In this document: positions 1 to 40,008 of the stretch, piece by piece
Numbering within the stretch: position 1 is the stretch's first letter
How the letters are laid out: the number at the start of each line of letters is the position of its first letter
Notes under the pieces: model-generated
What the model saw: the letters and a program-made list of their open reading frames with translations, nothing else
Database searches by the model: none
Told to the model about the DNA's origin: nothing
Source of the DNA: Deltaproteobacteria bacterium
GTDB lineage: Bacteria > Bdellovibrionota_C > UBA2361 > JAFLCA01
Direction: 5' to 3'
Length of the DNA stretch: 40,008 nt
NCBI GenBank assembly: GCA_017302875.1
Contig: JAFLCA010000010.1
Coordinates: 1 to 40,008, forward strand
Position numbers and translations under genes: made by a program

Positions 1-550
1 CACCGTGAATGACAGAATTGCTTCCGATGCTGCAGGTTTCACGAATAACTGCCCCTGAGTGCACGGTGGTATTCGCCCCGATTTTAACATCCGGATAAAT
101 AGTGACATTGGGGTGGATGACGCAGTTCTCTCCAATCTGCACGCGAGCGCTAATTACGGCGAAGGATCCAATCGAAACGTTTTTGCCGATGATTGCGCTT
201 GGATCGATGTCTGCCTTAGGGCTTATTCCTTGTGCCGGACGAATCGGTTCACAGAAAAAGGGAATGACGGTGACAAGCGCAGCGAACGGGTCCTTCACGA
301 AAATGAGGTTTGGGGGATTCTTGTCGTGGGGCAGTTCGAAGTCTTCCGGAACCAGGAAGGCTGCTGCTCGATTGCCGGGCTTGTCCTGGCTCAGATCGGC
401 AGAGTTTTTGGCAAAGCAGAGGCAGCCAGCTATCTGCTCATCAAGTGCACAAACGCCGGTAATCCCGATTTCGGGATCACCTTGCAGTCGACCGCTTACG
501 TGGGCGCAGATATCCTTAAGTGCAATCGTTCTTTTTATCGGTAGTGTCAT
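1..550 (-). CDS. lpxD: UDP-3-O-acylglucosamine N-acyltransferase LpxD, N-terminal part (cut by window edge)
   Basis: LpxD adds the second 3-hydroxyacyl chain, from acyl-ACP, to UDP-3-O-acyl-glucosamine in lipid A synthesis in the cytoplasm. Reading the minus strand from ATG at 550 gives 183 residues before the window ends. The first ~100 residues match the uridine-binding domain (segments LKDICAHVSGRL, LDEQIAGCLCFAKN). From about residue 110 there are hexapeptide repeats of the left-handed beta-helix (IDPSAIIGKNVSIGSFAVI, VIHPNVTIYPDVKIG, HSGAVIRETCSIGSNSVIH). The catalytic His lies in or just beyond the last visible repeats, so it is not confirmed. The gene stands alone at this edge, with a small RNA gene and its terminator just upstream. 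LpxA or another hexapeptide acyltransferase is less likely, because LpxA lacks this N-terminal domain. Confidence 0.93.
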   Translation of the reverse strand, partial: MTLPIKRTIALKDICAHVSGRLQGDPEIGITGVCALDEQIAGCLCFAKNSADLSQDKPGNRAAAFLVPEDFELPHDKNPPNLIFVKDPFAALVTVIPFFCEPIRPAQGISPKADIDPSAIIGKNVSIGSFAVISARVQIGENCVIHPNVTIYPDVKIGANTTVHSGAVIRETCSIGSNSVIHG

Positions 551-602
551 TCGAGAGAGAATAGACCAGGTAGGGACAGTCGGGAAAGGCGCGAGAATTA
601 CT

Positions 603-639
603 AAAAAAAATGGCACTCATCCCGTGTGAGATGAGTGCC
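603..639 (-). terminator. Intrinsic terminator of the candidate small RNA
   Basis: A perfect 10-bp stem, GGCACTCATC with GATGAGTGCC, has an 8-nt loop and is followed on the minus strand by one A and eight T. The T run exists only in the minus direction, so it ends transcription coming from the tatC side before lpxD. Confidence 0.9.
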
Positions 640-729
640 CCGTATCTCGATAGTTGGTACCAGAATCCGCCAATCGGGAAGCTAAGTATTACGGGGAGGG
701 ATGGCGTGAGTTCTGACAGCCTGACTATC
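603..729 (-). ncRNA. Candidate small structured RNA (about 127 nt), family not recognised
   Basis: Between lpxD and tatC the minus strand has a sigma70-like promoter, then about 127 nt without a convincing ORF, then a strong intrinsic terminator. The predicted start is G729. The 5' end (GATAGT, 729-724) pairs with ACTATC (654-649). The same helix continues inward through GG/CC, CAGAA/TTCTG and CGCCA/TGGCG, giving one long imperfect hairpin separate from the terminator stem. The shape recalls 6S or 4.5S-type rods. However, the length is short for 6S RNA, and the conserved apical GGAA loop of the SRP RNA is absent. The only open frame here runs through the terminator into lpxD antisense. Promoter, fold and terminator are seen in the sequence; expression and function are inferred. 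Confidence 0.6.
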
Positions 730-735
730 AAATTA

Positions 736-764
736 AGGATGAGGCATAACCGCATTTGTGTCAA
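736..764 (-). promoter_or_regulatory. Sigma70-type promoter of the candidate small RNA
   Basis: On the minus strand a perfect -35 box TTGACA (764-759) is followed by a 17-nt spacer and CATCCT (741-736) as a moderate -10. It places the start at about G729, exactly where the pairing 5' strand of the predicted RNA helix begins. Confidence 0.6.
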
Positions 765-966
765 TAGAACGCAGTTCTCCCTAATGGCTATCTGCTGGGG
801 TTTTAAACGAAAAATATTGTGAGCTACGAAAAACTCGGAGGGACTTGGCCCCTGTACTTGCTTAAAAGGTCACCCATGCGTCGGGTCATTCAACGGGTGC
901 TGCTATAGCTGGCTCCAAACGCCGTCAGCAGACGTCAATTTGCCGCGCCCGATTCCCAACCCTACA

Positions 967-1740
967 TTACTGAGTGGTGCCAATCGCGGGCGGCGTAGGT
1001 GTGGCAGGGGTGGTGTACTTTACGATCAAGATGCTTAGTCCGTATAAGACGCACAAAGGTCCCGCCATCAACATCTGTGAGAGTACATCCGGCGGGGTCA
1101 GCACGGCCGAAACGATGAAGATAATGACAACCGCGTAGCGAGCGCCGCTTAGCATCATACGGTGATTCACCACGCCCAAGCGGGCGAGGAAGTAGGCGAG
1201 CACTGGCATCTCGAAAACGGCTCCGAAGCCGACCATGCTCTGCAGCATCATCGAAAGGTGTTCGCTCACTTTGATAGTAGGCGTTAGCCCAATCGAAACA
1301 TACTGATCGTGGAAGAAGCTGAAGGCGACCGGAATAATATAGTGGTAACAGAACCACGCTCCGATAAGGAAAAGCACACTGGTTGAAGCAACAAACGGAA
1401 CGGCCATGCGCTTCTCATTTTCATACAGTCCAGGCGCGATAAAGAGCCACAACTGATAGAAGATATATGGCCCGCTCAGGATAATCCCACAGAAGAAGGC
1501 GACTTTCAGTTTGAGTATCAACGCTTCCGCGGGACCGGTGCCGATAAGAGATGCATTACTAAAGGCAGCGAAGTAGGGGCGCGACAGGATGTCAAAAATC
1601 TCCGTAGAATACTCGTAGGAAATTGTGGCGCCAATGCAGACCGCGATGAAGATCCGAACGATGCACCCGCGCAGCTCCTGCAGGTGCTCCATGAGTTCCA
1701 TCTCGCCGCCCGGATTTTTAAGACTTTTTTTCTTCCACAT
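967..1740 (-). CDS. tatC: Sec-independent protein translocase subunit TatC
   Basis: TatC is the polytopic inner-membrane subunit that recognises twin-arginine signal peptides and, with TatB, forms the receptor of the Tat export pathway. The 257-residue product has the usual family length. It has the N-terminal signature MELMEHLQELRGCIVRIF and several hydrophobic segments, including GIILSGPYIFYQLWLFIAPG and the conserved VGFGAVFEMPVLAYFLARLG. It ends with the typical pair of short helices plus a Pro/Thr-rich tail. The chosen ATG overlaps the end of tatB by 23 nt; an in-frame ATG at 1701 is an alternative start. The DUF1501 protein encoded at 15-16.4 kb has a Tat-type signal and is a plausible substrate. 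Confidence 0.95.
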   Translation of the reverse strand: MWKKKSLKNPGGEMELMEHLQELRGCIVRIFIAVCIGATISYEYSTEIFDILSRPYFAAFSNASLIGTGPAEALILKLKVAFFCGIILSGPYIFYQLWLFIAPGLYENEKRMAVPFVASTSVLFLIGAWFCYHYIIPVAFSFFHDQYVSIGLTPTIKVSEHLSMMLQSMVGFGAVFEMPVLAYFLARLGVVNHRMMLSGARYAVVIIFIVSAVLTPPDVLSQMLMAGPLCVLYGLSILIVKYTTPATPTPPAIGTTQ

Positions 1741-2068
1741 GTCCGGGTTCTGTTAATTGAGGATTTGATTCAGTTGCGGCTGCTGCGGGCGTAGGAGATT
1801 CCGCAGGGTTTTTCGTCGCTGCCGTCTCGGCTGGAATATTTGGAACGCTGCGAAGTTGTTGAACTTCAGTGTTAATACGATTTCGCAGTTCGTTCGAGGG
1901 CGTGTAGACTGAGTTGTAAAACTCGCGACGAAGTTCGTTAGAATGCTTTCGAAACTCACCTGTGAGTTTGCCGAACATGCGTGCAATTTCGGGCAGCTTT
2001 TCGGGACCGAGCACGATCAGCGCCACGACAAATACAATGATGAGCTCCGGTAAACTTACGCCAAACAT
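1718..2068 (-). CDS. tatB: Twin-arginine translocase subunit TatB (TatA/B family)
   Basis: This is a 116-residue single-span protein of the TatA/TatB family that works with TatC in export of folded proteins. It starts MFGVSLPELIIVFVVALIVL, followed by the hinge motif GPEKLPEIAR and an amphipathic helix (FGKLTGEFRKHSNELRREFY). The tail is charged and Pro/Ala-rich. The GPEKLP hinge and long tail favour TatB over TatA, which usually has FGxxKLP. The start at 2068 is supported by AGAGAAAGG a few bases upstream and by alignment to family N termini; an open frame continues 29 codons further upstream but looks noncoding. No separate tatA is seen in the window, so it lies elsewhere or this protein does both jobs. 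Confidence 0.9.
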   Translation of the reverse strand: MFGVSLPELIIVFVVALIVLGPEKLPEIARMFGKLTGEFRKHSNELRREFYNSVYTPSNELRNRINTEVQQLRSVPNIPAETAATKNPAESPTPAAAATESNPQLTEPGHVEEKKS

Positions 2069-2099
2069 GGGGCCTTTCTCTTCTTTGAGCGATGCTATT

Positions 2100-2128
2100 G
2101 TTATAGGGGACTTTGTTCGCGATGGCCA
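2100..2128 (-). promoter_or_regulatory. Probable promoter of tatB-tatC
   Basis: On the minus strand TGGCCA (2128-2123) is followed by a 17-nt spacer and TATAAC (2105-2100), a good -10. It would start transcription about 25 nt before the tatB ATG at 2068. Confidence 0.45.
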
Positions 2129-2197
2129 GATCGAGGCTGCACGGAGCCCTCGCAATTCTCTTTGCGCATACTGCTCGCCGTCCTTATACTGCTCCTT

Positions 2198-2428
2198 ATG
2201 GAATTCGGGAAATGGCTATATTACGCCGGACTGGTGCTTATCTTGGCGGGGATGGTCGTCAACTTTTGTCCGGGGGCGATTTCCTGGTTTGGTAAGCTTC
2301 CGGGTGATATTCGCATTCAGAACGACCGCAGCTCGATTTTCATACCAATTACCTCGATGGTTATTGTCAGTGTCGCGCTGACTGTTGCTATGCGCTTGCT
2401 TGAGAGTTACCTAGGCGGAGGCAAGTAG
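2198..2428 (+). CDS. DUF2905 family small membrane protein
   Basis: This 76-residue protein has two hydrophobic segments (WLYYAGLVLILAGMVVNF and SIFIPITSMVIVSVALTVAM). Between them is the DUF2905 signature GKLPGDIRIQNDRSSIFIP. The family consists of two-span proteins of about 70 residues with unknown function, common in many Gram-negative phyla. ATG at 2198 matches the family length; an in-frame TTG at 2162 would add 12 hydrophobic residues. Neither start has a clear Shine-Dalgarno sequence. It is divergent from tatB and convergent with xth, ending 5 bp from the end of xth. No function is inferred. Confidence 0.8.
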   Translation: MEFGKWLYYAGLVLILAGMVVNFCPGAISWFGKLPGDIRIQNDRSSIFIPITSMVIVSVALTVAMRLLESYLGGGK

Positions 2429-2433
2429 GGGTT

Positions 2434-3228
2434 CTAAGCTTGCAGGTTTAATTCCACACTAATCGGACAGTGGTCGGACCCAGCGGTAGAGGAATATACA
2501 TGCGCATGCTGAATGCTGGACCTCAGGCCTTTGCCAGCCCAAATGTAGTCAATTCTCCACCCCAGGTTTTTGCCGCGTGCCCCAGCGCGGAATGACCACC
2601 AGGTGTAGGCCTTAGTGTCGGGGCCGTGCACACTGCGGAAGGTGTCGATAAATCCCAGTTCTTCAAACTTATCCATCCACATTCGTTCGGCAGGCAGGAA
2701 TCCCGATAGTTCGAGTTTGGTAGCCGTGTCAGGGTGGTGAATGTCAACTTCGCGGTGGCAAATATTGAAATCACCACACATTACGATACGCGCCCGTTTC
2801 TGCGGAGAAAGCCCTTTCAGGTACTCATAGAGCGCGTCAAGAAACTTATACTTGAAAGCCTGGCGTACTTCGCCCGTCGTTCCGGAAGGGTAATAGGTAT
2901 TAAAGAGATCGAAGTCTTTAAAGCGTAGGATCACGAAGCGTCCTTCCTGATCGAAGGATTTGACGCCGATTCCGCATTCGATGCTGCGGGGGGTGATACC
3001 GTCACGCACCCAGGTAGCGACACCCGAGTATCCTTTCTTTTGAGCACAAGAGACGTGCACGCTGTATCCGGGAATCTGGAAGCGTTCATCGGCGAAGACG
3101 CTCTCGTCTGACTTGGTCTCTTGCAGGCATAAGAGGTGCGGTTTTTCAGCCGCAACGAATTCTCGCAGACCCTTGGTGAGAGCGGAGCGAAATCCATTTA
3201 CGTTCCACGAAATTAGCTTGAGGCTCAT
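2434..3228 (-). CDS. xth: Exodeoxyribonuclease III
   Basis: This is an AP endonuclease and 3'-5' exonuclease of base excision repair, of the EEP (exonuclease-endonuclease-phosphatase) fold. The 264-residue product shows the family motifs in order: LISWNVNGFRS near the N terminus, LQETKSDE with the metal-binding Glu, NTYYPSG, the catalytic block CGDFNICHREVD, GWRIDYIW, and the terminal GSDHCPISVEL with the catalytic Asp-His. Start at 3228 is set by the family N terminus MSLKLISWNVNG. Its ATG overlaps the TGA of the upstream methyltransferase gene by 4 nt, so the two are translationally coupled. Confidence 0.96.
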   Translation of the reverse strand: MSLKLISWNVNGFRSALTKGLREFVAAEKPHLLCLQETKSDESVFADERFQIPGYSVHVSCAQKKGYSGVATWVRDGITPRSIECGIGVKSFDQEGRFVILRFKDFDLFNTYYPSGTTGEVRQAFKYKFLDALYEYLKGLSPQKRARIVMCGDFNICHREVDIHHPDTATKLELSGFLPAERMWMDKFEELGFIDTFRSVHGPDTKAYTWWSFRAGARGKNLGWRIDYIWAGKGLRSSIQHAHVYSSTAGSDHCPISVELNLQA

Positions 3229-3911
3229 GACTTGCGCGCTTCCACTAAATGCTGGAAAGCACCGATTCCGGGGAACCATTGGGCAAGAGCAGATCGAAGA
3301 CGAGAACAGGCGCGGAACAGGGGGTTGTCCCAAACCCAGCGCGGTAGCGCAAACTCGGCGGGAGAAATGCTGGCATCGAGTCTAAGCAGGTTGAGAGACG
3401 GCTGGCTGGCTATCATTTCACGGACACGGCGTCTGGTGAAGAATTGGAAGTGCGTGCGATCCAGAATGCCCCGTTCGGTGTAATCGAATCTACCGGCCAG
3501 CAGCAGGAAGCGAGTGCTCCAGTGCGCGATATTCGGGACGGATATAAGGAGGCGTCCCTGAGGCGCCAGCAATTCGCAGGCCCTTCCAAGGAAGGCGTAT
3601 GGGTCGGTCAAATGTTCGAGCACATCAAGAATCAAAATAAGGTCGAACTGTTGTCCTTGGAACTCGTCCAAGCTTGTCCCGATGCTCTTGTATACCCCAG
3701 CGGCATTCGCGCGAGCTTGCGCATCAATTTCGATAGCGAAGAGATCCTGCATGCCGCGTGCCTGTAGGGCACGTCCGATGGCGGCGCTTCCGCAGCCTAT
3801 ATCAAGGACACGCGTCGAGTTGGGGAGTTCGGCGCAGCGCGCCATAGCCCAGGTATGGCTGGAGCCGACAAAGGGCTTGTGCTGATAACGAAGGTGCGCG
3901 GCTTGAGTCAT
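3225..3911 (-). CDS. Class I SAM-dependent methyltransferase
   Basis: This is a 228-residue protein of the Methyltransf_11/23 type. It has the SAM-binding glycine motif VLDIGCGSAAIGRAL, an acidic ribose-contacting residue in FAIEIDA, motif IV as LILILDVLEHLTDPYAFL and post-motif LLISVPNIAHW. The order matches small-molecule and sugar methyltransferases of the class I fold, somewhat like MetW or UbiG-related enzymes. The substrate cannot be told from sequence. The ATG at 3911 was preferred; an in-frame TTG at 3953 would add 14 residues, and neither has an obvious ribosome site. It is coupled by an ATGA overlap to xth and divergent from murC. Confidence 0.82.
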   Translation of the reverse strand: MTQAAHLRYQHKPFVGSSHTWAMARCAELPNSTRVLDIGCGSAAIGRALQARGMQDLFAIEIDAQARANAAGVYKSIGTSLDEFQGQQFDLILILDVLEHLTDPYAFLGRACELLAPQGRLLISVPNIAHWSTRFLLLAGRFDYTERGILDRTHFQFFTRRRVREMIASQPSLNLLRLDASISPAEFALPRWVWDNPLFRACSRLRSALAQWFPGIGAFQHLVEARKS

Positions 3912-3974
3912 AAGTACCGTGATTTCAATCTCATAAATGCCGCGAGCCTGCAATGCTTAGCCGAAAGCGGCGGC

Positions 3975-4004
3975 TTGGTTACGGCCGCGGCAATCTGCTA
4001 TAGT
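3975..4004 (+). promoter_or_regulatory. Probable promoter of murC-murB
   Basis: TTGGTT (3975-3980), an 18-nt spacer, and TATAGT (3999-4004) form a sigma70-like promoter 22 nt before the murC ATG. AAAGG five bases before the ATG serves as ribosome site. Confidence 0.5.
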
Positions 4005-4025
4005 TCGAGCCGATTAAAGGCGCGT

Positions 4026-5411
4026 ATGTACAACCCAAAACTACATTTTCATTTCACAGGCATTGGCGGCTCTGGCATGTCCGGTATTGCCGAGATCCTG
4101 CTTAATCTCGGATTCCGCGTTTCAGGTTCTGATGTGAAAATTTCCCCAACCTGTGAGCGCTTGCAGAAGCTGGGCGCCAGCATTCTTCCCGGACATTCGG
4201 CGGAAAACGTTCCTGAAGGCATCTCCTTGCTGGTGTATTCTTCCGCCGTCGCGCGCGACAATCCTGAACTGCTGGAGGCAAAACGCCGTGGATTACCGGT
4301 AATCCCGCGAGCCGCGGTCTTGGCAGAACTTATGCGACTTAAGTACGGGGTGGCCGTGGCCGGTTCGCACGGCAAGACTACCACCACTAGTATGACGGCA
4401 GCGGTGATGGAGCACGGAGGCCTCGATCCTACCATCATTATCGGAGGCCAGGTTAAAGCGACGGGTTCCGGCGGAAAACTCGGGAAAGGGGATTTCCTTG
4501 TCGCTGAAAGCGACGAGAGCGATCGAAGCTTTTTGCTATTGAAGCCAACCATCGCGGTTGTCACGAATATCGACTCCGAACACCTTAACGCATACAGCTC
4601 GCAGGAAGATCTGGAGAACTCCTTCGAGCAGTTCGTTGCCTCAGTTCCATTTTATGGGTTGGCGATTTTGTGCCTCGATGATCCTAAAGTTCGCGTGCTC
4701 GCCAGTCGCTATAGCGGCCGCAAGGTGACCTACGGTGTCTCGGCGGATGCCCAGATTCAAGCGCGGAATCTCCACTATAAAAAGTTTCTGACCTCATTCG
4801 ACGTGTATCGGGACGGCGAATATCTGTTGCACGTCGACTTGCCTATGCTGGGTTCACATATTGCACTTAATTCCTTGGCTGCAGTCGCGGTTGGGCTTGA
4901 GTTTGGTTTGTCGCCTCGCGTAATCGAGGAGGCCTTAGCGTCCTTTTCGGGCGTCAAGCGCCGCTTGGAAATAGTGGGGGAAGTTCGCGGCATCACCGTC
5001 ATGAATGACTACGGGCATCATCCCACCGAAGTAGCTGCTACCTTGGCTGCGGTGAAGAGTGGATTCGGCGCTGATTTAAATCGCCTGCACGTTATATTCC
5101 AACCGCATCGCTACACGCGGACGAGGGATTGCTTTAACGATTTCATTCCTGCCTTCAAGGACTGTGACAATCTTTTACTGACAGATATTTACGCAGCCTC
5201 TGAAGAGCCGATAGTTGGCATCCATTCAGAAGCGCTGTGTGCAGCGATTCGACATCCGTCGAAGCAGTATGTTGCGCAGCTCGAAGAGACGCTGCCGATT
5301 TTGGTTGCTCAGGCCAGCGCAGGGGATGTTGTCCTGTGCCTCGGTGCCGGGTCAGTTGGAACGCTGCCGGAGCGATTGATTGCTGAATTTTCCAAGAAAG
5401 TGGCGGCATGA
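4026..5411 (+). CDS. murC: UDP-N-acetylmuramate--L-alanine ligase MurC
   Basis: MurC is a cytoplasmic ATP-dependent ligase that adds L-Ala to UDP-MurNAc, the first amino-acid step of peptidoglycan precursor synthesis. The 461-residue product has the normal length. It has a UDP-binding loop TGIGGSGMSG at residues 11-20, the ATP P-loop GSHGKTTT at 113-120, the acidic stretch AESDESDRSFL, IDSEHLNAY, and the Mur-ligase C-terminal signature NDYGHHPTEVAATL followed by IFQPHRYTRT. Start at 4026 fits the family N terminus (short stretch before the GIGG loop) and the AAAGG site. Its stop overlaps the murB ATG by 4 nt. Confidence 0.97.
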   Translation: MYNPKLHFHFTGIGGSGMSGIAEILLNLGFRVSGSDVKISPTCERLQKLGASILPGHSAENVPEGISLLVYSSAVARDNPELLEAKRRGLPVIPRAAVLAELMRLKYGVAVAGSHGKTTTTSMTAAVMEHGGLDPTIIIGGQVKATGSGGKLGKGDFLVAESDESDRSFLLLKPTIAVVTNIDSEHLNAYSSQEDLENSFEQFVASVPFYGLAILCLDDPKVRVLASRYSGRKVTYGVSADAQIQARNLHYKKFLTSFDVYRDGEYLLHVDLPMLGSHIALNSLAAVAVGLEFGLSPRVIEEALASFSGVKRRLEIVGEVRGITVMNDYGHHPTEVAATLAAVKSGFGADLNRLHVIFQPHRYTRTRDCFNDFIPAFKDCDNLLLTDIYAASEEPIVGIHSEALCAAIRHPSKQYVAQLEETLPILVAQASAGDVVLCLGAGSVGTLPERLIAEFSKKVAA

Positions 5412-6385
5412 GCGGGCAGACAGGCGGCGCTTCTAGTGCAACTTCCAATACAGCGCGTGCCGAAATCCTCGCTGAATTAGCCCTTGTTCCCGAACTTTCG
5501 ATTAAAACAGCCGTTCCTGGCGCGCAGTGTACTACCTTTGCGATTGGCGGACCGTTGGAGGTTTTGCTGGAGCCAAATTCTGAGGCGGCGCTGAGTGCGA
5601 CATTGCGGGCATTGTTCCGACATCGAGAGCAGTTTCAGGTCCTCGGAGCGGGCAGCAACTTACTTATTTCCGATCAGGGCGTTGCTGGCTTTACGCTGCG
5701 CTTGGGGCGTTACTTCCGCTATCGAACAGCTACACAAGACTCACGCTTCGAAGTCGGTGCGGCCATGTCCTTGATGAGTCTTTCACGTGAAATCTCCGAG
5801 GCTGGATTTTCTGGGCTGGAGTTTGCGGGAGGCATTCCTGCATCGTTCGGCGGGGCGGTTCGCATGAATGCCGGGGCGCACGGAGGCGAGATCGGCTCGG
5901 TTATTCAATCGGTCCGCGTGGCCCATCCCGATGGCGCCCTGGAGGTGATCCCGGCGCGTGAACTCGAGTTTTCCTATCGACATTCGCGGCTGCCTTCTGG
6001 TTCGCTCGTGGTGAGCGCTGAAATCAAGGTTGCACCGGGCGATCGTGCTGCTATCGTTCGGTTGCGTCAGGAGCATTTAGCGGAACGAAAACGGCGACAG
6101 CCGCTTTCCGCGCCATCTGCCGGGTCCGTGTTTCGTAATCCCTCATCCGAAATCAGTGCCGGTGCAGTGCTGGAGCGAGCGGGAATGAAGGGCGTGGCCG
6201 TCGGTGGGGCACGCGTTTCCTTGCTGCACGCCAACTGGATTATCAACGATAAACGCCAGGCCAGCGCTGCTGATGTGCGAGAACTTATTCGCCAATGCCA
6301 ACGCAAGGCGCTCGAGGTTTGTGCTACAGAGCTGATACCAGAAGTGGTGCAGTGGGAGAGCGAGGCAGAGCGCGCCGGAAGCTAG
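5408..6385 (+). CDS. murB: UDP-N-acetylenolpyruvoylglucosamine reductase MurB
   Basis: MurB is an FAD enzyme that reduces enolpyruvyl-UDP-GlcNAc to UDP-MurNAc with NADPH. The product is 325 residues. It has the FAD-binding segment VLGAGSNLLISDQGVAG, the conserved GLEFAGGIPASFGGAVRMNA, FSYRHSRLP, the catalytic-serine motif SAGSVFRNP, and the terminal ELIPEV with the active-site Glu. The short spacing in FSYRHSRLP suggests the type II form, which lacks the extra loop of E. coli MurB. It is coupled to murC by ATGA. Downstream, only 6 bp separate it from the stop of the convergent large secreted-protein gene, so the expected ftsQ is displaced by about 4 kb. Confidence 0.96.
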   Translation: MSGQTGGASSATSNTARAEILAELALVPELSIKTAVPGAQCTTFAIGGPLEVLLEPNSEAALSATLRALFRHREQFQVLGAGSNLLISDQGVAGFTLRLGRYFRYRTATQDSRFEVGAAMSLMSLSREISEAGFSGLEFAGGIPASFGGAVRMNAGAHGGEIGSVIQSVRVAHPDGALEVIPARELEFSYRHSRLPSGSLVVSAEIKVAPGDRAAIVRLRQEHLAERKRRQPLSAPSAGSVFRNPSSEISAGAVLERAGMKGVAVGGARVSLLHANWIINDKRQASAADVRELIRQCQRKALEVCATELIPEVVQWESEAERAGS

Positions 6386-6391
6386 CGCCGC

Positions 6392-9300
6392 CTATTGCGG
6401 CCAAATTTCATACGTTAGCTCATGCGTCTGCCCCAGAGAGAAGCTGCTCGGTAAACTGATTTGTACGCGCCCAATTTGCTCTTCGTCGGAATATTGAATC
6501 AGGCGCAGTCCATGTTGGAACGCCTGAATCGTACGGGTTGAATCCAAGTTGACCTGCATGCCATTAAAATCATCGTCATAGACAGCGAAGCTATTGAGCG
6601 ATTGGCTGCCTGAGATGGGAGTTCCGGCATTGTCTGTAATCTTTGCTCCAAAACTTTTGCGATTCTTTAGGTCCGCCGTGTTGCAGTTCGCGCGGCTACA
6701 GGTAGCCAGCGGAATATTTTCGAAAAGACTCGAAAGGGAAACCGATCCGGTGGCGGTCAGCTTCAGGTACACCTGCACGTGATCATCAAAGAAGGTGTAG
6801 CGACGCTGATAGGCTAAATTACTGCCGTCCACGGTGCCGTTCACGGTCAGCTCATTTGCGCCACTATTGAGGGTGAACGTCGTGCTGAAGTAATTCTCCC
6901 AGTAGCGCTTAGCTGCTGAGGTGACTGCGACTAGGCCATGATGCGTCAGGGGCGACCAGTTGGCGGTCATGATCGAGTTGCCGTAACTTGGATTCCAGAA
7001 GAGCGACATTCCGCCGCCGAGGAATGGCGTTACGCGGTAAAGGTCAATGGATTCTCCGAGCGCCGGATCGTGGTCTTCGAAGCTTAACGCAGTGCGAAGC
7101 TCTTCGATTTTCGGTAAATAACCGGTGCCGGGTGCCGGCTTGCCGACATAGATCGAAGTGAAGTAAGCGGGCTTTTTGACCGCGATCAATTCATCTCCAA
7201 GGTTGCGAATATAGGATCCTGACTCATTGGCCGGCATTACCGCAGAACTCGAGCGCTGCGCGCTATCCAAGAACAAGTAAGTTGCCGGAGTGGATCCCAA
7301 GGAATACAGATGTGCGCTAGGCGCATAAGCGCTGAGGGAGTTCGCCGAGCTGATCAGGGCGGTGTGTTGAGCGCTGGGGGAGACGGTGATCTCATCTGAC
7401 CAGCGGCTCACCGCTGGTACATCTTCGGCGATGCCTTTCGCACCGCCCCATTGCTCAATATGAGAACCACCACCGATACGATGTCCGAAGCCGCAGGCAC
7501 CCATCGAGCGTCCGTCGCGCTCGGGAGCGGCGGTATGATTAAAGAACTGATAGCTGGACTCAATCGCATCATAAGCGCCCGCATCAGCGCCAAGCGAATC
7601 TAGTTTGGTGAGACCGTAGTACGTCGCCAAATGCCAATGCGTCATGCCGTTGTAACTTGCGTCTGGCCCGGCGGACTCTTGAAAGTATCCGGCGGGCGAG
7701 GCGCTATCGAAGAAACGCTTCGCAAAACTGCGCGCCTGTTGTCGGTAGAAATCTTGGAAAGGCAAGTTGCTCGCGCCCATGGCGAACTCCTGATAGCCGG
7801 TGAGGAAGTGGCTCGATTGGTTTGCGGCCGATACGATGTATTCGTTGAAGGCCCGGTCTGCCACCAGGCGCAGTCCATTGGCCCAGGCTCTTTTGATCCT
7901 TCGACCAACGCTCTGACCGCAATAGAGGTCGGACATCGTTTCTTCGAGATGCGGTGCGGCCACTCTAAATACCGGCATGAGCTGATTCCCGAACGCGAAG
8001 CCGAGCACCCCGGGATAGGTGTTGTCGTCTGAGCCGATTCCGCGCGGAATCGAATCTTCTCCGAGATCCATGATGTCCGCGACCGCAGCTGCGGTAGCAC
8101 GGTAGAGCAGTTCGGGATAACGGATCGGGCCTTCCGTGGTGCTTGGCCCCCAGGGATTGCACGGCGTACTGGTTACCGCACAGAAAGCCATTGATAAAGG
8201 CACTCCGCTGCTGATCGACGGGCCCGCATATAGGGAGCGTTGCTCTGAAGGATTGTTGAAGGAGCCATACGTGCTGGATCGAAGGACGTCCCAACGATCC
8301 TTAGCCGGGTCAAAGGCTTCAGCGCAGCGCGCATTAACGCAACTACTGCCATTGTTGCAGTCAGCATTGATGCTGCACACCTGTTTCCCAAGCAGGGGGG
8401 TTCCGATCGTACCGGCCCATGGCGATGTCGGATCGACTATTTGATAGGGCAGGTTCGTGCCTGGTTGCTTCAGCAATCCCCAGCGCGCTGCGGTAACGAC
8501 GCCTGAATAGTAGCCCAGCAAATCAAAATTCTTGTAGTAATCGTCACTCGAGCTGGGGTTTACGCAGGCATCGATGCTGCCGGGGCTTGGAACGTTCAAG
8601 AGATCTTCGGCATTGCCGGCATGAGCCAGCATCAAGGGCAGCAGGGTTGCCAGTTCCACCTGAAATTTGTGCGCAACCAGCCCGCCGGCCAGAGGCCCGC
8701 TGTTGATTCGTTCGACCGAGGCTCGAATCGCCTCAGCCCCTTCGATATCCGGGCTCAAGATCAGCGGAAATCCTGAAGCGCTAAATGCCCAGTTGCTGTC
8801 TGGGAAGGTGAAACGCCAGATATGACCTTCAAGTGATTCATCACTTGGAACGACCAAAGCGGAACTGGCCAGCGCAGAACCCGAGGTCAGGTCGTAGACG
8901 GCGGGCAGCGGAAGGTTGGACGAGGTAGTTAATTTGAGGCGCATAGCCCGAGCGCGATGCACTGGAGCCCAAGCATACATTGTCGACGGCATCGTTGATG
9001 CATTCTGTTTTCCGAAGCCTCCGTTCTGCATCGAGTAGCCGTACTTGGTCTGAGGTTTCAAGAACAGATCCGCCTGCACATTCTGATTGCTCATGATGCG
9101 GATCTGATAGACGCCGCTTTTCGGCAGAGCAAAGGCCTCCGGGAGTAGCGCCTCGATTCCTGAACCACTGTGGGTTTCGGGGGCGCTGCCGGCTGGATCT
9201 GAGTACTGATCCCAATAAATGATATTCTCGTCCGGATCGAGAACTACGACCGTAGCGACCGCGTCGCTGGTTGTGTAAATCGGGGAGAGCTTCACCCTTG

Positions 9301-10186
9301 CAGCTTTGCTGCCGTCTGAAACTACGTAGAACGTGACGACCGGGCTTTTGAACTGGAAGGGGTAAAAGACGATTGGGCCGACCCGCTCGGTTAGCTCGGC
9401 AGAATCTGCATTCATGATTCCGCAGGTTTCCGCGTTCTCGCATTCTGACGCATAGCGCTGTTTGCTGACCTCTGCGCAGTGCGTGCAAACAAGCGCTGGA
9501 TTGGCCTCGAAATCCGAACCTGCCTTCCAAAATGCCAGCATATCTTGGTAGTCGACGACGCCATCTCGATTGAAGTCTAGAGTCCCCGCTGCCATTCCAT
9601 TCAGAAAGAGCGTGTTGTCTGCTTCATCGAATATTCCGTTTGTATCAAGGTCGGGGCAGGGCGAAGTTGCTACTTGGATTGGAGCAGGATTGTTCGGCAG
9701 ATTCAGGAGGGCATTCGGGTTCTCGCACTTCAGGGCCGCGTAGCGGTCGAGTTGCGCGACGTAGCGCTGCTTTCTAATTTTCTCGAGTTGCTTATTCGCT
9801 TTGGCTTTCGCCTTAGCGGAAACTCGTGCCTTGCTCTGTCGCGCCAGGATTTTTATCTGTTTACCAAAATTTGAAATTTTTGTTTTCAAATCGGCTTTGA
9901 ACTTCTTCGGATCGGGGTTGGCCTTGAATTGCGCGGTAGTGCTGCCCTTCAATGTTCCGAAATAGCGCTTGCCGCCTTGTTCATAGCACACCATTTTTGA
10001 GCCCTGCGCGGGAATGCTGAAGCTCGTGAAGTTCGAGCTATCGATGGTGATTGCACGCTTCGGTGCCGAGGCGGCGAATGCCGCCTCGCAAAGGAGAGCC
10101 GCTGCGGCGACTGCGCAGTACGCAACGATGCTCCGCGCCGTTTTCTTGGCGCCTCGTCGAAGGCTCTTTTCGCGTGCCCACTGCAT
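6392..10186 (-). CDS. Large secreted protein with dockerin-like calcium loops, function unknown
   Basis: This 1264-residue protein has a basic N terminus and hydrophobic signal peptide (to about residue 39, AAFA-AS). It then has a Lys/Ala-rich basic segment (85-140) bracketed by Cys67 and Cys154. A dockerin-like pair of calcium loops follows at 179-223 (DLDTNGIFDEADNTLF and DFNRDGVVDYQDMLAF). A short Cys cluster at 604-621 has spacing C-x5-C-x5-C-x4-C. The rest looks like a helical middle and beta-rich C-terminal half, with a possible resemblance to polysaccharide-lyase architecture that I cannot confirm. The gene lies opposite to and inside the mur/fts cluster. No Shine-Dalgarno is evident at the ATG. 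The N-terminal Cys/Lys region resembles that of the DUF1800 protein at 16.5-19.7 kb. Export is well supported; activity is unknown. Confidence 0.85.
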   Translation of the reverse strand: MQWAREKSLRRGAKKTARSIVAYCAVAAAALLCEAAFAASAPKRAITIDSSNFTSFSIPAQGSKMVCYEQGGKRYFGTLKGSTTAQFKANPDPKKFKADLKTKISNFGKQIKILARQSKARVSAKAKAKANKQLEKIRKQRYVAQLDRYAALKCENPNALLNLPNNPAPIQVATSPCPDLDTNGIFDEADNTLFLNGMAAGTLDFNRDGVVDYQDMLAFWKAGSDFEANPALVCTHCAEVSKQRYASECENAETCGIMNADSAELTERVGPIVFYPFQFKSPVVTFYVVSDGSKAARVKLSPIYTTSDAVATVVVLDPDENIIYWDQYSDPAGSAPETHSGSGIEALLPEAFALPKSGVYQIRIMSNQNVQADLFLKPQTKYGYSMQNGGFGKQNASTMPSTMYAWAPVHRARAMRLKLTTSSNLPLPAVYDLTSGSALASSALVVPSDESLEGHIWRFTFPDSNWAFSASGFPLILSPDIEGAEAIRASVERINSGPLAGGLVAHKFQVELATLLPLMLAHAGNAEDLLNVPSPGSIDACVNPSSSDDYYKNFDLLGYYSGVVTAARWGLLKQPGTNLPYQIVDPTSPWAGTIGTPLLGKQVCSINADCNNGSSCVNARCAEAFDPAKDRWDVLRSSTYGSFNNPSEQRSLYAGPSISSGVPLSMAFCAVTSTPCNPWGPSTTEGPIRYPELLYRATAAAVADIMDLGEDSIPRGIGSDDNTYPGVLGFAFGNQLMPVFRVAAPHLEETMSDLYCGQSVGRRIKRAWANGLRLVADRAFNEYIVSAANQSSHFLTGYQEFAMGASNLPFQDFYRQQARSFAKRFFDSASPAGYFQESAGPDASYNGMTHWHLATYYGLTKLDSLGADAGAYDAIESSYQFFNHTAAPERDGRSMGACGFGHRIGGGSHIEQWGGAKGIAEDVPAVSRWSDEITVSPSAQHTALISSANSLSAYAPSAHLYSLGSTPATYLFLDSAQRSSSAVMPANESGSYIRNLGDELIAVKKPAYFTSIYVGKPAPGTGYLPKIEELRTALSFEDHDPALGESIDLYRVTPFLGGGMSLFWNPSYGNSIMTANWSPLTHHGLVAVTSAAKRYWENYFSTTFTLNSGANELTVNGTVDGSNLAYQRRYTFFDDHVQVYLKLTATGSVSLSSLFENIPLATCSRANCNTADLKNRKSFGAKITDNAGTPISGSQSLNSFAVYDDDFNGMQVNLDSTRTIQAFQHGLRLIQYSDEEQIGRVQISLPSSFSLGQTHELTYEIWPQ

Positions 10187-10346
10187 GGAAAGGCTGTTGT
10201 CACCCTTAAACTGCTACTGAATCTGCAAGAGCCGTGCCTCTAAGACCTTGAAACTAACGGAGTTCCGGAACCCTCCCCAGGCGTCCGCAGCGCGCAACTT
10301 GGCAGTAGCTCAGTAAGTCGGCGTTGTTTCTCAATGAATTTAGGAT

Positions 10347-11276
10347 ATGGAGCTGCTTATTTTTCGTAGACGCCTCCCAAAAAGTGTGTGGGGCTGGGGA
10401 CTTGTGCAATGGTTCCAAAACTTTTTTATGGCCTCTGGTAGGCTCTTTCGAGAAGGCTTGTGCTCGGGCATTCTGTCCAACATGCGAGTTATTCTTTCAT
10501 TTGCAGTACTTTTGGTAGCCGTAAGCGCGCTTTTGTGGCGATATCCCGACGCGGCTAAGCGCGGCTACGAGGAATTGGCAGTCAAGGGTGAGCGCCTCTT
10601 GATGGAGAAGCAGATCAATATCTCTGGGCTCAAAGTCCTAAACCGTACTGATATAATCAAGGATCTGCCGCTCGAGAAATCGATACGTTGGTGGCAGATG
10701 CATTCGGCTGAGATCGAAGCTACGCTTGAGCGCAATGTGCTCGTTCAGCATGCCACTCTCAAGCGTTGCGCCGGGTATTCCTTGCGTTGCTTCGACATTC
10801 AAATTGAAGAGCGTGAACCGGCTTTCATCACGGCGCTTGGCGATACGATTTGGCTTATCGGTGCTGACGGCGGATTCATTACCCCAATTCCAAGGAAGGA
10901 ATTTGACGCCAAGGGTGCCAACGTTGTGCTGGGCCATTCTCCGATTCTTATCGACGGTTTGTTGAGCGAGAGTATTTCTCCTGACGCGGCGAAGGCGCGT
11001 GTGCACTACGTTAAAGGCATGATCGCAACGGTTGAGCCTGAAACGGGTTTGAAGGTTACCTGGGTTGGGTTACGCGGAAACGGCGAGACGTCTCTGCGTT
11101 TTGCGGGGCTGGATTTGGAAGCTATTTTTGACGTGAGTGACGGTGACCTCAATAAGGTCAAGGAAGAGGCGCAGCGTCTCAAGATTGTTTTGAACCAATT
11201 TGGTCCGCGAACCTCCGAAATCGCGCGCGTCGATCTTGTATTCGATAAGGTTGCAGTAGCTAAGCTTAAGTCATAG
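10347..11276 (+). CDS. ftsQ: Cell division protein FtsQ/DivIB family
   Basis: FtsQ is a bitopic inner-membrane protein that links early and late divisome proteins. The 309-residue product has a 45-residue cytoplasmic tail, a single span at about 46-66 (MRVILSFAVLLVAVSALLW), then a POTRA-type domain opening with INISGLKVLNRTDII. The FtsQ beta domain carries the motif IQIEEREPAF and a C-terminal part ending in RVDLVFDKVAV. The sequence is divergent, so the call rests on topology, motif and position directly before ftsA and ftsZ. The ATG at 10347 has AGG only two bases upstream, so the exact start is uncertain. There is no ddl between murB and ftsQ, unlike many dcw clusters. Confidence 0.87.
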   Translation: MELLIFRRRLPKSVWGWGLVQWFQNFFMASGRLFREGLCSGILSNMRVILSFAVLLVAVSALLWRYPDAAKRGYEELAVKGERLLMEKQINISGLKVLNRTDIIKDLPLEKSIRWWQMHSAEIEATLERNVLVQHATLKRCAGYSLRCFDIQIEEREPAFITALGDTIWLIGADGGFITPIPRKEFDAKGANVVLGHSPILIDGLLSESISPDAAKARVHYVKGMIATVEPETGLKVTWVGLRGNGETSLRFAGLDLEAIFDVSDGDLNKVKEEAQRLKIVLNQFGPRTSEIARVDLVFDKVAVAKLKS

Positions 11277-11381
11277 CACTGCGCATCGTTACGGCATTAC
11301 TCGTATATTCGATACGGGGTCCTGTAGTGAAAAATATTCTGAAAATCCAAGCTCCTTCGTCCGGGTTTCCCGAGAAAACGC

Positions 11382-11410
11382 TTGCACTTGCCTCAAACTA
11401 CGTTTAATTT
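11382..11410 (+). promoter_or_regulatory. Possible promoter upstream of ftsA
   Basis: TTGCAC (11382-11387), 17 nt, then TAATTT (11405-11410) lie in the 209-bp gap between ftsQ and ftsA. The overlapping TTATAG just downstream is an alternative -10. The gap is long for a dcw operon, which supports a separate ftsA promoter. Confidence 0.4.
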
Positions 11411-11485
11411 ATAGCCCGTCTAATTTACGCGGAATGGGTACTTTCTTCGCGTGAGTGCGATTTTACAGAAGTTCATTGAGGATGC

Positions 11486-12712
11486 ATGGCGAGTAAATCC
11501 AATGTCATAGTCGGTCTCGATATTGGAACCACCAACATTACGGTGGTCGTTGGTCAGGTAGCTTCTGATGGTCGCGTCGACGTGATCGGCGTTGGTGTAA
11601 GCCCATCGAAGGGCCTTCGAAAAGGCGTCGTCATTAATATTGAAGCGACGGTCGATTCAATCTCCAAAGCAATCACGCAAGCCGAAACCATGGCCGGCTG
11701 CGAGATTAATTCCGTATTCGCCGCAATTTCCGGTTCGCATATCAAGGGCTTCAACAGCCACGGAATCGTCGGCATCAAGAACAAAGAAGTCAGCAAGCAA
11801 GACATCGCAAAGGTAATCGAAGCGGCGGAAGCGGTCGCGATTCCGATGGATCGCGAAGTGCTGCACGTTTTGCCGCAGGAATTTATCATTGATGAGCAGG
11901 ACGGTATTCGCGAGCCGCTCGGGATTTCCGGCGTGCGACTTGAAGCGAAAGTGCACATCGTAACAGGTGCCGTCGCCAGCGCACAAAATATCGTGAAGTG
12001 CGCTAATCGCTGTGGCATTACGGTCAATGACATTGTGTTGGCTTCGCTTGCTTCAGGGCGTGCGGTTATCTCTGCTGAAGAGCAGGAGCTTGGCGTTTGC
12101 GTTCTAGATATCGGTGGTGGCACTGCGGATCTGACCGTGTATCACGGTGGCGCGGTCAAGCACACCTCGGTCGTTTCGGTCGGCGGAAGCCATATCACCA
12201 ACGACATTGCTGCGGGTTTGCGCACTCCGATCGCAGCCGCTGAGGACATTAAGGCTAAGCATGGCTCAGCTTTGGTCAGTCTTGTAAGTAAAGATGAAAC
12301 ACTGGAGGTTCCTTCCACGGGCGGGCGCACGCCGCGAGTGCTTTCGAAGTTGGTTCTCTCCGAAATTATCGAGCCGCGCGTAACTGAACTCTTTTCCTTG
12401 GTTCAGAAAGATTTAGTGAAGGCGGGGATGGAAGATTTCTTGACCAGCGGCTTGGTCCTTACGGGCGGCACCGCTAACCTCAGCGGCGTTCGTCAAGTTG
12501 CTGAGCAGGTATTCAATCTTCCGGTGCGAGTTGGGACTCCTACTGGGGTCGGCGGACTTAGTGATCTCGTTCGTGCGCCTGAATATGCCACCGCAGTTGG
12601 GCTGATTCTGTGGGGAGCTCATAGTTCCAGTGATTCTAAAGGCTTGGGCGCCGGGTCCGGTATCACCAAGACCCTTAAGCGAGTGGGCAACTGGTTTAGT
12701 GAGCATTTCTAG
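11486..12712 (+). CDS. ftsA: Cell division protein FtsA
   Basis: FtsA is an actin-fold ATPase that tethers FtsZ to the inner membrane. The 408-residue product has phosphate-1 motif GLDIGTTNITVVVG, the FtsA-specific 1C domain (residues ~85-165, with ISGSHIKGFNSHG), connect/phosphate-2 motif LDIGGGTADLTVY, and adenosine motif LVLTGGTANLSGV. The end ITKTLKRVGNWFSEHF is an amphipathic membrane-targeting helix typical of FtsA. The ATG at 11486 has GAGG five bases upstream. It is followed by a 249-bp gap before ftsZ. Confidence 0.97.
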   Translation: MASKSNVIVGLDIGTTNITVVVGQVASDGRVDVIGVGVSPSKGLRKGVVINIEATVDSISKAITQAETMAGCEINSVFAAISGSHIKGFNSHGIVGIKNKEVSKQDIAKVIEAAEAVAIPMDREVLHVLPQEFIIDEQDGIREPLGISGVRLEAKVHIVTGAVASAQNIVKCANRCGITVNDIVLASLASGRAVISAEEQELGVCVLDIGGGTADLTVYHGGAVKHTSVVSVGGSHITNDIAAGLRTPIAAAEDIKAKHGSALVSLVSKDETLEVPSTGGRTPRVLSKLVLSEIIEPRVTELFSLVQKDLVKAGMEDFLTSGLVLTGGTANLSGVRQVAEQVFNLPVRVGTPTGVGGLSDLVRAPEYATAVGLILWGAHSSSDSKGLGAGSGITKTLKRVGNWFSEHF

Positions 12713-12949
12713 ACCGCTGGTTGCGCCGGGCGTTGAGTAGGTACGCACTTCCCGCTAAAATTCAAATCCTTTTCAAATCAACTGGTTAGTTTAAGTGAAC
12801 TAAAGTAAACTTGTGCTCTCGGTTTCGAGATGAAATACAGAGCTTGAGCGTTGAAAAATATTTGCTGAGATCGGCGCTTAGTCTTTGCATTTTTTTGGAA
12901 AGGGGAATAGTGTTTCCAGCTGAGTTTTCCCCTGTAGTACTTTTCTTTT

Positions 12950-12955
12950 GAGGTG
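12950..12955 (+). promoter_or_regulatory. Strong ribosome binding site that sets the ftsZ start
   Basis: GAGGTG lies six bases before ATG 12962. An in-frame GTG at 12953 lies inside this site and cannot use it, so ATG 12962 is the start. Upstream in the ftsA-ftsZ gap AGGGGAA and TTCCCCT can pair across about 19 nt, close before the site. Confidence 0.7.
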
Positions 12956-12961
12956 GTCGCG

Positions 12962-14134
12962 ATGGACAAGACGGCACTTGAGCTTCAAGCTCGTAACGCA
13001 AAGATTAAAGTGTTTGGTATCGGTGGAGCCGGACTAAACGCTGTCAACAACATGATCCGCAGCGGACTTGAAGGTGTTGAATTCTACGCCGCCAACACAG
13101 ATGCACAAGCTCTCGCATCTTCCTTAGCTCCGAACAAAATTCAACTTGGTGATGAAGTCACGCGCGGACTTGGAGCCGGTGCAGATCCGGACGTAGGCTA
13201 TGCCGCTGCGATGGAAAGCATAGAGATCATTCGTAAGTCGATCGAAGGCGCGGACATGGTTTTCATCACTGCCGGACTCGGCGGTGGAACCGGAACGCGA
13301 GGTTCTTCGGTTGTTGCTCAAGTTGCCCGTGAATTGGGTGCTTTGACGGTCGGTGTTGTAACGAAGCCGTTCCTGTTCGAAGGCAAGCGCAGAATGCGTA
13401 ATGCAGAGCGCGGCCTTGAAGAGCTCCGTACACAGGTCGACACGTTGATCACTATCCCTAATCAGAGACTTCTCTCGATCGCGGGCCGTAACACGTCGTT
13501 GCTTGAAACGTTCCGTCGCGCTGATGACATCCTGTATCAGGCCGTTAAGGGTATCAGCGATCTGATTATCTTCGAAGGATTGGTAAACGTCGACTTCGCA
13601 GACGTACGTGCCGTTATGTCCGAAATGGGCATGGCGATGATGGGTACGGGCGAGTCCTCCGGCGAGAACCGCGCTGTCGAAGCAGCCGAGAAGGCGATTT
13701 CGAGTCCTTTGCTCGAAGACATTTCGATTCACGGCGCGCGTGGTGTTCTTATCAACATCACAGCTTCTCCGGATGTTACTCTGCAAGAAGTTAATGAAGC
13801 GGCCGAGATCATTCACGCCGAAGCGCATGAAGATGCGAACATCATCTGGGGTATGGTCATCGACCCGAACTCCGAAGATCGTGTGCGTGTAACCGTTATC
13901 GCGACTGGATTTGGTGACAAAGTGGAAGAAGATACCACGGTCAGCATGTCCGGTGTTGCTGGCATCAAGGAAGGAGCGACCCAAGAGCGCTTGGAAATTC
14001 CGACCTTCGCTCGCAAGCAGAAAGAAAACGCAGGCGGAGAAGTCATCAAGCTTAAGAAGCTTTCGGTGCTCTCCAGTGCTGAAGACGAAGAGAAGTATGA
14101 GATTCCTACCTTCTTGCGTAAGCAAGTAGACTAG
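12962..14134 (+). CDS. ftsZ: Cell division GTPase FtsZ with altered signature and duplicated C-terminal peptide
   Basis: FtsZ is a tubulin-like GTPase that forms the division ring. The 390-residue product has the nucleotide loops VFGIGGAGLNAVNNM and FYAANTDAQAL, and a complete T7 synergy loop NVDFADVRAVMSEMG. The signature loop reads GGGTGTR (residues 107-113) instead of GGGTGTG; the Arg codon is CGA at 13298-13300. The C terminus YEIPTFLRKQ is the conserved peptide that binds FtsA and other partners. A near copy, LEIPTFARKQ, occurs about 35 residues earlier in the linker. The gene is followed by a strong terminator. The identity is certain; the effect of the two oddities is unknown. Confidence 0.98.
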   Translation: MDKTALELQARNAKIKVFGIGGAGLNAVNNMIRSGLEGVEFYAANTDAQALASSLAPNKIQLGDEVTRGLGAGADPDVGYAAAMESIEIIRKSIEGADMVFITAGLGGGTGTRGSSVVAQVARELGALTVGVVTKPFLFEGKRRMRNAERGLEELRTQVDTLITIPNQRLLSIAGRNTSLLETFRRADDILYQAVKGISDLIIFEGLVNVDFADVRAVMSEMGMAMMGTGESSGENRAVEAAEKAISSPLLEDISIHGARGVLINITASPDVTLQEVNEAAEIIHAEAHEDANIIWGMVIDPNSEDRVRVTVIATGFGDKVEEDTTVSMSGVAGIKEGATQERLEIPTFARKQKENAGGEVIKLKKLSVLSSAEDEEKYEIPTFLRKQVD

Positions 14135-14155
14135 GGCTGAACTTCAGCGAAAAAG

Positions 14156-14183
14156 AAAGGGGCCGTTTCGGCCCCTTTTTTTT
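14156..14183 (+). terminator. Intrinsic terminator after ftsZ
   Basis: AAAGGGGCCG and CGGCCCCTTT form a 10-bp stem with a 3-nt loop, followed by a T run to 14183. It ends the ftsQAZ transcript 22 bp after the ftsZ stop. Confidence 0.93.
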
Positions 14184-14229
14184 GCGAACAAGGACATCTG
14201 AATTGGGTCTCATTTTTTATCGCTACCCT

Positions 14230-15093
14230 ATGAAGGTTCTGCGGCTATCCTTTTTGGTTTTTTCTTCACTGCTGCTCAGCTCGGGACTGCTTCGCGCGGA
14301 GGAGCTGGTGGTCGCGGGCTACAAGATTTCTGTGCAAGCCCTTGGCGAGCATCCCGGAGCTTTTCGCACGCTCCGTTCCGAGCTCCAAATTCTGCGTGCC
14401 GGGAAAAAGCTGCTTGAGTTGCGAGGCGGCAGCTTTGTGCCGGGCACTCGAAGTGTCGATCCTGCGCAGTTAAAATTCACGAAGCCGGGAACTGACGTGA
14501 ACGGAAATGGCATTCCCGATCTCGTTGTTGCTGAGTATACCGACGGTGGCGATTGCTGCATGACGCTGCATGTGTTCGAGCTTGGCAAAAAATTTCGCAA
14601 GCTTGCGACGATAGACACTCGCTTCGATTTGGAGCCGCAGTTCCTTGAAATTCCGGGTTCGAGCGCACGAGGATACCGAACGCATGACTACACCTTTGGC
14701 GGCTGGGGTGGCGAGGGCTTTTCGGTCCCGGCTCCGACTGTCTACTTGCGTTTCACCAACGATGGCGTTGTGCTGGATGTCTCGCGTATGAAGAAAGCTG
14801 CCCCGTCGGACGAGGTTCTGCGCGAGCGCGCCCAGGTCGCTCTGCGCGCGCTTTCCAAGATTGAAGCTTCGCATTCAGGACAAGATTTGCCCCTGGCGCT
14901 GATTAATCCTGTGCTAGAGCTTATCTACAGTGGAAACGCAGAGCTTCTGCCGCGCTTTCTTGAGTGGAGTTGGCCGCCCGGTCGAGGGGGGAGGCAGGAG
15001 TTTTTGAGCGCGGTGCAGCGGCAGCTACAGAAAAGTCCGTATGCGAAGTGGCTCGCTACTTCGAACTTAGGCGCTAATCAGCCCGCCATATAA
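14230..15093 (+). CDS. Exported hypothetical protein with a calcium-loop-like segment
   Basis: This 287-residue protein has a clear Sec signal peptide (MKVLRLSFLVFSSLLLSSGL then LRA-EE). Mature residues include TDVNGNGIPDLVVAEY, an Asp/Asn-rich loop resembling FG-GAP/VCBS or EF-hand-like calcium sites, followed by two adjacent Cys (DCCMTLHVFEL). The C-terminal third is helical. The ATG at 14230 was chosen because it starts the signal peptide; there is no good ribosome site. The 3' end overlaps the convergent DUF1501 gene by 27 bp. I do not recognise a family with confidence; it may be periplasmic. Confidence 0.75.
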   Translation: MKVLRLSFLVFSSLLLSSGLLRAEELVVAGYKISVQALGEHPGAFRTLRSELQILRAGKKLLELRGGSFVPGTRSVDPAQLKFTKPGTDVNGNGIPDLVVAEYTDGGDCCMTLHVFELGKKFRKLATIDTRFDLEPQFLEIPGSSARGYRTHDYTFGGWGGEGFSVPAPTVYLRFTNDGVVLDVSRMKKAAPSDEVLRERAQVALRALSKIEASHSGQDLPLALINPVLELIYSGNAELLPRFLEWSWPPGRGGRQEFLSAVQRQLQKSPYAKWLATSNLGANQPAI

Positions 15094-16446
15094 TCCGGGG
15101 TCAAGAACATAGGTGCCGGGCGGAAAGATCTGTTCGTCGACACCCGCACCGGCAAACCAGCGCACCGCAGCAGCAAATTCATTTTGGAAGTCGAGGCGGG
15201 CCGGATAGCAGTTTTTTGCCATCAAGTCGGCTCTTGTAGGGGCCTGGCCATAGACGCCTCCATTGACGGGACCGCCCATCACGAGATGCGTTGAGGCTGC
15301 ACCATGGTCTGTCCCTGCGCCGCCGTTTTGCTTTGCCGTGCGGCTAAACTCGGAGAACAGGATAATAACGGTCTTCTCCCAGACCCCTCTATTTTGTAGG
15401 TCATCTACGAGAGCTTTGATCGCCAGCGCAACGTTACTCAGATGATTGTGAAGAGCTCCGCTGACGACTCCGCTCGTACGGTCCGCTCCACCCTGATTGC
15501 CGTGGGTATCGAAGCCACCCTCGTACGCATAAAAGGCTCTATTCTTGGGATTCGGCTCGTTCTCGAGAAAGGAGATTAGGCGGGCAATGCTTTTGCAGGT
15601 GTCGCCTATGGAGCCGGCTGGGTAACTTCCGACGAGTGCCAGTGGTTTTCCAGGGCCTGTATCGGTATTTACCTGCGTCATGAACTCAACCGTGTCATAC
15701 CCCTTCGAAAGCGCAGCTTTTAGTTTCGCATCCGCCGACGTGGAGATAGTCGCGGCTTCCAGTAAGGCTCGCGAGGTTTCCAAGTTTATGGCTGAACGGC
15801 TGCCGCCAATCGGATCGTCCCAGGTTAAATCTTCGGTGCGCATACCGGCGACGGGAGCCTTTTGGGGGTCAGAGGTAACGAAATCGATACGGCTAAAAGT
15901 TCCGAAGCCGTACGCTTGATGATCGGTAAGGTTCAGAAGTTCAATCAGGCGGGCATACCATCCGCGACTGACACCGCCGACGAAGTTGGGGTCGCCGAAG
16001 CTATAGCAATTTTCGCAATAGTTATGCGAACCGCTCAGGTCACCGATGATTCCGATCGATTGATTGAGCCTAATTTTATTGGCCTGCCAGATTGGTTCAA
16101 GCGGCGCGAAGGCCGGTGCAAATCCGAGATAGGAATTAAGTAAGTAGCTGTGTGAGGAAGCATCGAGCAGGTTTGCGCGCGGGAGTACGAACGTCGCAGG
16201 TCGATTCGTGTTTAGATATTGCACGAAACCGTCGGCCTGATTGCTGACATTGGGGTCAAGCAAATAGGGGAAGGCGGCAAAAGAGTCAAAGCCTCCGGCT
16301 AAATTGAGAAGAATGAGATTCTTTCCGCCGAGGGTGCTCGGATCCGTGGCGAAGGAAAAGAGTGGGTTGAGGAGTCGGCTGGAAGACAGCGCGGCGGCAG
16401 AAAGTCCGAGCTTCTTCAAGAATTCGCGTCGTTTTACTAAGAACAT
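15067..16446 (-). CDS. DUF1501 family protein with twin-arginine signal
   Basis: This 459-residue protein begins MFLVKRREFLKKLGLSAAAL, a Tat-type signal with RR in front of the hydrophobic segment. The body shows the DUF1501 pattern: LILLNLAGGFDSFAAFPYLLD near the start, SHNYCENCYSFGDP, YEGGFDTHGNQGG, and VIILFSEFSRTAKQNGGAGTDHG with TDHGAASTHLVMGG toward the end. The fold belongs to the alkaline-phosphatase-like/sulfatase-like superfamily; the substrate is unknown. GAGGCG precedes the ATG. It starts 19 bp after the DUF1800 stop, and DUF1800/DUF1501 pairs are a recurrent gene couple in Planctomycetes, Bacteroidota and proteobacteria. Export probably uses the Tat system. Confidence 0.9.
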   Translation of the reverse strand: MFLVKRREFLKKLGLSAAALSSSRLLNPLFSFATDPSTLGGKNLILLNLAGGFDSFAAFPYLLDPNVSNQADGFVQYLNTNRPATFVLPRANLLDASSHSYLLNSYLGFAPAFAPLEPIWQANKIRLNQSIGIIGDLSGSHNYCENCYSFGDPNFVGGVSRGWYARLIELLNLTDHQAYGFGTFSRIDFVTSDPQKAPVAGMRTEDLTWDDPIGGSRSAINLETSRALLEAATISTSADAKLKAALSKGYDTVEFMTQVNTDTGPGKPLALVGSYPAGSIGDTCKSIARLISFLENEPNPKNRAFYAYEGGFDTHGNQGGADRTSGVVSGALHNHLSNVALAIKALVDDLQNRGVWEKTVIILFSEFSRTAKQNGGAGTDHGAASTHLVMGGPVNGGVYGQAPTRADLMAKNCYPARLDFQNEFAAAVRWFAGAGVDEQIFPPGTYVLDPGLYGGLISA

Positions 16447-16465
16447 AGCGCGCCTCGCACAGTCT

Positions 16466-19400
16466 CTATTTCTTCAAAAAATCTATGGTCATTGCCATCA
16501 ATCGCACCAGCCCAACTACCTTTTGCTGTTTTCTCCACACCTGCGAGTTTGGCAGCGACCAATCTTCAGCCTCAGGCGTATTAAGGTAATTTACCAGTAT
16601 TGCCTGCTCTTGGGGATTCAAGGAAACATCCAGCATCTCGGCGATATGTGTCACCAAATCGGTCGCAGTTTTCACACTGCTCGGCACGAAGAAGGGTAGT
16701 ACGCTCAACTCATTCTGCCAAGAATTGGCGGTGATGATCCAACTGATGGCGTTACCGAGTGCCACATACGTTTGGGTGCTGGTGGTCCAGCCCGAACCAT
16801 CCGAGATGATGCCGCCGCGGACCAGCCCGCAGTTCGAGGAGAATGCGAACACGTTCGGCGGACTCATGATGTTGTGGCCAACAGACACCATTCGTTTTAC
16901 TACTTCCCAGCGTGCGCCGCTGGTATTATTCGGGATGCCCGCAAAGCGCAGAAATTTGAACAAAACTTCCGACGGGTTTGCCACGCAGTCGCCATTCGCT
17001 TGCGGCGAAAAATTGGCTGAGGAGTTCAGAAGCTTTCGAAGCAGCGATTTAATGTCGTACTGCGAAGAGAGCAGATCGGCGGAAACTTCCTTAACGATGT
17101 CATCGTTGATATGGCGATGCACGACCTCCGAGAATATCTGCGCGCCGATATTGCGGGAAGTGGCCGGCCAGTTAAAGAGCACATGATCGACGAAGGAAGG
17201 TACCGGTTGTCCTTCCAAGCCATCCCCCCAAGCGCTCAAGACTTCGCCTTCCGGTTTACCATCTTTGACTTCACCAAGGATTTGCGCTGAGAAGTTCGGA
17301 TCACCCGGCTGCAGATTCGTAAGGAAAGGTTTGGGGTCTTGTAAGGTGTTTCCGGCGTTCCACTCGGAGGGTTTGAACACCGCTCCGTACATGGCGGGAG
17401 AAAGCACGCCATTACCGTCTAGCGCCCGCACCGCGTAGTGATAGCCCATTCCAGGCGCCACGCTGGTGTCGACGTAAGAGAGAGTATTCGCGGATAGGAG
17501 GGGTCCAAGTTTGAGTTTGAGGGCTTGCCAAGGCGGCCCTCTGTACAGTTGATAACCAACCGCTCCGGGGACAGCTTTCCAGCTGAGACTAATCGATGAA
17601 GCAGATGTACCCTGGGAGGCTTTAAGTCCCAAGGGAGACCGCAGGTCGGTTGGAGTAGCAGCAGCAAACCCATAAACCGAACCTGTGTCGTCGCCAACTT
17701 GTCCACTGGGATAGTTGCGAGCGCTTAAAAAGCCGTTGTCCCAGACGCTGCGCACAAAATAGAAATGTTGCTCGTTGGCGACAACGTCCAAGTCCTCAAA
17801 TGAGTGTTGAGAGCTTGGCAATACGCCGCTGATGGGCATCGGAAAGCGGTAGCCGTCTTCGCTTCCACGATAAATGCGGTAGCCGACCAAGCCGGAGTAC
17901 GATCCTGCCGGAGGATCCCAAGAGATGACAACTTTGTTTGGATATTCTCCGCCACTCGCGTCGATATTGGCGGGAGCTGGATAGTTCGATCCGGAAACTT
18001 CGCCCCAATAGCCCCAGTCGACTGCGCTAGCCGGGCCTTCAATTCCAGTAGGACCGAGAGCGGTAAGTTTATAATCGTATACTTGTAATTCTTGAGGCCC
18101 GCTGCTCGGGTTGCAGGAGTAGCTATCGTTGGTGGTATTCGTCCAGGATGGGATAGTCGTCCCTACCTGAGAGAAGGTGTTCGCACCGTGCGGAGAACGA
18201 TATAGTTTGAAACCGGTTGTTCCCAGCTGGTAGTTCCAGCGCAAGTTTACCTTCTGGTGATGGTTTTTACAGTCGGTGCTGTCGTCAGCATACCCATAGT
18301 CGGATTTACTTGCGATGAATCCGATAGGAGCCGCTGGAGTTAGGCCGTTTGTGTTGCTGTAGCCGAGTACTTCTCCATCGTTTCCCCAGCCAGATAAATA
18401 GCGGGTCGCAGCCACAACTTCGGGTTCCCCATAGTTTGGAACGAGGGTGATAGGATCTTTTATTCCTACCGTAAACAATTCGAGAAACTCACGTGCAAAG
18501 TTTTGGTTCGGCTCAAAGATGGTGTTTTTAAAATTATCCAGGTAGGTGTGGAAAGGGGATTCGCGAAAGAGCTTATACAAGAATGTCCGATAATTTCCGA
18601 ATGCGTTGTCCAGCATGACATGCAGATGATCTACCATCTGGTAGTGAATATCCGAGTTGCTTAAAGCAATGATATCGTTGGCAAGGTGATTGTTCCAAAA
18701 GTTAAGCCCCATCCAGGTGCGAAACGGGCGGCCAAACTGCATATACAGGGCGGCTAGTATTTGAATGTCGCTATTGAACCAGCGCGAATTGTTGTTTCCA
18801 TCTGGTCCCTGCGAGCGCTGCATGCGCGCCTCGTTGTACGCTTGGAAGCGTTGCTCCATCTCTGCCGTTTCAGTGTCGTTGAGCAGCGCTTCAACGAGTT
18901 CGCTACGAGAGCGAATGGCGCGCAGCGTGGCATCACCGCCGAAGGCCAAACGCTTAAGGACGCTCATCACTTCTTTGCGGGTCAGCGTATCGCGATATGG
19001 TCCAAGGTAATTCGGGTCGCCCGCAAAGTCCGTCCGTAGCTGGTGCAGCTCGAATTGGTAGGTGGCTTCGTTGCTCTCAAAAAATCCGTTCCAAACCTTG
19101 AACGTCACACTGTCGTTGCTCAGTGAGTGGGGATCTGGCGTGTAGATCATCTGCGAGTTGTTGATCTCCACGCTTCCATACAAGGGGCTGTTTACCAAGC
19201 GAAGCTCGAGCGGCAGCTGGCAAGGGTCAGTTACCGGAACAGGGAATGAAGTGACCTGGCTTTCAGTGATACTCAGAGAGCCGGAATGAGCCACGGGATG
19301 ACAAGTCGAGACGACTTTGGAGCAGGCTTTGATGGCTTTTTCCTGCTGGGTAAGGAGTTTCTTCCATGCCAGCGGCTTGAACTTCTTTTTGTTCTTCGAG

Positions 19401-19660
19401 TTGCTGGTCCACTTTGAGATATTATTCCAAAAAGTCTGACCGTTTTTTTCGCTTAGGAAGCCGGCGTCGAACTTCTTGCCCGAGCGCTGACGGCAAGTGA
19501 CCGGCTGTTTATTGAACTTTTTACCGATCGTTATGAGGTACTTGTCGCCCGGTTCCACCAGGACCTTAGCGGGCACGGCCTGCGCAGGTGCCCCAAAGGA
19601 CAGCACTATCCCGACTAAGATAAGAATATTTCGTAGGTAACTACACACTACTGCCACCAC
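16466..19660 (-). CDS. Secreted DUF1800 protein with internal FN3-like domains
   Basis: With the GTG start at 19660 the product is 1064 residues, with signal peptide 1-28 (ending GAPAQA). A Cys/Lys-rich region follows (to about 120). A cadherin-like or tandem-95-type repeat is at about 128-206 (PLYGSVEI, YTPDPHSLSNDSVTFKVWNG). The first half of DUF1800 is at about 226-440 (TRKEVMSVLKRLAFGG, TWMGLNFWNNHLAND, NFAREFLELFTVG). Three FN3-like units follow at about 460-720 (GYRIYRGSEDGYRF, GYQLYRGPPWQAL), then the second half of DUF1800 (VDHVLFNWPATSRNIGAQIF, LRKLLNSSANF). The frame stays open to ATG 19876, but that start overlaps the upstream gene by 77 nt and puts the signal peptide 72 residues inside, so a GTG near 19648-19660 is preferred. 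DUF1501 follows in the same operon. Confidence 0.85.
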   Translation of the reverse strand: MVAVVCSYLRNILILVGIVLSFGAPAQAVPAKVLVEPGDKYLITIGKKFNKQPVTCRQRSGKKFDAGFLSEKNGQTFWNNISKWTSNSKNKKKFKPLAWKKLLTQQEKAIKACSKVVSTCHPVAHSGSLSITESQVTSFPVPVTDPCQLPLELRLVNSPLYGSVEINNSQMIYTPDPHSLSNDSVTFKVWNGFFESNEATYQFELHQLRTDFAGDPNYLGPYRDTLTRKEVMSVLKRLAFGGDATLRAIRSRSELVEALLNDTETAEMEQRFQAYNEARMQRSQGPDGNNNSRWFNSDIQILAALYMQFGRPFRTWMGLNFWNNHLANDIIALSNSDIHYQMVDHLHVMLDNAFGNYRTFLYKLFRESPFHTYLDNFKNTIFEPNQNFAREFLELFTVGIKDPITLVPNYGEPEVVAATRYLSGWGNDGEVLGYSNTNGLTPAAPIGFIASKSDYGYADDSTDCKNHHQKVNLRWNYQLGTTGFKLYRSPHGANTFSQVGTTIPSWTNTTNDSYSCNPSSGPQELQVYDYKLTALGPTGIEGPASAVDWGYWGEVSGSNYPAPANIDASGGEYPNKVVISWDPPAGSYSGLVGYRIYRGSEDGYRFPMPISGVLPSSQHSFEDLDVVANEQHFYFVRSVWDNGFLSARNYPSGQVGDDTGSVYGFAAATPTDLRSPLGLKASQGTSASSISLSWKAVPGAVGYQLYRGPPWQALKLKLGPLLSANTLSYVDTSVAPGMGYHYAVRALDGNGVLSPAMYGAVFKPSEWNAGNTLQDPKPFLTNLQPGDPNFSAQILGEVKDGKPEGEVLSAWGDGLEGQPVPSFVDHVLFNWPATSRNIGAQIFSEVVHRHINDDIVKEVSADLLSSQYDIKSLLRKLLNSSANFSPQANGDCVANPSEVLFKFLRFAGIPNNTSGARWEVVKRMVSVGHNIMSPPNVFAFSSNCGLVRGGIISDGSGWTTSTQTYVALGNAISWIITANSWQNELSVLPFFVPSSVKTATDLVTHIAEMLDVSLNPQEQAILVNYLNTPEAEDWSLPNSQVWRKQQKVVGLVRLMAMTIDFLKK

Positions 19661-19799
19661 ACACCGATACCGTATATAGGCAAGTCCTATGCCAGGCTCA
19701 GATTGCTCCCAAAAATACACGGCACTGACTCTAGGTCGGCTGTTCGTATCGGTCGGCTTAAGCGCTTTTAGGCTGCCTTTCCTGGTATAGTTTGTGCGC

Positions 19800-20900
19800 T
19801 CAATAGCTTTGTTGGATACCCAGCACCGGCACCGCGGCATTGCCATGTCGAAGATAGCGGGCCAGCGCCGGTACACTCATGGTGACCAGGGTAACCCGCA
19901 CACCGTCGCTGCGTTCCCGGGCAGTGACTTGCCCAAGTCGCAGGTGGTCGTCGATGTCTTTTGCCGCTCGTGCTTGGAAGAACTCGCCCAGATCCTGACC
20001 ACGCGCCTGTTCTTGGAAAAACCGTCCGTAGAATGAAGAGCGAAAAGTTGCGATGCCCTGCACCTGGCTTGAAGTGATCGATGCGCCGCTCAAACGAGTC
20101 AAGGCGTCTGAGCTATCTGTTTCTCCTAGCAGCCCGATCATCGATCCTGCACGAACAGCCGCGCCCACACCCAAGGCTTGCATTCGATCATGAAGAAGCA
20201 TCTGAGCATTCGCGGCGCTTTGTCTCACTCGCTCAAGGAATTCTTCACCCGCGACGCCCGACTTCGAAATCATGACCGGATCGAGTGCTTCGATATCCGC
20301 GTAGCATAGTTCTAGCACCACCGGGAGCTGATTCTGTGTCATGAGGTGGATCAACGCGAGCGAGCCTTCGAAAATTTTGAGTGCGGAGAGACCAGGGGCG
20401 GTTCCCAGTCCACCGCGTGTCAAATACCGTCCCTGATCGTCGGTTGGGTAGTCGGGGCAGACGGTCGCGCGAAATACAAGTGGGTCGCTTGCGCGATCGT
20501 TCGCTTGGTCGAGGATGCAATAAAAGGCATCTCTCAGCAGTAGTTCTGCTGACGCTCCTAGTGGCTTCAAAGGCGATTCAGCTGAAGTGACTAATTCCGT
20601 AGCTTGGGTCTCAAGCAATGCGAGTCTCTGTAGGGCTCGTTTTTCTGGCTCGCTAAGAGAATCGCGCGCCGATTCCGTTGCGAGCGAGCGCAAGTAGGGC
20701 TGCACGACCGGACCGACTGCTCGACCAAACGTGCTGAGCGTCTCAAGCTTGAGCCGTGAGAAGCACTCGCGTGCGTCGAGGATCGATCGCGATTGGTTAC
20801 TCGAGCAGCCGGCGAGCGCTGCTGCTTGAGAAAGGTCGAGTTCCGATCCTTGAGAGGAAGGGGACGGAAGAGCTGGAGGGAGTGAGGGTTCGTGCGTCAT
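19800..20900 (-). CDS. Hypothetical protein, 366 residues, family not recognised
   Basis: The product has a Pro/Ser-rich N terminus (about 35 residues) and no signal peptide or membrane span, so it is probably cytoplasmic. The middle carries a striking segment FRATVCPDYPTDDQGRYLT followed by RGGLGTAPGLSALKIFEG. The next block, VVLELCYADIEALDP, looks like an enzyme core strand with acidic residues. The C terminus, SDGVRVTLVTMSVPALARYL, is compact. None of these matches a family I can name. It sits upstream of the DUF1800-DUF1501 pair with the same orientation, and its 5' region contains a strong hairpin at 20950-20985. Confidence 0.7.
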   Translation of the reverse strand: MTHEPSLPPALPSPSSQGSELDLSQAAALAGCSSNQSRSILDARECFSRLKLETLSTFGRAVGPVVQPYLRSLATESARDSLSEPEKRALQRLALLETQATELVTSAESPLKPLGASAELLLRDAFYCILDQANDRASDPLVFRATVCPDYPTDDQGRYLTRGGLGTAPGLSALKIFEGSLALIHLMTQNQLPVVLELCYADIEALDPVMISKSGVAGEEFLERVRQSAANAQMLLHDRMQALGVGAAVRAGSMIGLLGETDSSDALTRLSGASITSSQVQGIATFRSSFYGRFFQEQARGQDLGEFFQARAAKDIDDHLRLGQVTARERSDGVRVTLVTMSVPALARYLRHGNAAVPVLGIQQSY

Positions 20901-20949
20901 AGTGCGCTCGCAAAAATGGTTTTACGTGCCATGGGGCTTCGTTAAGCAT

Positions 20950-20985
20950 GCTGACGCGCATAGCAGATGTCGCTATGCGTTCAGC
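20950..20985. repeat. Long inverted repeat (hairpin) in intergenic DNA
   Basis: GCTGA and CGCATAGC on the left arm pair with GCTATGCG and TCAGC on the right arm around a 7-nt loop, with a small bulge between the blocks. Neither strand has a T run after it, so it is not a terminator. It lies 49 bp upstream of the 366-residue protein gene and could be an operator, leader structure or cruciform. Confidence 0.6.
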
Positions 20986-21133
20986 AAAAAGAGTTAGGGA
21001 TGTAGAGAGAAGCTAAGAGGTGTGGGCTTATGCCCAGCGCCAGAAGGCGATTGCGAGAAGGTGTGACTGGAGGCAAGGACGATTCATGCCGCAATACTAA
21101 GAGTACTTCCGTAGTGAGTCAAGAAATTTTATG

Positions 21134-21616
21134 TCATAGGAATTTTCCTTTGCAGCGCTCGTCAACGCTCACCTCAGAAGCTTGTAGGGCGACGGGATGT
21201 GCGGTGTTAGTCGTGAGACGCAACAGCAAGCAGACGAATTCGTTCTCACGTTTTGGGACTGCTCCGGCCGACTTGTCTGAGTCCTTCGATTCAATCAGGA
21301 ATCTTCGATAGGTGGTAGGATCTCCTGGCATCTTAAGATGAAATGGAGTTCCAGGTTTAATGCCAGTTCCCGCATCCATGAGTACGACGATCACATCCAG
21401 CGCGGCGTACTGACAGTCCTCCGGAGACTTTCCCATCATGTCGCGATGCCAGGCTCCGAAAGAGGGCAGCGGGCGAATGGCCTCAGGCGCGAGCCAGATC
21501 CGCCGAAGCGGGCCTTCGATTTCCATGACAAGTCCTTCCGGCCTTGGAGCCGCTGCGGGTTGGGTGGGCTTAGAGCCGTCGGAGGATGGAACTTCTTGCG
21601 GAGAAAATCCAGTCAT
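21134..21616 (-). CDS. Hypothetical protein, 160 residues
   Basis: This is a small soluble protein with a Pro/Ala-rich N terminus (to about 28). It then has segments VMEIEGPLRRIWLAPEAIRP, FGAWHRDMMGKSPEDCQYAA and LDVIVVLMDAGTGIKPGTPF. No signal peptide or membrane span is visible and no family is recognised. GAGGTG eight bases before the ATG supports the start. It lies between ddl and the 366-residue orphan, all on the minus strand, with 73 and 233 bp gaps. A 23-bp inverted repeat (AGTGT...ACACT, 21639-21661) sits just upstream of its ribosome site. Confidence 0.65.
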   Translation of the reverse strand: MTGFSPQEVPSSDGSKPTQPAAAPRPEGLVMEIEGPLRRIWLAPEAIRPLPSFGAWHRDMMGKSPEDCQYAALDVIVVLMDAGTGIKPGTPFHLKMPGDPTTYRRFLIESKDSDKSAGAVPKRENEFVCLLLRLTTNTAHPVALQASEVSVDERCKGKFL

Positions 21617-21638
21617 AGCGCACCTCGTGTTTTTTCTG

Positions 21639-21661
21639 AGTGTACGCAGGCGTGCGACACT
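21639..21661. repeat. Short inverted repeat upstream of the 160-residue protein gene
   Basis: AGTGT/ACACT and CGC/GCG arms enclose a short centre between ddl and the downstream minus-strand gene. It has no T run in either direction and could be a regulatory site. Confidence 0.35.
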
Positions 21662-21689
21662 AACGAAGTGATTTTTTGCCGGCTATGCG

Positions 21690-22766
21690 CTACGCCCCGC
21701 GCTGAATGGCAAACTGGATTAGCTTGTCGATGAGTTGAGCGTACGGAATGCCGCTCGCCTCCCATAGTTTCGGATACATGCTGATGTTCGTGAATCCAGG
21801 GATGGTGTTAATCTCATTCACCAGAATGCTGCCGTCCTTCTTTACAAAGAAATCGACGCGCGACATGCCCTCGCAGCATAGAACCTTGAACGTCTTTACT
21901 GCCATCGCGCGCAGGTTCTCAACGACTGCTTGCGGAAGATTTGCGGGTATCTCAATGCGTTGACCGTCATTGTCTATGTATTTGGCATCGTAGGAATAGA
22001 ATTCGTGCTGCGATCCCGTGATTATCTCTCCGGGCAGGGAAGCTTCGGGATGCTCATTGCCTAACACCGCAACTTCGATTTCGCGACCTTCAATAAACTC
22101 CTCAACCAGCGCTTTTCTATCGAAGGTGAAGGCAAAGTCGAGGGCCTTTTTAAGTGAAGCCTCATCCTTGGCCTTTGAGATTCCAACAGAGGATCCCAAG
22201 TTAGCTGGTTTCACAAAGAGCGGAAGCTTGAGCCTTTGTATCACGCCCTTCAAGTCGATCGAGTTTTGTTCGCTTCTGTCGAAGGTTTCAAAGCGCCCAA
22301 TCGGGATGCCGGCATCGCGCAGGAGACGCTTCGTGACATCTTTGTCCATCGAAACTGCAGAACCCAGCACTCCCGGGCCGACGAAGGGAATCCCCGCAAG
22401 TTTCAACAAGCCTTGCATGGTTCCATCTTCGCCATTGGGGCCGTGCAGGATTGGGAAAACCACATCAATCGTCCCGAACGAAGCTTCTTGCGCAGTTCCT
22501 ATCAATTCCCCGTGGTTATGTCGGCTTACCAAAGTCACATCTTTGGCAGAGCTGGTGCTGCTGACTGGATCGGCGCACGCGCAATCGAGGAGAAATCGCG
22601 AAGCATCGTTGAGATGCCAAGAGCCTTTCTTGTCGATGCCGATGAGCACGACCTCATACTTTGATTTGTCGATGGCCTCGATAACGTTGCGAGCTGAGCG
22701 TACCGACACTTCATGTTCCTCGGATTTACCGCCGAATATAATTGCCACTCGAGTTTTTGTTGCCAC
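21690..22766 (-). CDS. ddl: D-alanine--D-alanine ligase
   Basis: Ddl is an ATP-grasp ligase that makes D-Ala-D-Ala for peptidoglycan. The 358-residue product has FGGKSEEHEVSVRSARNV near the N terminus, LHGPNGEDGTMQGLLKLAGI, GPGVLGSAVSMDK, KPANLGSSVGISK, the lid EFYSYDAKYID and the metal/ATP motif LVNEINTIPGFTNISMYP. The length and SMYP motif fit the DdlA-type branch, which has a longer N-terminal region than DdlB. It is separated by about 10 kb from the mur/fts cluster in which ddl is often found. It is divergent from the large orphan gene at 23 kb. Confidence 0.97.
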   Translation of the reverse strand: MATKTRVAIIFGGKSEEHEVSVRSARNVIEAIDKSKYEVVLIGIDKKGSWHLNDASRFLLDCACADPVSSTSSAKDVTLVSRHNHGELIGTAQEASFGTIDVVFPILHGPNGEDGTMQGLLKLAGIPFVGPGVLGSAVSMDKDVTKRLLRDAGIPIGRFETFDRSEQNSIDLKGVIQRLKLPLFVKPANLGSSVGISKAKDEASLKKALDFAFTFDRKALVEEFIEGREIEVAVLGNEHPEASLPGEIITGSQHEFYSYDAKYIDNDGQRIEIPANLPQAVVENLRAMAVKTFKVLCCEGMSRVDFFVKKDGSILVNEINTIPGFTNISMYPKLWEASGIPYAQLIDKLIQFAIQRGA

Positions 22767-23022
22767 GTGCGATCCTCACTAAAATTTTGGGGAGTATACC
22801 ACGAAGCGGAGGGAGCGGAAGGGGGCTCGTCGCGCCGAGAACTGGGATGGGAATGGATTTTTTTGTACGCATGCAGTTTTTGTTTGGTTAGCGTCATAGT
22901 TCAGCATAGCCTCAAAGCAAGACTACTCTTTCGCTCTCTGAATTATTCATGAATTCCATCATCAACACACCCTGTGTCGTAGATGAACTGTGTGTCGCGC
23001 AGAGATCGATATCGGTGTATGC

Positions 23023-25761
23023 ATGGGTACGGAACAGAGTCCGAACCATAACCCGAACAAAGCTGGAAAGCCGGATCCGCATGCTCTTGATCTGAAAATT
23101 CCCCCTGAAGTCCTCGAGCGAGACCGTCTCAGAAACGCTTCCATCGAAAAGATTGCCGCGCGGGTTGCTGGGTTCGGCCCCCAGGTAAAGGTAAAGCCTG
23201 CGGTCCTTGCGCAAGAGGTGCGCGATGCCTTTCTGTACTCGCCAAACGAAAAGTATGACCAACTTCTCGTGCAGACGCTGGCTTTGTGCCTGCGTCTGAA
23301 AATTGATCCACGCCCCGCCTTGTCGGCGCTTTCTTTCTGTGTGAGTCACGAAATTGAGGCGGATCGTTTGCACGCCGATCACCTTGTACTGTATGGACGC
23401 TTCGAGCAGAGCATACGAGCAGCGAGTAGGCCGTTTCAAACCTTCATCATTCCTGAGATTCGGATGGATACAGCTCGCCTGCTTTCAGCAGGCGTACCGC
23501 CACGTCTGTTCAAGCTTTACTCGGAACTCGCCGGGCGGATTTGCAAGGAAGAGCAGGTGTTGCAACGTGCTTCGGATCAGATCTCTTTGCTATGTTCCGC
23601 CATGCTGGACCTTCTGGATGCTCCATTTTTGGAAGTGCACTTTTCAGCTCTTCAGAAAACCTGCGCGTACGAGATCAAGGAGGGGCGGCTGCTTGCGCTT
23701 CCGGCCTATATACGAGCGTTCGGAGAGGCGTTGGAGTTCTGTTCACAGGCGCACGCCGGAGAACGTGGAGCGCAGCTGTTTCAGTATTTTGATGGAGTCC
23801 TGCAGACCTTTATGCAGCGCGGTGCGCCGTTGGCGGATATCGCGAGCGCGCTCACGCCTCTTTTGGAACAGCGGCCAAGCGATCAGATTCTAAGGAGTAT
23901 CGACACGCTGCTGGAATATCACTCTCGAGAAGGGGTCGATCCCGCAGAACTGAAAACCCTGATTGAGTGCGTCCGAGATCTAAATGACGAGCATGGTCTG
24001 CCCGATCTGATGAGCAATTACCAGCAAGCCCTGCAGGGTGGTGTCGTGCAGACCAAGGGACAATCGCTGGCGTTGCTGCGGAATCTGGCCGCGCAATCTG
24101 CCTTGCATGCGCTCGACTTCGCCACGACTTCTGATGCTGTGCGCGGATACCTCGAGCGCTTAGGGCATCATACGGGAACGACTGCCGCAAAAATCATGAG
24201 CGCACGCCCCGGTGTTCAGGAATATATGCGAGAGCAGGCGCGCTTTTATCGACCGCTGCGCAGTGCATACGGGGAGCAAATCTTGACGAGCGAGACCGAG
24301 GAAAGGGGCGATGTTCTTTCCTTGCTTATTCTGCCTGCGCAGCGTGCCCTGCTCGGGTGGCGCAGGCTCGCCGATTTGTATCTGGGCTTCGGTGCGCTCA
24401 CGTATGAAGCTCGCCGATTGCCCTCGCGCGAGCCGCCTTTGCTGGCCCGTTTTGGCGCTGAAGTGGGGCGTATGTATTACGTGAATGCAAATGACGTGAA
24501 TGCTTTTCCCGGGCGTGGATTTGCTATAACGAATCTCGAACTGGATCGGGTATTTCCGCTTGCTCCTTCCGACTCTAGTCGCACGAGAGATCGCTACGCT
24601 GCCTATAAGAAGGCCTGGCCTTCCTACGCGGCGGCATTCGATGAAATAGCTGGAGCGGAGTTTTTATACACCAGAGCCATGATTGCGGTATCTTTTCCCG
24701 ATCAGAAGCGCTTTGGCCTTCCCGTGCATGGCAAGGATGTTCAGTACTCCCTCGTAGTGTTTAATTCTCACCATGCTAATCCCACCGGACGCGTGGCTGC
24801 CTTGATACCGACTGCTGCGCTGGCAGCTGGAATTCGCGGAACCTTGATCCCCTTTGCCGATTTTCGTGGCTTTGATTCGGGCAAACCTGATCTGAATTCG
24901 GTGATGCACAGTGCCGAGCAATTGCTTCGAGCCGCGCGCGCATTCGGCCCGGTCATTCCTATTGGGAGTCCGCAGGCCGTGACCGTTGGAATTTTTCCCG
25001 ATGAGCATGTGGCCTGGGGGGATTACCTCGACGCTTTCGATAAGCACTTGGCCGACGTCAAGGAGTGGGACAATGCATTCCGCAGCCGCAATCGCTACGA
25101 ACTCGATCGCTTGGGCGGGTACGCGCAGGAGGTGCGGTTAGGAAAGCGGGCTGTCGAGCTGGAGGCCAAGCGTGAAGAGGTGTTGAACCAAATGCCGCAG
25201 AAGGGGGATGGAAAGCTTTGGGATCTGACGCACCGTTATTTGGATCTGCTTGATCTGATGCGTGTAATTCAGTCGCGTTGGCATCGCGGATATACACTAG
25301 GAGCAAATCTGACCTCCTCAAGCTCTGCCCCGAGTTCTGACTCCGAGCAGGGGCAGGAACTTCTGTCTGAAGTAGAAAGCGAGCCTCGCCCTCCCTCTAC
25401 AACTCTCATTCACGACTCCGGTGAGGATGTGTATTTGAATCGCAGTGCCTTACGCATGGTGCATGAAGCCTTCGCCTTTCATCGCATGCGAGAGAACCCG
25501 CAATTGCAAAGCGATGCCTTTCCCATACTCGCAGTTGTCGACGCGTTGAACTATGCGCGGAATCCTGAACTGAGCGCCTACATCGATACGTATGACTGGC
25601 ACGTGGTCATTGGCGCGACTCGCGTGGCGTTGAGTCCTGACGGACTTAGCATGGAAGATGAGCTTTTCTTGGCCCAACATTTTCTGCCGCGTGCTGCCGA
25701 TAAGCCGGGAAGCATTGGTGATTTGCGCTTTTTGAATCGACGTTACGTGGGGATACAATGA
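23023..25761 (+). CDS. Large hypothetical protein, 912 residues
   Basis: This is a long, mostly helical, soluble protein with no signal peptide or membrane span. The N-terminal half is rich in Leu/Ala helices (EKYDQLLVQTLALCLRLKID, LLEQRPSDQILRSIDTLLEY). The second half has mixed motifs such as YYVNANDVNAFPGRGFAITN, SLVVFNSHHANPTGRVAALI and YDWHVVIGATRVALSPDGLS, and a Ser/Glu-rich low-complexity linker near 25310-25390. I recognise no family. The ATG at 23023 is used; an in-frame GTG at 22990 is possible, and neither has a good ribosome site. Its TGA overlaps the ATG of the proline-rich gene, so the two are coupled and probably work together. Confidence 0.78.
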   Translation: MGTEQSPNHNPNKAGKPDPHALDLKIPPEVLERDRLRNASIEKIAARVAGFGPQVKVKPAVLAQEVRDAFLYSPNEKYDQLLVQTLALCLRLKIDPRPALSALSFCVSHEIEADRLHADHLVLYGRFEQSIRAASRPFQTFIIPEIRMDTARLLSAGVPPRLFKLYSELAGRICKEEQVLQRASDQISLLCSAMLDLLDAPFLEVHFSALQKTCAYEIKEGRLLALPAYIRAFGEALEFCSQAHAGERGAQLFQYFDGVLQTFMQRGAPLADIASALTPLLEQRPSDQILRSIDTLLEYHSREGVDPAELKTLIECVRDLNDEHGLPDLMSNYQQALQGGVVQTKGQSLALLRNLAAQSALHALDFATTSDAVRGYLERLGHHTGTTAAKIMSARPGVQEYMREQARFYRPLRSAYGEQILTSETEERGDVLSLLILPAQRALLGWRRLADLYLGFGALTYEARRLPSREPPLLARFGAEVGRMYYVNANDVNAFPGRGFAITNLELDRVFPLAPSDSSRTRDRYAAYKKAWPSYAAAFDEIAGAEFLYTRAMIAVSFPDQKRFGLPVHGKDVQYSLVVFNSHHANPTGRVAALIPTAALAAGIRGTLIPFADFRGFDSGKPDLNSVMHSAEQLLRAARAFGPVIPIGSPQAVTVGIFPDEHVAWGDYLDAFDKHLADVKEWDNAFRSRNRYELDRLGGYAQEVRLGKRAVELEAKREEVLNQMPQKGDGKLWDLTHRYLDLLDLMRVIQSRWHRGYTLGANLTSSSSAPSSDSEQGQELLSEVESEPRPPSTTLIHDSGEDVYLNRSALRMVHEAFAFHRMRENPQLQSDAFPILAVVDALNYARNPELSAYIDTYDWHVVIGATRVALSPDGLSMEDELFLAQHFLPRAADKPGSIGDLRFLNRRYVGIQ

Positions 25762-26153
25762 AACGTTTGGAGGACTATATGGAGTCATGCTTGGCAAGCG
25801 AAGAGGTCTACATCTTCGGTTCGGAAACCGAAACACCAGAGGCGCCTCCGGCGCCTACGAAACCTGCGGCACCCCCGCAGCCCGAGCCCGTCCGCGTGCC
25901 TCCGCCGCAACCTTTGCCTGGGCCGCAGCGCGAGCCCGAGCGAGTGCCTATGCCGGGGCAGCCGCCATCGCCCTCTCCGTATGAGCCGCCTCGTCCACAG
26001 CGTTTGCCTCTGCCGTTACCCTTGCGGCCGGTATGTGGAGTCAGCATGGAAGTGGGGGAATTTAGTGGCAGCACCCGCCTCGTAGAGTATGACGGCGATA
26101 TCGACTCCTTGACGATGCCCGATCTCGAAGCTCTCGTGCGGGAAGCTGAATAG
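25758..26153 (+). CDS. Proline-rich small protein, 131 residues
   Basis: The protein has a short acidic N-terminal helix (MKRLEDYMESCLASEEVYIF). A ~65-residue Pro-rich tract with Pro-Glu/Pro-Gln/Pro-Leu repeats follows (for example PAPTKPAAPPQPEPVRVPPP). The acidic C-terminal part contains CGVSMEVGEFSGSTRLVEYD and ends LPDLEALVREAE-like (MPDLEALVREAE). No signal peptide is seen. ATGA overlap with the preceding 912-residue gene indicates translational coupling, so it may be an adaptor for that protein. The Pro tract could be compositional, but both flanks are ordinary coding sequence and the frame ends cleanly. Function unknown. Confidence 0.68.
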   Translation: MKRLEDYMESCLASEEVYIFGSETETPEAPPAPTKPAAPPQPEPVRVPPPQPLPGPQREPERVPMPGQPPSPSPYEPPRPQRLPLPLPLRPVCGVSMEVGEFSGSTRLVEYDGDIDSLTMPDLEALVREAE

Positions 26154-26154
26154 C

Positions 26155-26169
26155 TCGAAGCTGCTTCGA
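26155..26169. repeat. Hairpin between convergent genes
   Basis: TCGAAG-CTG-CTTCGA forms a perfect 6-bp stem in the 22-bp gap between the proline-rich gene and mlaD. There is no T tract, so its role as a terminator is doubtful. Confidence 0.35.
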
Positions 26170-26175
26170 AGTGGA

Positions 26176-27240
26176 CTACTTATCGAGGGAGTTGCGGATG
26201 GCCTGACGCAACAAGAAGCTGCGTTTTGCTCCATCCGTAACTTCAACGAGATTGTCATAGAGCTGAGAATCTACGAGCAGAGCTCCAATGGTGCCTGAGC
26301 CGCGGGCTAATGCCTCTGATGCCACATTCAAGTTCGTAATAGTCTCGTTGAGCTTGACCAACAATTGATCAAAGCCCTCGGGGGACTTTGCGTACACCAA
26401 GTCATGCAGTACGCCATCTCCATCTTTGATTTCCGTAACCACACCATTGAGGGATTCGGAAAGCGTAGAGATTGTTTTTGCAGCATCGGCGAATGTCTTA
26501 AGACTCTCCGCGCCATTCTCATCATAGACGAGAGCATGCAAGAGACCCTTGCCGTCTTTGACTTTACTGCTCACTTCGCGCATCGACTCGGAAGCCGCCT
26601 TGATGTCATTCATGATCTCGTCGCCGTCTTTCTTCGAAAATACCAGGCGATGCAGTAATCCTTTGCCGTCTTCAATCTCTTTGGCGAGCGAGCCCAGACT
26701 CTTGATGCCGCTGCTCAGTGACGTGATGGTTTCTTTGTCGAAATTTTTGAGGAAATCTTTCAAAGCTTCGGTAATTTCGACACTGTTATCCACGATATTA
26801 TTTGCCTTGGCGAGAATTTCCGTCATGTCACTGGCGTCGCGGCTGCTCAGTTTTGAGCCCGGGGACAGCGGAGCTGCTTTTGGCGATGCCGAAGATAAAC
26901 TTAAGAACTTATCGCCCAGCAAACCTTGGGTCTGAATTGAAACTTCGACGCCGTCTGTTATGCGGTCAAGGTAGTTGTCATTTACAAGGAAGCTCACTTC
27001 AACTCGCCCATCTGCCGAGTCCGGTTCGAAGCCAAAGCCCGAAACCCGTCCCACTGAAATGCCGCCGAGGCGTACCGGCGCGCCCTTCGAAAGGCCCTGA
27101 ATGTCTTTGAAGGAAGTCTTGAATTCCTCCTGTTTGGCGAATACCTGTCGCTCTTGACCAAGAATCCAAATACTCAGCGCAAAAAGCGTGAGCGTAATCA
27201 GGATGAATATTCCCGCATGCAATTCGTTTTGCGCTTTCAT
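26176..27240 (-). CDS. mlaD: MlaD/MCE-domain substrate-binding protein with repeated tail
   Basis: MCE proteins bind phospholipid in the periplasm as part of an ABC transporter that moves lipid between the membranes. The product is 354 residues, with an N-terminal membrane anchor (IFILITLTLFALSIWIL, 11-27). An MCE domain follows at about 38-118 (GAPVRLGGISVGRV, VSIQTQGLLGDKFLSLS). A long helical tail has three near-copies of a motif at residues 188, 227 and 270 (EDGKGLLHRLVF, KDGKGLLHALVY, KDGDGVLHDLVY), and a fainter fourth at about 312 (RGSGTIGALLVDSQ). The ~40-residue period is unusual compared with the ~180-residue E. coli MlaD. It is the last gene of the operon with mlaF and mlaE. Confidence 0.92.
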   Translation of the reverse strand: MKAQNELHAGIFILITLTLFALSIWILGQERQVFAKQEEFKTSFKDIQGLSKGAPVRLGGISVGRVSGFGFEPDSADGRVEVSFLVNDNYLDRITDGVEVSIQTQGLLGDKFLSLSSASPKAAPLSPGSKLSSRDASDMTEILAKANNIVDNSVEITEALKDFLKNFDKETITSLSSGIKSLGSLAKEIEDGKGLLHRLVFSKKDGDEIMNDIKAASESMREVSSKVKDGKGLLHALVYDENGAESLKTFADAAKTISTLSESLNGVVTEIKDGDGVLHDLVYAKSPEGFDQLLVKLNETITNLNVASEALARGSGTIGALLVDSQLYDNLVEVTDGAKRSFLLRQAIRNSLDK

Positions 27241-27261
27241 AATGTAGAGATATCAGCTCCC

Positions 27262-28008
27262 TTATTCATCCTTCCAATTTCCCCGTATGAAATCAATGGC
27301 TTCCTGGTTATGCGCCGCCAGTTCTCGGGCCGGGCCGTCCGCCACCACTTGCCCGTCATGCAGCAGAATCCAGCGCTCCGAGATTCGCGTAGCGCTCTCA
27401 ATGTCGTGCGTGACCGCAATCGTTGTCATTCCAAACTTTTCATTCATGCACACAATCAAATCGTCAATCAGACGCTTCGACGTGGGATCCAGCCCGGTGG
27501 TCGGCTCATCGAGCAACATGATGCGTGGAGAGGTCGCCAGCGCACGCGCGAGTCCTACGCGCTTCTTCTGTCCTCCCGAGAGCTGAGGTGGAAATTTCTG
27601 CTCGATGCCGGGTAAATTAATCATTTCAAGTAAGGAGCGCACTTTTTCGGCGATGAAATCCTCGTCCTCGGTTCCGGTCTCCCGAAGTCCGTAAGCGATG
27701 TTCTCGTAAATGCTGAGTGAATCGAAGAGTGCCGCACCCTGAAAAAGCATTCCTACCTGCATCCTAAGTTTTCGCAGCTCGTACTCCGGCTTGTCGCGCA
27801 AGGATTGGCCAAGAACCATGACTTCACCTGAAGTGGGGGCCAGCAGTCCTATGATACTTTTAAGGATGAGCGTTTTTCCCGTTCCGCTCGGTCCCATCAC
27901 GGTGACGGTTTCTCCGGCCGTAACCTTGAAGCTTATATCGCGGTGCACGACCGTGGGGCCGAACCTGATTCCGACATGCGAGAGCTCTATGACTGGAGAT
28001 TCGCTCAT
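27262..28008 (-). CDS. mlaF: Phospholipid ABC transporter ATPase MlaF
   Basis: This is the ATPase of the Mla lipid transporter at the inner-membrane cytoplasmic face. The 248-residue product has Walker A GPSGTGKT, Q-loop MLFQGAALFDSLSIYENIAY, signature LSGGQKKRVGLARALA, Walker B IMLLDEPTTGLD and H-loop VTHD. The ATG at 28008 is 7 nt past the mlaE stop, with GGAG immediately before it; the frame is open to 28062 inside mlaE, but MSESPVIELSHV matches the normal family start. The MLFQGAALFDSL region is typical of MlaF-type ATPases rather than FtsE. Confidence 0.95.
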   Translation of the reverse strand: MSESPVIELSHVGIRFGPTVVHRDISFKVTAGETVTVMGPSGTGKTLILKSIIGLLAPTSGEVMVLGQSLRDKPEYELRKLRMQVGMLFQGAALFDSLSIYENIAYGLRETGTEDEDFIAEKVRSLLEMINLPGIEQKFPPQLSGGQKKRVGLARALATSPRIMLLDEPTTGLDPTSKRLIDDLIVCMNEKFGMTTIAVTHDIESATRISERWILLHDGQVVADGPARELAAHNQEAIDFIRGNWKDE

Positions 28009-28015
28009 GCTCCGC

Positions 28016-28771
28016 TTAGCCAAAAAGAATGAGAAGTTTCGTGATAAAAAAATCCGAAACAAAAATGACGATCGAGGCGGTTACCACCGCCGCGGTCGTC
28101 GTTAAACCGACACCCTCTGTGCCTCCGCGAGAGCGCAGGCCCTTGAAGCAAGCAATCGATACCAAGAAGAATCCGAAGCACATGCTCTTGAAGAGCCCGT
28201 CGAATACGTCTCGAATGAGAAGGGTGTACATCAGCGAGCGATAGTAACGATGCGCCGTGATATCAAGCTCATATACCGCCACCATTGCTCCGCCCCACAT
28301 GCCGACGATGTTTGCGATTACGGCCAAGAGGGGCAAGACGATCATGGCAGCTAGGATTCGAGGGCTGACGAGCTTCCGAATCGGATTTGCGCCCAGTGCG
28401 CGAATGGCATCGACTTGCTCAGTCGCAACCATCGATGCAATTTCTGCCGCGATCCCGGCACCGACGCGCCCGGAAAGCATCAAGGCGGTGAGTACGGGTC
28501 CTAACTCACGAACGAGCCCCAGCCCGACGACATTACCGACGTAATTCTTCGCTCCGAAGCGCTGTAAGCCATAGGCCGTTTGCAGTGCCAGTACCATTCC
28601 GGTAAAGCCAGCGGTCAAAATTACGATGGGGATGGAGTTGGAACCCATTTTCACAATCTGTCGCGAAAGTTCCTGAACGTTCACGCCATGCGTCGCGATA
28701 TCCCGACATACTTCGAAGATCATGTTGCCGTAGGCGCCGAGCGCCTCGATGTTTTTTCGGAGCTGTTTCAC
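28016..28771 (-). CDS. mlaE: Phospholipid ABC transporter permease MlaE
   Basis: MlaE is the inner-membrane permease of the Mla lipid transport system. The 251-residue product has the family features: VILTAGFTGMVLALQTAYGL early, the conserved GLVRELGPVLTALMLSGRVG and AGIAAEIASMVATEQVDAIR (the coupling region), ALGANPIRKLVSPRILAAMI, and C-terminal helices ending FFITKLLILFG. The GTG start at 28771 overlaps the stop of the upstream lipoprotein gene by 4 nt, so the operon order is lipoprotein, mlaE, mlaF, mlaD. Confidence 0.95.
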   Translation of the reverse strand: MKQLRKNIEALGAYGNMIFEVCRDIATHGVNVQELSRQIVKMGSNSIPIVILTAGFTGMVLALQTAYGLQRFGAKNYVGNVVGLGLVRELGPVLTALMLSGRVGAGIAAEIASMVATEQVDAIRALGANPIRKLVSPRILAAMIVLPLLAVIANIVGMWGGAMVAVYELDITAHRYYRSLMYTLLIRDVFDGLFKSMCFGFFLVSIACFKGLRSRGGTEGVGLTTTAAVVTASIVIFVSDFFITKLLILFG

Positions 28772-29307
28772 GGCTGCTCCGTTACGGACTGAAAATGTTC
28801 GGCGAGGAAGCGAGCCAAATCTTGGTCGCTAGCGAGGAGGCTTGCGTTCGCGCCAGAGTCTTGATCGACTGAGCTGCGCCAAAGCACGAAATCAAACAAA
28901 CAACTCTGATCGGGAACTGTATAGGTGAGAAGGTCGAGCGCATGATTTTCGAGCCTTGCTCGAACGTGGGTGCGCAGAGCATGCGTGTCGTTCAGAGATA
29001 TCTCGTTCTGACTCACGATCTTGATATCCTTCATGCCCACCAAGAGTTGCCGAGTCGAAACAAGGGCTGAGCGAGATTTTTTATTCTCGCAGTCCTTTAT
29101 AGCGGTCATGTAGGTCCTGCCGGCCGCATCCCTGCTGATCTCATATACGTACGGAGCAGCTAGGATTTCCTTCCAGCCGCTCTCCGAGGCTTCGCGAAGC
29201 CTGAGTGAGGTACTTGATGGGGGTGCAAAGACAGAGCAAGATGAAAGCGCAAGAACAACGCTTGTCCCGAATAGCAGCTCTGAAAGATAATGTCGGATAG
29301 GGAACAT
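28768..29307 (-). CDS. Putative lipoprotein, first gene of the mla operon
   Basis: From ATG 29307 the product is 179 residues with a lipoprotein signal: SVVLALSSC, cleavage before Cys, then SVFAPPSS. The mature part has short conserved-looking blocks (YVYEISRDAAGRTYM, RQLLVGMKDIKIV) and two further Cys. It does not look like MlaA, LptE or the PqiC/ABC-auxiliary lipoprotein family in any way I can see. Translational coupling by GTGA overlap to mlaE implies a role with the transporter, perhaps as an outer- or inner-membrane anchored partner. An upstream in-frame extension to 29388 would overlap ftsE on the other strand and is unlikely. Confidence 0.72.
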   Translation of the reverse strand: MFPIRHYLSELLFGTSVVLALSSCSVFAPPSSTSLRLREASESGWKEILAAPYVYEISRDAAGRTYMTAIKDCENKKSRSALVSTRQLLVGMKDIKIVSQNEISLNDTHALRTHVRARLENHALDLLTYTVPDQSCLFDFVLWRSSVDQDSGANASLLASDQDLARFLAEHFQSVTEQP

Positions 29308-29351
29308 GCGATGTTCTAAAGGAAGAAAAAGCAGTCCTTTTATAGCCTTAA

Positions 29352-30032
29352 ATGATTCACCTACACAACGTCTATAAGACCTATCCACCCGACCAGAACG
29401 CTTTGAAGGGGCTCGATCTGGACGTGAAAGCCGGAGATTTTATCTTCATCGCGGGCGCCAGCGGAGCGGGCAAATCTACTCTTCTGAAGTTGCTTTTCGG
29501 AGCGGAGACCCCTTCAAAAGGTGAGGTGGTTATCGGAGGGAGGAACCTCTCGTCAATCGATCGTGACGGCATTGCGCATTTACGCCGTGAGATAGGAGTC
29601 ATTTTTCAGGACTATAAGCTTTTGCCGCGGCGCACCGTGGCTGACAATGTTGCTTTTGGGTTGGAGGTACTCGGCATTAAAGAGTCCGAGCGCAAGCGTC
29701 TGGCACTATCGCTTCTCAAATCAATCGGGCTTGAAGATCGCGGAGACGCCTTGCCGCTCACACTCTCTGGTGGTGAGCAGCAACGTGTCTCGATCGCGCG
29801 GGCTCTTATACATCAACCCCGTCTTATTCTGGCGGACGAGCCGACGGGGAATCTTGACCCGGATATGACTCGCGTCGTTTTCGATCTTTTACTCGAGGCC
29901 AACGCTGCAGGTGTTACCGTGCTCGTTGCTACCCACAATCTCGCTATCATCGAAGAGCTTAATCTGCGCACGGTAGTTCTTGATCGCGGGAAGATTATCG
30001 GGGATTTCCAGAGCCCGCGGGGTATCGCATGA
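29352..30032 (+). CDS. ftsE: Cell division ATP-binding protein FtsE
   Basis: FtsE is the ABC-type ATPase partner of FtsX in the divisome, driving periplasmic activation of cell-wall hydrolases. The 226-residue product has Walker A GASGAGKS, Q-loop VIFQDYKLLP (typical of FtsE), signature LSGGEQQRVSIARAL, Walker B LILADEPTGNLD and H-loop ATHN. It starts at 29352, only 44 bp from the divergent lipoprotein gene; the AT-rich gap must hold both promoters. No clear ribosome site precedes the ATG. Its stop overlaps the ftsX ATG by 4 nt. Confidence 0.96.
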   Translation: MIHLHNVYKTYPPDQNALKGLDLDVKAGDFIFIAGASGAGKSTLLKLLFGAETPSKGEVVIGGRNLSSIDRDGIAHLRREIGVIFQDYKLLPRRTVADNVAFGLEVLGIKESERKRLALSLLKSIGLEDRGDALPLTLSGGEQQRVSIARALIHQPRLILADEPTGNLDPDMTRVVFDLLLEANAAGVTVLVATHNLAIIEELNLRTVVLDRGKIIGDFQSPRGIA

Positions 30033-31024
30033 ACCGCGATAACACTAAGAAGCGCGGCTCGTCGGCGTCGGCGGCTGGACTTAAGGCCATCTGGGAAAGC
30101 GCTGCGGGATTGCCGAAGCTCTCGCGCGGCGGAATGTTCCAGCATTTAGCGGGTCGCGCGCTGACGAATGTGGTGCGCGCTCCACTAACTTCGCTTCTGA
30201 CTACCGTTACTATAGCGATTGCCCTGTTTATGTTTGCCGCCTTCATTTTGGCGGTGGAGAATATCAAGCACTCGGTGGCCTCGACGCAGCAGGAACTCAC
30301 GACCTCGCTGTACCTGAAGGACGAGGTAAGTGAGCAGAGCGCGCGTCAGCTGCTTCAGGAACTAACGGCTCGTGCGGGGGTTGAGTCTGCGCATTTAATC
30401 AGTAAGGAGGAAGCGCTTAAGCAATTCCGTGCTGCCTTAGCTGAGCAATCGTTTATCCTCGAAGGGTTGGAGCGTTCGAATCCATTGCCGCTCACGATTG
30501 AGGTGCGTTTTTCGCCGCAAGCGGCGAGCGAGAGCGTTTTTGCCGCCTTCGCTTCTCAGTATCAGTCGCATCCTGCTGTTGATTACGTTCAGTACAGCCA
30601 AGGTTTGCTGCAGCAAGTGGGTGCCGTTGTGCACGCAGTGCGTTGGGGCGGCGCAGCTGCCACTCTTATCATGTTGCTCGTAACGGGATTCATTATCTCG
30701 AATACTATCAAGCTGGCTCTCTATTCCCATCGAGAAGAGATTGAAATCATGCGCCTCGTCGGTGCTACAGATTGGTTCGTGCGTTCGCCGTACCTTATTG
30801 AGGGAGTCGTGCAAGGTTTTGTCGGCAGCCTGTTGGGTTTGGCAGTTCTGTATTCGGTGTTTCTCGGTCTTCGAAATCTGCTCGCGCAGTCGCAGCTTCT
30901 TCAGCTCATAGTGCCGGAACTCTCATTCCTTTCTGGTGGATGGTGCGTGCTGGTTGTTCTGACCGGTGTCGTTGTTGGGCTAGGGGGGAGTTTCCTTTCC
31001 GTGCGGAGGTTCTCAGTCGAGTGA
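30029..31024 (+). CDS. ftsX: Cell division protein FtsX
   Basis: FtsX is the four-span inner-membrane partner of FtsE that recruits and activates hydrolase regulators. The 331-residue product has a charged N terminus, a first span at about 55-75 (LTTVTIAIALFMFAAFILAV), and an extracellular PLD-type loop (YLKDEVSEQSARQLLQEL, VESAHLISKEEALKQF). Three C-terminal spans flank the conserved REEIEIMRLVGATDWFVRSPYLIEG. It ends with 4 nt overlap into the EnvC-like gene, so ftsE-ftsX-envC-like form one coupled operon. Confidence 0.95.
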   Translation: MNRDNTKKRGSSASAAGLKAIWESAAGLPKLSRGGMFQHLAGRALTNVVRAPLTSLLTTVTIAIALFMFAAFILAVENIKHSVASTQQELTTSLYLKDEVSEQSARQLLQELTARAGVESAHLISKEEALKQFRAALAEQSFILEGLERSNPLPLTIEVRFSPQAASESVFAAFASQYQSHPAVDYVQYSQGLLQQVGAVVHAVRWGGAAATLIMLLVTGFIISNTIKLALYSHREEIEIMRLVGATDWFVRSPYLIEGVVQGFVGSLLGLAVLYSVFLGLRNLLAQSQLLQLIVPELSFLSGGWCVLVVLTGVVVGLGGSFLSVRRFSVE

Positions 31025-32211
31025 AGCTGAAACGCTCGATTGTTCTCCTAATCGCGCTCCTGTGCGTAGTGCTGCCTTCGTACTCTTATGGACAAGAAGA
31101 GCTGACGGCCCGCTTACAAGAGCTTGATCAAGAGATTGAGGCAACGCGGCGCAATCTTGAGGAAATATCACAGCGCCAGGCTTCGTTGGAAAGCGAACTA
31201 AAGAGCCTATCGCAGCAAGTAGCGGCACTGCAGGCGCAGGGGGTAGAAGTTGAAGCGGAACTGCAACGCCGTAGCGATCAGCGTGACGAGCTCGACAGGG
31301 AAATTCAGGCGACGGATTCGCAGATACTTCAACTCGAAGGCCTTTATAAAAAGCGGGTGCGTGCGCTCTATGTATATGGCGGTCGAGCCGGTCTTGACCA
31401 AATCGCGCATGCCGACAATCAGCCGATGCTTATTCGTAGCGCCTACTTCCTTTCCAAAGTGAGGGCCTTTGATGCAGCTATTTTGAAGAAGATTGCTCAG
31501 GCGCAGGCCCTGGCGCGGGCGCAGCGGCTCGAACTCGATGAAGTGCTGCGAATACAACAAGAACTCAAACAAAAAGTTGAGTTGCAGCGTGAGCAACTTG
31601 CCAAACGCCAAGTCGAACGGCAGGCACTGAATTCTCAACTTAAAAAAGAGCGTACCAAGCGCGAGAGCGTTCTGGCCGGCATGCGAGCACAGGCCCTGAG
31701 GCTTGAGACCGTACTCGCCTCTTTGACGAATGCCGGAGAAGCTCCCGAACCGAAGCCCGCGAAAAAGAAGCGGGCTCAGCCGAAGTCGGGAGGCTTCAGT
31801 TCTTTCGAGGGACCGGGCTTGCTACCGTATAAAGGGGCGCTAGCTTTACCTGCGCCTGGAACAATCGTTCGCTCTTTTGGCCGAAAATCTGAGGGCGGGG
31901 CGGCGCTCCGCAAGGGGATTGAGATAGCGACGAGGGATACCTCCGAGGTTGCTGCGGTCGCTCCCGGGCGAGTTCTGTTCGTGGGGCGCATGCCTGAGCT
32001 TAATTCTGTGGTTATCATCGACCATGGGAAGCGCTATTACAGTCTTTACGGACGCCTCACCGAAATTTCCCTAGAAGTCGGTGATGAAGTCGAAAAAGGT
32101 GACACGATTGGCAAAACTTCGGATCCAAAAGTCCTTTCGCCGAATCTCTACTTCGAGATACGAAGCGCAGGGCTAGCCATCGACCCGCAGTCTTTTTTCG
32201 AGAAAAGCTGA
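31021..32211 (+). CDS. EnvC-like murein hydrolase activator with degenerate LytM domain
   Basis: EnvC-type proteins are periplasmic coiled-coil activators of amidases, held by FtsX. The product is 396 residues from GTG 31021 (overlapping the ftsX stop by 4 nt), with a signal peptide (SIVLLIALLCVVLPSYSYG-Q). A long coiled coil follows (about residues 25-240), then a linker rich in Lys/Pro and a LytM/M23 domain of about 110 residues. Catalytic M23 enzymes have HxxxD and HxH zinc ligands. Here the first motif reads LRKGIEIA (His to Arg, Asp to Glu) and the second NLYFE (both His lost), so the domain is almost certainly inactive as a hydrolase. The gene is followed by ctpA. The upstream in-frame frame to 30940 is inside ftsX. 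Confidence 0.92.
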   Translation: MKLKRSIVLLIALLCVVLPSYSYGQEELTARLQELDQEIEATRRNLEEISQRQASLESELKSLSQQVAALQAQGVEVEAELQRRSDQRDELDREIQATDSQILQLEGLYKKRVRALYVYGGRAGLDQIAHADNQPMLIRSAYFLSKVRAFDAAILKKIAQAQALARAQRLELDEVLRIQQELKQKVELQREQLAKRQVERQALNSQLKKERTKRESVLAGMRAQALRLETVLASLTNAGEAPEPKPAKKKRAQPKSGGFSSFEGPGLLPYKGALALPAPGTIVRSFGRKSEGGAALRKGIEIATRDTSEVAAVAPGRVLFVGRMPELNSVVIIDHGKRYYSLYGRLTEISLEVGDEVEKGDTIGKTSDPKVLSPNLYFEIRSAGLAIDPQSFFEKS

Positions 32212-32229
32212 GGTTTTGACTGGCAAGGC

Positions 32230-32258
32230 TTGAACGGCCTCTATTCTGCTGCTATCCT
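32230..32258 (+). promoter_or_regulatory. Probable ctpA promoter
   Basis: TTGAAC (32230-32235), 17-nt spacer, TATCCT (32253-32258) lie in the 77-bp gap before ctpA. It suggests ctpA can be expressed apart from ftsEX. Confidence 0.5.
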
Positions 32259-32288
32259 ATCAGTAACACTCGATTTTTGATCTAACCC

Positions 32289-33731
32289 ATGTCGAAGTTG
32301 AAACTTAGCCCCGAGCGCTTTTGGATGATGGTGGCGCTCGTTCTGGCAATCGCCTTATTCGTGGGTGGGCGAAGTCTCCCGGTCGTCGACGCTCGAGAGA
32401 AGGGCTCGACCAGCCTATACGAAGATCTCAAAGTATTCACCGATGTCCTCGCGATTGTCCGTCGTGACTACGTAAAGGAAGTCGATACCAAGCGCCTGGT
32501 CGAAGGTGCGATTAAGGGAATGCTGGCCACGCTTGATCCGCATTCCGGGTACCTCGATCCTGACTTCTATCAGGATCTGCAAGTTCAAACGAAAGGTGAG
32601 TTCGGCGGTCTCGGAATCGAAATAACGATCAAAGACGGATTGCTGGTAGTGGTTGCGCCGATGGAAGGCTCTCCCGCTGAGAAGGTGGGAATCAAGGCTG
32701 GCGATGCAATTGTAAAAATTGAAGGCCGCTACACCAAAGAGTACTCGTTGGTCGACGCCGTTAAGAAACTGCGCGGGCCGAAGGGGAGTCCGATTGCAAT
32801 TTCTGTGATGCGAAAGGGTAGCCCTGATTTGCTCGACTTCACGATCGTTCGTGATGTGATTGAAGTGAAGAGCGTGCGCAGTCGCTATTTGGGTGACGGC
32901 TTCGGGTATGTGCGCATCAGTCAATTCATGGAAAAGACCTTCGATGATTTGAAGGCCGCTATCGATCGTCTCAATGCGCAGGCTCCGGGCGGGCATCTGC
33001 GCGGTCTTGTCTTGGATCTTAGAAATAATCCCGGTGGTTTGTTGACGCAGGCCATCAAGGTTAGCGATTTATTCTTGAATGAAGGCGTAATTGTCTATAC
33101 CGATGGGCGAGTAGAAGGGCAGAAACAAAAGTTCTTCGCTCATGCTCGAGATACCGAGCCGGCTTACCCGCTGATAGTGCTCGTGAACGGCGGCTCTGCT
33201 TCAGCTTCTGAAATTGTGGCAGGTGCTTTCCAAGATGCGGGACGCGACTTGATATTGGGCACGCAAACTTTTGGAAAAGGCTCTGTTCAGACCATCACTC
33301 CTTTAGAAAATAATGGCGCGATTACTCTGACCACCGCGCTGTACTATACCAAGAGTGGGCGTTCGATTCAGGTCACCGGTGTAAAACCGGATATCGAACT
33401 TGATAATCCTGTCGAGTTGAACGCCGATAAGAATCCGGATTCAAAAGGCGAGGGGACTGCTGCTCCTCGCTCGTTGCTGCGCGAAGGAGATCTGCCCGGT
33501 GCGATCACTAATCCGAATGGCGCCGAAGATGAAACTGGACTGAAGAAGATCAATAAGACCCCGACCATCCGTGGCGATTTGACGCAGATGAATCCGGAAA
33601 AAGAAAATCTGGATGAGTGGCTCAAGCGAGATTTGCAATTGCAGCGCGCATTGGAGCTTCTCAAGACCTTCAACATTTTCAAAGGTCCCAAGGAAGTCGC
33701 TGCCGCAGCTGTTGCCGCAGGGAAAAAGTAA
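32289..33731 (+). CDS. C-terminal processing peptidase CtpA, S41 family
   Basis: This is a periplasmic serine protease of the carboxy-terminal processing type. The 480-residue product has an N-terminal span/signal (about 10-28), an N-terminal helical part with GAIKGMLATLDPHSGYLDPD, and a PDZ domain at about 95-175 (GGLGIEITIKDGLLVVVAPM). The S41 protease core contains LDLRNNPGGLL, the nucleophile motif GGSASASEIVAGAF (catalytic Ser), and GTQTFGKGSVQ with the general-base Lys. The C-terminal 120 residues are low in conserved motifs. It follows the FtsEX-EnvC-like operon; Ctp proteases degrade or mature cell-wall hydrolases in other bacteria, so a role in septal wall turnover is plausible but inferred. 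Confidence 0.95.
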   Translation: MSKLKLSPERFWMMVALVLAIALFVGGRSLPVVDAREKGSTSLYEDLKVFTDVLAIVRRDYVKEVDTKRLVEGAIKGMLATLDPHSGYLDPDFYQDLQVQTKGEFGGLGIEITIKDGLLVVVAPMEGSPAEKVGIKAGDAIVKIEGRYTKEYSLVDAVKKLRGPKGSPIAISVMRKGSPDLLDFTIVRDVIEVKSVRSRYLGDGFGYVRISQFMEKTFDDLKAAIDRLNAQAPGGHLRGLVLDLRNNPGGLLTQAIKVSDLFLNEGVIVYTDGRVEGQKQKFFAHARDTEPAYPLIVLVNGGSASASEIVAGAFQDAGRDLILGTQTFGKGSVQTITPLENNGAITLTTALYYTKSGRSIQVTGVKPDIELDNPVELNADKNPDSKGEGTAAPRSLLREGDLPGAITNPNGAEDETGLKKINKTPTIRGDLTQMNPEKENLDEWLKRDLQLQRALELLKTFNIFKGPKEVAAAAVAAGKK

Positions 33732-33792
33732 CAAAAAGTTACCGGCCTCCCTCCACGCCCTTCAAGAATTCTTAGAATCGCTGTGAGTATAG

Positions 33793-33835
33793 GGGCTTAT
33801 GTCAATAAATCTTGTTTGATTGAATTATTAAGCCC
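33793..33835. repeat. Imperfect hairpin in the ctpA-tRNA gap
   Basis: GGGCTTA (33793-33799) pairs with TAAGCCC (33829-33835), and inside them TCAAT pairs with ATTGA. The intervening DNA is AT-rich. No T tract follows on either strand. A regulatory or small-RNA role is possible. Confidence 0.35.
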
Positions 33836-33992
33836 TGTTACTATTCCGTTTAGATTCTGAATAGGTAAATCTCGTAGAATGCAAAGAGCAGGCAGTAAGG
33901 GGCTCTTTAGGTTTTCCCTGGGTTGCTTTAGGTGGAAATTTACTGCGGTTTGAACGGCGTGGTGGTCGGACAAGTCGCTAGGGGGAACGGGA

Positions 33993-34175
33993 ATGAACGC
34001 TAAGCCTGACCGTGAATACGGTATTCGTCATCTTCGGCCAAGTAATCTGTCTCAACTTAAACGGCAAATGACCAAGCAATTGACTGGTCTTCGCAGCCGA
34101 AGTTCCGCAAACCTGACCGTCTTAAGACTCTTTGGCTCGACTGGCCCAGCTGGTCTGGCGCAGCCCTCTAAATAG
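33993..34175 (+). CDS. Weak candidate small protein, 60 residues
   Basis: The ATG follows a purine-rich stretch GGGGGAACGGGA that could serve as ribosome site. The product is basic (many Arg/Lys in the first 40 residues) and has no family match or hydrophobic segment. The perfect GAATAC/GTATTC inverted repeat inside it (34014-34026) and low codon bias argue against a real gene. Kept because the gap otherwise lacks content. Confidence 0.25.
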   Translation: MNAKPDREYGIRHLRPSNLSQLKRQMTKQLTGLRSRSSANLTVLRLFGSTGPAGLAQPSK

Positions 34176-34256
34176 GCGCATTCGCTTAGTCTGTGCGGTC
34201 TTGGGACCGCGCACCCTAAACAAACATTCAGAAAAGAGCTAATCTAGTGCCCCCGC

Positions 34257-34285
34257 TTGTAAAGTTGCTGGGGTTTCTGTAGTAT
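34257..34285 (+). promoter_or_regulatory. Promoter of tRNA-Val (and likely rpmI-rplT)
   Basis: TTGTAA (34257-34262), 17-nt spacer and TAGTAT (34280-34285) sit 13 bp before the tRNA 5' end. There is no terminator with a T tract directly after the tRNA, so it may also read into rpmI. Confidence 0.55.
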
Positions 34286-34298
34286 TGCGCGTCCTTGG

Positions 34299-34375
<77 letters not shown>

Positions 34376-34419
34376 AAGCTGCTCCTTGGAGCACTAACGA
34401 TTTTTTGTAGAGAGATTGT

Positions 34420-34629
34420 ATGCCGAAGATGAAAACAAACCGCACGGCGAAGAAGAAATACCGTGTAAATGGAGCCGGACGGCCAAAGGCTGCCCGCGCT
34501 GGAACCAGCCACAACACCGGAAAGAAGTCGTCGAAGCGAATCCGTCATTTACGGCATTCACAGATGGTTGACGAGTCGTTTGTGCGCATGGTCTCGCACC
34601 AGATGCCGTACATGAAGAAGGCTAATTAA
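34420..34629 (+). CDS. rpmI: 50S ribosomal protein L35
   Basis: L35 is a small basic protein of the large ribosomal subunit. The 69-residue product begins MPKMKTNRTAKKKYRVNGAG and has the conserved basic core GTSHNTGKKSSKRIRHLRHS. GAGAGA precedes the ATG. It normally follows infC (IF3) and precedes rplT. Here rplT follows after 21 bp, but infC is absent upstream and replaced by tRNA-Val. Confidence 0.96.
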   Translation: MPKMKTNRTAKKKYRVNGAGRPKAARAGTSHNTGKKSSKRIRHLRHSQMVDESFVRMVSHQMPYMKKAN

Positions 34630-34650
34630 TATTTCAGTTGTGAGGATGTC

Positions 34651-35007
34651 ATGAGAGTTAAACGTGGATTTGCAGGCCGTAGAAAACATAAGCGGCTTTT
34701 AAAATTAGCCGAAGGCAGAATCGGCCGTCGCAAGAGCAGCTATAAGCTCGCGAAGCGTTCAGTTCAAAAAGGTCTGAAGTATGCGTACCGCGATCGCAAG
34801 GTAAAGCGCCGCGACATTCGTAGCCTTTGGATCACTCGCATCAATGCTGCTGCTCGTCTTTCGGGTATTACGTACAGCCGCTTCATTCGCGGTTTGATGA
34901 ATGCGAAAATCGAAATCGATCGTAAGATTTTGGCCGACCTTGCGGCTAACGATCCGACTGCATTTGCGGCCATTGCGGAGAAAGCAAAGGCAGCTCTTGC
35001 TGCGTAA
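34651..35007 (+). CDS. rplT: 50S ribosomal protein L20
   Basis: L20 binds 23S rRNA early in large-subunit assembly and in several bacteria represses its own operon. The 118-residue product has the family start [20 protein letters not shown], a long basic helix ([20 protein letters not shown]), [20 protein letters not shown] and [16 protein letters not shown] lies before the ATG. A terminator follows. In the common arrangement pheST come next; here FabH-type genes do. Confidence 0.97.
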
Positions 35008-35030
35008 GCGCGCGCAATAACAGTCGCACG

Positions 35031-35073
35031 AAAGCCGGTCGCTTCCAGAATGGAGCGAGCCGGCTTTTTCTTT
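35031..35073 (+). terminator. Intrinsic terminator after rplT
   Basis: AAAGCCGG pairs with CCGGCTTT, continuing inward through CGCT/AGCG and CCA/TGG with one bulge, and is followed by a T run broken by C. It closes the tRNA-rpmI-rplT unit. Confidence 0.88.
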
Positions 35074-35074
35074 A

Positions 35075-35097
35075 GGTGCCGCCGCAGGGGCGACACC
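35075..35097 (+). other. Hairpin in the leader of the FabH-like pair
   Basis: GGTGCCGCC pairs with GGCGACACC around a 5-nt loop with a single C-A mismatch, 22 bp before the first FabH-like ATG. There is no T tract. It could affect expression of the pair, but may be chance. Confidence 0.3.
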
Positions 35098-35119
35098 AAT
35101 TCTAAGGTCAGGACATAGG

Positions 35120-36109
35120 ATGCGTTCGCAACTAAGAAACCTGGTCAATCCTGTTTTGGTGGGAGCCTTTGCCAGCTCCGATGATGCGCTTGGGGCATAT
35201 CACAGCGTCGATTCGGCTGGGTCGCAGATTTTTCGCTTCAATGATGCGGTGACTCCTTCGGATGCCGCTGTGTCGGCATGTCGAAATACGTTGGCTCGGG
35301 CCGACGTGAAAGCTTCCGAAATCGACTTCGTTATCTCTTGCACGCAAACCCCAGATTTCAATAATCCCGGCCTTGTCAGTTGTCTGCTTGCCAAACTTGG
35401 TGGGTTACACTGTCCGGGAATCGAGCTACGCCAAATGAGTGTCGGGCCGCTCTACGGACTCGATTTAGCAGAAAAACTCATTCGGACTCGACAGGCCCGC
35501 TCAGTGCTGGTTGCCTGTACGGATCTTTTGTCGCGCTATTTTGCGAACTTCGATTCGCATGCCACGGTCTCAGAAGCGGCGCGTTCCGCGCGTAGCGTTT
35601 TTGCGGATGGTAGTGCGTCTTTTTTGGTCGTCGATCAAGAGCAATCTCAATATCGTCAGAATTCGGATACATTCTTTGTCTACAAGGGGGGCAAGTTGGG
35701 AGCGACCGCCGTGGGGCGCGAAACGCTATGGTGCAAGCTGCCGTCAGCCCGGCAGTTCCCGATGCGAATCACTGCTGCTGATGTTCGCGAAGGGCGGCAC
35801 TATCCGGAACTTTCGGTGCAAGGCTTTGAAGCTGCTATTGCAAATAGCGCGCTACCGTTCAATTTCGACGGAGCGTCCTGCGCCGTGACACACCAAGTCT
35901 TCGATGGAATGACCGAGATCTTATGTCGCAAGCTACAGGTTTCGAACTTGCGGTTCTACGATGTCTTTGCGAAGCGTGGACACATTGGTGCCGCTGGGCT
36001 TCCTCTCGCGATGTCTCAGCTGCCGCGTTGCCGCAAGGGCGATATGGTCACCTTGGCAACTATTGGGGCTGGGATTAGTTGGGGATATTCACGGTTGGAG
36101 GCGCTGTAA
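35120..36109 (+). CDS. FabH-like (KAS III family) paralogue lacking the canonical active site
   Basis: The 329-residue protein has the thiolase-fold plan of 3-oxoacyl-ACP synthase III: SEIDFVISCTQTPDF, IELRQMSVGPLYGLDLAEKL, ARSVLVACTDLLSRY, SVFADGSASFLVV, CAVTHQVFDGM, FAKRGHIGAAGLPLAM and IGAGISWGY. The position of the nucleophile Cys (normally RQQCSGFLYGL) is Ser107. The His is kept (His258), and the Asn (normally YGNTSAA) is His288. The N-terminal region is shorter than in real FabH. So it has Ser-His-His where the family has Cys-His-Asn. It is followed immediately by a canonical FabH gene. AGGA lies 7 bases before the ATG. It may be a noncatalytic partner or carry a different reaction. Confidence 0.85.
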   Translation: MRSQLRNLVNPVLVGAFASSDDALGAYHSVDSAGSQIFRFNDAVTPSDAAVSACRNTLARADVKASEIDFVISCTQTPDFNNPGLVSCLLAKLGGLHCPGIELRQMSVGPLYGLDLAEKLIRTRQARSVLVACTDLLSRYFANFDSHATVSEAARSARSVFADGSASFLVVDQEQSQYRQNSDTFFVYKGGKLGATAVGRETLWCKLPSARQFPMRITAADVREGRHYPELSVQGFEAAIANSALPFNFDGASCAVTHQVFDGMTEILCRKLQVSNLRFYDVFAKRGHIGAAGLPLAMSQLPRCRKGDMVTLATIGAGISWGYSRLEAL

Positions 36110-37123
36110 ATGGCCTATATCGCCGGTGTCGGGCAATGCGTCCCGTCACATGTTGTCACGAATGCGGAACTCTCAACCTACATGGAGACTTCCGATGAAT
36201 GGATTCAGCAGCGCTCTGGCATAAAGGAGCGGCGTTGGGCGCGGCGCGGCAATGAGAGCGTCGGGGAGATGGGCAACTCTGACATGGCGGAACGCGCTGC
36301 TCGTAGCGCACTGACTCAAGCACGACTGACCGCCAACGACATTGATGCAATCGTGTATGCCACCATGAGCCCGGATAATGAATTTCCTGGGTCCGGTACT
36401 TTGTTGGCGCAGGCGCTTTGCCCGGATCGCGCCATTCCGGTATTCGAGGTTTGCAATCATTGTACTGGTTTTTTGTACGGCCTGTCGGTGGCGCGTGCAT
36501 ATATTGATTCCGGTGCCTACCGCACCGTTTTGTTGATAGGTTCTGAGCTCCTTTCCACGGGGCTGATGCTTTCAAACGAGGGACGCGCGACCGCGGTTCT
36601 CTTTGGAGACGGGTGCGGCGCGGCGATCGTTCGCTCATCTGAAGATCCGGCTCGTAGCATCCTTTCCTTGGACTTAGTTTCGGACGGTGCTTATGCCGAC
36701 AAGCTCGGAGTGCTAGCTCCTAGCTTTGCCAGGCCCGCACCGATAGAAGTGTCAGATTTTGAGGGCGAGGCGCCTGCAGCAGCGCCGCGTATGGATGGCC
36801 CCTTTATCTTTAAAATGGCCTCATTGAAGATGCCGGAGATAATTCTTTCGGCTTTAACGCGTCATGGACTGAGTGCCGCTGATCTTGATATAATCGTACC
36901 GCACCAGGCAAACCAGCGTATTTTGGATATGCTTGGTCAAGCTCTGGGATGTCCTGAAAAAGTGTTGAGCACCATATCGCGATATGGGAACACAACGGCA
37001 GCTACCATTCCTGTTGCGTTAAGTGAGGCAGTGGCGGCCGGCAAGATTTCAAAAGGCAAATTAGTCTGTCTGGTTTCATTCGGTGCAGGGGTCTCGTGGG
37101 GAGCAGCTCTCATAAAGTGGTAA
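36110..37123 (+). CDS. fabH: 3-oxoacyl-ACP synthase III (FabH type)
   Basis: KAS III condenses acetyl-CoA (or another acyl-CoA) with malonyl-ACP to start fatty acid synthesis; close relatives make secondary metabolites. The 337-residue product keeps the complete triad: Cys118 in CNHCTGFLYGL, His265 in VPHQANQRI and Asn294 in YGNTTAATIP. The N terminus is family-like (YIAGVGQCVPSHVVTNAEL, DEWIQQRSGIKERRW) and it ends VSFGAGVSWGAALIKW. It starts directly after the stop of the altered paralogue, with GGAGG 9 bases upstream. The stretch around residues 205-225 (FARPAPIEVSDFEGEAPAAA) is variable. The true substrate may differ from housekeeping FabH. Confidence 0.93.
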   Translation: MAYIAGVGQCVPSHVVTNAELSTYMETSDEWIQQRSGIKERRWARRGNESVGEMGNSDMAERAARSALTQARLTANDIDAIVYATMSPDNEFPGSGTLLAQALCPDRAIPVFEVCNHCTGFLYGLSVARAYIDSGAYRTVLLIGSELLSTGLMLSNEGRATAVLFGDGCGAAIVRSSEDPARSILSLDLVSDGAYADKLGVLAPSFARPAPIEVSDFEGEAPAAAPRMDGPFIFKMASLKMPEIILSALTRHGLSAADLDIIVPHQANQRILDMLGQALGCPEKVLSTISRYGNTTAATIPVALSEAVAAGKISKGKLVCLVSFGAGVSWGAALIKW

Positions 37124-37638
37124 ACGGTACGATTGAGTTAGATCGCCCCGTTATTGAGAGCGCGGTGATTTGCCGTCTTTCGCCGTCCTGCGTCAAGGAT
37201 GTGGCGGAAATCGAGGCGGAATCCAACACGCCTCCTTGGACTGAGCAGCTCTTCAGCTACGAGTTTAACAATCGCTGTTCTCGTGTATATGGCGCTCGAG
37301 TTGCCGGGCGCATCGTGGGCTTCCTGGTATGCCACGTCATCGAAGATGAAGCCCACATCATGAACTTCGGTCTGCGGCGCGATGAACGGGGACGGGGGTA
37401 TGGCCGCGAATTAATCCAATACGTACTGCGAGATCTGCATGAGGACTCCGTTCATTGGGTCACGCTCGAAGTCCGCAAGGGGAATGCGGTTGCGCGCCGA
37501 CTCTATGATTCGCTGGGATTTCTCGAGGTGGGACTGCGGGAGCGCTATTACCGAGACAATCAGGAAGATGCGCTTGTACTTAAATTGAATCTCCAGCAGT
37601 TTATCAATCAATTCGGATCTGACTCCGCAGCCACGTAG
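37096..37638 (+). CDS. rimI: RimI-like GNAT N-acetyltransferase
   Basis: GNAT acetyltransferases of the RimI type acetylate the N-terminal Ala of ribosomal protein S18 or other proteins from acetyl-CoA. The 180-residue product has EAESNTPPWTEQLFSYEF, the beta strands GRIVGFLVCHVIEDEAHIMNFG, the acetyl-CoA loop RRDERGRGYGRELIQ, and RKGNAVARRLYDSLGFLEVG with the conserved Tyr after it (RERYYRDNQEDAL). GTG 37096 has AGGGG upstream and overlaps fabH by 28 nt; GTG 37117 is a shorter alternative. The gene lies between fabH and pyrD, probably in one operon. Confidence 0.85.
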   Translation: MGSSSHKVVNGTIELDRPVIESAVICRLSPSCVKDVAEIEAESNTPPWTEQLFSYEFNNRCSRVYGARVAGRIVGFLVCHVIEDEAHIMNFGLRRDERGRGYGRELIQYVLRDLHEDSVHWVTLEVRKGNAVARRLYDSLGFLEVGLRERYYRDNQEDALVLKLNLQQFINQFGSDSAAT

Positions 37639-37643
37639 AACCC

Positions 37644-38711
37644 ATGTATCGTACTCTCCTTCGACCCTTGCTCTTCAATCTCGATTCCGAGCGCGCGCAT
37701 CACCTGGCTCTTGGCGCTGCCCGTTTTGCAGGTCGGATTGGCATGCGTCCTATCGTGGAAAAATGCTTCGAATTGGAGGATCCCGCGCTCTCTACGGACT
37801 GTTTTGGATTGCATTTTAAAAATCCGATCGGACTGGCGGCCGGATTTGATAAGAACGTGCATGCCGTGGAAATGTTGGCTGCGCTGGGTTTTGGTTTTAT
37901 AGAAATCGGGAGCATTACCGGCCAGCCCCAGCCCGGAAATCCGACCCCGAGAATTTTCCGTTTCCCGGCTGACCAAGCGATTATTAATCGCATGGGTTTT
38001 CCCTCCGATGGTGCCGACGCTGTTGCGCCGCGCCTTCAAGAAGTACGGCGCAGCCCGAACTCCGCGCTGTTGGGGGTTAATCTTGGGAAGACTAAGGCCG
38101 TGGCGCTCGACAATGCGCTCGATGACTATCTCTACACCTTTTCGCGCATCAAGGACTATGCCGACTACGTTGCCCTGAATGTTTCGTCTCCCAACACCCC
38201 GGAGCTTCGCAAACTGCAAGAACGCTCGCGGCTTGAGGCTCTTTTCCGCGGAGTGCAAAGGGATAATTCACGCGGGATTCCGCTCCTCGTGAAAGTCGCT
38301 CCAGACTTGGAACCCGCGCAGGTGGATGAGGTTCTAGCGTGCTGTCTTGACTGCGGGGTCTCGGGCATTATTGCCACGAATACCACGTTCTCCCGTGAGG
38401 GATTGTCGCGGCCAACCGAGGAAACCGGCGGCCTCAGTGGAGCGCCTTTACGAAAGCGGTCGCTTGAGATGGTGCGATACATCTCTCGGCAAACCCAGGG
38501 CAAGCTTCCAATCATCGGAGTGGGCGGAGTATTTTGCGGGCGTGATGCCTTTGAGCTGATCTCGGCGGGGGCGTCCCTCATTCAGATTTACACTGGCCTA
38601 ATTTACGAGGGGCCGGGTCTTGTGCGGAAAGTCAAGTCAGAACTGCTAGGTCTGATGAAAGAAAGCGGGATTTCCAGGCTCGGCGAGCTGGTGGGAAAAG
38701 CCAATAAATAA
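37644..38711 (+). CDS. pyrD: Dihydroorotate dehydrogenase (quinone), class 2
   Basis: This enzyme oxidises dihydroorotate to orotate in pyrimidine synthesis, passing electrons through FMN to the quinone pool. The 355-residue product has the membrane-associated N-terminal helix pair typical of class 2 (MYRTLLRPLLFNLDSERAHH). It also has NPIGLAAGFDKN, FIEIGSITGQPQPGNPTPRI, INRMGFPSDG, the catalytic-Ser motif NVSSPNTPELR, LLVKVAPDL, NTTFSRE and LIQIYTGLIYEGPGLV. Start at ATG 37644, 5 bp after the acetyltransferase stop. Confidence 0.97.
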   Translation: MYRTLLRPLLFNLDSERAHHLALGAARFAGRIGMRPIVEKCFELEDPALSTDCFGLHFKNPIGLAAGFDKNVHAVEMLAALGFGFIEIGSITGQPQPGNPTPRIFRFPADQAIINRMGFPSDGADAVAPRLQEVRRSPNSALLGVNLGKTKAVALDNALDDYLYTFSRIKDYADYVALNVSSPNTPELRKLQERSRLEALFRGVQRDNSRGIPLLVKVAPDLEPAQVDEVLACCLDCGVSGIIATNTTFSREGLSRPTEETGGLSGAPLRKRSLEMVRYISRQTQGKLPIIGVGGVFCGRDAFELISAGASLIQIYTGLIYEGPGLVRKVKSELLGLMKESGISRLGELVGKANK

Positions 38712-38756
38712 GCGGTTTTCAAGCTATTTTATCGCGGCAGCCGGCAAATCAATGAT

Positions 38757-38786
38757 TTGACCCGAGCATTCATTCTGATGTATACT
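38757..38786 (+). promoter_or_regulatory. Strong sigma70-type promoter of carD
   Basis: TTGACC (38757-38762), 18-nt spacer and TATACT (38781-38786) would start a transcript near 38793. This leaves a leader of about 190 nt before the carD start. Confidence 0.7.
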
Positions 38787-38792
38787 CAGGGA

Positions 38793-38980
38793 GCTTTTTC
38801 GGAAGTCGCGTGGTAGAAGCGATTCTACTCTTCGAGTTTCGAGCACAGCAATTCTTTCATCTTCTTCAGCGATAGGTTTTCGGAAATTCGTTTTTTTCCG
38901 GTTTTCGCTTCAAGCACCACCTCCCTGGGTGCTTAGTTGTTTGTGTGCTTTCGCAATTTTTTTATTGATGGAGCATCAAC
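38793..38980 (+). promoter_or_regulatory. Structured 5' leader of carD
   Basis: The leader holds a perfect 6-bp hairpin GTAGAA-GCGA-TTCTAC with a GNRA tetraloop (38813-38828), several short T-rich and TTTTCGG/CCGG stretches, and a 7-bp hairpin AAGCACC/GGTGCTT (38912-38934). The loop of the last hairpin is CT-rich and contains CCTCC, complementary to a Shine-Dalgarno sequence. No known riboswitch is recognised. Confidence 0.5.
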
Positions 38981-39472
38981 TTGAGCAGCAAATCCTATAA
39001 AGTTGGCGACAAAGTCGTTTATCCTGGTCACGGTGTAGGTGAGATCACCTCTATGCGTGGCCGCACGATTGGTGGAGCCGAGCAGCAGTTCTTTGATATT
39101 ACGATTATGGATACCGGCATGAAAATTATGGTGCCAGTATCGCAGGCCGAAGGAGTCGGCTTACGTAAAGTTGTGGACCGCCGTGCCGTGGAAAAAGTGT
39201 ACTCCATTCTTAGAAGCCGTAGCTTCAAGATCGACACCCAGACTTGGAATCGCCGTTTCCGCGAGTACTCGCAGAAAATTAAGACGGGATCCGTTTTTGA
39301 AATTGCAGAAGTGTTGCGAGATCTTTCCGTGCTAAGCGGGGAGAAGGAGCTTTCCTTCGGCGAGAAGAAGATGCTCGATACCGCGCAGAATCTCCTTGTT
39401 TCCGAAATCGCTATTGCCAAGTCTCGTACGCACGAGAAGGTGATGGGTGAACTTCAGGAAATTTTCGCCTAA
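38981..39472 (+). CDS. carD: CarD family transcriptional regulator
   Basis: CarD proteins bind RNA polymerase beta subunit through a Tudor-like N-terminal domain and stabilise open promoter complexes. The 163-residue product has KVGDKVVYPGHGVGEITSMR, FDITIMDTGMKIMVPVSQAE (the RNA polymerase interaction domain), then a helical C-terminal DNA-binding part (RRFREYSQKIKTGSVFEIAE, LSGEKELSFGEKKMLDTAQN). The start is TTG at 38981 with GGAG about 8 bases upstream; no in-frame ATG or GTG precedes the conserved KVGDKVVYP. It is followed by a terminator and then ispD, an order common in deltaproteobacteria. Confidence 0.95.
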   Translation: MSSKSYKVGDKVVYPGHGVGEITSMRGRTIGGAEQQFFDITIMDTGMKIMVPVSQAEGVGLRKVVDRRAVEKVYSILRSRSFKIDTQTWNRRFREYSQKIKTGSVFEIAEVLRDLSVLSGEKELSFGEKKMLDTAQNLLVSEIAIAKSRTHEKVMGELQEIFA

Positions 39473-39493
39473 GCTATCACTTAGGAATCCATA

Positions 39494-39529
39494 ACGCCCG
39501 CAGGCGCCGAACGCCTGGGGCGTTTTTTT
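39494..39529 (+). terminator. Intrinsic terminator after carD
   Basis: ACGCCC and CAGGCG pair with CGCCTG and GGGCGT with one bulged G and a 5-nt loop, followed by seven T. It separates carD from ispD. Confidence 0.92.
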
Positions 39530-39552
39530 ATTGCCGTTAACAGGGTCCGCCC

Positions 39553-40008
39553 ATGCCGCGCAGCCAATTTTCGGTAACTGCCCTCATTCCCGCCGCTGGT
39601 GCCAGTTCTCGAATGGGGGGCGGCCCCTCCAAGGCATTGCTCGAGTTCGACGGTAGCACCGCCATCCAGCGGGTGGTCGCGGAGATTTTTGCGAGCGACT
39701 ATGTGCGCCGCTTCATTGTCCTTGCTCCTGCGGAAGCACTTCCAGCCTTCAAGGCCCTTCCTTTTGGCCCGGCGCAGGTGCGAGTCGAGCTAGGGGGTGC
39801 GACGCGTCAGGAATCCGTGCAGAAGGGAATTCAGTATATATGCGAAGAGGAAGTTACCCCTGACTTTGTGCTTGTACACGATGCTGCGCGCTGCCTCGTT
39901 TCGCGGCAGCTGGTCGAGGCGACCATAGAGGCGGCCTTTACGTACAAGGCTGTCACGGCGGCAGTTCCACTTGTGGATAGCTTGGTGCGCGTTGACCGCT
40001 CCAATCAG
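39553..40008 (+). CDS. ispD: 2-C-methyl-D-erythritol 4-phosphate cytidylyltransferase IspD, N-terminal part
   Basis: IspD couples CTP to MEP in the non-mevalonate isoprenoid pathway. The window holds 152 codons and ends inside the gene. Visible motifs are the nucleotide loop LIPAAGASSRMGGGPSKALL, the substrate region GGATRQESVQKGI and VLVHDAARCLVSRQLVEATI with the conserved Asp-Ala-Ala-Arg, then AVTAAVPLVDSLVRV. AGGG seven bases before ATG 39553 supports the start. The carD terminator upstream implies either read-through or a local promoter. Confidence 0.95.
   Translation, partial: MPRSQFSVTALIPAAGASSRMGGGPSKALLEFDGSTAIQRVVAEIFASDYVRRFIVLAPAEALPAFKALPFGPAQVRVELGGATRQESVQKGIQYICEEEVTPDFVLVHDAARCLVSRQLVEATIEAAFTYKAVTAAVPLVDSLVRVDRSNQ

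Follow-up and report, generated by a model that had tools for sequence, protein, structure and literature searches.

What role could a protein stripped of catalytic residues play when its gene lies directly before that of an apparently intact enzyme of the same family? This question is raised by two adjacent genes, here called P1 and P2, in the window analysed (the whole stretch of 40,008 nucleotides from a deltaproteobacterial genome, referred to as G000 where several genomes have to be told apart). A sequence-only reading of the window had described a FabH tandem comprising a Ser-His-His member and a canonical one. It proposed that the two genes encode either a heterodimeric condensing enzyme with a noncanonical substrate or a starter-unit editing enzyme. 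The relevant features of the pair are these.

35120..36109, + strand: P1, a KAS III-like subunit of 329 aa, catalytically dead as judged by its KAS III homology and the triad being gone in three orthologues
35333..35401, + strand: P1 residues 72-94, a conserved loop and helix, ISCTQTPDFNNPGLVSCLLAKLG, equivalent to FabH residues about 78-99
35438..35440, + strand: P1 Ser107 (AGT), in the FabH Cys112 column; Gly and Asp in the orthologues
35891..35893, + strand: P1 His258 (CAC), in the FabH His244 column; lost in the orthologue from G008
35981..35983, + strand: P1 His288 (CAC), in the FabH Asn274 column; Tyr in the orthologues
36110..37123, + strand: P2, a KAS III of 337 aa with intact Cys-His-Asn, the putative catalytic subunit
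36461..36463, + strand: P2 Cys118, the nucleophile (TGT, codon read from the DNA)
36902..36904, + strand: P2 His265 (CAC, codon read from the DNA)
36989..36991, + strand: P2 Asn294 (AAC, codon read from the DNA)

The TAA codon of P1 abuts the ATG of P2, the two genes being arranged head to tail in the same frame. The codons bear out what had been read from the translations, namely that P1 has Ser107 for Cys and His288 for Asn and that P2 has the full Cys118-His265-Asn294 set. Both proteins match KAS III models and the domains PF08541 and PF08545, and not ketosynthase I/II. P1 matches KAS III along most of its length (the best phmmer match in the PDB being 3gwa, E 2e-16), but its match to the NCBIfam fabH model (E 3.5e-24) falls far under the cut-off, and the N-terminal Trp32/Arg36 motif of FabH is missing from it. 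P2 carries Trp32, Arg36, Cys, His and Asn of FabH in the alignment and lies over both curated FabH cut-offs (NF006829, 318 bits with a cut-off of 249; TIGR00747, 308.7 bits with a cut-off of 292.1). It is thus like FabH in its model scores and its triad, but in FabH the two subunits of the dimer are the same and both active, whereas P2 is paired with a dead one. Two other identities were considered and rejected: HMG-CoA synthase (P2 scores 52.6 bits with a cut-off of 244 and 39.7 bits with a cut-off of 353, and P1 gives no match at 0.001), and OleA (P2 is about 22% identical to the OleA-like protein of the genome, which is encoded on contig C260 beside an OleBC-like fusion).

The setting of the pair is defined by the following neighbours.

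34420..34629, + strand: rpmI (L35), upstream neighbour, an ORF with a syntenic rpmI in relatives
34651..35007, + strand: rplT (L20), conserved upstream neighbour (NCBIfam TIGR01032, 143 bits, cut-off 65.65), in the same order in G004 and G008
35030..35068, + strand: a hairpin with its 3' arm running into a U stretch (RNA fold), a probable intrinsic terminator after rplT
37096..37638, + strand: rimI, downstream neighbour (TIGR01575, 117 bits, cut-off 86.4)

The pair accordingly follows ribosomal protein genes with no plsX or acpP beside it, as the sequence-only reading had stated; a rpmF-plsX-fabG-acpP cluster resides on another contig (C201) and fabF on C45, neither with fabH beside it. The RNA fold of positions 35010-35120 has an energy of -43.5 kcal/mol (z -3.3), and the hairpin after rplT suggests that the pair is transcribed separately in the window's genome; matches in a promoter scan were no commoner than in shuffled sequence. 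The hairpin is absent after rplT in G008, in which P1 starts about 6 nt past rplT. At the other end of the pair, the rimI frame overlaps the 3' end of P2. A tRNA-like sequence with a GAC anticodon, by eye a tRNA for Val, occupies window positions 34300-34375 just upstream of rpmI.

The gene order rplT-P1-P2-rimI-pyrD-carD-ispD is common to the window and to contigs C21 of G008 and C130 of G004, two MAGs that appear in public records as Oligoflexia bacterium SSF28 and Deltaproteobacteria bacterium mag.25. The carriers thus represent three families of a single order, and the adjacency of the two genes, on which the earlier reading depended, is retained in both families beyond the window's own, with P1-P2 spacings of 0, -4 and +1 nt in the three genomes. 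In relatives without the pair (G003, G015, G018, G007 and G002) rplT is followed directly by rimI, so the pair has been either inserted into this neighbourhood or lost from it. A P1 profile run over 383 genomes found orthologues only in the three carriers (E 1e-152 or better), the next match (2e-39) being a single homologue that bears Cys. When 84,980 species were scanned by pattern, P1 alone gave no match and the three-row P1 alignment only the two known relatives; P2 was not found in viral contigs. Among plasmid proteins, the closest to P1 (31% identity) is a KAS III encoded by the Burkholderia glumae plasmid pBGF3 (L184:3854-4885), where its gene adjoins genes for an ACP, a VioA-like aminotransferase and an SDR.

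Comparison of the three P1 proteins, the identity of the orthologues to the window's protein being 35-36% (54-55% for P2), clarifies the state of the active site. The columns of FabH Cys112, His244 and Asn274 read S/G/D, H/R/H and H/Y/Y (the His column of the G008 protein aligns as R or Q), and C-H-N is kept in all three P2 proteins. Relatives of P1 therefore have Ser, Gly or Asp and in no case Cys, and a local sequencing error at Ser107 can be dismissed, as the orthologues likewise lack the Cys. Because Gly and Asp occupy the Cys column and Tyr the Asn column in the orthologues, Ser-His-His cannot be regarded as a triad, which makes P1 a pseudo-subunit; the three residues are present in the P1 of the window, as had been reported, but they do not form a conserved set.

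This result also bears on the idea that P1 is an independent enzyme with a Ser nucleophile, a starter-unit acyltransferase or editing hydrolase acting beside a homodimer of P2. DpsC is a KAS III homologue with just such a Ser nucleophile and is among the weak PDB matches to P1, Ser107 stands exactly at the Cys column, and His258 and His288 are nearby. However, a DpsC-like Ser at this column is present only in the P1 of the window, the orthologues having Gly and Asp there and one of them lacking the His as well. Moreover, the active-site segments of P1 are no more conserved than average, and relaxation of the P2 loop (see below) would not be expected. We regard an independent Ser enzyme as very improbable, and DpsC-like catalysis is rejected on the S/G/D pattern.

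The strongest clue to the function of P1 comes from the loop equivalent to FabH 78-99. The region was first chosen by eye from a conserved motif, and the statistics rest on triples, three P1 proteins being known. Of the 22 loop positions of P1, 17 are invariant, as compared with 56 invariant columns in the total of 270 (hypergeometric p 3e-9, three sequences), and in P2 the loop has 9 invariant columns out of 22 (p 0.65). Identity in the loop is 85% among the P1 proteins as against 33% overall, 47% against 54% among the P2 proteins, and 69% against 54% among single homologues. Expressed as a ratio of loop to whole-protein identity, these differences amount to 2.58 for P1 and 0.87 for P2, with 1.28 for 17 single P2 homologues and 1.27 for 13 canonical FabHs. 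Not one of the divergence-matched triples is as low as P2, be it among the singles (0/641) or among FabH (0/196). Unsupervised window scans, which were not given the region, arrived at the same place: the window of P2 that is most relaxed relative to the singles begins at residue 79, and that of P1 most constrained relative to P2 begins at 78.

The FabH residue-87 column, occupied by Asn82 in the P1 of the window according to the alignment, is Asn in all P1 proteins, Phe, Leu or Ser in the P2 proteins and Phe in 16/17 singles. In FabH as in PqsD, the loop bearing residue 87 extends to the active site of the opposite subunit. The size of this residue in FabH (Phe87 for E. coli, Thr87 for M. tuberculosis) governs acyl-chain preference, and in PqsD the channel towards the active site is lined by the equivalent Asp87 of the second monomer (PMC3734052). 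Where two such proteins form an obligate heterodimer, the loop of the dead subunit would face the live site and should be constrained, whereas that of the live subunit would face the dead site and be free to change. The reciprocal pattern seen in the alignments supports such an obligate heterodimer, one possibly working like PqsBC. Of the two proposals made for this locus from the sequence, a heterodimeric condensing enzyme is thus supported by the tight linkage, the loss of the triad in three P1 proteins and the reciprocal constraint on the loop, but starter editing or altered catalysis is at odds with a nucleophile column of Ser, Gly and Asp.

The same data weigh on two further explanations. 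Many pseudoenzymes are regulators, and P1 and P2 might each form homodimers, with P1 having a binding or regulatory function, but no enzymatic one, in the pathway that P2 serves; its preserved KAS III fold signature and tight linkage to P2 would agree with this. A P2 homodimer, though, should keep the trans loop in the way its single relatives do, and the P2 loop is relaxed to an extent not reached by any of the 641 triples; furthermore, the most conserved strip of P1 is exactly this trans loop. Two separate homodimers are, in our opinion, improbable. Alternatively, P1 may be a duplicate, derived from P2 or from a different KAS III, that is decaying and survives only by chance. In the protein tree P1 sits on a very long branch and cannot be placed, its sister relationship to P2 being neither shown nor rejected (p-AU 0.28), as decay would allow; P2 groups with a set of KAS III proteins of the RNQCSGF type, separately from the canonical FabH that is linked to fabF in the class. 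Against decay stand three intact P1 frames of 328-331 aa from three families and a nearly invariant strip of 23 residues, which lead us to discard a pseudogene and to consider chance retention hardly credible.

An experimental precedent for the heterodimer exists in PqsB/PqsC, the 2-heptyl-4-quinolone synthase of Pseudomonas aeruginosa: PqsB misses all triad residues, and PqsBC is a pseudo-symmetric FabH-like dimer (PMC4807248). P1/P2 resemble this system in consisting of adjacent genes of the KAS III family with the dead member first and the catalytic one second (the PqsB/PqsC order being taken from L183). The differences are nevertheless considerable. PqsC has Val299 where P2 keeps Asn, and the two are 26% identical; the BLASTP match of P1 to PqsB covers only 29 residues (27 bits); PqsB, itself on a very long branch, is placed away from P1 in the tree; and the neighbours of P1/P2 are rplT, rimI, pyrD, carD and ispD, with no pqsA, pqsD or pqsE beside them. 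Membership in the PqsBC family is therefore rejected, given no PqsB homology, the retained Asn of P2 and no quinolone context. A looser parallel is offered by KS-alpha and KS-beta (chain length factor) of type II PKS, a heterodimer of an active and an inactive ketosynthase in which the inactive one influences the product; these proteins are of the KAS II (FabF) type, unlike the KAS III proteins discussed here.

We thus consider it fairly likely that P1 and P2 constitute an obligate heterodimeric KAS III, in which P2 provides the sole working site and the P1 loop shapes its acyl pocket. In such an enzyme the Cys-His-Asn of P2 would perform decarboxylative Claisen condensation, an ordinary reaction of this kind being expected since P2, unlike PqsC, keeps the full triad, and P2 would probably prime a type II fatty-acid-type synthase. 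P1 has lost its own nucleophile, the partner residues and the CoA-binding N-terminal motif; its loop 72-94, including Asn82, is predicted to cross the dimer interface, form part of the acyl pocket of P2 and set which starter P2 accepts. P1 may persist precisely because its loop contributes to this pocket, and the substrate of the pair may, as had been proposed, be a noncanonical one. That the two proteins bind each other, that P1 shapes the pocket and that the pair primes a synthase are all deduced from the features described above. AlphaFold predictions suffered from too few sequences, both for P1 (three sequences; pLDDT 47, pTM 0.53) and for a P1-stop-P2 read-through that represented the heterodimer (pTM 0.32).

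A second dead/live tandem turned out to exist in the same order. G008 encodes another adjacent KAS III pair, C80a-C80b (e.g. L040:4665-6642; other loci L185-L211), whose live member occurs in about 27/46 genomes of the phylum. In each of the 25 genomes in which the upstream partner was read, it lacks both Cys and His, and the downstream protein keeps C-H-N in 26/26 usable sequences. With 22 dead and 26 live sequences, the ratio of loop to whole-protein identity is 1.75 for the dead and 0.83 for the live subunit, and the most relaxed window of the live subunit again starts at 79. The C80 pair hence shares with P1/P2 the design, the dead-first gene order and the reciprocal constraint on FabH 78-99. 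It differs in its locus (usually beside a SURF1-like gene), in being far wider in the order, where it is common, and in its origin, since C80a and C80b are sister clades in the protein tree and the pair thus arose separately from P1/P2. The dead partner is not always indispensable, as G004 keeps the live C80 gene without it. The C80 pair is missing from the window's genome. In G001, G002, G006, G009 and G010, no FabH-like KAS III besides the C80 pair was found at E 1e-20.

Which pathway the P1/P2 pair may serve can be judged from the remaining gene content. In the genome of the window (95% complete), the KAS III C-terminal domain (PF08541) occurs in four proteins, i.e. P1, P2, an OleA-like protein and a type III PKS-like protein, so the search for a separate housekeeping fabH, advised in the sequence-only reading, left P2 as the sole FabH-like KAS III found. 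The OleA-like gene belongs to ole-type gene sets, in which it lies beside the gene for an OleBC-like fusion (L037:1-3366 in G000; L041:5896-10872 on contig C94 of G004, which also has an OleD-like gene). The type III PKS-like gene is followed by a methyltransferase gene (L038:9579-11331, contig C233 of G000), the locus adjoining genes for a FAD-dependent oxidoreductase and a YceI-like protein; a homologue occurs in G008 (L173:14398-15543). Two very similar ketosynthases of 437 aa, judged by their first residues and scores, are encoded on contigs C243 and C235 (L179:7628-8941 and L180:2186-3499) and represent either a recent duplication or a strain mixture, the contamination estimate being 8%.

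P2 being the only FabH-like KAS III found in G000, with the other PF08541 proteins OleA-like and type III PKS-like, it is conceivable that the pair is simply the housekeeping FabH, P1 being a stabilising scaffold and no special substrate being involved; PqsB has likewise been termed a scaffold (PMC4807248). Yet P1, if a scaffold and nothing more, would have no need to preserve the residue-87 loop in preference to everything else, certain close relatives are without a FabH-like KAS III except the C80 tandem, and the genome is 95% complete. In addition, E. coli survives the loss of fabH (PMC8666670), so housekeeping initiation does not have to depend on a KAS III and this role is not forced on P2. 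A plain housekeeping function is therefore possible but, to our mind, doubtful.

A different client of the proposed heterodimer is suggested by a second type II FAS gene set on contig C35 (L176:1-6786), which encodes FabD-like, SDR reductase, FabA, FabG, FabZ-like, KS, ACP, LPLAT-like acyltransferase and PPTase proteins and does not contain a KAS III. The KS of this set is present in 4/46 genomes: the three that carry the pair (L177 in G008, L178 in G004) and G021 (L227), the assembly of which does not include the rplT locus. This distribution suggests that the pair primes the C35 set, although the three carriers may be one clade, a point not settled by the species tree (p-AU 0.19), and the co-occurrence could then reflect shared ancestry. 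A broader scenario, in which a pseudo-subunit setting the starter in trans arose at least twice in the order and the window's pair is the only KAS III starter, priming the C35 set, seems rather unlikely as a whole.

Among FabH-like enzymes, PqsBC has been singled out as the only heterodimer. Here, two further and mutually unrelated dead/live KAS III pairs are found in a single order, both outside quinolone synthesis and both bearing the same fingerprint, an interface loop constrained in the dead subunit and relaxed in the live one. If the proposed interpretation is true, the reciprocity of the residue-87 loop would provide a sequence-only test for heterodimeric condensing enzymes elsewhere, and the question of whether a pseudoenzyme subunit selects the starter in fatty acid or polyketide synthesis would become directly testable.
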